A stretch of 64,000 nt of DNA from Streptomyces mirabilis. Lineage in GTDB: Bacteria > Actinomycetota > Actinomycetes > Streptomycetales > Streptomycetaceae. Location of the stretch: NCBI RefSeq assembly GCF_039503195.1, contig NZ_JBCJKP010000001.1, positions 9,486,001 through 9,550,000 of the forward strand, written 5' to 3'. A program made the position numbers and the translations under genes. Under the pieces are notes generated by a model, which had not been told where the DNA came from, ran no database searches, and saw only the letters and a list, made by a program, of their open reading frames with translations. Positions 1-64,000 of this stretch are shown here, in pieces (within the stretch, counting starts at the first letter, position 1; every line of letters starts with the position of its first letter).

Positions 1-7
1 GCAGGTC

Positions 8-1636
8 ATGGGCTCGCTCGGTTCCCACCGGGCCCTGCTGCCGCTCCTGGACGCGGTCAAAGTACCGCTGCTGCTGGCGGCCGGTACCGAACGGACGCTG
101 CATCAGCACCGACCGGCGCCCCCGGCGTCCGGCCCCGACGACCCGCCGCTCGACTGTACTCCGTCCCGCGACTGGCCCACGCGTTCAAGTGCCGACGCCG
201 TCGTTGTCGGCTCGGGCGCCGGCGGAGCCATGGCTGCCCGGACACTCGCCCGCGTCGGGATGCGTGTCGTCGTCCTCGAGGAGGGGGAGCACCACACCAG
301 TGCGTCGTTCGGGCGCCGGGCCCCGCTCGACCGCTTCACCGACCTGTACCGGGACGGCGGCGCGACGATCGTCCTCGGCAACCCCCCGCTGGTCCTGCCC
401 GTGGGCCGCGCGGTCGGCGGCACCACTGTCGTCAACTCCGGAACGTGCTATCGCACACCGAACCACGTCCTCACCCGCTGGCTGGACCATCACGGCTTCG
501 CGGCGGCCGAAGGCTTCGACGTCCACCTCGACGAGGTGGAACGCACCCTGCAAGTAGCACCCCAGCCGCTGCAGGTGCTGGGCAACAACGGGCTGCTCGC
601 ACTGGCCGGAGCGAAGGCACTCGGCTGGGCCGCGGCACCCTTGCGTCGCAACGCCCCGGGTTGCAGGGGCTCTTGCCAGTGTGTCGTCGGCTGCCCCACC
701 GGTGCCAAACAGAGCGTCCAGCTGTCCGTGCTTCCCGAGGCCTGCGCGTTCGGCGCCCGCATCGTGACGGGCGCTCGCGTCCGGCGGATCCTCGTCGACG
801 GCGACCGGCCGGGCGGCCCACGCGCTGCCGGGGTGCTGGTTCGCCGCCCGGACGGCAGCGAACTGGAGATCCTCAGCCCCTTGGTCGTGGTCGCCGCGGG
901 GGCCCTGCAGACCCCGCCGCTCCTGCGCCGCTCCGGCCTCGGGGGACACCCGCGGCTCGGCCGCAACCTCAGCGTGCACCCGGCGATCAGCGTCGCGGGA
1001 CGCTTCGGCCGCCCGGTCACCGGCTGGAAGGGCGTCCTGCAGAGCGTCGGCGTGGAGCACCTGCGCGACGACGGCATCCTGATCGAAGCCACCGCGGCGC
1101 CGGCAGGCATGAGTTCGTTCGTGCTGCCCGGCATCGGACGCGAGCTGCGCCGCGAACTGGAAGGGACGGATCAGCTCGCGACACTCGGTGCCATGATCGC
1201 CGACCGGCCCTCGGGGCGCATCCTCGGCAGGGACCGCACAGTGCTGCGCTACGACCTGACGCCGCGCGACGCCGGCCGCCTGCTCCGGGCCCAACGAGCC
1301 ATGGGCCGCCTGCTGTTCGCGGCGGGCGCCGAGGAGGTGCTGACCGGTGTACCGCAGGTGCCGCGAGCCCGCACCCCGGCCCAGCTCGAGGCGCTGCTGG
1401 ACACGGTGACCGCGCGCCATCTGCATGTGTCCGCGTTTCACCCCACGGGCACGGCGGCTGCCGGTGCCGACCCCGAGCTGTCACCCGCCGACCCGGACGG
1501 GCGCCTGCGCGGCGTCGACGGCGTGTTGATCTCGGACGGCTCCGTGCTGCCCAGTTGCCCGGAGGTGAATCCGCAACTGAGCATCATGGCGGCCGCCCTG
1601 GCCGTCGCCGAACGCTTCGTGACGAAGGCGTCGTGA
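8..1636 (+). CDS. GMC-family FAD oxidoreductase (long-chain alcohol oxidase/cholesterol oxidase-like), probably 5'-truncated by window
   Basis: Flavoprotein expected to oxidise an alcohol or sterol-type substrate. Seen: FAD-binding Rossmann motif GSGAGG at about residues 69-74 followed by VVVLEEG, a Cys-rich stretch (CRGSCQCVVGCPTGAK, about 217-232) typical of the fatty-alcohol-oxidase branch of GMC enzymes, and the C-terminal GMC signature with the probable catalytic His478 in FHPTGT and a distal NPQLSIMAAALA segment. The frame is open to the first base of the window and the region before the FAD motif resembles the helical N-terminus of alcohol oxidases, so the true start may lie upstream; the ATG at 8 is only the first one visible. 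A monooxygenase relic follows about 50 bp downstream, suggesting a former alcohol/ketone oxidation pair. The family call is firm, the substrate unknown. Confidence 0.85.
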   Translation: MGSLGSHRALLPLLDAVKVPLLLAAGTERTLHQHRPAPPASGPDDPPLDCTPSRDWPTRSSADAVVVGSGAGGAMAARTLARVGMRVVVLEEGEHHTSASFGRRAPLDRFTDLYRDGGATIVLGNPPLVLPVGRAVGGTTVVNSGTCYRTPNHVLTRWLDHHGFAAAEGFDVHLDEVERTLQVAPQPLQVLGNNGLLALAGAKALGWAAAPLRRNAPGCRGSCQCVVGCPTGAKQSVQLSVLPEACAFGARIVTGARVRRILVDGDRPGGPRAAGVLVRRPDGSELEILSPLVVVAAGALQTPPLLRRSGLGGHPRLGRNLSVHPAISVAGRFGRPVTGWKGVLQSVGVEHLRDDGILIEATAAPAGMSSFVLPGIGRELRRELEGTDQLATLGAMIADRPSGRILGRDRTVLRYDLTPRDAGRLLRAQRAMGRLLFAAGAEEVLTGVPQVPRARTPAQLEALLDTVTARHLHVSAFHPTGTAAAGADPELSPADPDGRLRGVDGVLISDGSVLPSCPEVNPQLSIMAAALAVAERFVTKAS

Positions 1637-1685
1637 CCAGCCGTCGCCCTTGGTCTCACCGCCCCCGCCCGACCGGAGCGTTGCT

Positions 1686-1968
1686 GTGATCCCGGCTCAG
1701 AGGACGCGGACGGACAGGGACCTGCGGGCCGTGGTCGTCGGAGCGGGGTGGTCCGGGGTCGGCGCCGCCGTCCGGCTTCGCGGAGCAGGGTTCAACGATG
1801 TGCTTGTTCTGGAGAAGGGCTCGCAACTCGGCGGCACGGCTTGATGACATGCTGCGCTGCGGTGTTCAGGTGCTGGGGGCCCGGTGGGACGGGGCGGCCG
1901 GCCGCTGGCTGCTGGAGACCAGCGACGGGCCCTACATCGCGGCGGTACTGGTCCTGGCGAGGTCGGAT
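1686..1968 (+). pseudogene. Relic of a flavin-containing (Baeyer-Villiger type) monooxygenase
   Basis: A GTG at 1686 opens a frame with a clear N-terminal FAD fingerprint (VVVGAGWSGVGAAVRL, then VLVLEKGSQLGGTA) and a stop at 1842-1844. In another frame right after the stop, a segment reading GVQVLGARWDGAAGRWLLET and ending in AAVLVLA matches the part of such enzymes just before the second nucleotide-binding site. About 80-100 residues between these parts and the whole C-terminal half are missing, so this is an internally deleted, frameshifted remnant. Its position after an alcohol oxidase fits a lost alcohol to ketone to ester pathway, which is inference. Confidence 0.7.
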
Positions 1969-2288
1969 CCGGGCGTGGATCCTGGCGACGTTGCGGCCTG
2001 CCTTCTCCCGGTTCGCGGAGCCCTTCTCAACCCCAGACAGCCCCGGCGACCACTGGGGCCGCGTGCTTCCCGGAGGAGCCGGTGCCGGCCTACGAACCCT
2101 CCCCCAGTCAGCCGACCGCAGCCCTTCCCAGCTGTTCCCGGTGTGCCCGGGCCGCGGGCGCCAGTGGCGACCCGCGGCACAGGGATCAACCGCGGGGCAT
2201 CGCCCCCCTGACCGGGAGCGAGCACCTGCGGAGTGCTGACGGACCCGACAGGAGGTGGAGCCGAGTCATGTGACCCATTGGACCGGCC
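1969..2288. other. Intergenic debris, nothing recognised
   Basis: About 320 bases between the monooxygenase relic and the convergent binding-protein gene. Short frames on both strands are Pro/Arg-rich shadows without ribosome sites. No hairpin followed by a T run and no repeat was found. Confidence 0.4.
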
Positions 2289-3167
2289 CTAGGGTGTGGT
2301 GGCTGCGGTGCGGTAGAACTCGGCTGCGGTGACGGTGGCGGGGACGCCGAGTTCGGTGGCGACCGCGGTGATCGCGTCGGCGCCGATGGCGGGGTCGGCC
2401 TGGCCGTCGGTGGTGAAATACGGTGCGATGAACGTCTCGTAGTGGGCCCGGACTTCGTCCGGGGTGTGCCGGCCCAGGAATGTCCGCATGTGCCGCACCG
2501 TGGTGTCGGGGTCGTCGTGGATCACCCGCAGGGCGCGCCGGTGGGCTCGTAGGACGGCCTGGACCGCGGGGTCGTCCGGGTCGGTGTAGGTGGGGTCGAC
2601 GGCCACGCCGACGGTGGGGATCCGGAAGTGGTCGCCGACCCAGGCCAGTACCTGCCAGCCGTGCTCTGCGGCTATCGCCTCCGGTGCCATGGTGCTGCCG
2701 ATCAGGGCGGCGTCGATGCTGCCGTCGTGCAGCCGGCGCAGGTCCATGCCGTAGTCGCCGGGCGGGCGGACGACGGTGTGGATGTCGCGGTCCGGGTCGA
2801 GGCCGGCCCGGCGCAGCACGATCCGGGTGAAGCACCCGGGTGCGGTGTGGGGGGCGTGTACCGCCAGCCGTCGGCCGGCCAGGTCGGCCAGGGAGGTCGG
2901 GCCGGGGCGGGCGAGGAACCAGAACAGCGGGCGGGTGGTGTTGACCTGGAGCGCGACCCAGGGGGTGCCGTCGGTCAGCCGGGACAGCAGTGCCCGGCCG
3001 AGCCCGATGGTGGCGCCGCGGCGCAGTCGCTCCTCGTCCCAGGAGCAGCCGTCGCGCAGCGCGACGTGGACGCCCTCGTCGGCGTAGTAGTCCTGCTGGT
3101 CGGCGATGTGGGCGACCAGTTCCTCGTGCAGGCCCCGCCCGACGTAGGCGAGATCGATCGTGTGCAT
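2289..3167 (-). CDS. NMT1/THI5/TauA-like substrate-binding-fold protein without signal peptide
   Basis: 292 residues from ATG at 3167, preceded by a good AAGGAAAG ribosome site; the open frame runs further upstream but this is the natural start. The fold is that of ABC-transporter binding proteins of the nitrate/taurine/NMT1 group: the early DEGVHVALRDG strand-loop, a central LADLAGRRLAVHAP hinge and DAALIGS. It has no signal peptide or lipobox and begins directly with the first beta strand, so it probably stays in the cytoplasm. No permease or ATPase is adjacent. The same fold without a signal occurs in enzymes (4,5-dihydroxyphthalate decarboxylase, THI5 pyrimidine synthase), so an enzyme or sensor role is possible. 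It is the third gene after tetR and an SDR, 158 bp downstream of the SDR. Confidence 0.7.
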   Translation of the reverse strand: MHTIDLAYVGRGLHEELVAHIADQQDYYADEGVHVALRDGCSWDEERLRRGATIGLGRALLSRLTDGTPWVALQVNTTRPLFWFLARPGPTSLADLAGRRLAVHAPHTAPGCFTRIVLRRAGLDPDRDIHTVVRPPGDYGMDLRRLHDGSIDAALIGSTMAPEAIAAEHGWQVLAWVGDHFRIPTVGVAVDPTYTDPDDPAVQAVLRAHRRALRVIHDDPDTTVRHMRTFLGRHTPDEVRAHYETFIAPYFTTDGQADPAIGADAITAVATELGVPATVTAAEFYRTAATTP

Positions 3168-3325
3168 GAATGTCTTTCCTTGATCGTGTCGCCGCCCTGT
3201 GCCCGCGCGGGCCGCAGGCGCAGGGCGCTGCGGCCCATGGTGCTGAGGTGACGGTGTGCCGGGAGCGGTGCGGCCGACGGCCGGACCCGGACGGTGTGGC
3301 CCCGTGCGCAAAGGACGCCGGGGCG

Positions 3326-4090
3326 TCAGTACATGAGCATGCCGCCGTTGACCGCGGCCGTGGTGCCGGTCATGAAGGCGTTGTCGTCGCCTGCGTAGAA
3401 GGCGACCGCCTGGGCGACGTCCTCCGGGTGTGCCAGACGGCCCAGCGGGGTGGCGGCCACCTGCCGCTTCTTGTGGGCGTCGTCGAACACATCCGTCATG
3501 CGGGCCATGCGGGTGTCCTCCACCGGGCCGGGCGCGACGACGTTGACCGTGATTCCCTGCGGGCCCAGTTCCTGGGCGAGGTAGCGGGCGAACTGCTCCA
3601 GTGCGGCCTTGGAGGTGCCCAGTGCGATCATGTGCTCCCGGGGCAGGCGGCTGAGGCCGGTACCGATGTAGATGATGCGTCCCCAGCCCTGTTCGGTCAT
3701 GGCGGGCAGGACGGCTTTGGTGACCGCGAACGCCGCACGCATCTCGCCGTCGAGCTTGCCGCCCAGTTCTTCCCACGTCATGTCCTGGAACGACTTGACC
3801 GCGTACGGGATGAGCGCGTTGTGCACGAGCACGTCGACGCCGCCCCATGCCGCCTGGACCTGCCCGACCATGTTCTCGACCGCCGCCGCCTCGCGCACGT
3901 CGGCCTGCACGGCCATGGCCTGGCCGCCGGCGGCTTCGATGCCGGCCACGATCTCGCCGGCTGCCGTGCTGTTGCGGAGGTAGTTGACCACCACGCGCAT
4001 CCCCCGGGCGGCCAGAAGGCGTGCGGTGGCCGCACCGATTCCGCTGCTGGCCCCTGTCACCAAGACCACCCTGCCGGTTGTCCCTGTCAT
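3326..4090 (-). CDS. SDR-fold oxidoreductase-like protein with atypical active site
   Basis: 254 residues, normal SDR length. The dinucleotide motif TGASSGIG is at 12-19 and N91 lies in the VHNAL strand as expected. The catalytic triad is unusual: the Tyr of YxxxK is Leu157 (LGTSK, Lys161 kept) and the usual Ser 13 residues earlier is Thr144. The C-terminal half (VNVVAPGPVEDTRMARM) is intact, so this is a diverged family rather than a pseudogene. The start ATG overlaps the stop of the upstream tetR gene by four bases (ATGA), indicating translational coupling and joint control by that repressor. It may bind NAD(P) without classical dehydrogenase chemistry. Confidence 0.85.
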   Translation of the reverse strand: MTGTTGRVVLVTGASSGIGAATARLLAARGMRVVVNYLRNSTAAGEIVAGIEAAGGQAMAVQADVREAAAVENMVGQVQAAWGGVDVLVHNALIPYAVKSFQDMTWEELGGKLDGEMRAAFAVTKAVLPAMTEQGWGRIIYIGTGLSRLPREHMIALGTSKAALEQFARYLAQELGPQGITVNVVAPGPVEDTRMARMTDVFDDAHKKRQVAATPLGRLAHPEDVAQAVAFYAGDDNAFMTGTTAAVNGGMLMY

Positions 4091-4776
4091 GGGCCCACCT
4101 CCTCATCGCGGGCCGTCGGAATGACCGCCTCGAGTTGTTCATCGTCGGTGCCGGGGTGCCCGGAGTGTGCCGGGCGGATCGCGCCGTAGAGCACGGTGTC
4201 GACGGTCGCCCGCAGCAGATCGGCAGCGGTCCGGTCGAGTTCGCGCGGCAGTTGCGAGGTGAGCAGCCGCTCCAGCGCGCCGCGGGTGATCTCACTCAGC
4301 AGCTCGGGCGGCGCGGGCAGTAGTCCTTGCCGGTGCCCGTCCCGGAACAGTTCGTCGAGCCGCCGGTAGACCACCGTGTCCACGCGCTGCTCCACGTACT
4401 GGCGCAGCATCGCCCCGCCCCGCCCCGCCGCGAGCTGGGCCGCGCCGATCCGCCCGAGCTCACTGCCTGCCGCGAGCAGAAACCGCTGGACCCGCACACC
4501 GAACGGCTGCCCCTGCGCGTCCTGGGCCGCCGCCAGCGTGCGCTCCACCGCCGCGAACTGCCGGTCCAGCACCGCGGCCAGCAGACTGCGCTTGTCCGGG
4601 AAATGACGGTAGATCGTCTTCTTGCTCATACCGAGTTCACGGGCGAGATCGTCCATGCTCACCCGCACGGGACCCGGCGCGAAGAACAGCCGTCCGGCCG
4701 CCTCCACGATCACGTCAGCACGCCGCTCGCCATGCTCGGAAACTTTCGAAACTGAATTAGTTTCCATAGTTTCCAT
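4087..4776 (-). CDS. TetR-family transcriptional repressor
   Basis: The N-terminal helix-turn-helix is clear (ADVIVEAAGRLFF, then SMDDLARELGMSKKTIYRHF), followed by a 150-residue ligand domain. An upstream in-frame TTG at 4803 is more likely the -35 box TTGACA than a start. ATG 4776 is used here; ATG 4767 is an alternative that would give a leaderless transcript. The first codons overlap a 37-bp nested inverted repeat, so the protein almost certainly represses its own operon (tetR, SDR, binding-fold protein). Inducer unknown. Confidence 0.88.
   Translation of the reverse strand: METMETNSVSKVSEHGERRADVIVEAAGRLFFAPGPVRVSMDDLARELGMSKKTIYRHFPDKRSLLAAVLDRQFAAVERTLAAAQDAQGQPFGVRVQRFLLAAGSELGRIGAAQLAAGRGGAMLRQYVEQRVDTVVYRRLDELFRDGHRQGLLPAPPELLSEITRGALERLLTSQLPRELDRTAADLLRATVDTVLYGAIRPAHSGHPGTDDEQLEAVIPTARDEEVGP
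4738..4774. promoter_or_regulatory. Nested inverted repeat, probable TetR autoregulatory operator
   Basis: Outer arms GGAAACT (4738-4744) and AGTTTCC (4768-4774) enclose inner arms GAAACT (4748-4753) and AGTTTC (4759-4764); all arms are perfect. The dyad lies over the predicted transcription start and first codons of the tetR gene, a typical steric-repression position, and its two nested half-site pairs suggest two bound dimers. Confidence 0.75.
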
Positions 4777-4803
4777 GCTGGCTTCCTGCCCCTCCGCTGT
4801 CAA
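4775..4803 (-). promoter_or_regulatory. Predicted sigma70-type promoter of the tetR operon
   Basis: On the minus strand TTGACA (4803-4798), a 17-base spacer and CAGCAT (4780-4775). The expected start point, about 7-8 bases on, coincides with ATG 4767, which would make the mRNA leaderless. Confidence 0.5.
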
Positions 4804-4820
4804 GGCGTGCCGGGTGTGCG

Positions 4821-4958
4821 GAACTGCGTGGCCGAAGCTTGGAGCTCGGTGCCCGCCGGGCCGACATCGGCCAGACCGGGGACGAGCGGCGGCGTGTCCT
4901 GGCCGACCCCGAGGGCCATGAGTTCTGCCCGCTCAAGGCCCGCATCAAGCCGCTCTGA
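4821..4958 (+). pseudogene. C-terminal fragment of a VOC/glyoxalase-family protein
   Basis: The + frame ending TGA at 4956-4958 reads ELGARRADIGQTGDE followed by RRRVLADPEGHEFCPLKARI, the hallmark C-terminus of actinobacterial glyoxalase/VOC proteins. No start codon or N-terminal metal-binding module is present; the sequence upstream belongs to the divergent tetR gene. It is a truncated remnant wedged between tetR and the pcaF end. Confidence 0.65.
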
Positions 4959-4988
4959 CGAACCGACGCCGATGCGGGCGAATTCGTG

Positions 4989-6191
4989 TCAGCGTTCGAG
5001 GACGAGGGCGAGGCCCTGGCCGACGCCGATGCAGAGGGTGGCGACGCCGGTGCCGGAGCCCTTGCGGGCGAGTTGGTGGGCGACGGTGCCGGCGAGGCGG
5101 GCGCCGGAGGCGCCGAGGGGGTGGCCGAGGGCGATCGCGCCGCCCTGGGGGTTGAGGACCTGGGGGTCGAACTGGGGCCATTCGGCGAGGCAGCCGAGGA
5201 CCTGGGCGGCGAAGGCCTCGTTCAGTTCGAGGACGGACAGGTCCGCGAAGGTCTTGCCGGCTTTGGCCAGGGCCCGGTTGACGGCTTCGACGGGGGCGAG
5301 GCCGAAGTACTGGGGGTCGGTCGCGGAGACGCCGGTGGCTCGGATGCGGGCCAGCGGTTCGCGGCCGGTGGCCTTCAGCCCTTCCTCGTCGGTCAGGAGG
5401 AGGGCGGCGGCGCCGTCGTTGAGGGGGGAGGCGTTGCCCGCGGTGACGGTGCCGTCGGTGGTGCGGAAGGACGGTTTGAGCCTGGCCATGGCGGTGGGGG
5501 AGGCGTCGGGGCGGACGGACTCGTCGGCGGCGAAGATGACCGGGTCGCCCTTGTGCTGGGGGATCGGCACGGGGGTGAGTTCGGGCTCGAACAGATCCCC
5601 GGCCTGTGCCTTCGCGGCCTTGCGGTGGCTGCTGAGGGCGTATTCGTCCTGCTGCTCGCGGCTGATCTTGTGTTTGTCGGCGATGAGTTCGGCGGACTCG
5701 CCGAGCGGGATGGTCCACTGGGGGTCCATCCTCGGGTTGACCATGCGCCAGCCGAGGGTGGTGGAGTACAGCTCGGTGTGTCCGGCGGGGAAGGGCCGGT
5801 CGTTCTTGGGCAGGACGTAGGGGGCGCGGGTCATGGACTCCACGCCGCCGGCCAGGGCGATGTGGGCGTCTCCGACGGCGATGGCGCGGGCGGCCTGGAT
5901 GACGGCTTCGAGTCCGGAGGCGCACAGCCGGTTGACACTCACGCCGGGCACGGAGGTGGGCAGCCCGGCGAGCAGGGCGGCCATGCGGGCGACGTTGCGG
6001 TTCTCCTCGCCGGCGCCGTTGGCGTTGCCGAGGTAGACGTCCTCGATCCGGGCGGGGTCCAGGTCCGGGGTGCGGGCCAGGAGTTCCCGGATGGCGTGGG
6101 CGGCCAGGTCGTCCGGGCGGACGGACGCCAGGGCGCCGTTGTAGCGGCCGATCGGGGTCCGTACGGCGTCGACGATGTAGACGTCCTTCAC
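4989..6191 (-). CDS. pcaF: 3-oxoadipyl-CoA thiolase (acetyl-CoA acyltransferase)
   Basis: 400 residues from GTG 6191 with a GAGGAG ribosome site; full length for the family. It cleaves 3-oxoadipyl-CoA to succinyl-CoA and acetyl-CoA. Visible catalytic elements are the nucleophile Cys90 in NRLCASG, the NEAFA motif, [10 protein letters not shown] with the conserved His, and the late Cys in CIGVGQG. The start overlaps the stop of pcaJ by four bases (GTGA). The pcaI-pcaJ-pcaF order and the facing hydroxyquinol genes, which make 3-oxoadipate, support the specific pcaF role over a generic thiolase. Confidence 0.9.
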
Positions 6192-6847
6192 GGTTGGGTC
6201 TCCTCGTTGAGTTCGGCTGCGACACGGACCTTCGCGGCGGTCTTGGCCACGATCTCTCCGGCCGTGACGCCGGGCGCGGTCTCGATGAGCACCAGCCCGT
6301 CGTCGGTGACGTCGAGGACGCCGAGGTCGGTGATGATCCGGTTGACGCACGCCTTGCCGGTGAGCGGCAGCGCGCACTCCTGAAGGATCTTCGCGGTGCC
6401 GTCCTTGGCGGTGTGGGTCATGACGACGATGACGGTGCGGGCGCCGTGGACGAGGTCCATCGCCCCGCCGATCCCGGTGATCATCTTCCCGGGGATGGCC
6501 CAGTTCGCCAGGTCACCGCCCGCGGACACCTGCATCGCGCCGAGCACGGCCACGTCGATGTGCCCGCCCCGGATCATCGAGAAGGACAGCGCCGAGTCGA
6601 AGAAGGAGGCGCCCGGCAGGACCGTCACGGTCTCCTTGCCGGCGTTGATGAGGTCCGGGTCGACCTGGTCCTCGGTGGGGTAGGGGCCGGTGCCGAGGAT
6701 CCCGTTCTCCGACTCCAGGATCACCTCGACGCCGGCCGGGAGGTGGTTGGGGATCAGTGTCGGCAGCCCGATGCCGAGATTGACGTACTGCCCGTCCTGG
6801 AGTTCGCGTGCCGCACGGGCCGCCATCTCCTCGCGACTCCACGCCAT
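6188..6847 (-). CDS. pcaJ: 3-oxoadipate CoA-transferase, beta subunit
   Basis: 219 residues. With the alpha subunit it moves CoA from succinyl-CoA to 3-oxoadipate. The catalytic Glu lies in [10 protein letters not shown]; the glycine-rich [13 protein letters not shown] start and [10 protein letters not shown] are typical of the beta subunit. The ATG shares one base with the pcaI stop (TGATG) and its own stop overlaps pcaF, giving a tight operon. A succinyl-CoA:acetoacetate transferase (ScoB) looks similar; the pathway context favours PcaJ. Confidence 0.88.
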
Positions 6848-7602
6848 CAGCCGCTCACCGTCCGCTTCTCGATCATCTTCGCGGCGGCCTGTTCGGGGGT
6901 GAGGGCCACCACCCGCTGGACGAAGATCCCCGGCAGATGCACCGCGTCCGGGTCGATCCCGCCGGGCTCGACCAGCTCCTCCACCTCGGCGATCGTCACC
7001 CTGCCCGCCATCGCCGCGAGGGGGTTGAAGTTCCGGGTGGACCTGCTGAAGACGAGGTTGCCGTGCCGGTCGCCCTTCGCGGCCCGGACCAGCGCGAAGT
7101 CGGTGCGGATGCCGCGCTCCAGCACGTACTCGGTGCCCTCGAACTCGCGCACCTCCTTGGCGGGCGAGGCCAGCGCCACCCCGCCCGAGCCGTCATAGCG
7201 CCAGGGCAGCCCGCCGTCCGCGACCTGCGTGCCCACCCCGGCGGGGGTGTAGAAGGCGGGGATCCCCGCACCGCCGGCCCGCAACCGCTCCGCCAGCGTG
7301 CCCTGCGGGATCAGCTCCACCTCCAGCTCCCCGGCCAGATACTGCCGCGCGAACTCCTTGTTCGCCCCGATGTAGGAGCCGGTCACCCGCGCGATCCGCC
7401 CGGCGGACAGCAGCACCGCGAGCCCGGACTCCATCGCCCCGCAGTTGTTGGACACCACGCCCAGACCGCCGACCCCCCGCTCGTACAGCGCCTCGATCAG
7501 CACGTTCGGCACACCGCTCAACCCGAACCCGCCCACCGCCAACGACGCACCCTCCGGCACATCCGCCACCGCCTCCAGGGCCGTGGCGACCACTTTATCC
7601 AT
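6847..7602 (-). CDS. pcaI: 3-oxoadipate CoA-transferase, alpha subunit
   Basis: 251 residues beginning [15 protein letters not shown], with the glycine-rich [16 protein letters not shown]oA-binding loop and the VSNNCG motif of family I CoA-transferase alpha subunits. First gene of the minus-strand pcaIJF operon; it faces the maleylacetate reductase gene across a 380-bp control region. A consensus minus-strand TTGACA (7664-7659) lies about 60 bases upstream, but I see no convincing -10 box with it. ScoA is the alternative assignment. Confidence 0.88.
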
Positions 7603-7982
7603 CTTTTTTCACTCTGCCTCTCGCCGATGTGGACCCATCAGAAGCTGTTTCCGTGCAATGTCAAGAATTCGGCCGGGTTCTGTAATATTTCTGCGAGCGT
7701 CACGGAAATTGCGGGAGCGGATCCGCCGCAGACATGTCCGTCTCATGCGCATCTCACCTGACCGACACCTGCCCCCACGGTCCAGCGCCCTGGCATTCGC
7801 CGACATCCCACAGATGAGTGATATCGCCCGTGATCCCCAGGCCGCACTGTCGGTGAGCGTCGCGCGAACAAGGTATTCCCTCACCGATTCCCGTTATCAC
7901 TCACGGATTCCGTTGACTCGCATCATCCGAGTGCCGACGCTTTCTCCATGAACAGAGGATCGGCAGGACCGAGGAAATTCTC
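7603..7982. promoter_or_regulatory. Divergent control region of the pcaIJF and hydroxyquinol operons
   Basis: 380 bases with no gene. On the plus strand the 12-bp units CTCACCGATTCC (7880-7891) and CTCACGGATTCC (7900-7911), one mismatch apart and with a period of exactly 20 bp, lie immediately upstream of TTGACT (7913-7918). After 17 bases comes GACGCT (7936-7941), a plausible -10. Tandem sites two helical turns apart against a -35 are typical of an activator. An imperfect dyad centred on CGGATCCG lies near 7718. Confidence 0.55.
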
Positions 7983-9116
7983 ATGAAGACATTCGTGCAT
8001 CGGGGACAGATCACCAAGGTGGTCTTCGGCAGCGGTACACGCAGCCGTATTCCCGAAGAGGCCGATGCTCTCGGATGCCGTCGTGTGCTCATCCTGTGCA
8101 CACCTGGTCAAGTGGACCAGGCAGCGGAGGTGCGCGACCTGCTGGGTGCGGCAGCCGTGGGAACGTTCGCCGAAGCTGCCCCGCACACCCCCATCGAGGT
8201 CACGCACCAGGCGGTCGCGTACGCCAGATCCGTGGAAGCGGACTCCGTGCTCGCCATCGGCGGCGGATCGACCATCGGCCTGGGCAAGGCGATCGCCGTG
8301 CGGACCGGTCTTCCGCAGCTGGCGCTGCCCACCACCTATGCGGGCTCGGAGATGACGCCGATCCTCGGAGAGACCGAAGGCCGCAGGAAGACGACCCGGC
8401 GGCTGCCGGAAGCGCTGCTCAGGACGGTGGTCTACGACGTCGACCTGACGCTCACGCTTCCGGCGGCGATATCGGTGGTCAGCGGCATCAACGCGATGGC
8501 GCACGCCGTGGAGGCCCTCTACGCACAGGACCGGGACCCGGTCGCCTTCCTGATGGCCGGTGAAGCGCTCGACTCCCTCACCCGATCCCTTCCGGTCATC
8601 GCGCGACGTCCGGACGACGGCGAGGCACGGGCGGATGCGCTGTACGGGGCGTGGCTGGCGGGCACGTGCCTCGGCACGGTGGGCATGGCCCTGCACCACA
8701 AGGTGTGCCACGTGCTGGGCGGCACATTCGGCCTTCCGCACGCCGAAACCCACACAGTCGTCCTGCCGCACGTGGCCGCCTACAACGGGCCGGCGGCCCC
8801 CGAAGCCATGGCACGCGTCACGCAGGCGCTGCCGGCGGACGACGCCGCGAGCGGTCTCTTCGACTTCGCCGGGAGGCTCGGTGCCCCCAGGGCACTGCGA
8901 GACCTCGGCATGCCCGAATCGGGGATCGAGCAGGCGGCCGAACTCATCGTGCGGGACGGCTACTGGAATCCGCGCCCAGTCGACCGGGCAGCTGTCCGCG
9001 CCTTCCTGACCCGCGCCTGGGCCGGGGAGATGCCGCGGACGCCGCCGGGCAACGACCATCCCCAGACCGACTCCGTCATCGAACCCTCGACCACCACGGG
9101 AGCACGCCATGCGTGA
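7983..9116 (+). CDS. Maleylacetate reductase
   Basis: 377 residues, member of the iron-type alcohol dehydrogenase superfamily in its maleylacetate reductase branch. It reduces maleylacetate to 3-oxoadipate with NAD(P)H. Visible: N-terminal VVFGSGTR, nucleotide-binding SVLAIGGGSTIGLGKAIA, the substrate-loop signature LPTTYAGSEMTPILGETEGRRKTT typical of this branch, and the late HHKVCHVLGG and LPHAETH histidines. A GAGGAAA ribosome site precedes ATG 7983. It overlaps the dioxygenase gene by eight bases, so the two are co-translated. The product feeds PcaIJF, encoded divergently. Confidence 0.92.
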   Translation: MKTFVHRGQITKVVFGSGTRSRIPEEADALGCRRVLILCTPGQVDQAAEVRDLLGAAAVGTFAEAAPHTPIEVTHQAVAYARSVEADSVLAIGGGSTIGLGKAIAVRTGLPQLALPTTYAGSEMTPILGETEGRRKTTRRLPEALLRTVVYDVDLTLTLPAAISVVSGINAMAHAVEALYAQDRDPVAFLMAGEALDSLTRSLPVIARRPDDGEARADALYGAWLAGTCLGTVGMALHHKVCHVLGGTFGLPHAETHTVVLPHVAAYNGPAAPEAMARVTQALPADDAASGLFDFAGRLGAPRALRDLGMPESGIEQAAELIVRDGYWNPRPVDRAAVRAFLTRAWAGEMPRTPPGNDHPQTDSVIEPSTTTGARHA

Positions 9117-9978
9117 TCTGACCAGCGACACCATCACCGAGGCCGTGATCGCGACCATGCGGGACACCAAGGACTCCCGCCTCGCGGAGATCCTGGAATC
9201 ACTGGTGCGGCACCTCCACTCCTTCATCCGTGACGTCGAACTCACGGAGGAGGAGTGGGCCCGGGGAGTGGACTTCCTGACACGCACCGGGCAGATGTGC
9301 ACACCGACGCGCCAGGAATTCATCCTGCTGTCCGACGTGTTGGGCATCACCATGCTGGTCGACGCCCTGGGTAACCGACGCCCCGCCGAAGCCACCCAGA
9401 ACAGCGTCCTGGGCCCCTTCTTCAGGGAAGACAGGCCGCAGCACACCGACGCCGCCGACATCTCCGCAGGCCTGCCCGGCACCCCGCTGTTCTTCGAGGG
9501 ACGGGTCGTCAACCGTGAGGGAGCGCCGGTGACCGGCGCCGCGGTGGATGTCTGGCACAGCGACTCCGAGGGCCATTACGACGTGGATGTGCCCGGCCAG
9601 GTCGACACGGCCATGCGCGCGCTGTTCCGGACCGACGAGAGAGGACACTTCAGCTTCCGTTCCATCCGCCCGTCCAGCTACCCGATACCCGCTGACGGCC
9701 CGGTCGGCGAACTCTTGAGCGCGACCAGCAGGTCGCCCATGCGTCCCGCCCATGTGCACCTGCTGATCAATGCTCCGGGATTCCAGCGCGTGACCAGCAT
9801 GCTGTTCCCTTCGGACGATCCGTACCTGGACACCGATCCGGTGTTCGGAGTCAAGGAGTCGCTGGTCGGGTCCTACGACACTTACGCGGCCGACGCCGGG
9901 CCCTGCCGCGGGCTGACCGACGTGCCCTACACCCTGCTGCGCCACACCTTCGTCCTCGAACCCCTGCCCGCGGACTGA
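9109..9978 (+). CDS. Hydroxyquinol 1,2-dioxygenase (intradiol, Fe(III))
   Basis: 289 residues. Cleaves 1,2,4-trihydroxybenzene to maleylacetate. The four iron ligands are visible: Tyr157 (GHYDV), Tyr191 (SSYPIP), His215 and His217 (RPAHVHL), with the spacing of catechol-type intradiol enzymes. The N-terminal helical dimer domain (RDTKDSRLAEILESLVRHLHSF) is complete. Its partner maleylacetate reductase overlaps the start, which favours hydroxyquinol over catechol or chlorocatechol as substrate because no cycloisomerase is present. Confidence 0.92.
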   Translation: MRDLTSDTITEAVIATMRDTKDSRLAEILESLVRHLHSFIRDVELTEEEWARGVDFLTRTGQMCTPTRQEFILLSDVLGITMLVDALGNRRPAEATQNSVLGPFFREDRPQHTDAADISAGLPGTPLFFEGRVVNREGAPVTGAAVDVWHSDSEGHYDVDVPGQVDTAMRALFRTDERGHFSFRSIRPSSYPIPADGPVGELLSATSRSPMRPAHVHLLINAPGFQRVTSMLFPSDDPYLDTDPVFGVKESLVGSYDTYAADAGPCRGLTDVPYTLLRHTFVLEPLPAD

Positions 9979-10283
9979 GAGCGAAGGAGCCCGGAGTGCC
10001 GCCGCCCGCGGACTTCCGACGCCTGGCCGACCGGCTGCGCCGATGAGCCGGCAGCCCGTGACAACCCCCGGTACCGGGCCGGCCCGCAACTCTGCCCCGA
10101 ACTCGGCGAAGCGCGATCCGTCCACCACGTGCGCGACGACCTCGCGTACGTCATGGGGCAGCCGCCCGCCTTCCTGCCCCGCTCGAACGACATGCCCGCC
10201 AACCCACCCGTCGGGGCGGTGAGTTCACCCCGTGACCTGCGCAACAGGCCGACGCTCTTCCCGACTTTCACGGAGGTCCTCCG
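9979..10283. other. Gap with a possible small coding relic
   Basis: About 300 bases between the dioxygenase and flavin reductase genes. A plus-strand frame from about 10068 to the stop at 10282 contains VHHVRDDLAYVMGQPPAFLP, which has coding-like composition but no start site and no family I recognise. The ribosome site of the reductase (GGAGGTCCTCCG) is at its end. Confidence 0.3.
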
Positions 10284-10772
10284 ATGACCGAAACCCTTGA
10301 CATGACAGTCGATTTCCGAGCCACGATGAGCCGGCTCGTCACGGGTGTCAGCGTGATCACCACGTGCTCCGGAAGCACACCCATCGGCATGACGGCGAGC
10401 GCCGTGTCCGCCCTCTCCCTCGACCCGCTCCAGCTGCTCGTATGCATCGGCAACCACCTGTACACGCGGACCGCGATCGCGGCGTACGGCCGCTTCGCCG
10501 TCAATGTGCTCGGCGAGGACAGCGAGCACCTGGCGCGGAACTTCGCCGCGTCCAAAGCGGACAAGTTCGCGGGCGTCGAGACCTTCGACGACCACGGCGT
10601 GCCGGTGTTGAAGGACGCCATCGCGGCTGTCGTGTGCGACGTCGCCGAGGCGCTCCCCGGCGGCGATCACACCATCTTCGTGGGCGACGTCCGCCAATGG
10701 GCACACAAGGCGGACTGCCGACCGCTGGTCCACTTCGCGGGCGGCTTCGGCGCACTCAGGGCTCCGCACTAG
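10284..10772 (+). CDS. Flavin reductase (HpaC/TcpX-type) component of a two-component monooxygenase
   Basis: 162 residues, usual for the flavin-reductase-like family. It reduces FMN or FAD with NAD(P)H and hands free reduced flavin to a monooxygenase. Seen: MSRLVTGVSVITT, IGMTASAVSALSLDPLQLLVC, FAVNVLGEDSEHLARNFA and the C-terminal GDVRQW with PLVHFAGGFGAL, all standard signatures. Start ATG 10284 has a strong GGAGG site. Its natural partner is the HpaB-like oxygenase at 13145-14659, separated by a regulator gene on the other strand. Confidence 0.9.
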   Translation: MTETLDMTVDFRATMSRLVTGVSVITTCSGSTPIGMTASAVSALSLDPLQLLVCIGNHLYTRTAIAAYGRFAVNVLGEDSEHLARNFAASKADKFAGVETFDDHGVPVLKDAIAAVVCDVAEALPGGDHTIFVGDVRQWAHKADCRPLVHFAGGFGALRAPH

Positions 10773-10860
10773 TCCTGGAGGCAGCGGTTCGAAGGAGGCC
10801 GCCGCCAGGCCCGTGACCGGCCGCCGCCACCCCCGATGTCCGGCTCCTGCGAGGTGAGCC

Positions 10861-13125
10861 ATGGCCGTCGGGGGCTCCGCCCGTCCCGACGACTCCACGG
10901 AAAGTGCCATGACCAGCTCCGTTGCGACATTCAAGCTGCATCCTCCGGCCCAGCCCCCGCATCTGCTGACACGCCCGCGTCTACTGCGCCGGCTTGAGAC
11001 GGCGACCGAGCCCGTGGTGCTGCTCTCCGCGCCGGCCGGCGCCGGGAAAACGGTGCTCCTGACCGAGTGGTCGCAGGGCTTGGCGGCCCGCGGAGAGTGC
11101 GCCTGGCTCAGCCTGGACGCGTATGACAACGCCCCGGACCGGCTCTGGTCCTGCATCCTGCGAGCGGTGCACCACGCACGACCGAACCTGCCCGGCCGCC
11201 TCGACAGCGATGGGTGGACGGTGGACGCATGGCTCGAGGAGATCCTGCCGGGCCTGGTGACCGGACCGGGCGGGGAGGGACCGCTCACACTGATCCTCGA
11301 CGGGCTGGAATCCATCACGGACGCCGACGCAGTGCGCAGCCTGGCGGACTTCCTGACAAGGCTTCCCCACGGTTTCCGCGTCGTTCTGTCGACCCGGCAC
11401 ATTCCCGGAAGCCCCCTTCCGACCCTGCGCGCGCGGGGTCTGACCGCCGAACTCGACCAGCACGACCTGGCCTTCACCCCTGAGGAAGCACAGGCAGTGC
11501 TCACCGGTCTCCTCGGGTCCGCTCCGACCGCGGACGCTTCGAGCGCGCTGTACGAGGCCACCGAGGGATGGGCGGCGGGGCTGTGCATCATGGGGCGCGC
11601 CCTCACCCGCTCGGCGAACGAGGCCGACACGGAAGGCAACCTGGCCCGCGGCAGGCAGGCGGTCACCGAGTATCTGGCCACCGAGGTGCTCTATCGGCTC
11701 ACCACCGAACAGCGCCGGTTCCTGCTGCGTACCAGTGTGCTCGACGAGCTGAGCGCCGGGCCGTGCCAGGCCCTGGCCGGGGACCGGGCGGGCGTACTGC
11801 TGCGCGAGCTCGTACGGACCGTGCAACTGCTCGTGCCCGCCGCCGATCCGTCGGCGTACCGGCATCACCGGGCACTGGCTTCGCTGCTGTCCGACGTCCT
11901 TGAGTCCGAAGGGTCCGACACCGTCGTGTCCCTGCACCGGTCGGCGGCTCAGTGGTACTCCCGGCAGGGGGAGACGACCGCGGCCGTACGGCACTGGACG
12001 CTGGGCGGCGATGAGCCCGCGGCCGTCGCGTCGGTCCTCGACGGCTGGGAGAAGGCGATCTCGGCGGGCCGTGGTGCGCAGGTCTCGCACTGGCTGGATC
12101 TCCTGCCGCCCCGCACGGTCGCCGCCGACGCGAGGCTGTGCGTCGTGGCGGCGATGGCGGCTCTCTCAGGAGGCGCCCCGGAAACGGCCCGGCGCTGGCT
12201 GGATGTGGCCCAGCTCAGGCAGACGGGACTGGAGACGGTCGGCGAAGGCGGCACCGTGTCCGACGCCGCAGCCGTCGCTCAGGTCGTGGCCTGCTGTCTG
12301 AAGGGGGAGGTGCTGACCGCCGGCCGTCTCGGCGAAGCCGCCGTCGCCGCCACCCTGCCGCTGACTGCCTGGCGTGCCCTGGCCTGTACGGCCCGCGGTG
12401 CCGCGCTGCTCTGGACCTGCCGGTACGAGGAGGCGGAGGCGCTGCTCGGCGAGGCGACCCGTGATGCGCATGCCGCCGGGCACGGCCTGGCGCTCGTCCG
12501 CGCGCTGGGGCTGCGGGTGGTGTGTGCGCTCCTGGCCGGACGGCACGAACTGGCACGCATTCTCAGTGACGAGGCCCTCGAGGCAGTCGCGTCGGTCGGC
12601 CTGGGCCGGCACTTCGTCTCTGTGCCCGCCTACATCGGCCGGGCCGGCCTGCTCCTCGAAGAGGGACGGACCGAGGAGGCCGAACGGGTTCTGGCCGGCG
12701 CGGAAGCGGTGCTGGCGGGCTCGCCCCGGACGGAAAGCGAACCCCACGTGCGCGCCTTGTGCCACTTCACGCGGTCGCGGCTTGAGAGCGCGCGGCGCAA
12801 CACGGACGCGGCGCGAGAGGCCCGCGAGGCGGCCGGGCGGGCGGCGGCCCGGTGCGAGTCGCCCGGGGTGCTGACGGACCTGCTCGCCCGAGCAGGCGAG
12901 GACACGGTGGTGGTTCCGGCCGCCCCCCGCCCCCAGGACCTGTCGGTGGGGGAGCGGCGGGTGCTCCGGGCCCTGTGCGGTCCGCTGACGCTGCGTGAGA
13001 TCGCTTCCGAGTTCTATGTGTCCCACAACACCGTCAAGACACAGGTACGGGCGATCTTCCGCAAACTCGGCGCGCACGACAGGGGCGGAGCGGTCGCCAG
13101 GGCCCGGGAGTGCGGTGTGCTCTGA
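10861..13125 (+). CDS. LuxR-family transcriptional activator, MalT/LAL type (754 aa)
   Basis: Large ATP-dependent activator: Walker A APAGAGKT at 57-64, Walker B in LTLILDGLE near 145, a long helical TPR-like sensor region, and a C-terminal LuxR helix-turn-helix (LSVGERRVLRALC through LREIASEFYVSHNTVKTQVRAIFRKL). A GAGGTGAG site precedes ATG 10861; ATG 10909 is an alternative start. It sits between the flavin reductase and its oxygenase and converges with the latter, so it is the likely activator of the hydroxyquinol genes. Effector unknown. Confidence 0.88.
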   Translation: MAVGGSARPDDSTESAMTSSVATFKLHPPAQPPHLLTRPRLLRRLETATEPVVLLSAPAGAGKTVLLTEWSQGLAARGECAWLSLDAYDNAPDRLWSCILRAVHHARPNLPGRLDSDGWTVDAWLEEILPGLVTGPGGEGPLTLILDGLESITDADAVRSLADFLTRLPHGFRVVLSTRHIPGSPLPTLRARGLTAELDQHDLAFTPEEAQAVLTGLLGSAPTADASSALYEATEGWAAGLCIMGRALTRSANEADTEGNLARGRQAVTEYLATEVLYRLTTEQRRFLLRTSVLDELSAGPCQALAGDRAGVLLRELVRTVQLLVPAADPSAYRHHRALASLLSDVLESEGSDTVVSLHRSAAQWYSRQGETTAAVRHWTLGGDEPAAVASVLDGWEKAISAGRGAQVSHWLDLLPPRTVAADARLCVVAAMAALSGGAPETARRWLDVAQLRQTGLETVGEGGTVSDAAAVAQVVACCLKGEVLTAGRLGEAAVAATLPLTAWRALACTARGAALLWTCRYEEAEALLGEATRDAHAAGHGLALVRALGLRVVCALLAGRHELARILSDEALEAVASVGLGRHFVSVPAYIGRAGLLLEEGRTEEAERVLAGAEAVLAGSPRTESEPHVRALCHFTRSRLESARRNTDAAREAREAAGRAAARCESPGVLTDLLARAGEDTVVVPAAPRPQDLSVGERRVLRALCGPLTLREIASEFYVSHNTVKTQVRAIFRKLGAHDRGGAVARARECGVL

Positions 13126-13144
13126 CCCGGGCCCCGGCATCCTG

Positions 13145-14659
13145 CTAGGAGGCGTCCTGGCGTCGGGCGTAGTTCGCCTGAGCCTTGTACACGGTCTCCT
13201 CCTCGTCGCTCACGCTCTCGATGCCGCACACCTTGCGCGCGAGGTCCGCCATGCTGCCGCTCGGGGACATCTCGGCGCGCTTCATGGTGAGGCTGCGGAT
13301 GGCCAGCAGGGGCGTGCCGTTGAAGTTCTCGAAGGTGCTGATGCGGTCGCCCCAGTCGGACAGGAACATGTCGCGGATCACTCGGCTGATCTTCAGCCGG
13401 TCGTAGGGCCTGCCGACCGGTCCGGTCTGCAGCGCCTCCAGCCACGGCCGCAGTTCGGGCTGCTGCCACTGCCCCTCGGTGGGGTAGATGAGCGCGGCAC
13501 GACCGGACAGGTCGAGAAGCTCGTGGACCATGTCGGTGATGTGCTCGATGTAGTACGCCCGCCCGAAGTCGAACATCAGGACGTTCGGCTTGAAGATGCC
13601 GCCGGGAGTGAAGAACCCTTCGTCCTCCGAACCGACCGTATGCGCCTTGAGCGTCTGGTGGAAGCCGGCGAACCGGGCGACGCGGGCCTGGACAGGCGGC
13701 AGCTGGTACGTGCCGATGTGCTCGGTGATCAGCAGGGCCAGGCCGAGCATCAGCTCGGCCTTCACCATCGCACGCACCAGCGAGTGGTAGTGCAGCCAGT
13801 CGAAGACACGCTGCGGGTACAGCGACGCGTGCTGGGGGTTACCGATGTGGAAGACACGGTTCCAGGGGATGAGGACGTCCTCGAACACGATGACACTGTC
13901 CAGCTCGTCACCCTGCGAGGCGAGCGGGTGCTCCACCTCCTCACCGTCGCGTACGTTGCTCTCCCGGCAGATGATGGTGACCCCGGGAGTGTCGGGCTTC
14001 ACCGCCCCGTAGATGATCTGTTCCGAGACGATCCCGGGACGGTAGAAGACGCCTATGTGGATCCAGTCCCCGAAGGCCGCGCCGGTACTGATCGCCTTCA
14101 CGCCCCGCACGGTGATGCCCTCGTCCGAGGTGGCGACCACCCGCAGCGCAGGCGACTCGGCCTGTGCGGAATCGCGCGAGCGGTCCGCCTGCGGGTCGAC
14201 GAACGCCGGCGTCGCGTTGAGGTCGCCGTCCCGCACCACGTTCCAGAAGTCGAGGATCCCCTCGGTGAGGTCCCTCCCGTCGGTCCCGACGGACTGGCTG
14301 CTCCAGGGCTCCGGGTCGTCGATGTAGGTGAGCAGGACGTAGTTGTTGACATCCGGTGTGCGCGGGATCGCCCCGCCGCCGAGTTCCCGCTGCACCGTCT
14401 CCAGGTAGTGCCGCTTACGCCGCAGGTCATCCTTGGAGCGGTGCTGGAACCATGTCATGGACCGCCGGACGCCACCCTCGTCCACGAACGTCATGACGTC
14501 CTGGAGGTCCGGGCGGTGGTGCAGGTCGTAGAAGGCCGCGAGGCTCTGGGCGTACGCCCTGGTCTTCGGGTGCGTGGCCACGTTGTCGACGAGTTCGTCA
14601 CCCACCCACACCGTGCGGCCGTCGTTCAGCGCTGCCAGGTATTCCTTGCCTGTACGCAC
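13145..14659 (-). CDS. HpaB-family FADH2-dependent phenol monooxygenase (oxygenase component)
   Basis: 504 residues from GTG 14659, with GAGGAG six bases upstream; the open frame beyond is a read-through. The acyl-CoA-dehydrogenase-like fold of 4-hydroxyphenylacetate 3-hydroxylase and chlorophenol/nitrophenol oxygenases is evident: VRTGKEYLAALNDGR start, DLNATPAFVDPQADRSRD, AFGDWIHIGVF, VFEDVLIPWNRVFH, and a C-terminal DRISTFENFNGTPLL. Together with the reductase at 10284 and hydroxyquinol dioxygenase it probably makes hydroxyquinol from resorcinol, 4-nitrophenol or a chlorinated phenol; the sequence alone does not decide. Its promoter region is shared with the divergent LAL gene. Confidence 0.88.
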   Translation of the reverse strand: MRTGKEYLAALNDGRTVWVGDELVDNVATHPKTRAYAQSLAAFYDLHHRPDLQDVMTFVDEGGVRRSMTWFQHRSKDDLRRKRHYLETVQRELGGGAIPRTPDVNNYVLLTYIDDPEPWSSQSVGTDGRDLTEGILDFWNVVRDGDLNATPAFVDPQADRSRDSAQAESPALRVVATSDEGITVRGVKAISTGAAFGDWIHIGVFYRPGIVSEQIIYGAVKPDTPGVTIICRESNVRDGEEVEHPLASQGDELDSVIVFEDVLIPWNRVFHIGNPQHASLYPQRVFDWLHYHSLVRAMVKAELMLGLALLITEHIGTYQLPPVQARVARFAGFHQTLKAHTVGSEDEGFFTPGGIFKPNVLMFDFGRAYYIEHITDMVHELLDLSGRAALIYPTEGQWQQPELRPWLEALQTGPVGRPYDRLKISRVIRDMFLSDWGDRISTFENFNGTPLLAIRSLTMKRAEMSPSGSMADLARKVCGIESVSDEEETVYKAQANYARRQDAS

Positions 14660-14818
14660 GTCGTGCTCCTCTCCAGGGGCAAGAGATCCGGATGGCACGG
14701 AGCATGCGTCGCGACAGGGTGACAAGACGGCGCACAGCCGGCAATCACCCGGGTGAAAGCGGCGATCACCGGGAAACCGGCGTTGAGGGCGGATACGGCC
14801 GTGAGCCATGCTTGCCCC

Positions 14819-17716
14819 ATGAGCAGCACAGACCCCGCCGACGACCAGGCAGGCGGGCGTGGGAACCAGGCCATGACCGGTCTGCGCCTGCGGGGACGGG
14901 ACCGCGAGATCACGGCTGTCCGTGAAGCCCTGGACACGGTACGTGGCGGACGGGGCGCCTGCGTGGTCGTGGAAGGCACGCCTGGCGTCGGCAAGAGCCG
15001 GCTGCTCGCGGAACTGGACGAGATGGCGCGGCGGTCCGGGTTCGACGTGGTGTCGGTACGGGCCGACGAGCTCGACCAGTACGCGGCAGGAGCCGCACTG
15101 CAGTCCGCCCTGCACTCCTCCGACGGTTCCCACCGAGCCGCCGCAGCCACCGACGACCAGCGGCTCTGGCTGCTGGACAGCATCACGGACGCTCTGGAGG
15201 ACCGGGCTCAGCACGCCCCGGTGGCCGTCCTCGTGGACGACGCGCAATGGGCGGACCCGGCCACCCTCTTCGTCCTCCGCACCCTGCCTGGACGACTGGC
15301 AGCCTCACGGATCCTGTGGGTGCTGGCCGTACGGTCGGACACCGAGCGACCGACCGTGGCCAGAGTGCGGGAGGACCTCGAACGCCTCGGAGCCCGATGG
15401 CTCACCCTCGGTCCCCTGCCCCAGCAGGAACTGCAGGACATCGCGGCCGACGTCCTCGGAGCGAGGCCCTCACCCGGCCTGGCCAGGCTCCTGCGAGCCG
15501 TCGCGGGCAATCCCTTCCTGGCGATCGAACTGGTGCGCGCGTTCGCCGACACGGATGCCGCCAAAATGGAGGCGGGCGAGGCGGGCCTCCTGCACGACGG
15601 CATCCCCGTCAGTTTCCGGCGGAGTATCGCCGCGCGCCTGGACCGGCTCCCGGACGATGCCGTACGCCTGCTCCAGATCGGGTCCGTCCTCGGCCGCGAA
15701 TTCGACCTCGGCACGGCCGCCCGCATGCTCGGCAGGCAGGTCGGCAGCCTGCTGTCGGGCGTCGAGGCCGCCCTGAACGCCGGTCTGCTCTCGGCCGACG
15801 GCCCGCGAGTCGCCTTCCGCCACGACCTCATCCGGCAGGCCGTCCTCGAGAACCTCCCTCTGGCCGTACGGACCGCTCTGCACCGGGAAGCGGCCGACAG
15901 CCTGCGCGGCATCGGAGCTCGATCGGCCGAGGTGGCCTGGCACGTCGTCATGTCGGGCGGCCCGGTCGACGACGATGCCGTGACCACGCTGACCACCGCC
16001 GTAAGGGAACTGTCGTCGTCGGCCCCCGACGCGGCTGCGGATCTGGCCCAGCGGGTCGCCGGACTGCTGCCCCCACACGATGGGCGCCGCATCACCCTGC
16101 TGACCGACGCCGCCGAGTACCTCGGCCGGACCCGCCGCGTCCACGAGGCGCTCGACCTGGTCGACACCACTCTGCCGGAAGGCCTCGAGCCACTGCAGGA
16201 GGCATACCTGCGCCTGGTGGCCGCCGAGATCCACCAGGCCGCCGGCGACGACGCCGCCGCGATGACACACCTCCAGCGGGCACTGGACCTTCCCGCGCTG
16301 CCGCCCGACTTGCGCATGCGGCTGCTGAAGACCAAGGCGACGGGCCACGTGTACCTCGGAGACATCACCGCTGCCGAGCAGACCGGCCCCTGGCTGGTCG
16401 AGGCCTCCTACCGCAGCCATGACCCGGCCGTCGTCGTCAGCGCCATGGTGTTCCAGTCGCAGACGTCCTTCTACCGCGGGCGCCTGGCCCGCGCCCTCGA
16501 ACTCGCCGAGGAAGCCACCCGGCGCGCCGGCACCCAGTCCGCCGCGCTCTACCTGCGGCCCCCGCGCATCCCGGCGCTGTGGCTGGCCACCGTGCTGACC
16601 GCCACCGACCGGCTCGCGGACACCGAGCGGGTCCTGCGGGAGGGACAGCGCGAAGCGGAAGCGCTGGGCCTGGGCTGGTCACTACCCCACTGGCATGCCG
16701 CCCGTGCCTGCGCACTCCTCGAACAGGGAGCGCTGGACGACGCGGCCGTGGAAGCCGAGTCCAGCCTGATGGTGGCGGGCGAACTCGAGATCACTCTGCC
16801 GAACCCGCAGGCCCGCTCCGTACTGGCATTGGTGGAGATCAGACGCGGTGACCTCGCCAAGGCCAAAGACCACCTCCGCGCCGCCGAAACCGGTTCCGGC
16901 ACGAACACGAGGCAGCGCTACGGCCCTTGGGTGTCTCTCGCGCGCGCCGGCCTCGCAGACGCGGAGGGCGAAGACGGCGAAGCGGCGGCGGCACTCTCGG
17001 CAAGCTTCCAAAGCCGTGAGCCGACGCGGCTGCTCGCCGTACCTCCGTCCCACTGGCCCGGGATCGTGCGCATCGCGCTCCGCGACAAGGACCCGTCGCT
17101 CGCGCAGGCCGTGTCCGGCGCACTGCGCAGCCTGACCGCACAGGACGAGAGCCGGCAGATCATCGGCGCAGTCCGCACCCACGTGGACGGCCTGCTCCAC
17201 CGCGACCCCCGCGCGCTGGCGTCCGCCATCACCGGCTACCGGAGCACCGGCAGGCCGCTGGCCCTGGCAGCGGCCTGCGAGGACCTCGGCGAGCTCATGG
17301 CGGCATCGGCCGACACGACGCCGGCGATCCCGTACTTCGAAGAAGCCGGCCGGCTGGCATCGGCCTCAGGAGCCGGGCGCGACCAGGAACGGATCAGGCG
17401 GCGCCTGCGTCGGCTCGGCGTGCGCACCGGTCCCGTGCGCAACCACACGGCCGGCCCCCAGGGGCTGGGGAGCCTGACCGAATCCGAGCGGAAACTGATC
17501 CCGCTCGTCGTCGAGGGCCTCACCAACCGGGCCATCGCCGACCGGCTCTACGTGTCCGTGCACACCGTCAACACACATATGAAGCACATCTTCGCCAAGC
17601 TCGGCATCAACTCGCGGGTCGAGCTGACCCGGCTGGCGATCGAGCGGGGCATCAGCGCCGACGGGGCCGACCGAGCGGCGTACCGACCGCAGGAAACGGC
17701 GGCAAGGATCCCTTGA
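14819..17716 (+). CDS. LuxR-family LAL regulator with AAA/TPR domains (about 965 aa)
   Basis: AAA-type NTPase domain near the N-terminus: GRDREI, then Walker A GTPGVGKS at about 53-60 and Walker B VAVLVDDAQWADP. A very long helical repeat region follows, then a C-terminal LuxR helix-turn-helix (SLTESERKLIPLVVEGLTNR, YVSVHTVNTHMKHIFAKLGI). The start is uncertain: the frame opens at GTG 14753, ATG 14819 is chosen, and ATG 14873 just before GLRLRGRDREI is also possible. None has a strong ribosome site. Divergent from the HpaB-like monooxygenase, which it probably controls. Confidence 0.85.
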   Translation: MSSTDPADDQAGGRGNQAMTGLRLRGRDREITAVREALDTVRGGRGACVVVEGTPGVGKSRLLAELDEMARRSGFDVVSVRADELDQYAAGAALQSALHSSDGSHRAAAATDDQRLWLLDSITDALEDRAQHAPVAVLVDDAQWADPATLFVLRTLPGRLAASRILWVLAVRSDTERPTVARVREDLERLGARWLTLGPLPQQELQDIAADVLGARPSPGLARLLRAVAGNPFLAIELVRAFADTDAAKMEAGEAGLLHDGIPVSFRRSIAARLDRLPDDAVRLLQIGSVLGREFDLGTAARMLGRQVGSLLSGVEAALNAGLLSADGPRVAFRHDLIRQAVLENLPLAVRTALHREAADSLRGIGARSAEVAWHVVMSGGPVDDDAVTTLTTAVRELSSSAPDAAADLAQRVAGLLPPHDGRRITLLTDAAEYLGRTRRVHEALDLVDTTLPEGLEPLQEAYLRLVAAEIHQAAGDDAAAMTHLQRALDLPALPPDLRMRLLKTKATGHVYLGDITAAEQTGPWLVEASYRSHDPAVVVSAMVFQSQTSFYRGRLARALELAEEATRRAGTQSAALYLRPPRIPALWLATVLTATDRLADTERVLREGQREAEALGLGWSLPHWHAARACALLEQGALDDAAVEAESSLMVAGELEITLPNPQARSVLALVEIRRGDLAKAKDHLRAAETGSGTNTRQRYGPWVSLARAGLADAEGEDGEAAAALSASFQSREPTRLLAVPPSHWPGIVRIALRDKDPSLAQAVSGALRSLTAQDESRQIIGAVRTHVDGLLHRDPRALASAITGYRSTGRPLALAAACEDLGELMAASADTTPAIPYFEEAGRLASASGAGRDQERIRRRLRRLGVRTGPVRNHTAGPQGLGSLTESERKLIPLVVEGLTNRAIADRLYVSVHTVNTHMKHIFAKLGINSRVELTRLAIERGISADGADRAAYRPQETAARIP

Positions 17717-17810
17717 ATGGGTGACGCCTGACTCCGGCACCACCGTGATGCTGGACGCAACGGCGTGGCCTTCGCCACGGCACCGCCATTCATCAGGAGG
17801 TGACCGCCTC

Positions 17811-18044
17811 ATGAACACGACGCGCGCAGTACGCGCTCACCGATGCGAAGGCCCCGAACAACTCGCCCGAGACAGCCGGTTCGAAGTGGCCGAGGTGGAC
17901 GTCGTACGCGACACGGCGGGCGGTGACACCCACACCCGGCCCTGGGGCCCTCTGCACCCCGGCGGCGCCCTTGCCGGTACCGCCGCGCCGCCCGAGAAGG
18001 AGCACCCGCGTGGCAAGACCGTCATCCATGTCGCGGACGGATAG
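17811..18044 (+). pseudogene. Gutted medium-chain dehydrogenase/reductase: fused N- and C-terminal ends
   Basis: A 77-codon open frame with a near-perfect AGGAGGTGA site. It begins TTRAVRAHRCEGPEQLA, the N-terminus of quinone-reductase-like MDR enzymes, and ends EEHPRGKTVIHVADG-like (HPRGKTVIHVA), their C-terminus. Some 250 central residues, including all cofactor-binding motifs, are gone, yet the frame survives. Either a remnant or a repurposed microprotein; its end overlaps the next gene and could couple translation. Confidence 0.6.
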
Positions 18045-18525
18045 CCAACCGCAGCCCAGGGCGGCCGGGCCCGGTGCGCGTAGGGGCCCGCAGCGCGGAT
18101 ACCGCGGCCAGCTCCGGGCCGCCGTGACCGCCAGCGCGGCCCCACACGGGTACACCCTGGCGCTGTGGACCGCCACCGCGGTGACGTCGTCCGATCGCGG
18201 CGCCCCGGGCGGAGCCGACGTCCTGGCGCTCCTCGCCGGCGCGACGCTCGCCTTCGTCGCGTTGGCCGCTGTCGCACACGGCGGTGCCCCCATGATGCCG
18301 GAGCGGTCCGCCCCGGCCGGTACGCGGATCTGGGCGGCCTTCCATCTGCCCATGGCGGCTTGCGCCGCGCTGGCCAGCCTGTTGCTGACCCGGTGCTGTT
18401 CAGGGCCCCTGCTGTGGGGGCTCGTCGGGACGGCCACGACCGCCGTGTACCTGCTGGGTGTCAGCGCCCAGTTCCTCTGCTTCGCAGTTCGCCGGCACCG
18501 AGAAACCACAGACACTCAACCGTAA
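18010..18525 (+). CDS. Small integral membrane protein, function unknown
   Basis: 171 residues from GTG 18010, with AAGGAG seven bases before; it overlaps the preceding relic in another frame. Four hydrophobic segments are visible (GYTLALWTATAV, VLALLAGATLAFVALAAVA, IWAAFHLPMAACAALASLLL, LWGLVGTATTAVYLLGVSAQFLCFA), with a basic N-terminal tail and a basic C-terminus. No family recognised. It ends 10 bp before the nitroreductase-like gene and is probably co-transcribed with it. Confidence 0.6.
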   Translation: MARPSSMSRTDSQPQPRAAGPGARRGPQRGYRGQLRAAVTASAAPHGYTLALWTATAVTSSDRGAPGGADVLALLAGATLAFVALAAVAHGGAPMMPERSAPAGTRIWAAFHLPMAACAALASLLLTRCCSGPLLWGLVGTATTAVYLLGVSAQFLCFAVRRHRETTDTQP

Positions 18526-18535
18526 GAGGTTCACC

Positions 18536-19126
18536 ATGTCCCTCGCCCTCGACCCCGCCGCCCAGGACCTCCTGTTCCGGGAGGCACGGACCGCCAACAC
18601 CTTCACCGACGATCCGGTATCGGAGGACCAGATCGAGGCCATCTACGACCTGGTCAAGTACGGTCCCACCTCGATGAACCAGCAGCCTCTGCGTATCGTG
18701 CTGGTCCGTTCCGCCGAGGCCCGCGAGCGCCTGGGCGAGCACCTGTCCGAGGGCAACCGCAAGAAGACCGCGGCCGCCCCGCTCGTCGCCGTCCTCGCCG
18801 CGGACAATGAGTTCCACGAGGAACTGCCCAGCCAGTTCCCGCACTTCCCACAGGCCAAGAGTCTCTTCGCCGAGCGTGCGGTGCGCGAGCGTTCCGCGGA
18901 GCTCAACGCGCTCCTGCAGGTCGGCTACTTCATCATCGGCGTCCGCGCCGCCGGCCTGGCCGCAGGACCGATGACCGGCTTCGACGCCGAGGGCATCGAC
19001 AAGGAGTTCTTCAGCGACGGTGAGCACTCGGTTCTCGTCGTCGTCAACATCGGCAGGCCGGGCGAGAACGCGTGGTTCACGCGCTCCCCACGTCTGGCAT
19101 ACGCGCAAGTGGTCACCACCGTCTGA
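18536..19126 (+). CDS. RutE-like malonic semialdehyde reductase / nitroreductase-family protein
   Basis: 196 residues, the usual RutE size. FMN-dependent nitroreductase fold: DLLFREARTANTF, YDLVKYGPTSMNQQPLRIVLV (FMN-binding loop), GYFIIGVRAAGLAAGPMTGFD and a C-terminal VVVNIGRPGENAWFTRSPRL. In pyrimidine degradation RutE reduces malonic semialdehyde to 3-hydroxypropionate; no other rut genes are here, so the substrate is open. Being beside a phenol catabolic island, reduction of a nitroaromatic or quinone is also possible. ATG 18536 follows AAGAGG. Confidence 0.85.
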   Translation: MSLALDPAAQDLLFREARTANTFTDDPVSEDQIEAIYDLVKYGPTSMNQQPLRIVLVRSAEARERLGEHLSEGNRKKTAAAPLVAVLAADNEFHEELPSQFPHFPQAKSLFAERAVRERSAELNALLQVGYFIIGVRAAGLAAGPMTGFDAEGIDKEFFSDGEHSVLVVVNIGRPGENAWFTRSPRLAYAQVVTTV

Positions 19127-19149
19127 CCGAGGGGCAACGGCCGGCCGGC

Positions 19150-19430
19150 GCCGCACCTGCGGCCGCAGACGCGGTTGTCGGTGGAGCCTGCGTCGATGAA
19201 CGTCTGCGCGCCGGAGCCGGGCAGCAGCGGGATGTGCGCGGCCAGGAATCTGCGGTGCGCGACGTGGAGTCGGAGGGTGCGGCCGTGGGCCAACGCGTGC
19301 AGGAAGGTACCCGGGGCGGACGGGGCAGGGATCCCGCCGAACGCGGCCGGCATCGCGCCGTGCCGCAGCGCGACCGGGTCGTCGATGCCGTCCGCGCCCG
19401 CGGCCATGTCGGCCACCGATGCCGGTGGCC
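19150..19430 (-). pseudogene. Fragment of an IS1380-family transposase
   Basis: The minus-strand frame reads ADMAAGADGIDD, then HGAMPAAFGGIPAPSAPGTF, LHALAHGRTLRLHVAHRRFL and PLLPGSGAQTFIDAGSTD. This matches the region of IS1380 transposases running into the first DDE aspartate. No start, no C-terminal two thirds, and no terminal inverted repeats could be identified. The rest of the 19127-19616 interval is featureless. Confidence 0.6.
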
Positions 19431-19616
19431 TTGGCATCGGCCGCCGCACCCGCGTCGTTCCTCGCTCCGGTCGGTCTCGCTTCCCCGGCGATGGCCGACT
19501 CGGCCGCCCATCAGTGTCAACGAGCCGCCGGCGCCCGCACTCCTCGAACTCAGCTGACCAGCACCTACACAAGATCAAACGCTTAGCAATCACCCAGCCC
19601 GTACACCGCACGAGGA

Positions 19617-19631
19617 TGGTATTAACTACCA
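19617..19631. promoter_or_regulatory. Palindrome before the methyltransferase gene (candidate operator)
   Basis: TGGTATTAACTACCA: perfect 5-bp arms around a TTAAC centre, three bases upstream of ATG 19635. AT-rich in a GC-rich setting. It would overlap the -10 region or start point of a leaderless mRNA, so a repressor site is plausible. Confidence 0.45.
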
Positions 19632-19634
19632 CTC

Positions 19635-20510
19635 ATGAGCGACATCGAGCGCACGGCGAGCCGTACGGCGGTCCTGGTGTGTCAGGGGCGGGCGGCAGCG
19701 GACGGCAGGCTTGCGGCGGGCCGGTTCGCAGACGCGGTGGCGGTGCGGCTGCTGCGGCCCCCGGAGAGGGCCCCTGTGGACGAGGTGCGCGCAGGCACTC
19801 CCTCCACGGGCTGGAAGGCACGTGCGACGTACGAGGGTGTGCGGGCCTGTGCGGAGGTCGTTGTGCCGCGCACGGTCGCGATCGACGACACGGTGCGCAG
19901 CCACAGGACTCCCCAGTTGGTGGTGCTCGGCGCCGGGTTGGACTCGCGTGCGTGGCGGCTGTCGGAGCTCGCGGACACGGACGTGTGGGAGGTCGATCAC
20001 CCGGCCTCCCAGCAGGACAAACAGGAACGCCTGGCTGAGGCGGGCACACCGCCCGTCGTGGCACGTTCCGTACGCTTCGCGCCCGTCGACTTTGCGACCG
20101 ACGACCTGGGCAGCGCACTTGAGGCCACCGGTCACGACGCGTCCGTGCCTACGACCTGGCTATGGGAGGGGGTCGTCCCGTACCTGACACGCGACGAGGT
20201 GCGCGCCACGGTACGTGCGGTCGCCGACCGTTCCGCGCCGGGGAGCGCGCTGGTCCTCAACTACCAGGGCCCGTCGGTAAAGGCCTCCGCAGGCCGGCTG
20301 ATCGCGCGTGTCCTGAACAGCTCTGTCACGGCGAGCGAGCCGTGGCGTTCCCTGTGGAAGCCGCAGAAGATGGCGGCCCTCCTCACCGAATACGGGCTGC
20401 GAGTCGTCTCCGACGAAGACCTGCTGGCCATCGCGAATCGCCTGGAGTCCGGCATGCGGGGCCGTACGGCGCTGCGCTCCGGCCGCGTCGCCGTCGCCCG
20501 ACGGGCCTGA
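19635..20510 (+). CDS. SAM-dependent methyltransferase of the TIGR00027/LCM-like family
   Basis: 291 residues. The N-terminal signature MSDIERTASRTAVLVCQGRA, the SAM-binding QLVVLGAGLDSRAWRL, the acidic WEVDHPASQQDKQERL and WLWEGVVPYLTRDEV are diagnostic of the actinobacterial class I methyltransferases related to leucine carboxyl methyltransferase. Substrate unknown; many relatives act in secondary metabolism. No Shine-Dalgarno sequence is visible before ATG 19635 and a palindrome lies directly upstream, so a leaderless, repressor-controlled transcript is likely. Confidence 0.88.
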   Translation: MSDIERTASRTAVLVCQGRAAADGRLAAGRFADAVAVRLLRPPERAPVDEVRAGTPSTGWKARATYEGVRACAEVVVPRTVAIDDTVRSHRTPQLVVLGAGLDSRAWRLSELADTDVWEVDHPASQQDKQERLAEAGTPPVVARSVRFAPVDFATDDLGSALEATGHDASVPTTWLWEGVVPYLTRDEVRATVRAVADRSAPGSALVLNYQGPSVKASAGRLIARVLNSSVTASEPWRSLWKPQKMAALLTEYGLRVVSDEDLLAIANRLESGMRGRTALRSGRVAVARRA

Positions 20511-20531
20511 TTCCAGGAGGAGTGAGGGGGT

Positions 20532-20581
20532 GTGCGGCTGCAGGGTCACCGCGAGCGGTCCCGCGGCCCCTGCGGCCGCAC
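20532..20581. terminator. Stem-loop after the methyltransferase gene
   Basis: GTGCGGCTGCAGGG (20532-20545) pairs with CCCTGCGGCCGCAC (20568-20581) with one mismatch around a 22-base loop. GC-rich with no T run, as often in Streptomyces. Confidence 0.45.
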
Positions 20582-20603
20582 CAAACGAACGTAGAGGGAA
20601 CGC

Positions 20604-20717
20604 ATGTCCGTGAAGCACTCTGGGGCATATACGTCCGACGGTCGCTGTGACCCGCACGAGGCCACGACGCATCGCTTCCTCGGTAGGAGCTGCACTCGCC
20701 TCAAGCACTGCAATTGA
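20604..20717 (+). CDS. Candidate 37-residue Cys-containing peptide
   Basis: ATG 20604 with GAGGGAA eight bases upstream opens a 37-codon frame starting MSVKHSGAYTSDGRC and containing three Cys (15, 30, 36). No homologue recognised; the length and the debris around it make chance likely. Confidence 0.2.
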   Translation: MSVKHSGAYTSDGRCDPHEATTHRFLGRSCTRLKHCN

Positions 20718-20846
20718 CGCTGAGGCGCCCCGGGCAACGTCGTTCTCACCACGGCTCCGACCAGAAAACAGAGCCGCGGTGTCACGCAGGGGCCGCGGCG
20801 GCTTGGTGGAGGGCACCGGGCCCGGGTTCGGCCGACGGCGGGCAGG

Positions 20847-21065
20847 TCAGCGGTTGTTCCCGTTCGAGCAGTCCCAATAGCCCTGGTGCCAGTGGTGGTA
20901 ACGGTCGTACCAGCCGCTGTGCCACGAGCAGCCAGTAACCGAGACGGTCGTCGTGGCGGGGGCGGCTGCTGCGGCGGTGCCCGCCACTCCGATTGCGGTG
21001 CCGCCTGCCAGCAGGAAGCCGGCCGCGACGCAGGCGAAGGCGCACTTGGCGCGATGTGCTCGCAT
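20847..21065 (-). CDS. Small secreted peptide, Trp/His/Tyr-rich
   Basis: 72 residues: a classic signal peptide (basic start, hydrophobic AFACVAAGFLLAGGTAIGVAG, cleavage after AAAAA) and a mature part of about 35-40 residues containing two Cys and the aromatic run GWYDRYHHWHQGYWDC. ATG 21065 follows an AG-rich site. Lone gene with no partner; function unknown. The two mature Cys could form one disulfide. Confidence 0.6.
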   Translation of the reverse strand: MRAHRAKCAFACVAAGFLLAGGTAIGVAGTAAAAAPATTTVSVTGCSWHSGWYDRYHHWHQGYWDCSNGNNR

Positions 21066-21428
21066 GGCTCTGCTCTTTCTTCCACGTTCTCGCGCTGTCC
21101 CAGCACGAAGGGGATGGCCGCGGCCTCACGCCGAAGCGTGGGGTCCGGCGATGGCTGAATGGTGCCGCTCGAAGACCGATGCGGCGCTGTCGTCGAGGTC
21201 GCCGCGTGAGAGCGAGGGACGCACGTCTCCGGGCTGCGGGCCCACCGTTGCGGGAGCGCGTCGCGGGACGTGTCCTGAATCGCGACCTCACCTCTTTCGA
21301 CGGTAGCGGCCTATCCGCTGACAGGCACCTCGAGCTGTACGGCGGCTTCGGCGCAGCCGGTCGGCGAACCGAGAGGAACTCAATGGGTTCTTTCAGCGTG
21401 GCTGCCAACCGATACTGAGGAAGAAACG
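21066..21428. other. Intergenic region between two divergent secreted-protein genes
   Basis: About 360 bases that must contain promoters for the small secreted peptide (minus) and the lipoprotein (plus). Short frames are shadows; no clear -35/-10 pair or dyad stood out. Confidence 0.4.
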
Positions 21429-22124
21429 ATGCGCGTTCACCAGCTCACCTTCGCCGCCCTGGCCGTCGCCGCCGGTCTCTCGCTCACGGCCTGCCAGAAC
21501 GACAACGCCGGCACGGGACAGAGCGACCCGTCATCTCCGTCCACCGTGTCGTCCGGAGCCACCGGGTCGTCCTCGGGCGGCGGTTCGGACTCGGGCAGTT
21601 CGGATCAGGGCGGCGCGAAGAACTCCGCCGGGACGAGCTCCGGCGCCACGAGCTCCGGCGGGACGGGTACGGCTGCCGGGACCGGCTCCAAAGCGAACGC
21701 CAAGGTCGGCAAGTGCCGCACCGACGAGTTGGAGATCACGGCGAAGGACAACACCATCGACGGCGACCCCGACGGCACCGTCGTGGTCACCCTGACGAAC
21801 CACGGCGGCCGGGACTGCACCATCTCCGGGTATGCGGGCGTCGACCTGAAGACCAGCGCGGGATCGCTGTCCGCGAAGCGCACCGGCCAGCAAGCCGGCT
21901 CGGCCATCCTCAAGAACGGGAAGTCGACGTACTTCCCCGTCAACTACCCGTTCAACAAGTCGGGCGGCTCCGGCGTTCGCATCACCGGGCTGGTCGTGAC
22001 CCCGCCGGACGAGACGAAGTCGGTCACCCTCGACTGGCCGGGCGCCGCCACGCTGCCCGTCACGGACGGCTCCGGCTCCCCGGTGAAGGTCGGCCCGGTC
22101 GGAAGCGCCGGTCAGGGCGGCTGA
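21429..22124 (+). CDS. DUF4232-domain lipoprotein
   Basis: 231 residues. Signal peptide with lipobox LTAC (Cys at 22), a long Gly/Ser/Thr-rich spacer (about 25-95), then a DUF4232 beta-sandwich starting KCRTDELEITA and containing VVVTLTNHGGRDCTISGYAGVDL. The pair of Cys in this domain is typical. Anchored outside the membrane; function unknown, common in Streptomyces. GAGGAAG site at good spacing before ATG 21429. Confidence 0.85.
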   Translation: MRVHQLTFAALAVAAGLSLTACQNDNAGTGQSDPSSPSTVSSGATGSSSGGGSDSGSSDQGGAKNSAGTSSGATSSGGTGTAAGTGSKANAKVGKCRTDELEITAKDNTIDGDPDGTVVVTLTNHGGRDCTISGYAGVDLKTSAGSLSAKRTGQQAGSAILKNGKSTYFPVNYPFNKSGGSGVRITGLVVTPPDETKSVTLDWPGAATLPVTDGSGSPVKVGPVGSAGQGG

Positions 22125-22179
22125 CCCGCACGCCTGACGACCTCGTGCACGGTTGGCCGCGGCACGTCGAAGTCTGTTC

Positions 22180-22880
22180 TTCTTGAACTTCCGATGGGGC
22201 GGTGTCACCACCCGTCCGTCTGACCGCGCGCCCAGGCCCTGGTAGTCGGCGTCCGCGAGGATCTCCACGAACGGGCCGTCGGCCAGGAGGTGGACCAGTC
22301 CCACGCTGTCGGCCCTGGGTGATGTCGGCGCAACTGCCCGGCCGGGCCGGGCTGCAGAACAGCACTCGCCCCGCGGCGTCCGTGAGGACCATGGATTGCA
22401 CGGCGTCCTGCTTGGTCTTGCCGGAGACGAACGTGTCCCGGTCCTTGCGGCCTGCGGCTGGGCGTCGCACACGGATCTCCGTGCCGTCGGTGATCCCGGT
22501 CCGACCGTCGGTGCCCAGGTGCTCGATGACGTGGGCGGCGAGGGCGTGCAGCAGGACGCCCGTACGACGGAACAGCCCCGTCGCGCCGGCAGGGGCCGTA
22601 CCTCGCCGACGGCGCAGGCGCTGTGAAGCATTCCACGCCGAACCACCAGGCCAGCACGTCATGAGTGGTGCCAGGGCGCAGATTCACCAGTGCGGCCGGC
22701 AGCCGGTCGGCGAAGACGAACTTGTGCTTCGCCCCGGCTCCTACTGCCTGCCGCCGTGTCCGAGCTGTGAGTCGCACCTGATGCTGCTCGTGCCACAACG
22801 GACCGACTTCGGCGATGAGTTCAGTGATCACGTCCGACGACAGCCCGATGACCCGGTACTCCGCCACGATCAACTCACGC
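22180..22880 (-). pseudogene. Decayed IS5-type (DDE) transposase
   Basis: Pieces of one transposase lie in three minus-strand frames. The N-terminal part is EYRVIGLSSDVITELIAEVG and KFVFADRLPAALVNLRPGTT; the middle is GITDGTEIRVRRPAAGRKDR, VSGKTKQDAVQSMVLTDAAG and SCADITQ; the end is LADGPFVEILADADYQGLGA and VVTPPHRKFKKN. At least two frameshifts, and the C-terminus is missing. Terminal repeats not identified. Confidence 0.7.
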
Positions 22881-22915
22881 GCCCCGCCGGATCTGTCGGT
22901 GTCCGGCCCACTGGT

Positions 22916-23394
22916 TCATCCAGCACGGGCGAGGTCGTGCTGGCGGGTGATGCCGCTCATGGCGTGTGAACGCCGTCGCCCCTGAGGCGGCAGTCGCGCA
23001 GGATCTTCCAGGACTTCATACGGGCGAAGGTGTGCTCGACTCGGCGCGGACTCGTTCGTGCAACTCGTTGTGTTCCTGCTTCCAGCTGGAGAGTTCTTCG
23101 CCGTTGCGGCGCCGGTCGGGCGGGTGGGGACCAAGGTGCCGTCCACAATGAGCACGTCCTTACGAACCGTCTGCGGGGGCGGAGCGCGAGAAGAGGGCCG
23201 AGGTGGCCGATGATGCGGTCGGCTGCGAACTTCGAGACGCCGAACAGCGGGGCAAGTCGGCGCAGCGTCAGGTTCGTGCGCCAGTACGCCGTGACCAAGC
23301 AGCAGCCGGTCTTCCGGCGACAGGCTCCACGGTCGGCGCCGGCGGACCGCGTCTGCTTCGTCGCGCCGCGGTGTGGTCGCCAACTTGCCGCCAA
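22916..23394 (-). pseudogene. Second decayed IS5-type transposase, internally deleted
   Basis: The minus strand reads LVTAYWRTNLTLRRLAPLFG and VSKFAADRIIGHLGPLLAL, then a frameshifted VDGTLVPTR. It jumps across a large internal deletion to VEHTFARMKSWKILRDCRLR and AMSGITRQHDLARAG, the C-terminus. Distinct from the neighbouring relic, so at least two elements landed here. Confidence 0.7.
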
Positions 23395-23559
23395 CAGCGT
23401 GGACTCAGCCCGGTGATCGGGGCTGTCCAGGACGGCTCCGATACCGTGATCACACCCACCACGCCGGGATCATCACATCAGACCAGGCCGACGCCGAGAC
23501 GATCGCTGCAGCTACGCTTCCACGGCACAGCCGATGCTCCGCAAGACCGGGGGGAAATC

Positions 23560-24114
23560 GTGAACCGACCGCTGTTGTTCCTCGACGTGGACGGTCCTCT
23601 CAACCCCTATGCGGCCCAGCCGGAGAGGGCCCCCGACGGCTACACCACACTCAGAGTGCCCCAGGACAGCGGAACGTCAGACGAACACAGAGGCCTTTCG
23701 GCCCGGCGGCGCCCCCTGCGGGTCTGGCTCAACCCAGAGCACGGGCGATCCCTGCTCCGGCTTGGCTACGAGCTGTGCTGGGCCACCACATGGATGGACG
23801 CCGCCAACCGGTGGATCGCTCCGGTGCTCGGCCTTCCCGAACTCCCCTTCGTGGACTTCGGCGACGTACTGCTCCAGGACCGCCCTGACGGCGTCCACTG
23901 GAAGACCGGTCCCCTGGTGGACTACGCCAACGGCCGTCCCTTCGCCTGGGTGGACGACGAACAGGGCGATCTGGACCAGGCATACGTGACCGCCCACCAC
24001 CACGGACCTGGGCTTCTGCACCACGTCAACCCACGAATCGGTCTGCGCGAGGACGACTTCCGCACACTCGCCGACTTCGCCCGCTCCCTGGACACGCCAC
24101 GAGCCGCCGGATGA
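23560..24114 (+). CDS. HAD-fold protein of unknown function
   Basis: 184 residues from GTG 23560 with a GGGGGAAA site. The N-terminal VNRPLLFLDVDGPLNPYA carries a DxDGxL motif of the haloacid-dehalogenase fold and CWATTWMDAANRWIAPVLGL supplies the second motif region (Thr in ATTW). Conserved Streptomyces proteins of this kind are usually annotated as hypothetical HAD-domain proteins. A lone gene just past the transposase relics, ending before a bidirectional terminator. Confidence 0.75.
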   Translation: MNRPLLFLDVDGPLNPYAAQPERAPDGYTTLRVPQDSGTSDEHRGLSARRRPLRVWLNPEHGRSLLRLGYELCWATTWMDAANRWIAPVLGLPELPFVDFGDVLLQDRPDGVHWKTGPLVDYANGRPFAWVDDEQGDLDQAYVTAHHHGPGLLHHVNPRIGLREDDFRTLADFARSLDTPRAAG

Positions 24115-24194
24115 GCACGTCGCCAGTCCTTCAGACGGCTTTGCGCTCGGTTCTGCGATCATTGCGGAAATTCGGTGGGGCCCGCACGGGTGAC

Positions 24195-24229
24195 GGTGTA
24201 CCGGACAATGAATCAGATTCCGGTACACC
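24195..24229. terminator. Bidirectional terminator between convergent genes
   Basis: Perfect 10-bp stem GGTGTACCGG (24195-24204) / CCGGTACACC (24220-24229) with a 15-base loop, between the HAD gene (plus) and the secreted protein gene (minus). Confidence 0.7.
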
Positions 24230-24284
24230 ACCATTGCCTTCTATTCGGTGCAGTTAGTCTTCCGCTGCGTCTCCGGAAGAATCA

Positions 24285-24650
24285 TCAGCCGTCATACCAG
24301 CCGTACTGAGTGATGGTGCCGTGGCCGCTGCAGCTGCCTCCGAAGTCCCAGAAACCGGGCCCCTGCAGCGGGCCATGGATGTCCGTGCCATCACTGCAGT
24401 GAGTCCACGCCCCGGTGCGGCCGTAATCGACGGTGACCGTTGCACGCCAGGACACCCCGTTGAAGGAATACGTGTTGAAGCCGTGGTTCGGGACATGCAT
24501 GGGGCTTACTTTGCCCGACTGCCAGACGACGTGGTGCGTCACGTCCGCTGTTGCCGAGTTGGGCGTCGCTGCCTCGGCTGCGCCGCCCATGGCGACGGTG
24601 CCCGCGATGGTCGCGGCTCCAAAGAACAGGCTGATCGCTTTTCTGTGCAC
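24285..24650 (-). CDS. Secreted protein of unknown function
   Basis: 121 residues from GTG 24650 with a GGGGGAAA site. Signal peptide MHRKAISLFFGAATIAGTVA ending near GGAAEA, then a mature domain of about 95 residues rich in aromatic residues and Gly (VNHGFNTYSFNGVSW-like, GRTGAWTHCSDGTDIHG, GFWDFGGSCSGHGTITQYGW) with two Cys. It resembles small secreted beta-sheet proteins of Streptomyces; no family named. Confidence 0.65.
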   Translation of the reverse strand: MHRKAISLFFGAATIAGTVAMGGAAEAATPNSATADVTHHVVWQSGKVSPMHVPNHGFNTYSFNGVSWRATVTVDYGRTGAWTHCSDGTDIHGPLQGPGFWDFGGSCSGHGTITQYGWYDG

Positions 24651-24921
24651 GGGTCATTTCCCCCTGTCGAAAGTTTGGTCATGTGCACGCTATTGAGATT
24701 TCCTGATGCACGTCAACTGCACCAAGGAGTTGAAATGAGCCAAAGGGGGCAGAGGGAAATGGAACTTGTTTCCTCATTTCGTCCAGGCATTATTTATGCT
24801 GGTGGGCACCGTGTCGCCATGGACAAGATTCGCGAGAACGGAACCTGGTGGCGTCGTCAGCGGTTCGTAACGACGTGAGTTCCCGCCGAGACCGCCCCGC
24901 ACTCGGGTACGGCGGTCATGG

Positions 24922-25917
24922 TCACAGCCAGCCGCGGCGAGCCGCGAGGAGGCCGGCCTGGAAGCGTGTGGGGGCACCCAACTGGGCCATCACACGCTGA
25001 ATGCGCCGTTGCGTGGTGCGCTCGCTCCAGCCCTGGACCCGGGCGATGGCGGCGTCGGTGAGCCCGGCGGCGAGCAGCGTGAGCAGGTGGCGGGTCTCCA
25101 TGTCGGGTCCGTCGGCCGCGGGTTCCTCCGCGGTACCGGCGGGCGGCGTCTGGCCCGTCACGGACACCGGAACGGCTCGCTCCCACTCCGCCTCGAAGAG
25201 TGATTCCAGGGCCACCAGCATCGGCGAGCTGTGCACCAGGTAGGCGGCGGACTGTCCGCCCGGCGCGAGACTGAAGTGGATGACAGCGTCCCGGCTGTCA
25301 CAGATCACGAGCTTGAGCGGCAACTCGGCTCGGACCCGGGCCTGTTCGCCGGCCCGGACGCTGGGCAGGATGTCGTCGCTCAGGCGGCCCGGCCAGGCCA
25401 CCGCCGCACGGTCGTAGACCACTCGGTGTGCCACGCCCGCGCGTTGCCGCTGGATCTGTCCCTCGAAGTTGCTGCCCGGGCGGTCGACATACGGGGGTCG
25501 GTCGAAGACCCGTACTTCGCGGCGTGCCTCGGCGGTCAGCCGCCGTACCGCAGCGATGACGTCGGTGCGGTCGGTGAGCAGTTCGACCGGCATGTCGGGG
25601 TGGCTGATCCGGGATGCCTCGCGGTGAGCGTCCATCAACTGGTGCACGAGCAACCGGGCCTCGCCCAGTTGCTCTTCCCGTCGGCGGATGAGGGCGGTGA
25701 CCGCGACATCGGGTGCGACCGCGGTGAACCGGGGCGGCCGCCCGGTCGCTCGCATCGCCAGGCCGTTGTTGACCAGCGCGGTCAAGAGCCGTGCCACGGC
25801 CGGCGTGGACAAGCCGCAGGCGTCCGCCAGTTCTCTGGCCGTGGCCCGCGGCAGGCCGACCAGCACGGCGTACGCGCGCTCCGCCTCGTCCGTCAGACCC
25901 AGCACGTTGAATGCCAT
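24922..25917 (-). CDS. Transcriptional regulator, TrmB-like N-terminus plus LuxR-type C-terminus
   Basis: 331 residues. A winged-helix TrmB-like domain opens it (MAFNVLGLTDEAERAYAVLV, ARELADACGLSTPAVARLL), followed by a sensor/phospholipase-D-like middle segment (EVRVFDRPPYVDRP) and a C-terminal helix-turn-helix (TRHLLTLLAAGLTDAAIARV, WSERTTQRRIQRVMAQLGA). Divergent to the large secreted peptidase about 1 kb away. A degraded second copy of its 5' end lies between them, suggesting that this regulator class and the peptidase belong together. Regulation of the peptidase is inference. Confidence 0.8.
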   Translation of the reverse strand: MAFNVLGLTDEAERAYAVLVGLPRATARELADACGLSTPAVARLLTALVNNGLAMRATGRPPRFTAVAPDVAVTALIRRREEQLGEARLLVHQLMDAHREASRISHPDMPVELLTDRTDVIAAVRRLTAEARREVRVFDRPPYVDRPGSNFEGQIQRQRAGVAHRVVYDRAAVAWPGRLSDDILPSVRAGEQARVRAELPLKLVICDSRDAVIHFSLAPGGQSAAYLVHSSPMLVALESLFEAEWERAVPVSVTGQTPPAGTAEEPAADGPDMETRHLLTLLAAGLTDAAIARVQGWSERTTQRRIQRVMAQLGAPTRFQAGLLAARRGWL

Positions 25918-26469
25918 GCGTTCTCACCGTTTCCATGGCGGCTTCCGCCGGCTGGCGGAAGACGGCCACCTCTGTCGCCTTGTGCGGCTCGTGTCGTGGT
26001 CGACATCTTCCCTTCCGGTCTCCGCCCCCCTCGCCGCGGGCCTGCGTCCCCGCGCCGAGCGCCAGGCAGCCGAAGCGCACATCCGGTGGGCGTGCGTCAC
26101 CGTCATGTCCCGCCGCCTGGTCCGGCGGTGCCGATGCACCGAGGGGGTCCCGGCCACCCTCGCGAACCTCGCCTGAAGAACCCCTGCGAAAAGAGGATGT
26201 GACACGACTTCGTCGGCACTGCCCTACGAAGCCATCAAGCCGCGTATCCCCATCAGCGGTCGAGTCGTCGCGGGACTCCGGGCGGCCAAGTGTCAACAGC
26301 CGTTGCTATCGGCAACAGTTTCTGAGCCGTACCTGGAGCTCCTGGATGTCACCGATCCTACGAATGACCGGCTGAGACCGGCGCCCAAAACGTAGGACGG
26401 CTTCCGACAGCCGCCGTCGGCGGAGCCGCATACCCGTCGGACCGGTGCATCCATGGCATCCGACGGCCG
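25918..26469. other. Regulator upstream region and unassigned spacer
   Basis: The first 80 bases hold the regulator's promoter region, which is duplicated at about 26745-26835. Beyond about 26000 the sequence has only shadow frames; I recognise no gene and no hairpin terminator. Confidence 0.4.
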
Positions 26470-26840
26470 TCATCGCGTCACTGTGCTCGTGCCCGCGCCA
26501 GCGGCCCGGCGAGGACGACGGTGCCTGGCGTAGGCGCCGACGCGGCATCGGTGGGCGGCTGGTTCAGCGGCGAGTGTGAACGTCACCGCGAGGGGGCCGC
26601 GGTATGGGAGCCACCGCCACACGGTGCGGCGGGCGGCCCATTCCGCGGCACGGGTCGTCCCGCTTCCGCCCGCCAACTCTCGGGCCACTTACCGCGGCAG
26701 GCTGCAGGCGCGTCGCAGCAACACTCTGCTTCGGCCGTCTTGCACAGCACGTTGAATGCCGCGCGATCAAGCCGTTTCGGTGGCGACTTCTTGCCAGTTG
26801 GCGTAAGTCCGCCGCCTTCGCGATCTTGTGCCGGCTTCGC
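26470..26840 (-). pseudogene. Degraded second copy of the regulator's 5' end and promoter
   Basis: On the minus strand AAFNVLCKTAEAEC mirrors the start of the intact regulator (MAFNVLGLTDEAER). Base-level similarity continues upstream: CAGCACGTTGAATGCC, CCGTTTC, GGCGTAAG and CTTGTGC blocks correspond to 25900-25990. Frameshifted downstream pieces (ARELAGGSG, TFTLAAEP) echo ARELADACG and FTAVAP. The start codon is lost. A vestigial paralogue directly before the peptidase gene. Confidence 0.55.
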
Positions 26841-26934
26841 CAGGTTGACAGATTCCCCAAAGCGTGGGCGCTGTCCGGGGGTGGCGCCTTCTCTGTGCTT
26901 CCTCCTGAGTTCTTTTGTGAGAAGTGGAGTGCCC

Positions 26935-29900
26935 ATGAAACGGCGGAGAAGAGCGATCGCTCGCGGTGTCGCCACCATAGCCAGCGCGGCCGTTCTGCTC
27001 GGCACACCCGTGCCGTACGCGGCGGCCGCCGGAGCACGGACCCCGACGGCCGATTCCGGCGCGAAAGGTACGTCCGCGGGGGCTGCGCCGCCCTCCGCAC
27101 CCGGATCTTCAGCGCTCGGTCCGTGGCGCTCGTTCCTGAAGCCCACGCCCGCACAGTCGGCGAAGAACAGGCCTCACCAGATCCTTGTGGTGCTCGGCTC
27201 GGCCACCCAGGTGACGGGCAAGTCGCTGGGCAAGCGGCGCAATCTGCAGGTCCGTACCCCGCTGACCTCGGACACCGCGGTCAACAATGCGCTTCAGCGG
27301 GCCCACGCGGTTTCCATGCGGCCCCTGATGCCGGGTCTCGCGGCCACCGAGGCCCAGCAGTTGCGCTCAGCCGCCCAGCCGAAGCTGGGCCCGGGGGCGA
27401 TCGACCTGTCCAAGGTCCAGGTCGTCCAGCTCGCCGGCGGCGACGCCTCAGCGGCTGCCCGGGTGCTGGCCGCCACGCCCGGTGTCGTCTACGCCGAGCC
27501 CGACCAGACCGTCTCCCCCATGAACACCGGCGCCGTGCCGCTGACCTCCTCGGTGAGCGCCACGGCGGGGAAGGCGGGCTCGCCGGCGAATGGGCACAAC
27601 AGCGCAGCGACCGGCTCCGACGGTGTGCCCGGCAACGCGGCTCTCGGCACCTCGCTGCAGAGCTTCCTCAACGCCGGCGGGGTCAACGCGACGGGCGCCT
27701 ACAGCTTGCTGAAGCAGAAGTTCGACCAGCTGCCCGGCACCGGTGAGACCATCACCAACGTCTCGATCGGCGACCTCACCGACACATCGACGCCGAACCT
27801 GGGCGCAGCGGGGCCGACGACCGTCGTCCAGAACGGCCAGCGGTACCTGGACATCCCCACGATGCCCTTGATACCCACCTACACCGCGGACGCGACCGGC
27901 GCACTCGACCCGACGGGCTCGGCCCAGGGGCAGGACCCCGCGCTGGGTGAGGTCCTTCTGGACTTCTCGGTGATGGCGCCGCTTCCGCACGAACTGCAGC
28001 GCCCGGGCATGCAGGGCAGTGGGTCCTCCGATCTCCTGGGCATCGCCCCGGGTGCCGACTACCGGCTCGTCGTCCCGCAACAGCCGACGTTCAGCCAGAT
28101 CGCGGTGGCGCTGCTGGCCGCGGCCCGGCAGCAGCCGCGACCCGCCGTGATCACCGCCAGCCTCGGTTACGGCACCGACGCTGCGGGGCTCCCCGGCCGC
28201 TACCTGGAGGACGACCCGGTGCAGCAGGCCGTGATCGCGTCGATCGTGCAGCATTACGGCATCACCATGGTGGTCTCGTCGAACGACGGGACCAGGCTGT
28301 ACACCAACGCGGCCGTCGGGCCCGACGGCGGCAGCACCGCGACCAACGTGACCCGCAAGGCCGCCGACACCACCCGGATCGACGACGACCAGCTGTCGAC
28401 CACGCCCAGCAAGGTGCTGGACTCCGGTGCGATCACCGCGGGTGGTACCACGACCGACGACACGCTGTCCGTGCCGCCGCAGAACGGCGGAGCCGCGTCG
28501 GCCCACGGGACCTGGGCGACCACCAGACTCAACGGTTCCGGGGTCTTCTCCTCAGGATTCGGCACGCGCGTGGACGTCTCGGCGCCCAGTGACGGCATTC
28601 CCGCCTTCGAGCACCAGGGTCGGACCGCGCAGTCGGTGTCGGAGGTCCTCAACGGAGGCACTTCGGCGTCGGCGCCCGAGATCGCGGCCGCTGCCGCGGT
28701 CGTGCTGCAGGCCTCCCGGCTGACCGGGCAGCACCCGTCGCCCGATGACGTCCGTTCGCTGCTGGAGCGCACCGGCCGGGCCGTGCCCACGCCGCCGCAG
28801 ATCGACCAGCCGCTCCACGTCGGCCCGCAACTCGACGTCACCGCCGCGCTGCAAGCGGTCCTGGCCAAGGCGCACGGCAGCCACGCCCCCACAGGCGCGC
28901 CCCGCATCGTCCGGCTCTCCGTGGCGCATCGCCAGACCACGGGCGGACTCGGGAGCTCGTACCTGGAGGCCACCGACCCCGGACGCATCGACCTGGCCGG
29001 ACCGGGCGCGGGCTCCAGTGCCACCGGGGAGGGCCTGGTGGGACCGGTGACCATCGGCGCAGACGTGACCGGCCTGCCCGACCAGGAAGGCGTCAGCTAC
29101 GCGCTGCGCATCGGGCATCACGAGTTCACCTCCGATGTGCCGGCGATCCGGCTGACCCCCAGGCAGATGCTGATCGCGGCCGGACTGCCGGTCGTCTCCG
29201 CGACGGACCGTCAGGTCTCGCTCACCTTCGAGGTGCGCCACGGCCACCAGGTGCTGGCCTCAGCCGCCCACGAGCTGACCTTCGGCCCCACCGACGGCGG
29301 CTACGTCGAGTCGCTCGCCCCGGTGGTCCAGCCCGTCGTCAAGGCGGGACACTCCGTTCAGGTGAGCTACGACCTCACCGGAGTGCGGAACCTTGGCTCG
29401 CCCCAGTTGGTCGTGTCGGGAGTCGGCCACTGGAACCCCGCGTCGGCGCCCATCTTCTCCGCCTCCTACACCGCCCCGCTGACGGGCCTTCACGGCACGG
29501 TCACCGTCCCGGCCGGCGCCTTCTCCGCCGGCGGCGGCATCTACGGGATCGGTGTCCTCCAGAACCCCACAGGCAACCGCAAGGGTGGTCCGCTGTACGG
29601 CGAGTTCGCCTCGATCCGGGTCGACGGCGGTGACCCCTCGCAACGCCCGGCAGCGCCGACCCTGGCCGCGAAGACGTCCGGAGAGTTCGGTCACCTGTTG
29701 GAGATCAACCGGGCCGCACCGCAGTTCGCAGTGCACTACGACGTATCAGGGGTCAAGGGCGCCACCGGCACACTGCTGGAGTTCTCCGCGCCCGGGCCGA
29801 ACTTGTACAACTCGTACAACCTGGTCAGCAACCAGAACGGCACCACCCGCGACCACAACGGAGTGGACAGCCCGGCCACGCTCGACCGCTCGCTGAAGGG

Positions 29901-31116
29901 TACGCGGGGCACGGCGGCACTTGACGCCCTCGCGCTCAAGCTTCCCTCATCGATCGCCTACGACCTGCGGGTGTTCGCCGTCGACCGGCACGGCGAGACA
30001 GTCGGCCAGGCTTCGCCGACGTCCCTGCTGGGATACGACGACGGACTGGCCCCCGACGGCACCAACCTGACCAACTTCGCGATCGTCCCCGGCGGCACGT
30101 CCGTCGCGGCGGTCGAAAGCCCCACCGGTGAAGGCTCGGTGTACGACTACAACGCCGCCACCGGAACCTATGGGCGGAAGGTGACGAGCGACCCCGCGTA
30201 CGGCTCCGTCTACGAGGTGTTCGGCGTCGATTCCGCCCACCACACGCTGGTCCTGCACCAGCAGACGACCACCGGCGAGCAGTGGCTCGAGACCTACGAC
30301 ACGAGCACCGGCGACGCGGTCGGCAGCCCCGTCCGCGTCGACGACCAGTACGTCGTGATCGGCGGGCGGGTAGACGCCAAGCGCCACCGTGCAGTGGTGC
30401 TCGCCTCCCGTTCAAGCGACCGTGCGGGCTTCGCGCTGCCTGTGAACACGGCGACGGGCGCTCAAGGGACGCCGTTCGCGCTCGAGCCCACCCCGGACGG
30501 CTTTGCCACGTACGGCCTGCTGGACGTGGACGAATCGACCGGCGTCTTCTCCGCGCAGAAGACCGGAAGCACCATCAACTGCTTGGCCTCGACCGGGTCC
30601 GGCACCATAGCCACGGTCGACCTGGACAGCGCAACGGTCACCCACAGCGCCGCAGGAGTCCCTTGCGCCGGGAACCTCGCCTCCGACCAGAACGGCAACC
30701 TCTACGAAACGTGGTACCACTCAGCCAGCGTCAACTTCGCCGGCACCGGGTACTACGCGCAGTTGCCCAGCGGGGACCCGGTGAATCTCGGTACGAACCA
30801 AGCGGCTGAAGCGCTCGCCATCGACGGCGTGCACCAACTGGGGCTGTTCGCCTTCCGGTACCCGGACCTGAAGCCGACGGGCGGCTTTCAGCAGTACGGC
30901 TTCGGCGACAACAACGCCACCGGCCGGATCGCCGTCGTCGACCTGAAGACGGGCGAGACGATGGGCACCGTGACCGGCGTCGAGTACCTCCCTGCAGGCG
31001 CCTACAACGGCCGGCTCCCGAGCCATCACGAGCGCGCCATCCAGCTCGACCCGGCAACACGGACCGGCTGGACGTACGCGGCCGACGGCAGCCAGATCCA
31101 GCAGTTCTCCTACTGA
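26935..31116 (+). CDS. Large secreted serine peptidase of the subtilase clan (S8/S53-like)
   Basis: 1393 residues from ATG 26935 (GGAG seven bases upstream); the frame opens earlier but the signal peptide (MKRRRRAIARGVATIASAAV and PYAAAAG) fixes the start. An inhibitor-like propeptide ends in ATPGVVYAEPDQ near residue 190. The nucleophile is Ser577 in GGTSASAPE. Upstream, Glu339 and Asp343 form an ExxxD pair (GEVLLD) and Asn450-Asp451 lies in SSNDG; this spacing resembles sedolisins (S53) as much as subtilisins (S8). After the catalytic domain come about 800 residues of beta-rich repeats, including a C-terminal propeller-like part (VFGVDSAHHTLVL, AAEALAIDGVHQLGL). No membrane anchor. Extracellular proteolysis is likely. 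Confidence 0.85.
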   Translation: MKRRRRAIARGVATIASAAVLLGTPVPYAAAAGARTPTADSGAKGTSAGAAPPSAPGSSALGPWRSFLKPTPAQSAKNRPHQILVVLGSATQVTGKSLGKRRNLQVRTPLTSDTAVNNALQRAHAVSMRPLMPGLAATEAQQLRSAAQPKLGPGAIDLSKVQVVQLAGGDASAAARVLAATPGVVYAEPDQTVSPMNTGAVPLTSSVSATAGKAGSPANGHNSAATGSDGVPGNAALGTSLQSFLNAGGVNATGAYSLLKQKFDQLPGTGETITNVSIGDLTDTSTPNLGAAGPTTVVQNGQRYLDIPTMPLIPTYTADATGALDPTGSAQGQDPALGEVLLDFSVMAPLPHELQRPGMQGSGSSDLLGIAPGADYRLVVPQQPTFSQIAVALLAAARQQPRPAVITASLGYGTDAAGLPGRYLEDDPVQQAVIASIVQHYGITMVVSSNDGTRLYTNAAVGPDGGSTATNVTRKAADTTRIDDDQLSTTPSKVLDSGAITAGGTTTDDTLSVPPQNGGAASAHGTWATTRLNGSGVFSSGFGTRVDVSAPSDGIPAFEHQGRTAQSVSEVLNGGTSASAPEIAAAAAVVLQASRLTGQHPSPDDVRSLLERTGRAVPTPPQIDQPLHVGPQLDVTAALQAVLAKAHGSHAPTGAPRIVRLSVAHRQTTGGLGSSYLEATDPGRIDLAGPGAGSSATGEGLVGPVTIGADVTGLPDQEGVSYALRIGHHEFTSDVPAIRLTPRQMLIAAGLPVVSATDRQVSLTFEVRHGHQVLASAAHELTFGPTDGGYVESLAPVVQPVVKAGHSVQVSYDLTGVRNLGSPQLVVSGVGHWNPASAPIFSASYTAPLTGLHGTVTVPAGAFSAGGGIYGIGVLQNPTGNRKGGPLYGEFASIRVDGGDPSQRPAAPTLAAKTSGEFGHLLEINRAAPQFAVHYDVSGVKGATGTLLEFSAPGPNLYNSYNLVSNQNGTTRDHNGVDSPATLDRSLKGTRGTAALDALALKLPSSIAYDLRVFAVDRHGETVGQASPTSLLGYDDGLAPDGTNLTNFAIVPGGTSVAAVESPTGEGSVYDYNAATGTYGRKVTSDPAYGSVYEVFGVDSAHHTLVLHQQTTTGEQWLETYDTSTGDAVGSPVRVDDQYVVIGGRVDAKRHRAVVLASRSSDRAGFALPVNTATGAQGTPFALEPTPDGFATYGLLDVDESTGVFSAQKTGSTINCLASTGSGTIATVDLDSATVTHSAAGVPCAGNLASDQNGNLYETWYHSASVNFAGTGYYAQLPSGDPVNLGTNQAAEALAIDGVHQLGLFAFRYPDLKPTGGFQQYGFGDNNATGRIAVVDLKTGETMGTVTGVEYLPAGAYNGRLPSHHERAIQLDPATRTGWTYAADGSQIQQFSY

Positions 31117-31138
31117 TCCGATTCGCTGCTCCACCACC

Positions 31139-31172
31139 CGGGTCCGCGGGCGCCACGGCGTCAGCGGACCCG
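31139..31172 (+). terminator. Stem-loop after the peptidase gene
   Basis: CGGGTCCGC (31139-31147) pairs perfectly with GCGGACCCG (31164-31172), 16-base loop, 23 bases past the peptidase stop. Confidence 0.6.
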
Positions 31173-31213
31173 CGGCGTCAGCTCTCCCTTGGCTGAAGGG
31201 CAGCGTCCCTGCC

Positions 31214-31492
31214 CAACTGCAATCGCCGGGACGACGGAGTGCACCCCTCGTCCGGTTCATCGGACTGGCCGAACTCGGTGCGGCCGCAGGACTGCTCAAA
31301 GGCCTCTTCTGGCAGCCCGTCGGCATCGCCGCCGCCGTGGGATTCGGACTCCTGCTCATCGGAGCCGTGCGCTTCCACGCAAAGGCCGGGGACTACGCCA
31401 ACCCCAGACCCGGGGCAACGCGATGGCACCCGCCGCTGACCGCCGTCGCCGTCGCTGCTGCCCTCACGCTCGCCCTCTCGGCATGGCGAAGA
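31214..31492 (+). pseudogene. 5'-truncated DoxX-like membrane protein
   Basis: The plus frame reads APLVRFIGLAELGAAAGLLK, VGIAAAVGFGLLLIGAVRFH and PPLTAVAVAAALTLALSA, the last three helices of DoxX-like proteins. The first helix and start codon are missing, and the frame runs on into unrelated sequence after the last helix. The stretch from 31493 to 31763 shows nothing else. Confidence 0.6.
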
Positions 31493-31763
31493 TCAGCAGC
31501 GGCCGGCACATCACCACCCGGCTTTTCCTGCCGAGCAGTTCCCCCCACTGCCCTCCCTTGCCCGGCGGCGGGTGTGAAAGCCACAGCCCGGCCTGCTGCC
31601 GGCATTCTCCCGGTCCGAGGCGGCGGAGGTCGTCGAGTGACGGCCGCGGTGCCCGCCCTACGCATCCGTTGACCAGCGCATGGACGACCACCGCGACCGC
31701 GTCACGTCACATCAGGGGTGTGGTGTGTGTCGAAGTGCCGCGGTCGGACCTTCGGCCGGGGGA

Positions 31764-34193
31764 TCAACAGCTGCGCGATTTCCCGCAACCCGCCCGGAAC
31801 CCTCCGACCCACGGACGCCGTTCGACGCACGGCCCAGCGACCGCCTCACCGTGTAGGTCCCAGGGCGGGTGGGGCGGCGTCGGCGGACGTCCCCAGTCGG
31901 ACGGTTCGGCGCCGACGGTGAAGGAGAGCGCCCGCAGGCCTCGGAGCGACTCGGTCGTCAGATACGTACGGCCGTATGAGGAACCGTCGACCCTCGCCGA
32001 CTGGATGTACCGGGCACGGTCGGAGGTGCCGGTGGCCGTGATGGTCAGGGCGCCGCGCGGGTAGTAGCGCCGGTCGAGCGTCAGATCGACCCGCTCGAAG
32101 ACGGGCGTCGACAGGCCCCAGGTGTCGTAGCCGGGCTGCACCGGGAAGATCCCGATGGACGAGAGCACGTTCCAGGCGGACATCGTGCCGAGGTCGTCGT
32201 TGCCGGTCATGCCGGTCGGCGCGTCCGTGAACAAGGTCAGCGCGGCGTGCACCACATCGGTCGTCTTCCACGGCTGACCGGTCGACAGATACGTGTACGG
32301 CGCGATCAGGTCGGGTTCGTTCTGCGGGTTGTACTTGTCCGCGTTGTAGTAGTCGTACGGGCCGTTGACCCACACCTCTCGTGCGGTCTTCGCCGGGTCC
32401 TTCAGAAGCTGCTGGTACGCGAAGAACGAGTCGAGCCGGTCGTTGGCCGTCCGCTTGCCACCGATCAGGTCGACCATGCCCGGCAGGTCCTGCGGCACGA
32501 GCCACTGGTACTGCCAGGACGTGCCCTCGTGGAAACCCTCACTCAGGGCCGGGTCCGCCGGTCCGGTGAAGGCGCCGGAGGCATCCCTCGCGCGGAAGAA
32601 GCCGGTCGAACCGTCGTAGATCTTCCGGTAGTTCTGGGATCGTGCGGCATAGCGTGCGGCGTCCGCGTCGTGGCCCAGATCCCGTGCCATCGCGCCGAGC
32701 ATGGCGTCCGACAGGGCGTACTCCAGGGTCGCGGAGGCTCCGTGGTCGTAGTCCGAGTCGCCGGGCTTCGCGTGCGGCCGGTCCTTGATGTAAGGCGCGA
32801 AGCCGTTCGCGATGTACTCCTTGTTGGCTTCGCGGCCCACCGCGGGCGAATCGGCGGGCGGCACTTCGTCGGCATTCTTCTTCAGGGCGCGGTAGGCCCG
32901 TTCCTCGTATCCCTTGAGCAGGCCCTGCTGGTAGGCGTTGGTCAGGAACGGGGTGACCGGGTCGCCGGTCATGATGTTGGTCTCGACCGTGCCGTAGCCC
33001 CACTTGGGCAGCCAGCCGCTGTCTTCGTCGATCTTGATGACGGAGATCGCCATGTCCCTGGCCTCACGGGGCGCGAGCAGGGAGAGGAGCTGCGACTGGG
33101 TGCGGTAGGTGTCCCACAGTGACCAGTTCTGGTAGTAGGTGAAGCCCTGTGCGCGGTGGACCCGCTGGTCCCAGCCGGTGTAGCGACCGTCGGCGTCGCT
33201 GCCGATGTTGGGCGCGAGGAAGGACCGGTAGAGCGATGAGTAGAACGTGCGGCGCAGGGTGTCACCACCGCCCTGGGCGCGTACGTCGTCGAGCCGGTCC
33301 TCCCACGTGCGGTGCGCCTGGCTCCGGACGGCGTCGAACGAACGGCCTCCCTCGGAGCGGAGGTTGAGGGCGGCGCCGCGGGCGTCCACGTACGAGAGCG
33401 CGGTGGTCGCTTCGACCGTCCGGTCCTTGGTCGTGTCGAAGCGGACGAAGGCGCCGTTGCGTCCCGCGCTGACGGATTCCTTGGAACCCTCGGTGACGGC
33501 ATCGCCGTTCCAGGTGCCCGAAGTGGTGAACGGGCGGTCGAAGCGGGTGACCGTGTAGACGGTGTACGGCTTGGTGTCCTGGCAGAAGCCGCTGCCGGTG
33601 ATGGCGGTCCGCACCGTGCGGTTGTCGAGGACCTCGACCTTGGTGGAGATCGTCCTGTGCAGCGACTGCCCCGCGTTGAGCAGGACGTTGGCCTTGTCGG
33701 TGGCCGGGAAGGTGTAGCGCTGCACCCCGGTCCGGGCGGTCGCGGTCAGCTCGGCCTTGATGCCGGTCTTCAGGTCGACCCGGTACGAGCCGGGGCTCGC
33801 CCGCTCGCTGTCGTGGCTGAACTCCGCCTCGTACTTGGCGTAGTCCGTCTCGGTGACGTCACCCGTGGTCGGCAGCACGGGCAGGTCGCCGCCCAAGCCG
33901 CAGCCGACGCCCGAGAGATGGACGAGGGAGAAGCCACGGATGTGATTCTGGGAGTAGTCGTAGCCGGTGTTGTGGCCGGTGTCCGGCGAGAACTGCACCA
34001 TGCCGAAGGGCACGGCGGCGCCGGGGTAGGTGTTGCCTTCGTTCTCCGTTCCGATGAACGGGTTGACCAGATCGGTGAGCGGGGCGCTCGGCGGGACGGC
34101 CGCCCGGGCCGCTGGAACCGCGAGGGAGCCGCCGAGGAGCAGGGTGGTCGCCACCACCATCCCCGCATCGCGTAGCCGTTGAGTCCATCCCAT
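31764..34193 (-). CDS. Secreted GH92 alpha-mannosidase
   Basis: 809 residues, signal peptide to about 32 (TTLLLGGSLAVPAARA). GH92 signatures in order: DLVNPFIGTENEGNTYPGAA, GFSLVHLSGVGCG, YYQNWSLWDTYRTQSQLLSL (substrate-binding aromatic and acidic residues), HEGTSWQYQWLVPQDLPG, and GNDDLGTMSAWNVLSSIGIF with the conserved acidic residues. Ca-dependent exo-mannosidase acting on mannans or N-glycans outside the cell. The catalytic domain ends near FTVGAEPSDWG; the last 45 or so residues (from RPPTPP) are low-complexity and look like read-through, so a former C-terminus or binding module may have been lost. Confidence 0.92.
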   Translation of the reverse strand: MGWTQRLRDAGMVVATTLLLGGSLAVPAARAAVPPSAPLTDLVNPFIGTENEGNTYPGAAVPFGMVQFSPDTGHNTGYDYSQNHIRGFSLVHLSGVGCGLGGDLPVLPTTGDVTETDYAKYEAEFSHDSERASPGSYRVDLKTGIKAELTATARTGVQRYTFPATDKANVLLNAGQSLHRTISTKVEVLDNRTVRTAITGSGFCQDTKPYTVYTVTRFDRPFTTSGTWNGDAVTEGSKESVSAGRNGAFVRFDTTKDRTVEATTALSYVDARGAALNLRSEGGRSFDAVRSQAHRTWEDRLDDVRAQGGGDTLRRTFYSSLYRSFLAPNIGSDADGRYTGWDQRVHRAQGFTYYQNWSLWDTYRTQSQLLSLLAPREARDMAISVIKIDEDSGWLPKWGYGTVETNIMTGDPVTPFLTNAYQQGLLKGYEERAYRALKKNADEVPPADSPAVGREANKEYIANGFAPYIKDRPHAKPGDSDYDHGASATLEYALSDAMLGAMARDLGHDADAARYAARSQNYRKIYDGSTGFFRARDASGAFTGPADPALSEGFHEGTSWQYQWLVPQDLPGMVDLIGGKRTANDRLDSFFAYQQLLKDPAKTAREVWVNGPYDYYNADKYNPQNEPDLIAPYTYLSTGQPWKTTDVVHAALTLFTDAPTGMTGNDDLGTMSAWNVLSSIGIFPVQPGYDTWGLSTPVFERVDLTLDRRYYPRGALTITATGTSDRARYIQSARVDGSSYGRTYLTTESLRGLRALSFTVGAEPSDWGRPPTPPHPPWDLHGEAVAGPCVERRPWVGGFRAGCGKSRSC

Positions 34194-34529
34194 GGGCGGG
34201 AGCGCCTCCTCAAAGCCTGGACAACGTTGTCAAAGCGTGGAGCGCGATCATTCTTCGTCGTGTACACGCAATCGTCAAGTGCTGCGGGCGGGGCGGCAGT
34301 TCAGCGGATCACGCGAGCCCGCAGTCCTCCGCGACCGATGTCGCGAGCCGGTCGCCTGCGCGTCGGCACACCTCGGGGGTGCCGAGCAGGACGAACGCGA
34401 GCGGACCCTGGGGCTTCCCGCCAAGGCCAGAGGAGGCGAGGTGGGCGGGGTCGGCCTGTTCGGGGGAGGGGGCCGCGCCGTCGGGGCGCCGGCGGTGGAC
34501 CGGGACGACACCGCAGGGTGTACACCTGG

Positions 34530-34675
34530 GCCAGGACCACCGGGTCGTTGTCGATGTCACCTCGCCCGGACCCTATCGGGTGCGTGTCTGGGCGGGCCCA
34601 CGGGAAGAGGACGCGCGGGAGGAACTGGACGCCTACCGGTTCTTCGAACGCTTCGTGATCCAGCTGTCGCCGTGA
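34530..34675 (+). pseudogene. C-terminal fragment of a conserved Streptomyces hypothetical protein
   Basis: HRVVVDVTSPGPYRVRVWAG and the ending FFERFVIQLSP followed by a stop have the look of a real protein tail (beta-rich, PYRVRV). The upstream sequence in this frame is low-complexity debris with no start. The same kind of tail (GVWQVRVYCAGR) occurs in the convergent broken gene, so the two may be distant relatives. Confidence 0.4.
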
Positions 34676-34681
34676 GGCGCC

Positions 34682-34716
34682 GAGCGGGGCGGGGCCGTGG
34701 GTGGCCCGCCCCGCTC
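34682..34716. terminator. Strong bidirectional terminator
   Basis: Perfect 12-bp stem GAGCGGGGCGGG (34682-34693) / CCCGCCCCGCTC (34705-34716), 11-base loop, between two convergent gene remnants. Confidence 0.7.
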
Positions 34717-34725
34717 GTGCGGGGG

Positions 34726-35260
34726 CTACTTCACCTGCACACAGAAGGCGTCGCCGTCGAGGATGCGGTCGTCGTTGTACCAGGTGGCGAGCCGTGATCC
34801 CGCCCTATGGTGGTCCGTGCTGTCCAGGGCCCGGGCCGAGTAGCTGCCGTTCGCGTTCTTGGCCCCTTCCTTCGTGGTGCTGAACGGGTATGTGCCACCT
34901 CACGGCGGCCCGCGCAGTACACCCGCACCTGCCACACGCCGTCCGTGTCGGACAGATGCGCATAGGTGTCCATCGGCCCGGCCGCCACACCCCGCAGCGC
35001 CAGTTCACCTGACGGGGGCAGTGAAGCTGGGCTTCCGCCTTTTCCTCCCAGTCGCCGCGGTCTCGGCGCCGGGCGGGCTCCCTGTCCCACACTTCGGCAG
35101 CCGTGGCGGCGGTGTGCGTGTGGCCGGTGTTTTCGACGTCCAGCCGGCCTTCATCAGCGGCCAGGAACGCACCACCGGCCCCACGGCCTTCCGGATACGC
35201 GAAAGGGACCCGTGTGTCGGCGCGACGTCGTTCGGAAGTCCGGCACCCGGGCGAGGGCGC
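34726..35260 (-). pseudogene. Frameshifted hypothetical protein
   Basis: One protein can be traced across three minus-strand frames: AFLAADEGRLDVENTGHTHT, AEVWDREPARRRDRGDWEEK and AEAQLHCP; then SGELALRGVAAGPMDTYAHL and SDTDGVWQVRVYCAGR; then STTKEGAKNANGSYSARALD, RLATWYNDDRILDGDAFCVQ and a stop at 34726. Two or more indels, no intact start. Family unknown. The 300 bases above it (to 35562) contain only shadow frames. Confidence 0.5.
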
Positions 35261-35562
35261 GCGCGGCTGCCGTAGGTACGCGGGGCGATCAGAGGCCTCC
35301 GCCCACCACAGAGCACCTTCCGTTCGCTGAGCAATGCGCACTGACGGGAGAGCAGGCAAGAGACTTCGGCCAGTCGGGCTTCATGTGCGGCAGCCCGTAA
35401 CCGGGCGTGCTGGATCCGGTGTTGCCGTGAAGCCGGCACCGCGACTGCCGTCCGGACGGTCGGTGTGCCCGACCAGGGCCGAGTCCGGGCCCGGGGCTCG
35501 GCCCAGCCGTGAGCCCGACCACCACGGTGCCGAGTCGCCTCCCACGCAGGGCGGTGGAACAC

Positions 35563-36585
35563 TCAGCGCCAGCCGAGCTCCGGTGCCACGTGGGTGAGGA
35601 TGCTCTCCAGTACATGGGCGTTGTAGTCGACGCCGAGCTGGTTCGGGATGGTCAGCAACAGGGTGTCCGCGGCTTGGACGGCCTCGTCTTCCTGGAGTTG
35701 CTTCACCAGTACGTCCGGCTCGGCGGCGTACGAGCGTCCGAAGATCGCCCTGGTCGTGTCGTCGATCATGCCGAGCTGGTCCCGCGAGTTGCGGTCCTGG
35801 CCGAAGTAGGCCCGGTCCAGGTCGTTGGTCAGGGCGAAGACGCTGCGGCTGACCGATACACGCGGTTCTCGTGTGTGGCCTGCCTCCTTGTACGCCTCGC
35901 GGTACGCCTCGATCTGCTTGCGCTGCTGGACGTGCAACGGCTCGCCCGTCTCGTCGTCCTTCAGTGTGGAACTCTGCAGGTTCATCCCCAGCTTCGCGGC
36001 CCAGACGGCGGTCGCGTTCGAGCCGGAGCCCCACCAGATCCGCTCGCGCAGCCCCTCGGAGTGCGGCTCGATGCGCAGCAGCCCCGGCGGGTTGGGGAAC
36101 ATCGGCCGCGGGTTCGGCTTCGCGAAGCCCTCGCCATCGAGCACCTTGAGGAAGGTCTCGGTGTGTCGGCGGGCCATGTCCGTGCCGGTCTCGCCCTCCG
36201 CGGGGGTGTTACCGAAGTGTCGCCAGCCGTCTATCACCTGTTCCGGTGATCCGCGGCTGATGCCGAGTTGCAGCCGGCCGCCGGAGATGAGGTCGGCAGC
36301 GCCGGCATCCTCGGCCATGTACAGCGGGTTCTCATAGCGCATGTCGATCACGCCGGTGCCGATCTCGATCTTCGAGGTCCGTGCACCGATGGCCGCGAGC
36401 AGTGGGAACGGGCTGGCCGCCTGCCGCGCGAAGTGGTGCACCCTGAAGTACGCGCCGTCCACGCCGAGCTCCTCCGCAGCGACCGCCAGGTCGATGGACT
36501 GGAGCAGGAAGTCGGCCGCGGACCGGGTCTTGGAGTGGGCACTCGGCGACCAGTGGCCGAACGAGAGGAAACCTATCTTCTTCAC
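35563..36585 (-). CDS. LLM-class (luciferase-like) flavin-dependent oxidoreductase
   Basis: 340 residues, bacterial-luciferase TIM-barrel fold: MKKIGFLSFGHWSP, VDGAYFRVHHFARQAASPFP, IEIGTGVIDMRYENPLYMAE, GGRLQLGISRGSPEQ and ERIWWGSGSNATAVWAAKLG. Uses FMNH2 or F420 to oxidise or reduce an unknown substrate. GTG start at 36585, with GGAG overlapping it, so initiation may be unusual. Lone gene; no reductase partner nearby. Confidence 0.88.
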   Translation of the reverse strand: MKKIGFLSFGHWSPSAHSKTRSAADFLLQSIDLAVAAEELGVDGAYFRVHHFARQAASPFPLLAAIGARTSKIEIGTGVIDMRYENPLYMAEDAGAADLISGGRLQLGISRGSPEQVIDGWRHFGNTPAEGETGTDMARRHTETFLKVLDGEGFAKPNPRPMFPNPPGLLRIEPHSEGLRERIWWGSGSNATAVWAAKLGMNLQSSTLKDDETGEPLHVQQRKQIEAYREAYKEAGHTREPRVSVSRSVFALTNDLDRAYFGQDRNSRDQLGMIDDTTRAIFGRSYAAEPDVLVKQLQEDEAVQAADTLLLTIPNQLGVDYNAHVLESILTHVAPELGWR

Positions 36586-36717
36586 TCCAGGTCAAAGCGT
36601 CCGGCGACCGCGTTTGATTCCCCGCATGGGCCGGGTGCGAATGAGGACGGCGAACCCACATACGAGGCCCTCACCCTTCTGCTCAGCCTGGACATCGAAG
36701 ACCAAGACTGCCCTTGA

Positions 36718-37085
36718 TCAGCTGGTCCTCCGCGGCACACTCACGCCGGGTGATGGGGCTTGAATGCCGTCGAGGAGCTGCGCGAAGGTGATCTCTTCGT
36801 CAGTGGGGCCGTGGTCGGGGGACTTGCGGAGGGCGTTCAGCGTTCCGGCCGGGTGCCGCACTGGGCGAGCAGGTGGGGCAGCGCGAGGGCGGCCGCGGCC
36901 GTTTGCAGCCAGTCGGGGACGTCGTCCTGGTGGCAGACCCAGGCGAGTTCGAGCGGGTGCAGCGCGGGGAGTGTCTCGGTGACCGCGGTGCGTGGAGTGT
37001 GCGGGGTGCCGGCAAGGGCGGGCAGCGCGGCGACCCGCCAGTGCCGGTAGGACCCGACGGCCGGAGAAGGGGAGTAGCCGATCAT
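36718..37085 (-). pseudogene. Frameshifted hypothetical protein
   Basis: ATG 37085 opens MIGYSPSPAVGSYRHWRVAA, LPALHPLELAWVCHQDDVPD and ALALPHLLAQCGT, and stops at 36837. The next frame continues smoothly as LNALRKSPDHGPTDEEITFA and QLLDGIQAPSPG. A single indel near 36840 explains it. No family recognised; sequencing error cannot be excluded. Confidence 0.45.
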
Positions 37086-37312
37086 GGCGGACGCGGTACG
37101 TCGCGGGCGAACTCAAGCGCCCGCGCAAGAACCCCGCCGCCCGTACAGAGGCTCACGTCAGGCAACGGTGGCATGGATCGCGCCCGCGCCGGGGCTCCTC
37201 TGAGCACACTGTGGGAGCCCGGGGGTGAGATTTCCCCAGGTCACCCGCCCCCCGAACAGGCCAAGGGCCGGATCGTGCCCTGGCGTGACGAGTTCACCGA
37301 CGGAGGCCGTCT

Positions 37313-37852
37313 GTGATCGACGCAGCCGAGATCATCCGGGCCGGGACCGGCATCGGTTTCGTGTGGGGGCCCGATGCCGACATCCTCTGGGCCCGAGCGT
37401 CCCCCGCCCTCATGGCCGTGCTGACCTTCGAACTGCCCGACGGATCGACGTGCGAGGTCGATCTCGTCCAGGTCCTCAACGCCGGGTACGCCGGGCGCAG
37501 CCAGCACGACGTCGCCGCGCACGTCGCGGAGCTCGCCGAGCTGGGCGTACCGGGCCCGTCCGTGACGCCGGCGCTCTACCCTGTCCCCCCGTACCTCGCC
37601 CAGCAGACCGAACGTGTCGCGGTCCAGCACGGCCGCACCTCCGGCGAGGCCGAGTGGGCGCTGGTCGTCGCGGAGGGCGGGGAACTGCTGCTGACCGCCG
37701 CCTGCGACCACACCGACCGCGACCTGGAGGTGCACGGGGTGGCGTGGAGCAAGAACGCCGGCCCGGACGTCGCGTCGAACTGGGCGACCCGACGGACGGG
37801 GACGTCATCAGCCTCGCCTACGACGTCCGGCCCATGCCGGAGCCCATCGGCT
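37313..37852 (+). pseudogene. DUF2848-family protein, frameshifted near its end
   Basis: GTG 37313 with a CGGAGG site. Matches DUF2848 (a fumarylacetoacetate-hydrolase-like group) from TFELPDGSTCEVDLVQVLNA and GYAGRSQHDVAAHVAELAEL to EAEWALVVAEGGELLLTAAC, DHTDRDLEVHGVAWSKNAG. After about codon 155 the frame degenerates, and DGDVISLAYDVRPMPEPIG continues in the neighbouring frame up to 37854. The protein would be about 180 residues against the usual 220. Confidence 0.55.
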
Positions 37853-37876
37853 GACGCGCCTGACGGGAAGCGTTCC

Positions 37877-38349
37877 TCAACAGCCCATCCGCTGCCCCGC
37901 GACACGGATCAGTTCGTCCAGGGCGGTCTCGGCGGGGCAGTGGGCGACGCGGTAGGAGATCTCCTGCGGACGGCTGACGCTTCGGCGGGCGATCACCCAG
38001 TGCGGCGTTCCGGCCCGTGCAAGGGCCGTACCTCGACCCGGGCCCAGTCGTAGATCCGCAAGCCGTGGGCTCCCTCGCCGCACGAGCGGTGCTTCCACTT
38101 CTGGCGCGGGAGCCCGGGCACCGTTCACGGTCGTCCGTCCACCAGGTGGGCAGATACAGGCGCGGTCGATCGACGTCCGCCCGCGGGGAGCCGCATGGGC
38201 GGGGAAGACACCGATCCGGTAGTTCCCCGTGCGCCCCGCGGTGCCCGAGTACGGTCGCTGCACCCTCGCCGAGCGGACCCCCTTCTTCAGAGAGCCGGTG
38301 TCGCCCACGAGCGGGGCCGCATCCCGGTCTCCGAGGTGCTCCACGACAT
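37877..38349 (-). pseudogene. Decayed IS701-family transposase
   Basis: The minus strand reads LVGDTGSLKKGVRSARVQRP, YSGTAGRTGNYRIGVFPAHA, then after an internal deletion HWVIARRSVSRPQEISYRVA and LIRVAGQRMG. These are the first-DDE-Asp region and a C-terminal block of IS701 transposases. N-terminus and terminal repeats are not visible. Confidence 0.65.
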
Positions 38350-38448
38350 ATTCACTCCACCCTCCGCTTACTGACCCCGTGATGAACCACCGCTAGAGTC
38401 GCCCGATGACCGCGGACGGCAGGGGCGTCGAGACGAGGAGCCCGGACG

Positions 38449-39408
38449 ATGGACCTGGAGCTTCGGCATCTACGGACCTTGTGTGCGATCGCCGACGCCG
38501 GGAGTCTGGGGCGGGCCGCGGCACTCCTGAAGTACTCGCAGCCGGCGATGAGCACCCAACTGCGCCGGATCGAGCGGCTCTTCGGTGCGGACCTGTTCGT
38601 GCGTACCGCGTCGGGAGTCGAGCCGACCCGGTACGGCCTCGAGGTCCTGACTCAGGCGCGCGACATTCTGGCCCGTGCGGATGCCATCAGGCGCCGTCCG
38701 GCGGGGGACGGCGTCAAAGCGCCCCGGGTCCTGCGCCTTGCGGCGACCAACTCGCCCGTCCTGTCCGGCATGGTCGTCCGTATACGCAGCCGGAGGCCTG
38801 ATCTCACGCTGACGGTGAGCAGCGTCTATCCGTCGTCGGAGATAGTCGAACACTTGGAGAAGGGCGAGCTGGACGCCGCGATCGCCGCGGACTACCCCGG
38901 AATGGAGCTGCGGCACTCCGCGGCCGTGGCGCATCGCGAGATCGTCAACGAACCCGCGTTCGTAGCCCTGCCCGCCGGTCACCGCCTCAAGCACCGCATG
39001 GAGGTCCCCCTCGCCGAACTCGCCGACGAGGCCTGGTTCCTGACCCCCGACGACGGTGCCGGCTGGCCGGGCGTGTTCTACGCGGCCTGCGCGGCAGCCG
39101 GGTTCACGCCCGCGGCCGTCCATGAGTACCTCGGTGACCGGCTCCAGCTCCAGGACATGATCGCCGAGGGACTCGGCGTCTCCATCGTGCAGGCTACGAC
39201 CCGGCCGAGCCAGGGCGTGATCGTCAAACCGCTGACCGGCACACCGCTGTGGACCCGCTATCTGCTCGCATGGCGCCGCGACCAGGTCACGGAGGATATC
39301 ACGGAGACACTGTTCAGCTCCGCGCACGCGTCCTACCGCGACCTCATCACGCGGTCGGCTCACTTCCAGGCGTGGGCGGCGCAGACATTCCATCTGCCGC
39401 GTTCCTAG
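38449..39408 (+). CDS. LysR-family transcriptional regulator
   Basis: 319 residues. N-terminal winged helix LELRHLRTLCAIADAGSLGR, YSQPAMSTQLRRIERLFGAD, followed by the type-2 periplasmic-binding effector domain (VLRLAATNSPVLSGMVVRIR, LPAGHRLKHRMEVPLAELAD). Not next to a divergent target gene: an IS701 relic is upstream and the convergent aminopeptidase gene downstream. Target and inducer unknown. Confidence 0.9.
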   Translation: MDLELRHLRTLCAIADAGSLGRAAALLKYSQPAMSTQLRRIERLFGADLFVRTASGVEPTRYGLEVLTQARDILARADAIRRRPAGDGVKAPRVLRLAATNSPVLSGMVVRIRSRRPDLTLTVSSVYPSSEIVEHLEKGELDAAIAADYPGMELRHSAAVAHREIVNEPAFVALPAGHRLKHRMEVPLAELADEAWFLTPDDGAGWPGVFYAACAAAGFTPAAVHEYLGDRLQLQDMIAEGLGVSIVQATTRPSQGVIVKPLTGTPLWTRYLLAWRRDQVTEDITETLFSSAHASYRDLITRSAHFQAWAAQTFHLPRS

Positions 39409-39446
39409 GGCAAGTTACGGCGGCGCCCGCGCCTTGGGACGCAGGG

Positions 39447-40880
39447 TCAGGCCAGGAGCTCACCCATCCACGTCTCGATCGCCGACGCGGTGCGCGGCAG
39501 CGCTGACGACATGAGGCGGGCGCCGTCCTGCGTGACGACCAGATCGTCCTCGACGCGCACGCCGACGCCGCGCAGCTCCGGCGGCAGCGTCAGGTCGTCC
39601 GGCTGGAGATACAGGCCCGGCTCGACGGTCAGGACGTGGCCCGCCTCCAGGACGCCGTCCAGGTACTGCTCGGCACGGGCCGCGGCGCAGTCGTGGACGT
39701 CCATGCCCAGCATGTGGCCGCTGCTGCACCACGTGTAGCGGCGGAACAGACCGCTCTCGGGCTCAAGGGCCTCGTCCGGCGTCACCGGGAGCAGGCCCCA
39801 GGAGTGCAGCCCCTCGGCGATGACCCGCATCGCAGCGAGGTGGAAGTCACGAAAGCGCGCGCCCGGCCGGACCGCCGCGATACCGGCGTCCTGCGCGGCG
39901 AGCACGAGGTCGTAGAGGTCGCGCTGCGCGGCGGTGAAGGTGCCGCTCACCGGAAGGGTGCGTGTGATGTCGGCCGTGTAGAGCGTGTCCGACTCGACGC
40001 CGGCGTCGAGCAGCAGCAGGTCACCGGGACGGACCGGACCGTCGTTGGCGATCCAGTGCAGTACGCACGCGTGCGCTCCGGCGGCGGCGATTGTCTCGTA
40101 GCCGAGGCCGTTGCCCTCGAGGCGGGCCCGCAGACCGAAGACGCCCTCGACCCAGCGTTCGCCGCGCGGATGGCGGACGGCCTCGGGCAGTGCGCGCACG
40201 ACGTCGGTGAATCCGGCCGTCGTGGCGTCCACCGCGATCTGCACCTGCTCGACCTCCCACTCGTCCTTGACCAGGCGCATCTCGGACAGGAACGAGGCGA
40301 ATTCGAGGTCGGCCTCCTCACGGCCGGTGCTGTCGACGAGCGTGTCGATCTCCGGGTCGACGCCGCGCAGCAAGCGGGTCGGTCGCGCGCCGTTCAGCCG
40401 GGCGGGCACGTCGTCGAGGCCCTGGGTCGCCACGCCGAGCAGTGAGGAGGCCTCGTCGAGGGTGGCGCGGCGGCCGACCCAGATCTCGCCGTAGCGGCGG
40501 TCGCGGTAGAACTCCCCGGTGTCGCGCGGGGATCGCGGGCGGACGTGCAGCACCGCCTCGTGACCCGAGGCGGTCGGTTCGAGGATCAGGACGCTGCCCG
40601 GCTCGGTCCCACCCGTCAGGTACGAGAACGCGGTGTGCGGCCGGAACCGGTAGTCGCAGTCGCTGCTGCGCACCTTGAGGACGCCTGAGGGAACGACGAG
40701 CCGTTCGCCGGGGAAGCGCGCGGACAGCCGGTCGCGCCGCTTGGCCGCCCACGGTGCGATCGACTGCGCGGGCGGATCGGTTCGCGGCGAGGACTCCCAG
40801 TTCCCCATGAGGAACTCGGCGAGCGCGGCGGAGACCGGAAGGTCGTGCGAACCCGTGTGGAGCGGCTTCTTCGTCGTCAT
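39447..40880 (-). CDS. pepP: Xaa-Pro aminopeptidase (aminopeptidase P, M24B)
   Basis: 477 residues from ATG 40880. Removes N-terminal residues preceding proline using two Mn ions. Pita-bread fold ligands are all visible: Asp in LLLLDAGVES, Asp in YTADITRTLPV, His in SSGHMLGMDVHD, Glu in LTVEPGLY and Glu in GVRVEDDLVV. The N-terminal domain (FPGERLVVPSGVLKVRSSDC, FRPHTAFSYLTGGTEPGSVL) is complete. Streptomyces often have two such genes. Cytoplasmic; monocistronic. Confidence 0.93.
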   Translation of the reverse strand: MTTKKPLHTGSHDLPVSAALAEFLMGNWESSPRTDPPAQSIAPWAAKRRDRLSARFPGERLVVPSGVLKVRSSDCDYRFRPHTAFSYLTGGTEPGSVLILEPTASGHEAVLHVRPRSPRDTGEFYRDRRYGEIWVGRRATLDEASSLLGVATQGLDDVPARLNGARPTRLLRGVDPEIDTLVDSTGREEADLEFASFLSEMRLVKDEWEVEQVQIAVDATTAGFTDVVRALPEAVRHPRGERWVEGVFGLRARLEGNGLGYETIAAAGAHACVLHWIANDGPVRPGDLLLLDAGVESDTLYTADITRTLPVSGTFTAAQRDLYDLVLAAQDAGIAAVRPGARFRDFHLAAMRVIAEGLHSWGLLPVTPDEALEPESGLFRRYTWCSSGHMLGMDVHDCAAARAEQYLDGVLEAGHVLTVEPGLYLQPDDLTLPPELRGVGVRVEDDLVVTQDGARLMSSALPRTASAIETWMGELLA

Positions 40881-40979
40881 ACCGGGATCGTAGGGAGCAA
40901 GGGGCCGCCCCGCCCCATACCGATTTTCAGCCGCACGCATAACACGAGGCGGAGACCTGCTCGGCGCCCCGCCCTGACC

Positions 40980-41025
40980 GTCAACTGCCTCTGCGGGCAA
41001 GGATCGTCAACTGCCTCTGCGGGCA
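40980..41025. repeat. Two tandem copies of a 20-bp unit, period 26 bp
   Basis: GTCAACTGCCTCTGCGGGCA occurs at 40980-40999 and again at 41006-41025, with near-identical AGGATC/CGGAT linkers. It lies in the intergenic region upstream of the collagenase gene; a slipped duplication or a pair of regulator sites. Confidence 0.8.
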
Positions 41026-41153
41026 CGGATGTTATGGCCCGTCCCTCCATTGTCGTATCCCTCAGTCCGTTGTCACTGGCCACTGTGAGTGGGACGTTCC
41101 CCCCACGCTCGCCGCTCGTGCTCGAAGCGACCCCCACTCACGAAGGAGCATTG

Positions 41154-43160
41154 ATGCGTCGTCGACCTGCCCTGCCCGGATTCCGTCCCGGAAGTCCGTC
41201 CAGATTCTCGTTCAGATTCCTGGCCGTCAGCCTGGCGGTCAGCGCCCTGATAGCAGGCCTGCCTGCCGTACCGGCCCTCGCAACAGCCGGACCGAAGACC
41301 GTCGCAACGGCTGTTCCCACGACCACCGCCGTGACCGAGCCCAAGCCGCCCGCGCTGTCGCCGCTCGGCGCGAACACCGCTGCGTCCGACCAAGCAGACG
41401 ACCAGAGCGGGCGACTGGCCACCGCCCATGTCCGGCCGCTCAGCCCCCAGTTGTCGCAGACCTCCTCGACCTCGAAGGCCGTGCGGCCTCCCCAAGCCAC
41501 GCAACACGCGACAGCCGCGTCGTGCACCCCGGCCGACTTCGGCACCCGCACCGGATCCGAACTGGTCGCGTACATCCAGGACTCGACCACCGACTGCATC
41601 AACACGCTGTTCGGCATCACCGGCACGGACGCCCGCAACGTGTTCCGCGAGGCGCAGATGCTGACCGTCGCAGGCGCCTTCCAGGACGCGTCGCAGACGT
41701 ATCCCGGGGACAACTCCACCCACGTGTGGCAGCTCGTGCTGTTCCTGCGCGCCGGCTACTACGTGCAGTACAACGACGCGGCCGACGTCGGCGACTACGG
41801 CCCGGCCCTGGCCGCGGCCATCGCATGCGGACTGGACACGTTCATCGCCAACTCCCACTTCATGGACGTCAGTTCGGAACACGGCAACGTCCTGGGCGAC
41901 GTCATCATCCTGACGGACAGCGCCAACGAGCAGGCTCGCTACCTGGACACGTACCAGCGAGTGCTGAACGCCTACGACAGCTCCTACGACGCCTACTGGA
42001 GCATGGACACGGCCGTCAACGACGTCTTCACCCCGCTCTTCCGCGGCCACTTCAACCCCGCGTTCATCAGCGCGGTCACCGCCGACCCGAGCATCATCGA
42101 CACGCTGAACTCGTTCACCCTGAACCACATGTCGATGCTGAGCGGGACCTGGTACTTCATGGCCTCCAACGCCGGAACCGAGACGGCGCGCTTCCTCGAC
42201 ACGGCCGGGCTGGACGACAAGGTGCGGCCGATGGTGAAGGGCCTGCTCGGCGCCTCCTCGATCACCGGCCCGACCGCTCCGCTGTGGGTCGGCGCCGCCG
42301 AGATGACTTCCGCGTACGACGCGGCCCAATGCTCGTACTACGACACCTGCGACCTGACGTCCAAGCTCACCGCGGCGGCACTCCCCCTCACCTACAAGTG
42401 CGATGACGGGCACACTTTCCTTGCTCAGTCCCTGACCGACTCGGCGCTCGCCGAGGCCTGCAAGAGCGTGCAGGGACAGGACGCCTACTTCCACGGCATT
42501 GTCAGGGACAGCGGCCCGGTCGCCGACGACCGCAACACCAACATCCAGATCGTCGTCTTCGCGAGCCCCAGGGAGTACCGGACCTACTCAGGCTGGATCT
42601 TCGGCAACAGCACCGACAACGGCGGCGAATACCTGGAGGGCAACCCCGCCGACCCCGACAACCAGGCCCGCTTCGTCGCCTATGTGAAGAGCGTGGGCGA
42701 CGGCTTCCCGGCGGACATCTGGAACCTGAACCACGAGTACACCCACTACCTCGACGGCCGCTACGACACGTACGGCGACTTCTCCGCGGGCCAGACGGTC
42801 CCGGACATCTGGTGGATCGAGGGCTTCGCCGAGTACGTCTCGTACAGCTACCGGGGCGTGCCCGACACTGAGGCGCTCTCCGATGCCGGGAAGCACACCT
42901 ACGCCCTGAGCACCCTGTGGCAGAGCACGTACGCCAACTCCGACCTGACCCGCACCTACCCATGGGGCTACCTGGCCGTCCGCTACATGATGGAGAACCA
43001 CCCGGACGACGTGCAGGCCATGCTCACCAAGTTCCGCACCGGCGACTACGCCGGAGCCTATGCGGTCTACAGCACCGGCATCGGCACCCGTTACGACGCG
43101 GACTTCGCCGACTGGCTCGACACGTGCGCGGCCGGCGCCTGCCGGGGGAGCGGCAGCTGA
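41154..43160 (+). CDS. Secreted M9 collagenase-type metallopeptidase
   Basis: 668 residues from ATG 41154 with AAGGAG. Signal peptide (FRFLAVSLAVSALIAGLPAV ending near ALA), a Thr/Pro/Ser-rich linker to about 120, an M9 activator domain (CTPADFGTRTGSELVAYIQD onward), and the peptidase domain with HEYTH at 527-531 followed by WWIEGFAEYVSYSYRG carrying the third zinc ligand Glu. Cleaves collagen or gelatin outside the cell. It ends just after the peptidase domain (CAAGACRGSGS), without the PKD/PPC collagen-binding modules of larger family members. Confidence 0.9.
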   Translation: MRRRPALPGFRPGSPSRFSFRFLAVSLAVSALIAGLPAVPALATAGPKTVATAVPTTTAVTEPKPPALSPLGANTAASDQADDQSGRLATAHVRPLSPQLSQTSSTSKAVRPPQATQHATAASCTPADFGTRTGSELVAYIQDSTTDCINTLFGITGTDARNVFREAQMLTVAGAFQDASQTYPGDNSTHVWQLVLFLRAGYYVQYNDAADVGDYGPALAAAIACGLDTFIANSHFMDVSSEHGNVLGDVIILTDSANEQARYLDTYQRVLNAYDSSYDAYWSMDTAVNDVFTPLFRGHFNPAFISAVTADPSIIDTLNSFTLNHMSMLSGTWYFMASNAGTETARFLDTAGLDDKVRPMVKGLLGASSITGPTAPLWVGAAEMTSAYDAAQCSYYDTCDLTSKLTAAALPLTYKCDDGHTFLAQSLTDSALAEACKSVQGQDAYFHGIVRDSGPVADDRNTNIQIVVFASPREYRTYSGWIFGNSTDNGGEYLEGNPADPDNQARFVAYVKSVGDGFPADIWNLNHEYTHYLDGRYDTYGDFSAGQTVPDIWWIEGFAEYVSYSYRGVPDTEALSDAGKHTYALSTLWQSTYANSDLTRTYPWGYLAVRYMMENHPDDVQAMLTKFRTGDYAGAYAVYSTGIGTRYDADFADWLDTCAAGACRGSGS

Positions 43161-43293
43161 CCGAGCGCAGACGGCTGAGCGAGCCGCCGCCTGCCCCTGC
43201 CTCTCCCTGTCACTCCGCGGCCTGCCAAGGCGGCGACGTGTGGAGGTCGAGTTGATCGAGCGGCCCGCCTTCCACCGGTAGGCCGCACAGGGT

Positions 43294-43332
43294 ACGGGGA
43301 GGGCGGTACCGGACCGGTACCGCCCTCCCCCG
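43294..43332. terminator. Very strong bidirectional terminator
   Basis: A near-continuous dyad: GGGGAGGGCGGTACCGG (43296-43312) faces CCGGTACCGCCCTCCCC around a single central A. It lies between the collagenase (plus) and the Gfo/Idh/MocA gene (minus). Confidence 0.8.
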
Positions 43333-43343
43333 TTCGCTCCTCG

Positions 43344-44364
43344 TCATGCCGTGGTCGGCAGGACCGTACGTGGCCGTACCGGGAACCCGGCCGCCCGGTA
43401 GCAGTCGTCGATGAGCCGCATCGTGGTCAGCGCGTCGGCGGCGTCGAGTGTCAGCGGCGTCCCGCGCCGCAGATGGGCGGCGAAGGCCTCGAGTTGGTAG
43501 GTGTACGAGGACCGGCGGCCGAGTTCCTCGGTGCGCTCACCGACGGCCGTACGGACGACGACCCGGTCGTCCAGATGCGGCTGTACGAAGTTCACCGCCG
43601 TGGCTTCGCCGCGCGATCCCACGAGGCGGCAGCTCATCTGCCAGGTGTGGTGGGCCATGTGGCAGCGGGCGCTGCCCGTGGCGCCGCCCGGGAACTCCAG
43701 ATCGGCGTCCAGCCACTCGTCGACTCCCGCCGCCCGAGCCTTCTCACCGCCGCGCGCGGCGACCAGCCGGGGCGCCCACCTGCCCACGGTGCGAGCATGC
43801 GCCGGGCGTGCAGGATGTAGCACCCGAGGTCCATCAACGCGCCGCCGGCCAATGGGAGTTGCCACCGTACGTCGTCGTCAGGTGGCGCGGGCATGGCGAC
43901 CGTCGTCTCGACGCGCCGGAGGTCGCCCAACTCCCCGCTGTCCAGCAGCTCGTGCAGGCGCCGGGTGACCGGGTGGAACAGGTAGTGGAAGCCCTCCATG
44001 AACACCGTGCCCGCCTTGGCGACGGCCTCGTGGACCTCGGCCGCCTCCGCCGCGTCGCTCGCGGACGGCTTCTCGGTGAGGACGTGCTTGCCGGCCTGGA
44101 CGGCGGCCAGGTTCCACGGCCCGTGCAGACTGTTGGCCAACGGGTTGTGGACGACCTCGATCTCCGGGTCGGTGACGAGCGAGGCGTAGGAGTCCCCACC
44201 CGCTCCACGCCGTGCCTGGCGGCGAAGGCCTCGGCCCGGTCGCGGTCGCGGGCGGCCACCGCGACCAGGCGGTGGCCGGTCGCCCGGGCCGGTCCCACGA
44301 CCGACAGCTCGGCGATCCGGGCCGCGCCCAGGACTCCGATCCGCAGGGGTTCGTCCGTCATCAC
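43344..44364 (-). pseudogene. Gfo/Idh/MocA-family oxidoreductase broken by two frameshifts
   Basis: A full-length sugar-type NAD-dependent dehydrogenase (about 340 residues) can be read by joining three frames: PLRIGVLGAARIAELSVVGP to HGVERVG; SYASLVTDPEIEVVHNPLAN, GKHVLTEKPSASDAAEAAEV (catalytic EKP) and GCYILHARRML; then DEWLDADLEFPGGATGSARC to the end. The first break (near 44196) is the loss of one G from a G run; the second is near 43800. Overlaps the upstream paralogue by four bases, so formerly one operon. Real decay or homopolymer sequencing error. Confidence 0.75.
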
Positions 44365-45364
44365 TTACGCACCTCGTCGAGTCGTACGGGCCGGTGTTCA
44401 CGCAGGGACAGGGTGCACGCCTCGGCGATCAAGCTCGCCTCGATGGCGTCCGCGACCGTGCAGGGGGAGGTACGGGTGCCGGCGACGACTTCGGTGAACG
44501 CGGTGAGTTCGGCGCGGTAGGCGTCGGCGAACCGGTCCATGAAGATGGTGTGCGGCGTTCCGGGCGGGAAGGCGGTGCCCGGTTCGACGGAGCGCGGCGG
44601 CAGTCTGTCCTCCAGGCCCACCGCGATGCTGTCCTTCATACCGTGCAGCTCCAGACGCACGTCGTGACCGCGGGCGTTGTGGCGGGAGTCGGAGATGACG
44701 GCGATGGTGCCGTCGTCCAGGGTGAGCAGGGCGGACGCCGTGTCGACGTCGCCCGCCTCACGGATGTACTCCGCGCCGCGGTTGCCACCGGCCGCGTAGA
44801 CCTCGACGACCTCGCGGCCGGTCACCCAGCGCACGATGTCGAAGTCGTGCACGCCGCAGTCGCGGAAGATGCCGCCGGAGACGGCCACGTAGGCGGGTGG
44901 CGGCGGGGCGGGGTCGAGGGCGGTGGACCGTACGGTGTGCAGGTCGCCGAGCTCACCGCTCAGCACGGTCCGGCGCGCGGCCGCAAAGCCCGCGTCGAAG
45001 CGTCTGTTGTAGCCGATGTGCACCTCGACGCCGCTGCCCTCCACCGCACGCAGCACCTCCAGGCTGTCCTCGACCCCGCGGGCCACGGGCTTCTCGCGGA
45101 AGACGGGGATGCCCGCCCGCACGGCGGCGAGGATGAGGTCGGGGTGCGCGTCGGTCGCGGCGGCGATCACGACGCCGTCGACGCCGGCGGAGAGCAGGGC
45201 CTCGGGAGAGTCGGTGGCGGTGGCCCCGAAGCGTTCGGTGGCCGTGGCGACGGCCGTGGCCATCGGGTCGGTGACCACCAGGGAGTCCACGTGGTCCAGA
45301 GCCCGGCGAGGGTTTCCGCGTGGAAGGAGCCGATGCGGCCCAGCCCCATGATTCCTATGCGCAT
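44361..45364 (-). pseudogene. Gfo/Idh/MocA-family oxidoreductase (inositol-2-dehydrogenase-like) with one frameshift near its start
   Basis: ATG 45364 opens MRIGIMGLGRIGSFHAETLAG (Rossmann motif), then a one-base loss in a GGG(G) run near 45303 moves the frame; DSLVVTDPMATAVATATERF to RPVRLDEVRK completes a 335-residue dehydrogenase with the EKP motif (PVFREKPVARG) and GGIFRDCGVHDFDIVRWVTG catalytic segment. Apart from this one base the gene looks intact and under selection, so a sequencing error is a serious possibility. Likely acts on an inositol or sugar. Confidence 0.75.
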
Positions 45365-45455
45365 GAGATGGGTGCCCCTTCTGCCCGAGGGCGGCTAGGT
45401 CCTGACCGTCGAAGACGATCTGGTCCCAGTGGTGGGCGGGGGCGGCGTTCGCGCG

Positions 45456-45640
45456 TCAGGCGAGTGCGGCCTTGGCCGCGGAGTACGGCGCCGGGCGGGG
45501 CGGCCCGCCGTGGGCGTGGTGGGAGCCGACGCCGACGACGGGAGCGCCTTCCCCTGCGGCGGCCCGCACGATGCCCGCGCCGACGCTCTGACTGCCGCCG
45601 TTCCCGAGAACTACCCTGTCCTCGAGAAATCCCCTGAGTG
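45456..45640 (-). pseudogene. Gutted short-chain dehydrogenase (SDR) relic
   Basis: The minus strand reads GFLEDRVVLGNGGSQSVGAG, IVRAAAGEGAPVV (the nucleotide-binding start) and then jumps to PYSAAKAALA and a stop, which is the YxxxK active-site helix. Around 100 central residues and the C-terminal third are missing. It lies between the PhyH and Gfo/Idh genes, where a sugar SDR would fit. Confidence 0.6.
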
Positions 45641-45651
45641 CCGTGTCGCTC

Positions 45652-46830
45652 TCAGCTCTGGCGGCGCTTGGCGCCCGCCTGCAGGTCCTGGCGCAGCCGC
45701 TCGGGGTCCCAGTCCTCGGCGACGGCCTGTCGGACGGTGTCCGCCTGGGAGGGCGGGGCGAGACCGTCCACCGGCGGGTCGAGGTCGAGGTTGGTGGGGA
45801 AGGGGTAGCCCTCGGCGGTGGCCGCGATCACGCGGCGCAGCCAGTCCTCCGAGACGCCCTCGGACTTACGGCGCAGCAGCACCGGGAACAGCGCGTTCGC
45901 CATCGCCTCGCGGTCCACCGACTCCATGGCGCGGCCGAAGGCGGAGGAGATCTGCAACAGATTGGCCATGCGCCTGATGTCGGCCGAACGGTTGTGCCCG
46001 GCGGCGTGGAAGAGCGCCGGGTTGAAGAAGACCGCGTCGCCCTTCTCCAGGGGGAGTTGGACGTGGTGGGCGTCGAAGTACTGGACGAACCGCGGGAGTC
46101 GCCAGGCGAGATAGCCGGGCTCGAATTTCTGCGAGTGCGGCAGGTAGAGGGTCGGGCCGGACTCGACGGGCATGTCGCAGTGGGCCACCGCGCCCTGCAG
46201 GGTCAGCACCGGCGAGAGCCGGTGGACGTGCGCCGGGTAGGTCGCGGCGCGCTCCTGGGAGAGGAAACCGAGGTGGTAGTCGCGGTGCACGTTCTGTGCC
46301 GCGCCGCCGGGGTTGACCACGTTGACCTGTGAGGTCACCTGGTAGGCGGGGCCGAGCCAGGCCTCGGCGATCAGCTCCAGGATGTCGTTGGCGTAGTAGT
46401 CGGCGAACACCTCGGGCGCCCGTACGGCCACCTTGTCCAGGGCGTTCCAGACGCGGTCGTTCGCGCCGGGCTTGGCGAAGTGGTCGCCCCGGGCCGTGCC
46501 GCTCGCGCGCTCCTCCTCGATCAGCGCGCGGAAGGCCTCGGACGCCGCGTCCACCACGGCCGCGTCCGGGAAAGCACCCTTGAGGACCACGATGCCGGGC
46601 CCGTCCGACAGCGCCCGGACCAACTCGTCCTGCACGCTCCGACGGCCCTCCGGGGAGATCGCCAGAGAGCGGAGCCGATCGCTGTCGTAGAGCGGGACGT
46701 TCTGTTCGACCCGCTCGGCCGAGGGATGGTCGGCGGGGTCGGTGCGCTGCTCCACGAGCGAGCGGAACGCGTCGAGATCGCAGTCCGCCTCGGTCAGCCA
46801 AGTCCGCGATCCTGCGGCTGTGGGAGACAT
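45652..46830 (-). CDS. Phytanoyl-CoA dioxygenase-family Fe(II)/2-oxoglutarate oxygenase
   Basis: 392 residues. Jelly-roll oxygenase: the HxD pair is in QNVHRDYHLGF, the distal His in NPALFHAAGHNRSADIRR with the 2-oxoglutarate-binding Arg after it, and PVESGPTLYLPHSQ is the usual turn. Hydroxylates an unknown small molecule. Divergent from a LacI regulator and upstream of Gfo/Idh/MocA dehydrogenases, a setting typical of sugar or polyol catabolic loci in Streptomyces. Confidence 0.88.
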   Translation of the reverse strand: MSPTAAGSRTWLTEADCDLDAFRSLVEQRTDPADHPSAERVEQNVPLYDSDRLRSLAISPEGRRSVQDELVRALSDGPGIVVLKGAFPDAAVVDAASEAFRALIEEERASGTARGDHFAKPGANDRVWNALDKVAVRAPEVFADYYANDILELIAEAWLGPAYQVTSQVNVVNPGGAAQNVHRDYHLGFLSQERAATYPAHVHRLSPVLTLQGAVAHCDMPVESGPTLYLPHSQKFEPGYLAWRLPRFVQYFDAHHVQLPLEKGDAVFFNPALFHAAGHNRSADIRRMANLLQISSAFGRAMESVDREAMANALFPVLLRRKSEGVSEDWLRRVIAATAEGYPFPTNLDLDPPVDGLAPPSQADTVRQAVAEDWDPERLRQDLQAGAKRRQS

Positions 46831-46866
46831 CCGGGTCCTTTCGCAGTCCGTGCGTTTCTGCCAGTC

Positions 46867-46879
46867 TTGAGAACCTCAA
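46867..46879. promoter_or_regulatory. Inverted repeat in the phyH/lacI divergent region
   Basis: TTGAG-AAC-CTCAA, perfect 5-bp arms, between the divergent dioxygenase and LacI-family genes. A candidate operator for the LacI regulator; weak on its own. Confidence 0.35.
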
Positions 46880-46938
46880 CCCATCATTCAATGCTTGTCG
46901 GTACATCAAAAGTGCATCATCGGCTCTTGGAATCAGTC

Positions 46939-47985
46939 ATGCGACACCGCTACCCGATCAGGGAAATCGCCCGGCAGGCCGGACTGAGCACGGCCACGGT
47001 CGACCGCGTCCTCAACGAGCGGGGCAACGTGACGCAGAGCACCGTCAGGGAGGTGCACGAAGCCATCAAGGACCTGGACCGCCAGCAGAGCCAGGTCCGG
47101 CTCGGTGGCCGCACCTTCATGATCGACATCGTGATGCAGGCTCCGGAGCGGTTCTCCACCGCGGTACGGGACGCACTCGAAGCCGAACTGCCCTCTCTGC
47201 ATCCCGCTCTCGTACGGTCGCGCTTCCATTTCCGTGAGACCTGCCCTCCCGCCGAACTGATCGGCACCCTGGACAAGATCGCGAAGCGTGGTACGCAGGG
47301 CGTGATCCTCAAGGCCCCCGACGAGCCGGAGATCGCGGTCGCGGTCGGTCGGCTGGTCGCGGCCGGCGTCCCCGTCGTCACCCTGGTGACCGATCTGCCC
47401 CACAGCGCACGCCTGGCGTACGTCGGCATCGACAACCGCGCGGCCGGGGCCACCGCCGCCTACCTCCTTGGACAGTGGCTGGGCAAGCGGCCCGGCAACG
47501 TGCTCACCACCATCAGCCGGGGCTCCTTCCGGGGCGAGGAGGAACGCGAGATGGGCTTCCGCAGCGCGATGCGCCTTGCCGACCCCAGACGATCCCTGGT
47601 GGAGGTCACCGACAGCGACGGCCTGGACGCCACCCAGCACGATCTCGTCCTGGAGGCACTGAAGCGGGACGAGGACATCATCGCCGTCTACTCCGCGGGC
47701 GGGGGCAACCTCGCCACCCTCGACGCCTTCGACGCGCTCGGGCGGGAGTGCGAGGCGTTCATCGCCCACGACCTCGACCACGACAACACCCGGCTGCTGC
47801 GCGAGCGTCGCCTGTCCGCGGTCCTCCACCATGACCTGCGCCAGGACATGCGCCGCGCCTGCCAGATCATCATGCGCGCCCACAAGGCACTCCCCGACGA
47901 CGGACCGTCGCTGCCCTCGGCCATCCAGGTGGTCACGCCGTTCAACATGCCACCGGGTGCTCCGCCCGTGCCGGTCGCCGACTGA
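46939..47985 (+). CDS. LacI-family transcriptional regulator
   Basis: 348 residues from ATG 46939; ATG 46889 in the same frame is an alternative. LacI helix-turn-helix YPIREIARQAGLSTATVDRV and LNERGNV hinge, then a periplasmic-binding-type sugar domain (FMIDIVMQAPERFSTAVRDA, GVILKAPDEPEIAVAV, IDNRAAGATAAYLLGQWLGK, IAVYSAGGGNLATLDAF). Divergent from the PhyH dioxygenase operon, which it most likely represses until a sugar-like inducer binds. Confidence 0.92.
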   Translation: MRHRYPIREIARQAGLSTATVDRVLNERGNVTQSTVREVHEAIKDLDRQQSQVRLGGRTFMIDIVMQAPERFSTAVRDALEAELPSLHPALVRSRFHFRETCPPAELIGTLDKIAKRGTQGVILKAPDEPEIAVAVGRLVAAGVPVVTLVTDLPHSARLAYVGIDNRAAGATAAYLLGQWLGKRPGNVLTTISRGSFRGEEEREMGFRSAMRLADPRRSLVEVTDSDGLDATQHDLVLEALKRDEDIIAVYSAGGGNLATLDAFDALGRECEAFIAHDLDHDNTRLLRERRLSAVLHHDLRQDMRRACQIIMRAHKALPDDGPSLPSAIQVVTPFNMPPGAPPVPVAD

Positions 47986-48151
47986 AACCGACAGGTTCGA
48001 CGCCGCCCCGCGGATTGCGCGACGCGCCCTCAACCAGGCCGCCCGCGGCGCGACTCGGGAGTCGCCCGCGCTCCGGCGAGCCGGGGGTCAACAGCGCGTC
48101 CCCTGGGGGACGTACGATCGGGCTTCCTTCGCGCCGGAAGGTGGTCCGCAC

Positions 48152-48910
48152 ATGCCCGTGCCGAGCCTGCTCGCGGTCTTCGCGCACCCGGACGACGAGT
48201 CACTGTCGGCCGGCGGGGTGCTCGCCCGTCACGCAGCCGCGGGCGCGCGCACCGCGGTTGTCACGGCGACCTGGGCCGCGGACACCAGGCGGGCCGCGGA
48301 GTTGGCCGAAGCCCTGCGGATCCTCGGCGCCGGCGAACCGCGCATGCTCGGCTACGCCGATGCGCGTGTACCGCACTCGGCTCCGGGCTGTGTGCGGCTC
48401 TGCGAGGCGCCGCTCGACGAGACGGTGCGGCGGTTGGTGACGCACATCCGCGAATTCCGCCCGGACATCATGGTCACCCATGACGCCTACGGCGGGCTGC
48501 CCGGTCACCCGGATCACGTCCACACCCATCGGGTGACCGTGCTCGCTGCCCAAGCGGCAGGGCTTGGGCAGCTCTACCCGGATGCCGGTGCCCCCTGGCA
48601 GCCGCGTGCCCTCTACCTCGCCACGCACCCGCACTCGGCCGTGTCGGCGCTGCGAGCCGCGATCGGTGCGCGCAAGACGGTGTACAGCGTTCCGGACGAA
48701 CAGGTCACCGCGACGGTCGATGTCGGGCCATGGATGGAGCGGAAGATCGCCGCCGTACTGGCGCATCGCTCCGAGGTCGATCGGGGAGCTCTGCCGGGGG
48801 TGATCGCCGCTCTTTCACCTGAGGCACGGGTGCGATTGTTCGCCACCGAGTGGTACATCCGCCACGCCCCCCTTACGGCGGCCCCGGCCCAGACGGAGCT
48901 GACCGCCTGA
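48152..48910 (+). CDS. PIG-L family (LmbE-like) zinc deacetylase
   Basis: 252 residues from ATG 48152 with GGAAGGTGG upstream. The zinc motif AHPDDES is at about residues 10-16 and the third ligand His lies in PGHPDHVHTHR. The family removes N-acetyl groups from GlcNAc-linked small molecules (mycothiol, bacillithiol conjugates, lincosamides, glycopeptides). No mycothiol genes are adjacent, so the substrate is unknown. Monocistronic between the LacI gene and a broken oxidase. Confidence 0.88.
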   Translation: MPVPSLLAVFAHPDDESLSAGGVLARHAAAGARTAVVTATWAADTRRAAELAEALRILGAGEPRMLGYADARVPHSAPGCVRLCEAPLDETVRRLVTHIREFRPDIMVTHDAYGGLPGHPDHVHTHRVTVLAAQAAGLGQLYPDAGAPWQPRALYLATHPHSAVSALRAAIGARKTVYSVPDEQVTATVDVGPWMERKIAAVLAHRSEVDRGALPGVIAALSPEARVRLFATEWYIRHAPLTAAPAQTELTA

Positions 48911-49057
48911 CCGTGCGGCCCTGGGGAACCGGCTCGCTCATCAAGGTGATGCCTGCCCCGTTCCCTGGGGTCGTGACCGATTTAGCCTGATGTACCGATG
49001 CGTGATGGCAGCTCACGGCCGTCCGCTTCGCCTATGTGCCGTGCGGGGGAGTTCAGC

Positions 49058-50316
49058 TTGTCCGCGCATGCCCGCCGCACCCGGACCGTCCTCGGATCCG
49101 CACTTGCCGCACTCGCGCTGGCTGCGGGGTGTACCCCGCATACCGGGATGAGCGCACTCGGCCGTCCGAAGCTGTCGACGGGTCCCCTGCCGAGCGTGTC
49201 CCCGTCGCCGGCCCTCACCGCGCGGGCAACGCAGGATCTGCGCGACCCCGCGCAGATCGTGAGCAGGAACGGACTGCTCAGGACCAGGATCGTCGTCGAA
49301 CGCAAGAAGGTGCGCCTGGCAGGCCGCGATCTGTGGTCCCTGACGTACAACGGGATGTACATGCCGCCCACGCTGTGTCTGCGGCCCGGGGACCGGATGG
49401 AGATCTCCTTCGAGAACAAGCTATGGACGGCCTCGACAGGTATCTGCCCGCGCCGCTCCGCGGGATCACCGAGCACGCCGTCGCGCTCAAGGACTTCCAA
49501 CTCGTGGGCGACCAGATCAAGACCGCGCATCTCAAGATCGGTGCACCCACGACACGCACCGTCAACGGGCAGCTCGACCCACGGATCCGGATCAGGCCCG
49601 GCGAAACCCAGCTGTGGCGCCTCGCGAACATCGGAGCCAACATCTCCTACAAAGTGACGCTGCCGGGCACCAAGTTCCACATCGTCGCCCAGGACGGCTG
49701 CCCGGTGAACAGGGTCTACTCCGTCGACGCCATGGTCATCCCGGCCGGTGCCCGCTACGACGTGCTCGTACAGGGTCCGAGGGCCGGCGTGTCGGAACTG
49801 CGGACCCTGCCGTACAACTCCGGCAAGGCCGGCAACCAGTTCCCCGAGGCGACACTGGCCACGGTCCAGTCCGGGGGTGAACCGATGCGACCCGCGGTCT
49901 TGCCCAGAGCCTTCGCCCCGGTGGACGACCTGGCGAAGGAGCCCGTCGCGGCACGCAAGACGGTCACCTTCACGGAGCACAAGGCGGGCACGCTTTACTA
50001 CATCAACCACAAGCAGTTCGACCACAACCGCATCGACTTCCGGGCCAAGCTCCACACCGTCCAGGAGTGGACGATCAAGAACGACAGCGACGAGGTCCAC
50101 TCGTTCCACATCCACACCAACGACTTCCAGGTGATGAGCATCAACGGCAAGCCGCAGGTCAACTACGGCTTGCGGGACACCGTCGACGTCCCTCCACGCG
50201 GAAACATGGTCGTCCGGATCCGGTTCCTCGACTATCCGGGCAAGACGGTCCTGCACTGTCACATCCTCAACCACGAGGACGAGGGGGTGATGGCGGTACT
50301 CCAGATCGACAAGTAG
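49058..50316 (+). pseudogene. Multicopper oxidase lipoprotein with the first copper-ligand region deleted
   Basis: Starts at TTG 49058 (GGGGGAG site) with a lipoprotein signal ending ALAAGC and a normal first cupredoxin segment (LRTRIVVERKKVRLAGRDLW, MYMPPTLCLRPGDRMEISFE). At about 49420-49430 the sequence jumps, with a frame change, to LDRYLPAPLRGITEHAVALK and runs intact to HSFHIHTNDFQVM and KTVLHCHILNHEDEGVM. The roughly 100 residues bearing the two N-terminal HxH pairs are gone, so the trinuclear copper site cannot form. Looks like a recent internal deletion. Confidence 0.75.
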
Positions 50317-50401
50317 GCGCCCCGCTCCTGAGCCACCGCGCGTCTCACTCAGGCCCTCGGACCAAGGACCGCCCGTGTGCGCGAGCAGGCGTCGTCCGTG
50401 A

Positions 50402-51208
50402 TCACCTGTCCGGTATGGGGCGGACGGTGAGGATCTGTTGTGCGTGTCCGACCGGGCCGTTGAGGTCGTGCAGGACGGTGCTGGTGAGGCCTTGGCCGGT
50501 GGGGCCGAAGGTGACCGTGGTGTCCAGGCCGGTCCAGTGGCCATCGGGTTGGCGGTGGAGGTGGACCGTCAGGTCGACGTTGGGGTACATCCAGGCGGTG
50601 GGCGGCTGTCGTACGGCGATGCCGTTGGCGGTGTCGACGAGGGCGAGGTAGGACGCGAGCGTGCTGCTCGGCTCGTCGGCGACGAGGGCGTGGGGGGTGG
50701 AGATCCAGGCGGTCGTACGGCCCGCCCGGGGCGGTGCGAGCGGGCGGACGTCCAGGGAGGCGATGTATCCGCCGGGCCACAGTGAGGCCATCGGCCACGG
50801 GGTGAGCGCGTGAGGAGGGGTGAGCCGGTCGCCGGGGCCCCCGGCGACGGCGGAGGTGTCGACGGTGGCGAGGAGCCAGGCGCGGGCACGGACCACGGGC
50901 CGGTCGGCGATGAGCACGACGGCTTCGATCAACTCGATGGTGCGGCCCGGGCGGATGGTCTCCACCCGGATCTCGCACTCGTCGAGGGCGGGTCGGCCCA
51001 GGATGTCGTAGCTGATCCGGGCCGTCGCCAGGCCGGAGTCCGGCCGCCCGGCCAGATGACGGTCGATGGCGTGGACGACGAGGCCGCCGAGCGGGCTGAA
51101 GTGCTGTTCCTCGGGGTCCCAGGCTCCGCCCGCGTGGGCGGTCGGCTTGTAGCGGTGCTCGTCGATGCGCTCGTAGTAGCTGTCGGGGACCGGGGTGCCG
51201 GTGTTCAA
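50402..51208 (-). CDS. Acyl-CoA thioesterase-like protein (double hotdog)
   Basis: 268 residues. Two hotdog repeats: FSPLGGLVVHAIDRHLAGRP, TARISYDILGRPALDECEIR and a second half with GRTTAWISTPHALVADEPSS, LASYLALVDTANGIAVR. Similar to TesB-like actinobacterial thioesterases that hydrolyse acyl-CoA. Upstream, minus-strand azlD ends 58 bp away. Substrate unknown. Confidence 0.8.
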   Translation of the reverse strand: MNTGTPVPDSYYERIDEHRYKPTAHAGGAWDPEEQHFSPLGGLVVHAIDRHLAGRPDSGLATARISYDILGRPALDECEIRVETIRPGRTIELIEAVVLIADRPVVRARAWLLATVDTSAVAGGPGDRLTPPHALTPWPMASLWPGGYIASLDVRPLAPPRAGRTTAWISTPHALVADEPSSTLASYLALVDTANGIAVRQPPTAWMYPNVDLTVHLHRQPDGHWTGLDTTVTFGPTGQGLTSTVLHDLNGPVGHAQQILTVRPIPDR

Positions 51209-51266
51209 CGGACGTTTCTCCTCGGGCGGTTCGCGGGGCTGTTCAAAGGGCTGATCACGGGGCTGA

Positions 51267-51592
51267 TCACAGAGTATTGAGCAGGACGACGCAGACGGCG
51301 GTGCCGACGCCCACGCTCAGGATCGTGCGGCGGCCGAAGGCCGGGTGGACGCCGACGGTGACGGCGACCGCGAGCAGTGCGTACCCCGTTCCGTGCGGGT
51401 CGCGCGTGATCGTGCCGTGCAGGGCCGTCACGGCGAGGATCGAGAGGATGCCGACCGGCATCCCCACGGACAGGTGCCGCACCAGCGCCGAGCCGCGCAG
51501 GTGCGCAGTACAGCCAACGGCAGGGCGCGCAGGGCGAAGGTGAGAGCGAAGACGATCGCCAGGACGGTGAGGAGATACGAGGTGCTAGGCAT
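51267..51592 (-). pseudogene. azlD: azlD-type branched-chain amino acid exporter subunit with a frameshift
   Basis: ATG 51592 opens MPSTSYLLTVLAIVFALTFA and LRALPLAVL; near 51505 one base is missing and the next frame continues as HLRGSALVRHLSVGMPVGIL through VTVGVHPAFGRRTILSVGVG to LLNTL. Joined, it is a normal AzlD of about 108 residues with three or four helices. It overlaps the azlC remnant by eight bases. True mutation or sequencing error. Confidence 0.65.
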
Positions 51593-52012
51593 CGGTGGAC
51601 TCCTCGGCGGGTCGGCGAGTGGTGAACGTGTGGCGCACCAGGAGCAGGCCGACGGACATCAGCAACGCGGTGAACAGGGCGAGGCCCGGGGTCAGTACGA
51701 GCGCGAGCGCGGCGCCGGCACCGGCGAGCAGGACCGAGGGGAGTTCGCTGCAGCGGAACGCGTCCAGGGTGAGCACGGTGAACAGGGCGCGCAGGGCGAA
51801 CTCCAGACCCTTGGTCGGCGCGGGCAGCGCGGCGCCGAGAGCGACCCCGACCGGAGCGCCGCCGACCCAGTAGGTCTCGCAGGCGATCTGCATCGCCAGC
51901 AGTCGGGGCGCCGAGCGTTCCGCCTCGGGCAGGGAGGCGTTGACGGCATATGCCTCGTCGATCACGGCGTAGACGGCGTAGGCCTTCGCGACCGGGTGTG
52001 GCCCCGTGACGG
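51585..52012 (-). pseudogene. azlC: 5'-truncated azlC (branched-chain amino acid transport permease)
   Basis: Contains only the C-terminal 60% of AzlC: AKAYAVYAVIDEAYAVNASL, MQIACETYWVGGAPVGVALG and GAALPAPTKGLEFALRALFT, ending EESTDA. The N-terminal helices and start are absent; the sequence gives way to the end of the quinone-reductase gene at 52035. With azlD also frameshifted, this exporter is probably dead. Confidence 0.7.
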
Positions 52013-52034
52013 TGGACCGTTCGGTCGGGGACGG

Positions 52035-53015
52035 TCAGTGGGGGATGGTCACCAGCACCCTGCCCCGGCCGCCGGCGTCGACGCGGTCATGGGCCTGGGC
52101 GATGTCCTCCAGCGGGTACCGGTCGCCGACGTCGACGGTGAGGGCGCCCACGGCGGCCGCGGCGGTGAGGTCGCGGGCGGCCTGACGTCTGGCCGCGGCG
52201 GGGAAGTCGTCGCTGCCGAGCAGCCGCAGGGTGACGTTGTTGAACAGCAGTGGCCAGAAGGGGATTTCGGTGCGGTCGGCGCGGGTGGCGTAGGCGGCGA
52301 TGACCGCGTCCGTCGCGGCGACGGCGGTGTCCAGGTCGGCGTTGTCGGAGAGTGCCACTTCGATGATGCGGTCCACGCCCCGGGGCGTGTACCTACGGAT
52401 TGCCGCCGCCGGGTCGGCGGAGTCGAGGGCGACGGCGTGGGACACGACGGCCGGGTCGACGCGGTCCAGGTCGTCGCCGCGGCGGACGGTGGCGAGCACG
52501 GTGGCTCCGCCCCAACGGGCGAGCTGAGCGGCCAGGGAGCCGACCCCGCCGAGCACTCCGTGCACCAGCACGGTCCTCCCGTCCACCGGCCCGTCGCCGA
52601 ACACGGTCCGGTGCGCGGTGATCCCGGGAATGCCCAGGCTCGCGCCGAGTTCGTCGCCGAGGTGGTCGGGCAGGGGAACGGCCAGGTCCTCGGGCACGAC
52701 GGTGTACTGGGCGGCGGTGCCGAAGGGCCGGTACGACTGGGCGCCGTAGACCCAGACCCGCTGTCCGACCCGGCGCGCGTCGACACCGTCCCCCACGGCG
52801 TCGACCACTCCGGCGGCATCGCTGTGCGGAATCACCCGCGGATACGGCATCGAAGAGCCGAGCCAGCCGCGCCGCTTCTTCGTGTCCCCGGGATTCACCC
52901 CCGACACGGTGACACGAACCCGAACCTCACCGGGGCCGGGCTCGGGGTCGGGGAGTTCGCCGACGCCCAGCACGGCCGCGGCCGGGCCTTGTTCGTCGTA
53001 CCAGGACGCAAGCAT
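52035..53015 (-). CDS. NADPH:quinone reductase-like MDR oxidoreductase
   Basis: 326 residues from ATG 53015. Zinc-free medium-chain dehydrogenase of the zeta-crystallin type: VRVRVTVSGVNPGDTKKRRG, IPHSDAAGVVDAVGDGVD, LGIPGITAHRTVFG, the NADPH motif VLVHGVLGGVGSLAAQLAR, and the C-terminal DIAQAHDRVDAGGRGRVLVT. Reduces quinones or enones. Complete, with no zinc-ligand lobe. Followed by broken azlCD genes. Confidence 0.88.
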   Translation of the reverse strand: MLASWYDEQGPAAAVLGVGELPDPEPGPGEVRVRVTVSGVNPGDTKKRRGWLGSSMPYPRVIPHSDAAGVVDAVGDGVDARRVGQRVWVYGAQSYRPFGTAAQYTVVPEDLAVPLPDHLGDELGASLGIPGITAHRTVFGDGPVDGRTVLVHGVLGGVGSLAAQLARWGGATVLATVRRGDDLDRVDPAVVSHAVALDSADPAAAIRRYTPRGVDRIIEVALSDNADLDTAVAATDAVIAAYATRADRTEIPFWPLLFNNVTLRLLGSDDFPAAARRQAARDLTAAAAVGALTVDVGDRYPLEDIAQAHDRVDAGGRGRVLVTIPH

Positions 53016-53218
53016 GTGGGACCTCCGTCGTCTCTCGGCTCGGGGATCTTCGAGCGTAGGGGAGTGTTCCCGGTGCGCGCGGCGCCGGGCTCGGGGGCGT
53101 CCTCGCCGAGGACCTCGCGGAGCCTGCGCGCACAGGGGCCGGTCGCCGTCGTGGAAGAAGTTCGCCGGTTCCTCCAGGCAGGCGAGGTGTCGGCGCGGCA
53201 CCGCGTGCTGGTGCCGGT

Positions 53219-53338
53219 GAGGTCGCGGGGTTCGGCGCCGGAGGAGTGCACGGATACCGCTCCCTGGAAGGCACCTTCCTCGGCGGCCGCCTGTTCTCCG
53301 GACGCCAGGCAGGAGGCGCGGCGGACGCCGCGGTCTGA
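53219..53338 (+). pseudogene. C-terminal relic of an FAD-binding dehydrogenase
   Basis: The plus frame GFGAGGVHGYRSLEGTFLGG, RLFSGRQAGGAAD ending TGA at 53336-53338 is the FAD-closing C-terminus of flavocytochrome-c/ketosteroid-dehydrogenase-like proteins. Nothing upstream belongs to it. Confidence 0.5.
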
Positions 53339-53601
53339 GCCGCACGGTCGGCCGCACACCGACCTCCCGAAGCGCGCGACCGCTCTCCGCCCACCGGCAC
53401 CTCAGTGGCCCTGCCTGGGGCATTGCGCTCCAGGCGCGGCCGCTGCGTGCCGGTCGGCGGCCGCGCGGGTCGGTTCCCGCCGAACGGCGGGTGCACAGCC
53501 GGTCGCCAGGGCCTCGGGTGGAACGGAATCCGCCGTACACGCGATCGAGTTCGGCGGCGAGACCGTGAGCGTGGAGAAGAACGCGGACGGCGCCCGCGAC
53601 T
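53339..53601. other. Unassigned spacer
   Basis: Holds one short coding-like stretch on the plus strand (HAIEFGGETVSVEKNADGAR, DFTEP) without start or family, and otherwise shadow frames. It runs into the 3' end of the ABC ATPase gene; no terminator seen. Confidence 0.3.
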
Positions 53602-54414
53602 TCACCGAGCCGCGGCGTGGTCGGTCAGCTGGTCCAGAAAGCTGTCGACCGTGGCCACGGGGGTCGGCCAGCCGAGTCGTCGGCCGAGCCGGGCCATCTG
53701 GGGCTGTTCGAAGGCGGACATGGACGGATTCCTGTCTCCCTCCAGCCAGCGCTCCACAGGACCGTCCCACCGCACGCGGCCTTCGGACAGGACGACGACC
53801 CGGTCGAAGTTCTCCGCGCAGAAGTCCGTGTCATGGGTGATGGCCAGGATCGTCTTTCCCCGCTCGTGCAGGTCTGCGATGAGCTCTTCGAGCAGGACGA
53901 CGGAGCGGTGGTCCTGGCCGGTGGTGGGCTCGTCCAGGACGATGATCGGGGTGTCCATCGCGAGGACCGAGGCGAAGGCGACCCGTTTGCGCTCGCCGAA
54001 CGACAGATGACGGGGATGGCTGTTCGCCTCCCCGGTCAGGCCGGTGACCTGCAGTGCCCACTGCGTGAGGGCGGTCCGGCGGTCGGCCGGGAAGCCGAGG
54101 TTGCGGGGGCCGAAGCCGACTTCTTTGGCCACCGTGGAGGCGTGCAGCTGGTCGTCCGGGTTCTGGAACACGAAGCCCACGCTGCGGGCCAGCTCGGCGA
54201 TCTCGAGCCCGGCGGCATCGCGACCGTCCACCGTGACCGTCCCCGACGTGGGGCGGGCGATGCCGATCAGGTGCCGGGCCAGCGTGCTCTTGCCCGCTCC
54301 GTTGGGACCCACGACCGCCACACGTTCGCCGGCCCTGACGGTCAGTGAGACGTCCGCGAGCGCGGTCGTTCCGTTCGGATAGCGATGGGAGAGGGAGTCG
54401 ACGCGCAGCACCAT
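53602..54414 (-). CDS. ECF transporter ATPase (EcfA)
   Basis: 270 residues from ATG 54414, which shares a base with the stop of the next ATPase gene (TGATG). Walker A GPNGAGKS at about 38-45, Q-loop VFQNPDDQ, signature LSFGERKRVA (a slightly atypical LSGGQ), Walker B IIVLDEPTTGQD and switch His in ITHDTD. The VFQNPDDQLHASTV motif is typical of ECF ATPases. Drives vitamin/nucleobase uptake with the second ATPase, EcfT and the S component of the same operon. Confidence 0.92.
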   Translation of the reverse strand: MVLRVDSLSHRYPNGTTALADVSLTVRAGERVAVVGPNGAGKSTLARHLIGIARPTSGTVTVDGRDAAGLEIAELARSVGFVFQNPDDQLHASTVAKEVGFGPRNLGFPADRRTALTQWALQVTGLTGEANSHPRHLSFGERKRVAFASVLAMDTPIIVLDEPTTGQDHRSVVLLEELIADLHERGKTILAITHDTDFCAENFDRVVVLSEGRVRWDGPVERWLEGDRNPSMSAFEQPQMARLGRRLGWPTPVATVDSFLDQLTDHAAAR

Positions 54415-55283
54415 CACATGCCTCCGGCGGTTCTCGTGCTCTTGAGCGAGGCGGTGAATCCTTCCGCGGCCGCCTCCAGGGTCGCCGGCAGCGGACGGTC
54501 CGACTCCCACAGGCCGCGCCCGGCGGCGCGGCGTGCGGCCGTCGTGTAGCGCAGCGGAGCCACTCCCCACTCCGCGAGCCGGGGGTCGGTGAGGACATCG
54601 GTCGGCGGCCCGTCCGCGGCGATCCGCCCCTCGTTGAGGATCACGACGCGGTCCGCGTACCGGGCCGGCCGTTCCAGCCGGTGCTCGAACAGGATGACGG
54701 TGACGCCCTGCGCCCGCAGGGTCTCCAGCGCCTCGAACACCACGCCGGTCGCCACCGCGTCGAGCTGTGAGGTCGGTTCGTCGAGCACCATGACGGCCGG
54801 CCTCATCACCAACGCCGATCCGATGGCCAGAAGCTGCTGCTGTCCACCGGAGATTTCGTACGGGGAGTGGTCGGCCAGGGCGGTGAGCCTCAGGTCGGCC
54901 ATGACGCGATCGACGCGTCGGATCATCTCGGCCCGCTCGACACCGAGGTTCTCCAGACCGAAGGCGAGCTCCTCGCGCAGCGAGAACCGTGCTCCAGACA
55001 GCTGGTTGAACGGATTCTGCATGACCAGGCCGACCTCGCCGACGAGTTCGGACGGCTGCGTCTCCGCCAACAGCCGCCCACCCACCCGTGCCGATCCCGT
55101 GGTCTCGCCGCCGGTCATCTGCGGGACGACGCCGCTGACGACTCCCGCGAGGGTGGTCTTGCCCGCGCCGTCGGCACCGGCCACGGCACAGAACTGGCCA
55201 CGCGGCACAGCGAGATCGATGTTCTGGAGGGCGGGTCGGGAGCCGGTCGGATAGGTGAGGGAGAAGTCCCTGAATTCGATCAC
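54414..55283 (-). CDS. ECF transporter ATPase (second EcfA)
   Basis: 289 residues from GTG 55283 (GTGA overlap with the EcfT stop). Walker A GADGAGKT (with the Pro/Asn position replaced by Ala-Asp), VMQNPFNQLSGARFSLREEL, signature ISGGQQQLLAIGS, Walker B VMVLDEPTSQLD, and FEHRLERPARYADRV, where FEHR stands at the switch-His position. The C-terminal 60 residues are an extension (VAPLRYTTAARRAAG). Forms the heterodimeric motor with the ATPase encoded next. Confidence 0.92.
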   Translation of the reverse strand: MIEFRDFSLTYPTGSRPALQNIDLAVPRGQFCAVAGADGAGKTTLAGVVSGVVPQMTGGETTGSARVGGRLLAETQPSELVGEVGLVMQNPFNQLSGARFSLREELAFGLENLGVERAEMIRRVDRVMADLRLTALADHSPYEISGGQQQLLAIGSALVMRPAVMVLDEPTSQLDAVATGVVFEALETLRAQGVTVILFEHRLERPARYADRVVILNEGRIAADGPPTDVLTDPRLAEWGVAPLRYTTAARRAAGRGLWESDRPLPATLEAAAEGFTASLKSTRTAGGM

Positions 55284-56056
55284 CGGAGCACTCCGAGTAC
55301 GTTGGTGACGACGGCGGCGAGCGCGCACAGGCCCATGACGGTCCGGGCGACCCGTTGCGTCGCGGTGTCCGGCACCTCGGTCAGATACGTGGGGCGGCGG
55401 GTGGTGCCGAAACCCCGGGTCTCCATGGCCACCGCACGGTCCCCCACTTCCGTGAGGGCACCGAGGATCAGCGGCCCGGCCATCGGAACCAGGGCCCGGA
55501 CCCGGCCGCGCAGCCCCGTGACCGGCAGGCCGCGCGCCTGCTGGGCGTGCAGGATGCCCTGGGCCCGGGTGGTGAGGGCGGGCGCGATCTGCAGGGCGGC
55601 CGAGACGACGTAGACAGTCTTCGGCGACATGCCGCGCTGTGTCATCGCGCTCATCAGCGCGCCGGGTTGTGTGGTGAGGAGAAGCAGGAAGAATCCCCCC
55701 ATGAGCGCCAGGAGACGCAGTGCGGTCTGCGTGGCAAAAACCAGGCCCTCATATTTCAATTCCAGGGGGCCGATTTCAGCCACCACCCGGTGAGTGTCCG
55801 GATAAAAGAAGCCCTGAATCAGGTAAACCGTGAGCGCGACGGGCACCCACAGGGCAAGAAGCATGGGTACGAATTTACGAAGGGTTCCTGAAATTATCAC
55901 CAGGGGAAGTACCGTGGCGCAGAAGAGCAGCAGCGGCCACCAGGTCATGGTGAGGGCGAATGCGGATACGGTGACGGTGACCGCGAAGGTCAGCTTGGTG
56001 AGCGGATTCAGCCGGTGCACGGGGGAGTCGTCGGTGGCGTGCGGGGATATGTCCAT
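55280..56056 (-). CDS. ECF transporter transmembrane coupling protein (EcfT)
   Basis: 258 residues from ATG 56056; the frame is open further up but the VHRLNPLTKL start is diagnostic. Five hydrophobic segments, and the ATPase-coupling helices carry QARGL (IILHAQQARGLPVTGLRG region) and METRGFGTTRRPTYL, the two Ala-Arg-Gly-like motifs of EcfT. Sits between the S component and the two ATPase genes with four-base overlap. Confidence 0.9.
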   Translation of the reverse strand: MDISPHATDDSPVHRLNPLTKLTFAVTVTVSAFALTMTWWPLLLFCATVLPLVIISGTLRKFVPMLLALWVPVALTVYLIQGFFYPDTHRVVAEIGPLELKYEGLVFATQTALRLLALMGGFFLLLLTTQPGALMSAMTQRGMSPKTVYVVSAALQIAPALTTRAQGILHAQQARGLPVTGLRGRVRALVPMAGPLILGALTEVGDRAVAMETRGFGTTRRPTYLTEVPDTATQRVARTVMGLCALAAVVTNVLGVLR

Positions 56057-56061
56057 GCGGG

Positions 56062-56886
56062 TCACGTCCTTCTCGGCATGAGGCGGTGAACCGCCAGCAC
56101 CCGATGCTTCTGCACAAAGGGGAAACGGTGCACATAGCCGGAGGGCAGGCCTGCCAGCAGGGTCAGGGCCAGTGCGACGGTCAGCGCTTTGTCCAGGGGG
56201 TCCGCGACCAGCCCTTGCAGGCTGGCGGCCTTCAGCATGCTGTTTCCGTAGGCCTGGAACGTCGCGATGACGGCCGACTGCCCCACCGTGCCGCCGGCGT
56301 TGCCGAAGACGAAGGCGGTGATGGGGGCGGAGACGATGCCGGCGGCCACGCCGATCACACCTCCCGCGAGCAGGGCGGTCGGCAGGCGCCGGAACCAGCC
56401 GGCCCGCGCCAGGGTTCCCGCGATGAAGCCGATCAGGGCGGCGGTCACCGCGTAGGGCAGGGCTCCGGGAGTGATGGTCATCCCGACGACGATGCTGGCC
56501 AGAGCCCCGGTGGCGGCGCCCGCGGCCGGTCCGGCCAGGACGCCGACGAGCACGGTGCCGATCGAGTCGAGTTGGAGCGGCAGGCCGCTGAAGTAGACGA
56601 TCTTTCCCATCACGATGTTGATGGTGATCGCCACCGGCAGCAGGGCCACGGTCGTCGTCGGCAGCCCCGCCACCGCGCCGGAGACGATCAGCATCGCCCC
56701 GAGGGTGTAACCGCACAGGGCGAGCAGGGCGGCCGGACCGCCCACGCCGCCGTGCACGGAATCGGGTTTGGCTGAAATCAGCCCCCCGTAAGTGATGGCG
56801 ACGATTACCGCGCCGATCCCGATACGCCAGCGTGGAGAGAGGCGCCAAGGATTTAACAAAATCCGGCCTGTCACTTGATCTGCCAC
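56062..56886 (-). CDS. ECF transporter substrate-binding S component
   Basis: 274 residues, six or so hydrophobic segments (IGIGAVIVAITYGGLISA, PAALLALCGYTLGAMLIVSG, LQLDSIGTVLVGVLAGPAAG, AALASIVVGMTITP-like region, AGGVIGVAAGIVSAPITAFV, LTVALALTLLAGLPSG) with a positively charged C-terminus. First gene of the four-gene transporter operon, divergent from the nucleotide-modifying operon. It determines substrate specificity; a pyrimidine-like or thiamine-precursor-like substrate is a guess based only on the neighbours. Confidence 0.85.
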   Translation of the reverse strand: MADQVTGRILLNPWRLSPRWRIGIGAVIVAITYGGLISAKPDSVHGGVGGPAALLALCGYTLGAMLIVSGAVAGLPTTTVALLPVAITINIVMGKIVYFSGLPLQLDSIGTVLVGVLAGPAAGAATGALASIVVGMTITPGALPYAVTAALIGFIAGTLARAGWFRRLPTALLAGGVIGVAAGIVSAPITAFVFGNAGGTVGQSAVIATFQAYGNSMLKAASLQGLVADPLDKALTVALALTLLAGLPSGYVHRFPFVQKHRVLAVHRLMPRRT

Positions 56887-56940
56887 CCCCGTGTGTTGGC
56901 AGGCCCCATTGGCCGCCGGTCATCATGCAGAGACCGAGTC

Positions 56941-56958
56941 GTCGGTGTCAACACCGAC
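56941..56958. promoter_or_regulatory. 18-bp palindrome in the ECF / ThyA-like divergent region
   Basis: GTCGGTGTCAACACCGAC: perfect 8-bp arms around CA, 55 bases upstream of the S-component start. A second dyad, TTCCCT-TCGTC-AGGGAA (56984-57000), lies next to it. Candidate shared operator for both operons. Confidence 0.5.
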
Positions 56959-57054
56959 CCGCGTCCGCCCGACGGGGACGTATTTCCCTTCGTCAGGGAA
57001 TTGAAAACGTCATTGACAAACCAAGATCTCCAACGCTCTACTCGATTGGAACCG

Positions 57055-57106
57055 AGCTCGCCACGGATGTCGCTATGTCCGGTTTGAAGGCAGGTGGCGA
57101 GTTTTT
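57055..57106 (+). promoter_or_regulatory. Leader stem-loop followed by a T run: candidate attenuator or riboswitch
   Basis: CTCGCCAC (57057-57064) pairs perfectly with GTGGCGAG (57094-57101), extendable by A-U and G-U pairs to 10 bp, and is followed at once by TTTTT (57102-57106), 29 bases before ATG 57136. The 29-base loop contains GGA/TCC arms of a smaller hairpin. An intrinsic-terminator shape in the 5' leader suggests conditional termination. I do not recognise a known riboswitch class. Confidence 0.45.
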
Positions 57107-57135
57107 CGTCTATCACCAGAAACGGGGAAGATGTC

Positions 57136-58128
57136 ATGGCCAACTACCAGTCGTTTGCGGATTCCTACACGGCCGGGCTGCGCGACGTACTCGCGGACGG
57201 CAATGACGTGGACTCGGTGCGCGATCCGCTCTCCAAAGCCTCGGGTTTCGGCCAGAACGACCGCCCGTACCGCGAACTCCTGGCCTACCAGAGCCGTCTC
57301 GCAGACCCGACCTCCTGTCTCGCGGTCACCCCGCACCTTCCGGTCAATCTCTCCTACTGCTTCGGTCTGCTCGCCTGGTCCCTGGACGGCCGCAACGACG
57401 TCGACACCCCGGCGTACTACCGCCGCGGAGCCCATGAGTACTCGGACGACCAGCACACGCTGAGTGGTGCTTTCGGCCATCGGCTGCTGACCTCCAGGGG
57501 GAACCAGCTGGAGGAAGTGGTCGGCCGGATCGAGCGCGACCCCGCCCACCGGCGTGCCTTCGCCCTGGTGTTGCAGCCCGAGGACAATTTCCGCCAGTCG
57601 CGGGAGTACCCGTGCGCCGTGGGCGTCCACCTCTTCCTCCGGGACGGCGCGCTCACCTGGATCACCGTCATGCGAGCCCAGCAGGCGCTGACGGTCCTGC
57701 CCTACGACGCCTTCCTCTTCATGGGGATGCAGCAGTACGCGGCTTCGCTGCTGAACGTCCCGAGCGGCCCGTACATACACCAGTCGGGCACCTTCCACTT
57801 CTACGAGAACGAGGTGGAGCTGGCCCGGAAGATCACCGAAGCGCCCGTGGAGGCCGTGGCGCTGCCCGCGTTCCCGGGCACCCCGGACGGCGGCCGGGAG
57901 ACCGCGCGCGAACTCATCGACTTCGAGCGGCGGCTTCGGCTCGCGGCACAGTCGGGCGACGTCTCCACCGTGGACGAGATCGCCACGCACAAGGCGAACA
58001 CCGAGTTCGCCGACGTGGCCCGGGCCTGCCTGGCCACCCACGCCTACCGCAAGTTGGGCGACACGACGTCGCTCGTGACCAGCCCGGCGTCCAACGGTGG
58101 CGTCGCGAACCTCATCGCCGCGATCTGA
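57136..58128 (+). CDS. Thymidylate-synthase-fold nucleotide-modifying enzyme, predicted cytosine-specific
   Basis: 330 residues from ATG 57136 (GGGGAAG site). ThyA family: nucleophile Cys160 in REYPCAVGV, phosphate-binding Arg180, His221 and Tyr223 in TFHFYEN, all at exactly the E. coli spacing (146, 166, 207, 209). The residue at the Asn177 position is Asp191 (LPYDAF), the change that makes T4 dCMP hydroxymethylase prefer cytosine. The position of Glu58 appears to be Gly77 in CFGLLAWSLDGRN, so chemistry may differ from both ThyA and hydroxymethylases. First gene of a biosynthetic-looking operon. Predicted to alkylate C5 of CMP or dCMP using a folate; product unknown. Confidence 0.82.
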   Translation: MANYQSFADSYTAGLRDVLADGNDVDSVRDPLSKASGFGQNDRPYRELLAYQSRLADPTSCLAVTPHLPVNLSYCFGLLAWSLDGRNDVDTPAYYRRGAHEYSDDQHTLSGAFGHRLLTSRGNQLEEVVGRIERDPAHRRAFALVLQPEDNFRQSREYPCAVGVHLFLRDGALTWITVMRAQQALTVLPYDAFLFMGMQQYAASLLNVPSGPYIHQSGTFHFYENEVELARKITEAPVEAVALPAFPGTPDGGRETARELIDFERRLRLAAQSGDVSTVDEIATHKANTEFADVARACLATHAYRKLGDTTSLVTSPASNGGVANLIAAI

Positions 58129-58159
58129 TCGCGCCGGGGAGTCACACGTGAGGACAACG

Positions 58160-59998
58160 ATGCGTACCCCGCTGAAGCCGCGCCGTCCGGACGCGGCGGC
58201 ATCGGGCGGGAAAGTGACGGAACTCGTCGTCCGGCGGCGCCGGTTGTTCACGGCGCACCCGGGCGAGGCCCGGTTCACCTATCCGGTCATGGCGGCACTG
58301 GTCCCGGTGGCGACCAGCAGAGGCGGGGAGGTCGCCTATCCGGGTGATCCGATGTGCCTGTACTCGGCACTGACCCTCACCATCCAGCGCTCGGTGGCCC
58401 GCCTGAGTGCGGGGCTGCCCGAGGAGCCCTCCCTCGACGACGTCTGCCCCGACTGGGGGCACTGCCCGGACGACGACTACCGCCGCACGGCGAACGGGCC
58501 GCGGACCACGCTGATCGCCGACAGCCGGACCACCGACGGCCACGTCTTCGACCCCCGCATCTGGGACGAGGTGGCCCAGGAGCGTTTCATCGCCGAGCTC
58601 CGCGCGCTCCAGCCCAAGGTCCTCCTGCTCAGCGCGGTGTCGGCGGCGCACCGGTACGCCCTGGAGATGGCCGAGCTGGCCAAGGTCCACGCACCCCACT
58701 GCGTCGTCGTCCTCGGCGGCCGGCACGCCGACGAAACGATGAAGTACCGCGACGCCGACGGCACGGCGGACTTCTCCTGGAGCAGCACGGTGGAGGTCGT
58801 CCGCGACGGCCGCGCGGATCAGGTCGTCGACTTCGTGGTCGCCGGTGACGGCGCCCCTCTGCTCGACCTGCTGCTGCGTGCCCTGTCGCTGACCGTCACG
58901 CCCGGCTTCGGTCCGACCGACAACGCGGCGGTGCTCGACGCCCTTCCGCTGGTCGCCGACGCCGAGGAAACACTCCGCGGTTCGGGCACGATCGTGGGCT
59001 TATGCCCCGGTGAGGCGGTGGTGGTGCCGGTGCGGGGCGAGCGGCTCAGCTCGGCCGAACTCCCGTCGCCGTACGAGGCGTTCTCCATCCGCGCCCGCTT
59101 CGGCGTCTTCACCGAGGCGGGCAGCCACCCGCTCGGCAGCCGCACGGCGCACATGATGACGCTGGACTCCTGCCCGTTCAAATGCACCTTCTGCTCGGAG
59201 AGCATCCAGGTCTCCCAGCGGCCCACCCGCTTCGCGGTGAGCGAGACCGAACACGTGGCACAGCGCGTCCGCCGGCTCATGGACTGGGGCGCGGAGGCCG
59301 TGTTCTTCGACGACCCGGTGTTCTGGGGCGGGAACTGGAAGGCGATCACCGAGTTCTGCCAGGACCTGCTGCGCCAGGGCACGGACCTGCCCGGGGGCAC
59401 CCGCCTCGAGTGGGGCGGACAGCTCACCGTCGACGTGGTGCTCAACCGCGCCAAGGCCGACGAGGTGCACGCCGCGCTCGAACTGATGCGCCGCAGCGGC
59501 TGCACCTACATCTACATCGGCATCGAGAGCATGGCCGAGAGCGTGATGGCCCACGTGGGCAAGAACCTGCTGCGCCGCAACCCCGAGGCCTGGGTGGGCA
59601 AGGTGCGCGAGGCACTCGCGATCATCCGGAGCCACGGCATCCGGGTCGGCAGCTCGGTCCTCTTCGGTCTGGACGGCGAGAGCCGGGAGACCATCGAGGA
59701 GACGATCGAGCAGATCGGCCGGCTGATCGACGACGAACTGCTCGTCATGGCCAGCCCCAACATCCTCACCTACCATCCGGGAACGGCGATCACCGCCGCA
59801 CACGGCCAGGACCGACTGGACTATCACTCGCGCAAGGACAACAGGCCCCCGTACACGTACTTCGAGGAGGCCTATCCGGAAGTCGTCTCCCAACTGCTCA
59901 CCGAGGACGACATCTGGTACATCCACAAGTCCGCGGCCGAGCGCTGGGGCACCGTCCGCAACAGCGCGGCCGAGCCACTGACCGAGGCGGCCAGATGA
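58160..59998 (+). CDS. Radical SAM enzyme with probable N-terminal cobalamin-binding domain
   Basis: 612 residues from ATG 58160 (GAGG site; GTG 58148 possible). The N-terminal 290 residues have a B12-binding-like alpha/beta pattern (VLLLSAVSAAHRYALEMAEL, CVVVLGGRHADETM, VDFVVAGDGAPLLDLLLRAL) though I do not see DxHxxG. The 4Fe-4S motif CPFKCTFC (CX3CX2C) follows near residue 342, then FFDDPVFWGGNW, GCTYIYIGIESMAESVM and VGSSVLFGLDGESRETIEET. Such enzymes methylate unactivated carbons or rearrange skeletons. Begins 31 bp after the ThyA-like gene. Confidence 0.88.
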   Translation: MRTPLKPRRPDAAASGGKVTELVVRRRRLFTAHPGEARFTYPVMAALVPVATSRGGEVAYPGDPMCLYSALTLTIQRSVARLSAGLPEEPSLDDVCPDWGHCPDDDYRRTANGPRTTLIADSRTTDGHVFDPRIWDEVAQERFIAELRALQPKVLLLSAVSAAHRYALEMAELAKVHAPHCVVVLGGRHADETMKYRDADGTADFSWSSTVEVVRDGRADQVVDFVVAGDGAPLLDLLLRALSLTVTPGFGPTDNAAVLDALPLVADAEETLRGSGTIVGLCPGEAVVVPVRGERLSSAELPSPYEAFSIRARFGVFTEAGSHPLGSRTAHMMTLDSCPFKCTFCSESIQVSQRPTRFAVSETEHVAQRVRRLMDWGAEAVFFDDPVFWGGNWKAITEFCQDLLRQGTDLPGGTRLEWGGQLTVDVVLNRAKADEVHAALELMRRSGCTYIYIGIESMAESVMAHVGKNLLRRNPEAWVGKVREALAIIRSHGIRVGSSVLFGLDGESRETIEETIEQIGRLIDDELLVMASPNILTYHPGTAITAAHGQDRLDYHSRKDNRPPYTYFEEAYPEVVSQLLTEDDIWYIHKSAAERWGTVRNSAAEPLTEAAR

Positions 59999-60031
59999 CC
60001 ACCCGCACCGACAACAGCCTTGGGAGGGCGC

Positions 60032-60715
60032 GTGCTTGACGTCGATCGCAAGAGTTACTGGGGCGACTACTACTCCTACTTCCCGGCCCTGGCCCGCTAC
60101 ATCCCGCTCGGCGAATACGCCCGGCGCGTCCAGCCGCGCGCCTGCGTCCTGGGCGTCTCCGACGGCAAGTTCGCCCTGCCGCTGCTGCGCGCGGGCTGGC
60201 AGGTCGTCGGCGTGGAGAGCGACGACCTCTTCCTCAACGGCGGTGAACTGGACCTCGTCGACGGCCACCACGACGTCGTGGGCCTGCGCCAACGGCTCGC
60301 CGCCGAGGGCCTGGAGGACCGGTGCACCGTGGTGGAGCAGGACTACATGACCCTGCCTGCCGAGGGCGACTTCCAACTGGTACTGGGCAGCGGCCTGTGG
60401 TCGATGCCGCCCAACCGGGCCCACACGATGGAAGCCCTCGTCCACCACGCGATGGACATGGTCGCTCCGGGCGGACTCTTCTTCGGTGAGTACCTGATCG
60501 GGCTCAACGACGACGAGCGGAGTTGCGGCTACTACCCGACCGCCACGGAGATGGAGCGGATCGTCACCCGGCCCGGCTGGGAGCTGTTCGAGAACGCCGA
60601 CCTGGGCATCCGCGGCGAGAGCCACCTGGGCTACGAGCAGTGGCACTACCACCGGTACGCGGCCGCCATCGCCCACCGCATGCCGCCGCCCCGTGAGCCC
60701 GCTCGGGAGAAGTGA
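60032..60715 (+). CDS. Class I SAM-dependent methyltransferase
   Basis: 227 residues from GTG 60032 with GGGAGGG upstream. SAM site ACVLGVSDGKFALPLLRAGW with the acidic GVESDD after beta-2, QDYMTLPAEGDFQLVLGSGL (motif post-II/IV) and VAPGGLFFGEYLIG. Short N-terminal cap (YWGDYYSYFPALARYIP). Likely O- or N-methylates an intermediate of this operon; its end is overlapped by the HAD gene. Confidence 0.85.
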   Translation: MLDVDRKSYWGDYYSYFPALARYIPLGEYARRVQPRACVLGVSDGKFALPLLRAGWQVVGVESDDLFLNGGELDLVDGHHDVVGLRQRLAAEGLEDRCTVVEQDYMTLPAEGDFQLVLGSGLWSMPPNRAHTMEALVHHAMDMVAPGGLFFGEYLIGLNDDERSCGYYPTATEMERIVTRPGWELFENADLGIRGESHLGYEQWHYHRYAAAIAHRMPPPREPAREK

Positions 60716-61535
60716 CCTTCGTGACCGGAACGCATCTCAGCGGCTGTCCCCGCATCCGGGGGACAGCCGCCCGGCTGTCGTGGTCACCGATCTCGACGGC
60801 ACACTGCTGCTGTCCGACGGCAGCGTGAGCGAGCGCGCGGTGGCGGCGCTCCGCGCGGTCGCCGCACAGGGGACCCGCGTCGTCTTCGCGACGGCCCGCC
60901 CGGCCTGGTCCGCCCGCGGGCTGCTGTCCGCCGCGTCCGGTCTGGGCGCCTTCCTGGTGTCGTCGAACGGCGCCGTCGTCAGCGACCTGGACGGCGAGGG
61001 CGTACGACGGATCCGGGCGATGACACCCGCCACCGTCCGCGCCGAGATCGCGGTGCTCGGGCAGCGCCCCTGGGCCGTGGACCGGGAGCACGACCGACTG
61101 ATCGGCCCCGGCTGGCCCGACATCCTGGCGAGTGGTGCCGAGACGGCCCTGCGCGTCGGTGACGTGCCGGACGGCTCGCCGGTGCTGTGCCTGATGGTGC
61201 ACATCGATTCCGCCGCTCCGCCTGCGGCGCTCGGGGTGCGCGGCGCGGTGCGGTGGACCTCCTCGGGGCCGGGACTGCTGGAGGTGTCGGCCCCGGAGGC
61301 GGACAAGGTGTCCGCCGTCGCGTCGGTCCTCGCCGACCTCGGCATCGGCTGGGGGGCGGTCGTCGCCTTCGGCGACGCGCCCAACGACACGGGGCTGCTC
61401 GCCGCCGCGGGCCTCGGCGTGGCCGTCGCGAACGCGAGCGCGGACGTACGCGAGGCCGCCGACGCCCTCACCGCGTGCAACGACGACGACGGCGTGGCCG
61501 CCTGGTTGGAGGGAATGTGTCTGTGTCACGTGTGA
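60693..61535 (+). CDS. HAD-superfamily phosphatase (Cof-like)
   Basis: 280 residues from GTG 60693, overlapping the methyltransferase by 23 bases. Motif I VVTDLDGTLLLSDG (nucleophile Asp), motif II VVFATAR, Lys in EADKVSAVASV and motif IV VAFGDAPNDTGLL are all present, with a Cof-type cap between. Probably dephosphorylates a nucleotide or sugar phosphate intermediate of the pathway. Confidence 0.87.
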   Translation: MSPLGRSDLRDRNASQRLSPHPGDSRPAVVVTDLDGTLLLSDGSVSERAVAALRAVAAQGTRVVFATARPAWSARGLLSAASGLGAFLVSSNGAVVSDLDGEGVRRIRAMTPATVRAEIAVLGQRPWAVDREHDRLIGPGWPDILASGAETALRVGDVPDGSPVLCLMVHIDSAAPPAALGVRGAVRWTSSGPGLLEVSAPEADKVSAVASVLADLGIGWGAVVAFGDAPNDTGLLAAAGLGVAVANASADVREAADALTACNDDDGVAAWLEGMCLCHV

Positions 61536-62059
61536 AGACCCTTGCGGAGGCCCGCCGGGTGTGGATCGTGGGTGGTCCCGGTTGCGGCAAGTCGACCCTC
61601 GCCCGCGCCCTCGCCGAACGGCGTGGCATCCCGCCCGTCACACTCGACGCCCTCTTCTGGGGACCGGCCTGGACACCGGTGCCCACGGAGGTCTTCCTCG
61701 CCGGCGTCGAACGGGAACTGACGGCCGACACCTGGGTCGTCGACGGTCAGTTCGCCGCGAGCGTCGAGGCCTTCGCCCACCGCGCCGACTGCGTGGTGTG
61801 GACGGATCCGCCGCTGCGTGTCACCTGGCCGCGCCTGCTGCGCCGTACGGTACGGCGCTGGATACGCCGTGAGGAACTCTGGGGTGGTGTCCGGGAAACG
61901 TTCTGGACCGTCGTCGGCCCCCGGTCCATCCTCTGGTACGCCGTGCAGGTCCGCAACTCCCAACGGCTCGCCAACCAGAGGCTGTTCGACGAGCTCAGCG
62001 GCACCGGCATCCTGCTCCTGCACACGCGCGACAGCGATGTGCGATCTCTGCTGGAATGA
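61517..62059 (+). CDS. P-loop small-molecule kinase (adenylate-kinase/topology-modulation-like)
   Basis: 180 residues from GTG 61517 (GGAGGGAAT), overlapping the HAD gene. Walker A GGPGCGKST, then TLDALFWGPAWTPVP, ELTADTWVVDGQF and WPRLLRRTVRRWIRREELWG, the Arg-rich lid typical of FlaR/AAA-type kinases. In this operon it may phosphorylate a modified nucleoside. Confidence 0.82.
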   Translation: MSVSRVKTLAEARRVWIVGGPGCGKSTLARALAERRGIPPVTLDALFWGPAWTPVPTEVFLAGVERELTADTWVVDGQFAASVEAFAHRADCVVWTDPPLRVTWPRLLRRTVRRWIRREELWGGVRETFWTVVGPRSILWYAVQVRNSQRLANQRLFDELSGTGILLLHTRDSDVRSLLE

Positions 62060-62085
62060 ACTCCGGCACCGTTTCTCCCTACACT
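62057..62085 (+). promoter_or_regulatory. Possible internal promoter before the FemAB-like genes
   Basis: TGAACT, 17 bases, TACACT (62080-62085), 32 bases before ATG 62117. The -10 fits; the -35 is weak. It would let the two transferase genes be expressed separately. Confidence 0.3.
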
Positions 62086-62116
62086 CATCCGATCCACCTT
62101 TTCTGGAGTTTCCCCC

Positions 62117-63292
62117 ATGCACGTCTCCTCGTACGACTCCGTTGACCAGCTGCCGGCGGCGGAATGGGATGCTCTGGTGATCGGCGGAACGATCTACTCC
62201 AGCAGCGGCTTCGCCGGTGTACGCGCGGAGGAGTTGCCCCCCGGAGCCACCACCCGCTATCTGTTGGCGCGTGACGCGCAGGGAACGCCGGTCGCGGGAG
62301 CCGAGGCGTACGCGTTCACCCGTCCGCCGCACCTGCTCTACACCCCCGCCGACCTGCTCGCCGGTCTGATCGACGACGAGCGACACGCCCAACTCGCCGC
62401 CCGACCCATGGTGTTCGGCGCGGGCTGGTCGGAGTTCCGCGGTCAACTGCCGGGCCGCGAGGGAGTGACGGCACAGGAGCGCGCGCAGGCGGTGCGAGCG
62501 CTCACCGCGCGGACCCTCGACTTCGCCCGAACCGCCGAGGCGGACGTGCTCGGGTACTACTACCTGCCCCGGGCGGAGGCGCTGGAGGTCGCCGAGGCCC
62601 ATGCCGAGGACGGGGCGGTGGTCCTTTATCACGACGTGGAGACGGTCCTGCCCGTCGGTCTGTGGCAGAGCCTGGACGACTACTTCGCCTGGCTGCCCTC
62701 CGGCCGACGGCCCCGCGCCCGGCGGGAGAGAAGGGACTTCGGCCGCAGCGGGCGGACCATCCGTGAGGTCTCCCTCCCCGAGGTCGTCAAGGAGATCGCC
62801 CCGCTCAACAGCGCGCTGATGCGCAAGCACGGACACGCGTACGGCGAGGAGCGCGCGGCAGCGGTGTACGACCGCCAGGGACGCCACCTCGGCGACCGCA
62901 GCACGCTCCTCCTGGACGAGGACGCCGGGCAGCCCATCGGTTTCGCGCTGCGATACCGGCACGGCGACACGCTGTACGCGCGCGTGGCTGGTTTCGACTA
63001 CTCGGTGCCCAACGTGGCCGACTATTTCAACCTGGTCTTCTACCACCCCATCGAGTCGGGCGCCGGCCGCACCGTGCGGGCGATCCACCTCGGTCTGGGC
63101 ACCTTCCAGGCAAAGCTGGCGCGCGGCGCCCAGCCGCATCCCCTGTACAGCGTGTTCGTGGGAGTGGACCGGCCGTTGGCGGCGGACGAGAGAGAGGTCC
63201 GCGAACGCAACCGGGCCGAGGCGGAGGCGTTCGGCGCCGAGTACGGCCAGTACGTGGTGGGCGGGTTGAACACCGACGACTGGCTGCTGTGA
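62117..63292 (+). CDS. FemAB/GNAT-like transferase
   Basis: 391 residues from ATG 62117 (TGGAG). The fold is the two-GNAT-domain FemAB-like type: VDQLPAAEWDALVIG opening, ERRDFGRSGRTIREVSLPEV basic segment, then ALMRKHGHAYGEER, GQPIGFALRYRHGDTLYARV and GAGRTVRAIHLGLGTFQAKL in the second domain. Relatives transfer amino acids from aminoacyl-tRNA or acyl groups to small amines, as in peptidyl nucleoside and streptothricin-type antibiotics. Followed 18 bp later by a second protein of the same family. Confidence 0.75.
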   Translation: MHVSSYDSVDQLPAAEWDALVIGGTIYSSSGFAGVRAEELPPGATTRYLLARDAQGTPVAGAEAYAFTRPPHLLYTPADLLAGLIDDERHAQLAARPMVFGAGWSEFRGQLPGREGVTAQERAQAVRALTARTLDFARTAEADVLGYYYLPRAEALEVAEAHAEDGAVVLYHDVETVLPVGLWQSLDDYFAWLPSGRRPRARRERRDFGRSGRTIREVSLPEVVKEIAPLNSALMRKHGHAYGEERAAAVYDRQGRHLGDRSTLLLDEDAGQPIGFALRYRHGDTLYARVAGFDYSVPNVADYFNLVFYHPIESGAGRTVRAIHLGLGTFQAKLARGAQPHPLYSVFVGVDRPLAADEREVRERNRAEAEAFGAEYGQYVVGGLNTDDWLL

Positions 63293-63310
63293 GCAAGGGG
63301 AGGAAGGCAC

Positions 63311-64000
63311 ATGCCTGATGTGAGGCACTTCGAGACGATCGACGACATCGACCGGGAGGCCTGGGACGCGCTCGCGCCGGGCAGTCGCTTCTACCAGAGC
63401 CATGCCTGGCTGCGGGGTCAGGAGCGGCCCGAGTTCGCCACCCCGGGTTACCTCACCGTCGAGGCCGACGGCCAACTCCTCGCCGGGACGCCGTACTACG
63501 ACTTTCCGTCGGAGAACGCACCGCCCCTGCCGGACGTGTCCGAGGGCCACACCGTGCTCAGACTCGGTACCCGCACCGGCTACCACAACGAGTTTCTGCT
63601 GCCGAAGGACCCCGGAACGGCAGAGGAGGCACTCGACGCCCTGGTCGCCGGTGCAGCCGAGAGGGCCGCGGCGCTCGGCTGCGACGCACTGCTCTTCGAC
63701 TTCCTCACCACCGACAGTCTGCGGCTGCTCGCGGGCCGGTTCGGGGTGCGGGCGCAGCTGCGAGCCGCCGAGGCCGTGGTGCACAACGACGGCGGCACCT
63801 TCGAGTCCTACCGTGAGCTGCTCGGCCGCAACGTCCGCAAGCGCGAGTACGAGATCCGGCGCTTCACGGACTCCGGGCTGCGGGTGGAGACGGCCCCGCT
63901 GTCCGCGTGCGTCGACGAGTTCGCGCCACTGGTCGCCCAGACCATGGACCGGTACAACGCCTCCCTCGACCTCGCGGAGATCCACACGTTCCTCACGGTC
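63311..64000 (+). CDS. FemAB/GNAT-like transferase, second copy, 3' end beyond window
   Basis: Open from ATG 63311 (GGGGAGGAAGG site) to the last base of the window; at least 230 residues. FETIDDIDREAWDALAPGSR, FYQSHAWLRGQER and YHNEFLLPKDPGTAEEALDA match the N-terminal GNAT half of the same FemAB-like group as the previous gene; YRELLGRNVRKREYEIRRFT is the basic connecting segment. Two distinct copies imply two successive transfers or two donor groups. Confidence 0.75.
   Translation, partial: MPDVRHFETIDDIDREAWDALAPGSRFYQSHAWLRGQERPEFATPGYLTVEADGQLLAGTPYYDFPSENAPPLPDVSEGHTVLRLGTRTGYHNEFLLPKDPGTAEEALDALVAGAAERAAALGCDALLFDFLTTDSLRLLAGRFGVRAQLRAAEAVVHNDGGTFESYRELLGRNVRKREYEIRRFTDSGLRVETAPLSACVDEFAPLVAQTMDRYNASLDLAEIHTFLTV

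Follow-up and report, generated by a model that had tools for sequence, protein, structure and literature searches.

The right end of the window, by which we mean the whole 64,000-nucleotide stretch of Streptomyces mirabilis DNA analysed here, raises the question of what a gene for a thymidylate synthase (TS)-fold enzyme is doing beside genes for radical SAM chemistry, FemAB-like transferases and an ECF transporter. As our leading though tentative answer, we propose that a horizontally moving cluster encodes a peptidyl-nucleoside pathway, in which a flavin-type CMP 5-hydroxylase takes the first step and the resulting modified cytidine is joined to one or two amino acids.

The conserved cluster extends from 53,602 through the window end to about 66,780 and holds about 13 Streptomyces genes. 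The ECF genes lie on the minus strand in the order A-A-T-S: ATPase 2 (53602..54570; PF00005; best NCBIfam match TIGR04521 at 201.9 bits, cut-off 330) and ATPase 1 (54414..55328; PF00005; TIGR04520 at 186 bits, cut-off 315), both conserved, then the conserved T component of the CbiQ family (55280..56035; PF02361, E 2e-25) and a CD3073-like S component, predicted to bind nucleosides, whose gene has one TTA codon (56062..56886). The A, A and T genes (53602-56035) sit to the left of 56062, where the initial annotation had begun, and complete the four-gene transporter it described. A divergent intergenic region (56887..57135), in which a TTGACA-like element read by eye is kept in a five-locus alignment, separates these from the plus-strand genes. 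The latter encode the TS-fold (thyA-like) enzyme, our proposed flavin-dependent CMP C5-hydroxylase (57136..58128), a B12-type radical SAM enzyme (58148..59998; one TTA codon), a putative class I SAM methyltransferase (60020..60715), a HAD-IIB (Cof-type) phosphatase (60693..61535; PF08282, 2.9e-38; DxDxT), a P-loop kinase-like protein (about 61517..62059; Walker A GGPGCGKS; NF005994 at 73.3 bits, cut-off 215) and two FemAB-like proteins, FemA (62117..63292) and FemB (63311..64429). Starts are inferred for ecfT and for the kinase and PhyH genes, and every gene named by the initial annotation is an open frame at the position claimed. The window stops at 64000, within FemB; the remainder of that gene and, 3' of it, a PhyH oxygenase gene (minus strand) and an MFS exporter gene were found in contiguous sequence, which takes the cluster past 64 kb.

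The cluster is a conserved block that moves horizontally. A chance neighbourhood was rejected, as the thyA-like gene (at least 77% identity) and the radical SAM gene (at least 76%) occur in exactly the same five genomes among 392 of the genus and the block is conserved across loci. In a genome contig collection the thyA-like gene was found in 24 loci, three of them cut inside the cluster by contig ends; the radical SAM gene adjoins it in 15 of the 21 assessable loci and not in the other six. The initial annotation had proposed a search for co-occurrence of the ThyA-like, radical SAM and FemAB-like genes and had named freely varying neighbours as the result that would count against it; the block is instead kept, and three left-flank marker genes are present in none of the 15 main-clade loci. 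The right edge, where three right-flank markers are missing 3' of the MFS gene in 3/3 extended genomes, rests on those three genomes because most of the loci surveyed end before the markers or only just reach them. The methyltransferase gene is kept in 15/15 loci and the complete ECF set (A, A, T, S) in 11/15. The cluster is kept in at least 15 genomes, the majority of which encode one FemAB-like ligase or two; Streptomyces griseofuscus DSM 40191 is among the carriers. A plasmid copy has no match to the kinase or to PhyH. Elsewhere in the actinobacteria, HAD-thyA-like pairs occur, some with a dCTP-deaminase-like protein.

What kind of enzyme the thyA-like gene encodes was addressed with 102 homologues of at least 290 residues, out of 116 (14 shorter ones left out), using E. 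coli ThyA numbering unless that of MilA is stated. The ThyA fold with a cytosine-type active site described by the initial annotation is borne out by the nucleophile Cys146 and the cytosine-type Asp177, each in 102/102. A housekeeping thymidylate synthase, which would have overturned that description, was rejected, since the uracil-type Asn177 is replaced by Asp throughout and the genome has a ThyX gene; Pfam gave no other PF00303 match in the genome. Among solved proteins, MilA comes closest in both sequence and fold. Ala167 is found in 100/102 homologues, as in ribose-preferring MilA, while the position of MilA Lys133 is Arg in 102/102; the roles of Lys133 and the ribose-type Ala176 in MilA are taken from an excerpt of PMC5175136. 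Glu58, the active-site Tyr94 and the pterin-binding Asp169 are each present in 0/102 homologues and are all kept in 24/24 other Streptomyces TS-fold relatives. The position of the catalytic Glu (TS Glu58, MilA Glu68) was also compared pairwise with MilA. The enzyme has lost these residues, which folate-dependent relatives need, and may use flavin instead.

A precedent for flavin comes from AfhB (9iqc, 9iqu), which, from the PDB titles alone, we take to be a phage FAD-dependent dCMP 5-hydroxylase. AfhB ranks next after MilA in the VIA-align ranking and in a profile search; Foldseek with the thyA-like enzyme as query gave no AfhB among the best 50 matches. A set of three markers defined in this analysis, which has no published precedent (Glu143, a residue other than Asp at 169, and Val or Ile at 173), is found in 98/102 homologues and 4/4 AfhB-family phage proteins, two of which are putative members at 32-34% identity to AfhB. 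It occurs in 0/24 other Streptomyces TS-fold relatives and is missing from two hydroxymethylase-type phage proteins, three other phage proteins and E. coli ThyA. The AfhB family and the thyA-like clade form one group in 7/7 trees (supports 95/84, 89/88, 47/49, 98/92, 88/87, 88/72 and 93/90), one of them weakly supported (47/49) and all read with long-branch warnings. Gln168 was dropped as a marker: it is present in 15/24 Streptomyces relatives too, and was first compared with nine MilA-type proteins chosen by MRAN or SDVFSF, which biased the column. Kinship between the cluster P-loop kinase and the phage thymidylate kinase adjoining AfhB was rejected, as the two gave no alignment, and no flavin reductase was recognised among the cluster genes.

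What was observed is the arrangement and conservation of the genes, the limits of the cluster, the predicted folds, the residues and the setting of the transporter; from these we infer the product, the cofactor and each reaction with its place in the sequence, as follows. The TS-fold enzyme would add its Cys to C6 of CMP, and reduced flavin and O2 would hydroxylate C5 to give 5-hydroxy-CMP, with no folate one-carbon unit. Carbon or methyl additions by the B12-type radical SAM enzyme and by the methyltransferase could follow, along with loss of the phosphate through the HAD phosphatase and a hydroxylation or epimerisation by PhyH. FemA and FemB would attach amino acids from charged tRNAs and the MFS protein would export the product, with the ECF system taking up nucleosides for substrate supply or recapture.

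Two other chemistries for the TS-fold enzyme need to be weighed. The first, which we regard as doubtful, dispenses with flavin as well as folate: C5 of CMP would be activated to attack a different electrophile (an aldehyde, say, or an intermediate made by the radical SAM enzyme), or a group at C5 would be exchanged or removed. Tyr94 is present in 4/4 AfhB-family proteins versus 0/102 homologues, and Glu58 is seen in AfhB in two of three alignments; the losses of Glu58 and Tyr94 are therefore not an AfhB trait, and together they favour such a departure, as does the radical SAM gene lying directly 3' of the thyA-like gene in 15/15 complete main-clade loci. Yet the pocket changes shared with AfhB (98/102) are explained more simply by flavin hydroxylation, and six of the 21 assessable loci have the thyA-like gene without the radical SAM gene.

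The second, which we consider unlikely, is a folate-dependent CMP 5-hydroxymethylase like MilA, leading to a 5-hydroxymethylcytidine conjugate. The initial annotation had drawn the MilA parallel, and its fold and base recognition stand, but the residues required for the folate chemistry are missing. According to an excerpt of PMC6400193, the catalytic Glu absent here from 102/102 sequences is conserved in all TS/CH/dCH members, and a Tyr-to-Phe change at the Tyr94-equivalent place of T4 dCMP hydroxymethylase leaves no product. Asp169 is likewise gone and MilA Lys133 replaced in every homologue; the other Streptomyces relatives all retain the three folate residues. Of the suggestion that a hydroxymethyl- or methyl-cytosine nucleoside is conjugated to amino acids, the cytosine-type TS fold and the tRNA-ligase-like FemAB proteins thus hold up, while the hydroxymethyl- or methyl-cytosine product is doubtful.

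Under the flavin-type proposal, the other enzymes would elaborate 5-hydroxy-CMP. The radical SAM protein (PF04055, 2.7e-13) carries CPFKCTFC (CxxxCxxC), its three cysteines invariant in 23 sequences, and scores 29.7 bits for the B12-binding domain PF02310 against a Pfam cut-off of 32.1. Its best named families are B12 types, among them BchE and TIGR04434 (rSAM_Pput_1520; 129.5 bits, outside a membership cut-off of 550), all far below their cut-offs. A function could not be borrowed from its relatives at 45-52%, a clade that lies beside NRPS, P450 and other genes with no thyA match, as that context does not fix the reaction. A profile search at E 1e-6 gave no solved relative, a separate search gave one weak match (9ccb), and a search of viral contigs gave no match. 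The methyltransferase has weak NCBIfam matches, no Pfam match and no useful solved relative, and PhyH has the HxD motif, with SnoN, PhyH and SnoK as best solved relatives. FemA is predicted to adopt a double-GNAT fold resembling FemX and the streptothricin aminoacyl-tRNA ligases (Sba18/Sbb17, 9wqw-9wqy), which agrees with the tRNA-dependent ligases invoked by the initial annotation; tRNA use is predicted. Its top Foldseek E-values are for the acetyltransferase VipF. The acetyl-CoA motif Q/RxxGxG/A occurs as a pattern in 8/15 sequences with no position common to all, falling at residue 272 in 4/10 FemA and scattered elsewhere. FemB (PF04339, 3.1e-07) is a paralogue, 29% identical to FemA over 403 columns.

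The transporter has the Group I ECF arrangement, its own two A genes, T gene and S gene lying together. Its S component scores 87.2 bits for NF045596 (CD3073), below the cut-off of 180, and is 50% identical over 234 amino acids to an S component whose relatives have an IU nucleoside hydrolase nearby in 19/20 sampled contexts, against 0/49 control sequences; the 20 contexts, drawn from 13 genera of a single bacterial family, are not independent. Given this likeness to a nucleoside-hydrolase-associated family, the ECF system probably carries nucleosides. Import of a cofactor instead, whether folate or the cobalamin that the radical SAM enzyme would use, would suit the B12-type enzyme encoded in the cluster and the finding that the S component matches FolT best among solved proteins, if weakly (E 0.0074), but is very unlikely in view of those hydrolase contexts and a thyA-like protein that seems folate-free, and a cobalamin riboswitch near the ECF genes was rejected, as no Rfam match reached the gathering score within the window. 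A cobalt/B12 link through a CbtA gene at the right of the cluster was also rejected, and the gene treated as flank, because 3/3 extended genomes have no CbtA match.

A broader and more speculative possibility is that a bacterial family of TS relatives abandoned folate for flavin hydroxylation of C5 in ribo-CMP, as a cousin of the phage enzyme for 5-hydroxycytosine DNA, serving a new class of peptidyl 5-hydroxycytidine antibiotic in Streptomyces and a further use in other actinobacteria. If so, the TS fold, known from textbooks as that of a folate-using drug target, would have a flavin-dependent hydroxylase branch in bacteria, beyond phages, with residues available for finding it. 5-Hydroxycytidine chemistry would become accessible in few enzymatic steps, at least 15 genomes would hold an orphan cluster of antibiotic type, and nucleosides would be the substrate lead for an unassigned ECF transporter family.

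Among the papers listed by searches of the open-access literature, which are no proof of absence in print, we noticed none describing a pathway or enzyme with the same gene set. Clusters of the bacimethrin and mildiomycin type are entered through a cytidylate-modifying TS-fold enzyme, and a MilB-type hydrolase frees the base. The entry enzyme is common to both them and our cluster, but the base-releasing hydrolase is theirs: main-clade loci gave no match to it, and the matches fall only in three sister loci (L039, L061, L062). MilA (5b6d, 5jnh) takes the first step towards a cytidine-derived antibiotic, mildiomycin, as we propose for the thyA-like enzyme, and the two share a full-length TS fold, the Cys nucleophile, the cytosine Asp and the ribose-type Ala; the thyA-like enzyme differs in having Arg for Lys133 and in being without the three residues that serve folate catalysis in MilA (Glu68, a Tyr and an Asp). 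The 4'-thiothymidine cluster also has a radical SAM enzyme and a kinase (excerpt of PMC12691670), a likeness of gene content. The natural-product ligases VlmA, DhpH, DhpK, PacB and Orf11, given as FemABX-type in an excerpt of PMC12945691, and Sba18/Sbb17 have the double-GNAT fold in common with the cluster proteins, which differ in belonging to the PF04339 sequence family and in being two paralogues side by side. ECF systems of the CD3073 family likewise have S, T and A genes together and a related S component, but lie beside a nucleoside hydrolase, whereas ours, scoring below the family cut-off, sits in a biosynthetic cluster. AfhB and the thyA-like enzyme share the TS fold, an EYPC motif whose last residue is the Cys, Val173, the cytosine Asp and the lack of Asp169; the thyA-like enzyme has Ala167 for Ser167, Phe94 for Tyr, probably Leu58 for Glu, and a longer C-terminus. 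AfhB belongs to phage DNA modification and acts on dCMP, whereas the thyA-like gene belongs to a bacterial cluster and its proposed substrate is CMP.

The block is a real and conserved gene cluster. The genes named in the initial annotation (thyA-like, radical SAM, methyltransferase, HAD, kinase and FemAB-like genes with an ECF transporter) were all found as open frames in the window (contig 1, 9,486,001-9,550,000, within an 11.1 Mb genome). Its proposed start at 56,062 misses the left edge: the genes for the T component and both ECF ATPases lie further left, and the block begins at 53,602. A reach past 64 kb had been raised as a possibility, and the cluster does continue. The second FemAB-like gene (plus strand) crosses the right window edge and ends at 64,429; it is followed by a PhyH-family oxygenase on the minus strand (from 64,416, with its start at about 65,390) and a predicted MFS exporter (65,472-66,782, plus strand). 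Immediately to the right lies a CbtA-family probable cobalt transporter (L003:4055-5083, the continuation of the window); no CbtA gene was found with the cluster in three extended genomes. TTA codons, in Streptomyces often a sign of bldA control, occur in the S component gene (ecfS) and the radical SAM gene.

Among 392 genomes of the genus, the thyA-like query matched in 51 at E 1e-10, only six of them at 67% identity or above. The five genomes with a match of at least 77% coincide exactly with those whose radical SAM gene reaches 76% or above, and eight further genomes have a radical SAM relative at 45-52% only. In a contig scan, the best-matching named species for the thyA-like protein was S. 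diastatochromogenes ATCC 12309 (99%). The GTDB species genomes scanned yielded 24 loci with a thyA-like gene, of which 21 could be assessed, as contig ends cut the cluster in L047, L054 and L056. Radical SAM adjoins thyA in 15 of the 21 and is absent from six. All 15 hold the methyltransferase, kinase and PhyH genes, with HAD in 13, the first FemAB-like paralogue (FemA) in 14, an orthologue of the second (FemB, at least 60%) in ten, MFS in ten and a complete ECF set in 11. FemB and MFS are missing from L052, L053, L065 and L058 (Saccharopolyspora); L052 and L053 are also without ECF, and L065 without HAD. The gene set of L063 (Kutzneria) comprises just thyA, radical SAM, methyltransferase, kinase and PhyH, in a different order. 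ECF fragments are retained in L064 (Streptantibioticus rubrisoli, 8689-9418); these remnants may be an assembly error, as may the interrupted radical SAM gene of an S. violaceus draft (L048:10956-13263) and the frame breaks in L060 (S. huasconensis).

Three left-flank markers were found at none of the 15 radical SAM loci and do occur in the near-identical L047; three right-flank markers were not found beyond MFS in the three genomes followed further right. A further copy, with ECF, thyA, radical SAM, methyltransferase, HAD, FemA, FemB and MFS, sits on a plasmid (1.27 Mb) in Streptomyces sp. NBC_01591; no kinase or PhyH match was found in it. Given the missing flank markers, the plasmid copy and the kept gene set, the block travels as a unit, with thyA, radical SAM and methyltransferase as its constant core.

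The thyA-like enzyme (57,136-58,128, plus strand) had been read as a cytosine-type hydroxymethylase, and the cytosine-type part of that reading stands. In alignments including E. coli ThyA, the catalytic Cys and cytosine-type Asp are invariant among the 102 homologues of at least 290 residues (out of 116 found), and 100 have Ala at the position of MilA Ala176, which favours ribose according to PMC5175136. Glu58, Tyr94 and Asp169 each occur in none of the 102. PMC6400193 describes this catalytic Glu as conserved in all TS/CH/dCH members, a T4 enzyme Tyr96Phe variant as giving no product, and Asp169 as binding the pterin. As a control we took the first 24 TS-fold matches at 26-32% with loci from Streptomyces genomes; all 24 retain the three residues. 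Their loss in the clade and retention in the controls make hydroxymethylation doubtful.

In three sister loci without radical SAM (L039, L061, L062), a thyA-like gene at 65-66% is accompanied by a MilB-like hydrolase, a partnership that supports cytidylate as the family substrate. Other settings differ. L067:427-2210 (Actinomadura), L068:8819-11832 (Microbacterium) and L070:8199-10966 (Blastococcus) have a thyA-like gene with a HAD gene. In L068 and L070 these are joined by a protein resembling dCTP deaminase (PF22769), whose tail looks hydrophobic by eye, and in L067 by a large helicase that matches DruE3 and a NUDIX-like gene; the three loci possibly serve a separate nucleotide or defence use. 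MilA-type genes at 28-29% to ours lie beside MilB-like hydrolases in L040, L042 and L044, which look like bacimethrin-type thiamine antimetabolite clusters (L040 also has a methyltransferase-like gene and L042 a ThiD-like kinase, both named by eye). L045, where a TS-fold match adjoins a carbamoyltransferase-like protein, P-loop kinase and methyltransferase (named by eye), is a different nucleoside-type cluster.

The radical SAM protein has a CxxxCxxC motif and a sub-threshold B12 domain match. No thyA match was found in ten loci of its wider clade. A second clade of the family (L108-L117, 45-52%) has NRPS- and P450-like neighbours in L110, L113 and L115, and a 2-isopropylmalate-synthase-like neighbour in L110. 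The PhyH protein has the HxD pair and resembles SnoN/SnoK and PhyH; its reaction could be hydroxylation or epimerisation.

For the ECF S component, the match to the CD3073 family falls short of the cut-off. Four related systems from other actinobacteria were compared, and two of them include a PF01156 nucleoside hydrolase. The S component in the window shares 50% identity over 234 residues with that of L132, relatives of which occur in 84 of 197 genomes of one bacterial family. In 20 stretches of 8.5-11 kb from 20 genomes and 13 genera (L158-L177), a hydrolase match is present in 19, directly adjoining the S gene in 17; in two there is only a partial match about 3 kb off, next to an S relative at 30-31%. 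The exception is L175, with no match. No hydrolase was found in 49 control sequences (0.99 Mb). As the 20 contexts are interrelated, they amount to a single strong association rather than 19 independent ones. An aldo-keto reductase is also present in ten of these contexts, which are predicted to hold a nucleoside salvage system.

AfhB, the phage FAD-dependent dCMP 5-hydroxylase, resembles the clade around the same pocket: both have Glu-Tyr-Pro preceding the Cys, have lost Asp169 and carry Val or Ile at 173. The combination of E143, non-D169 and V/I173 occurs in 98 of the 102 homologues (the exceptions are P0021, P0102, P0106 and P0108), in four of four AfhB-family phage proteins and in none of the 24 other Streptomyces relatives; it is absent from E. 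coli ThyA, two hydroxymethylase-type proteins and three other phage proteins. Gln168, considered as a further marker, was ruled out, as it occurs in 15 of the 24 relatives. Fifteen Streptomyces TS-fold proteins in which position 167 is Gly or Ser and both Gln168 and Asp169 are present (L012, L014, L016-L022, L025-L027, L029, L030, L034) form a further group adjoining neither MilA-type proteins nor AfhB. The AfhB family and the clade formed one group in seven of seven trees with varied outgroups and nine or 24 Streptomyces relatives, support ranging from 98/92 down to 47/49 and most builds giving long-branch warnings. Counting against the link, AfhB acts on dCMP and retains Tyr94 and, in two of three alignments (F in the third), Glu58, both of which the clade lacks. 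For these reasons, and because AfhB activity is taken from PDB titles, flavin use by the thyA-like enzyme is our favoured guess rather than a result. The cluster, probably unstudied so far, would make a modified-cytidine conjugate; its reactions and product are inferred. As a cluster type it belongs with the already known peptidyl nucleosides; its entry enzyme appears to represent a new cellular branch alongside the flavin-type cytidylate hydroxylases.
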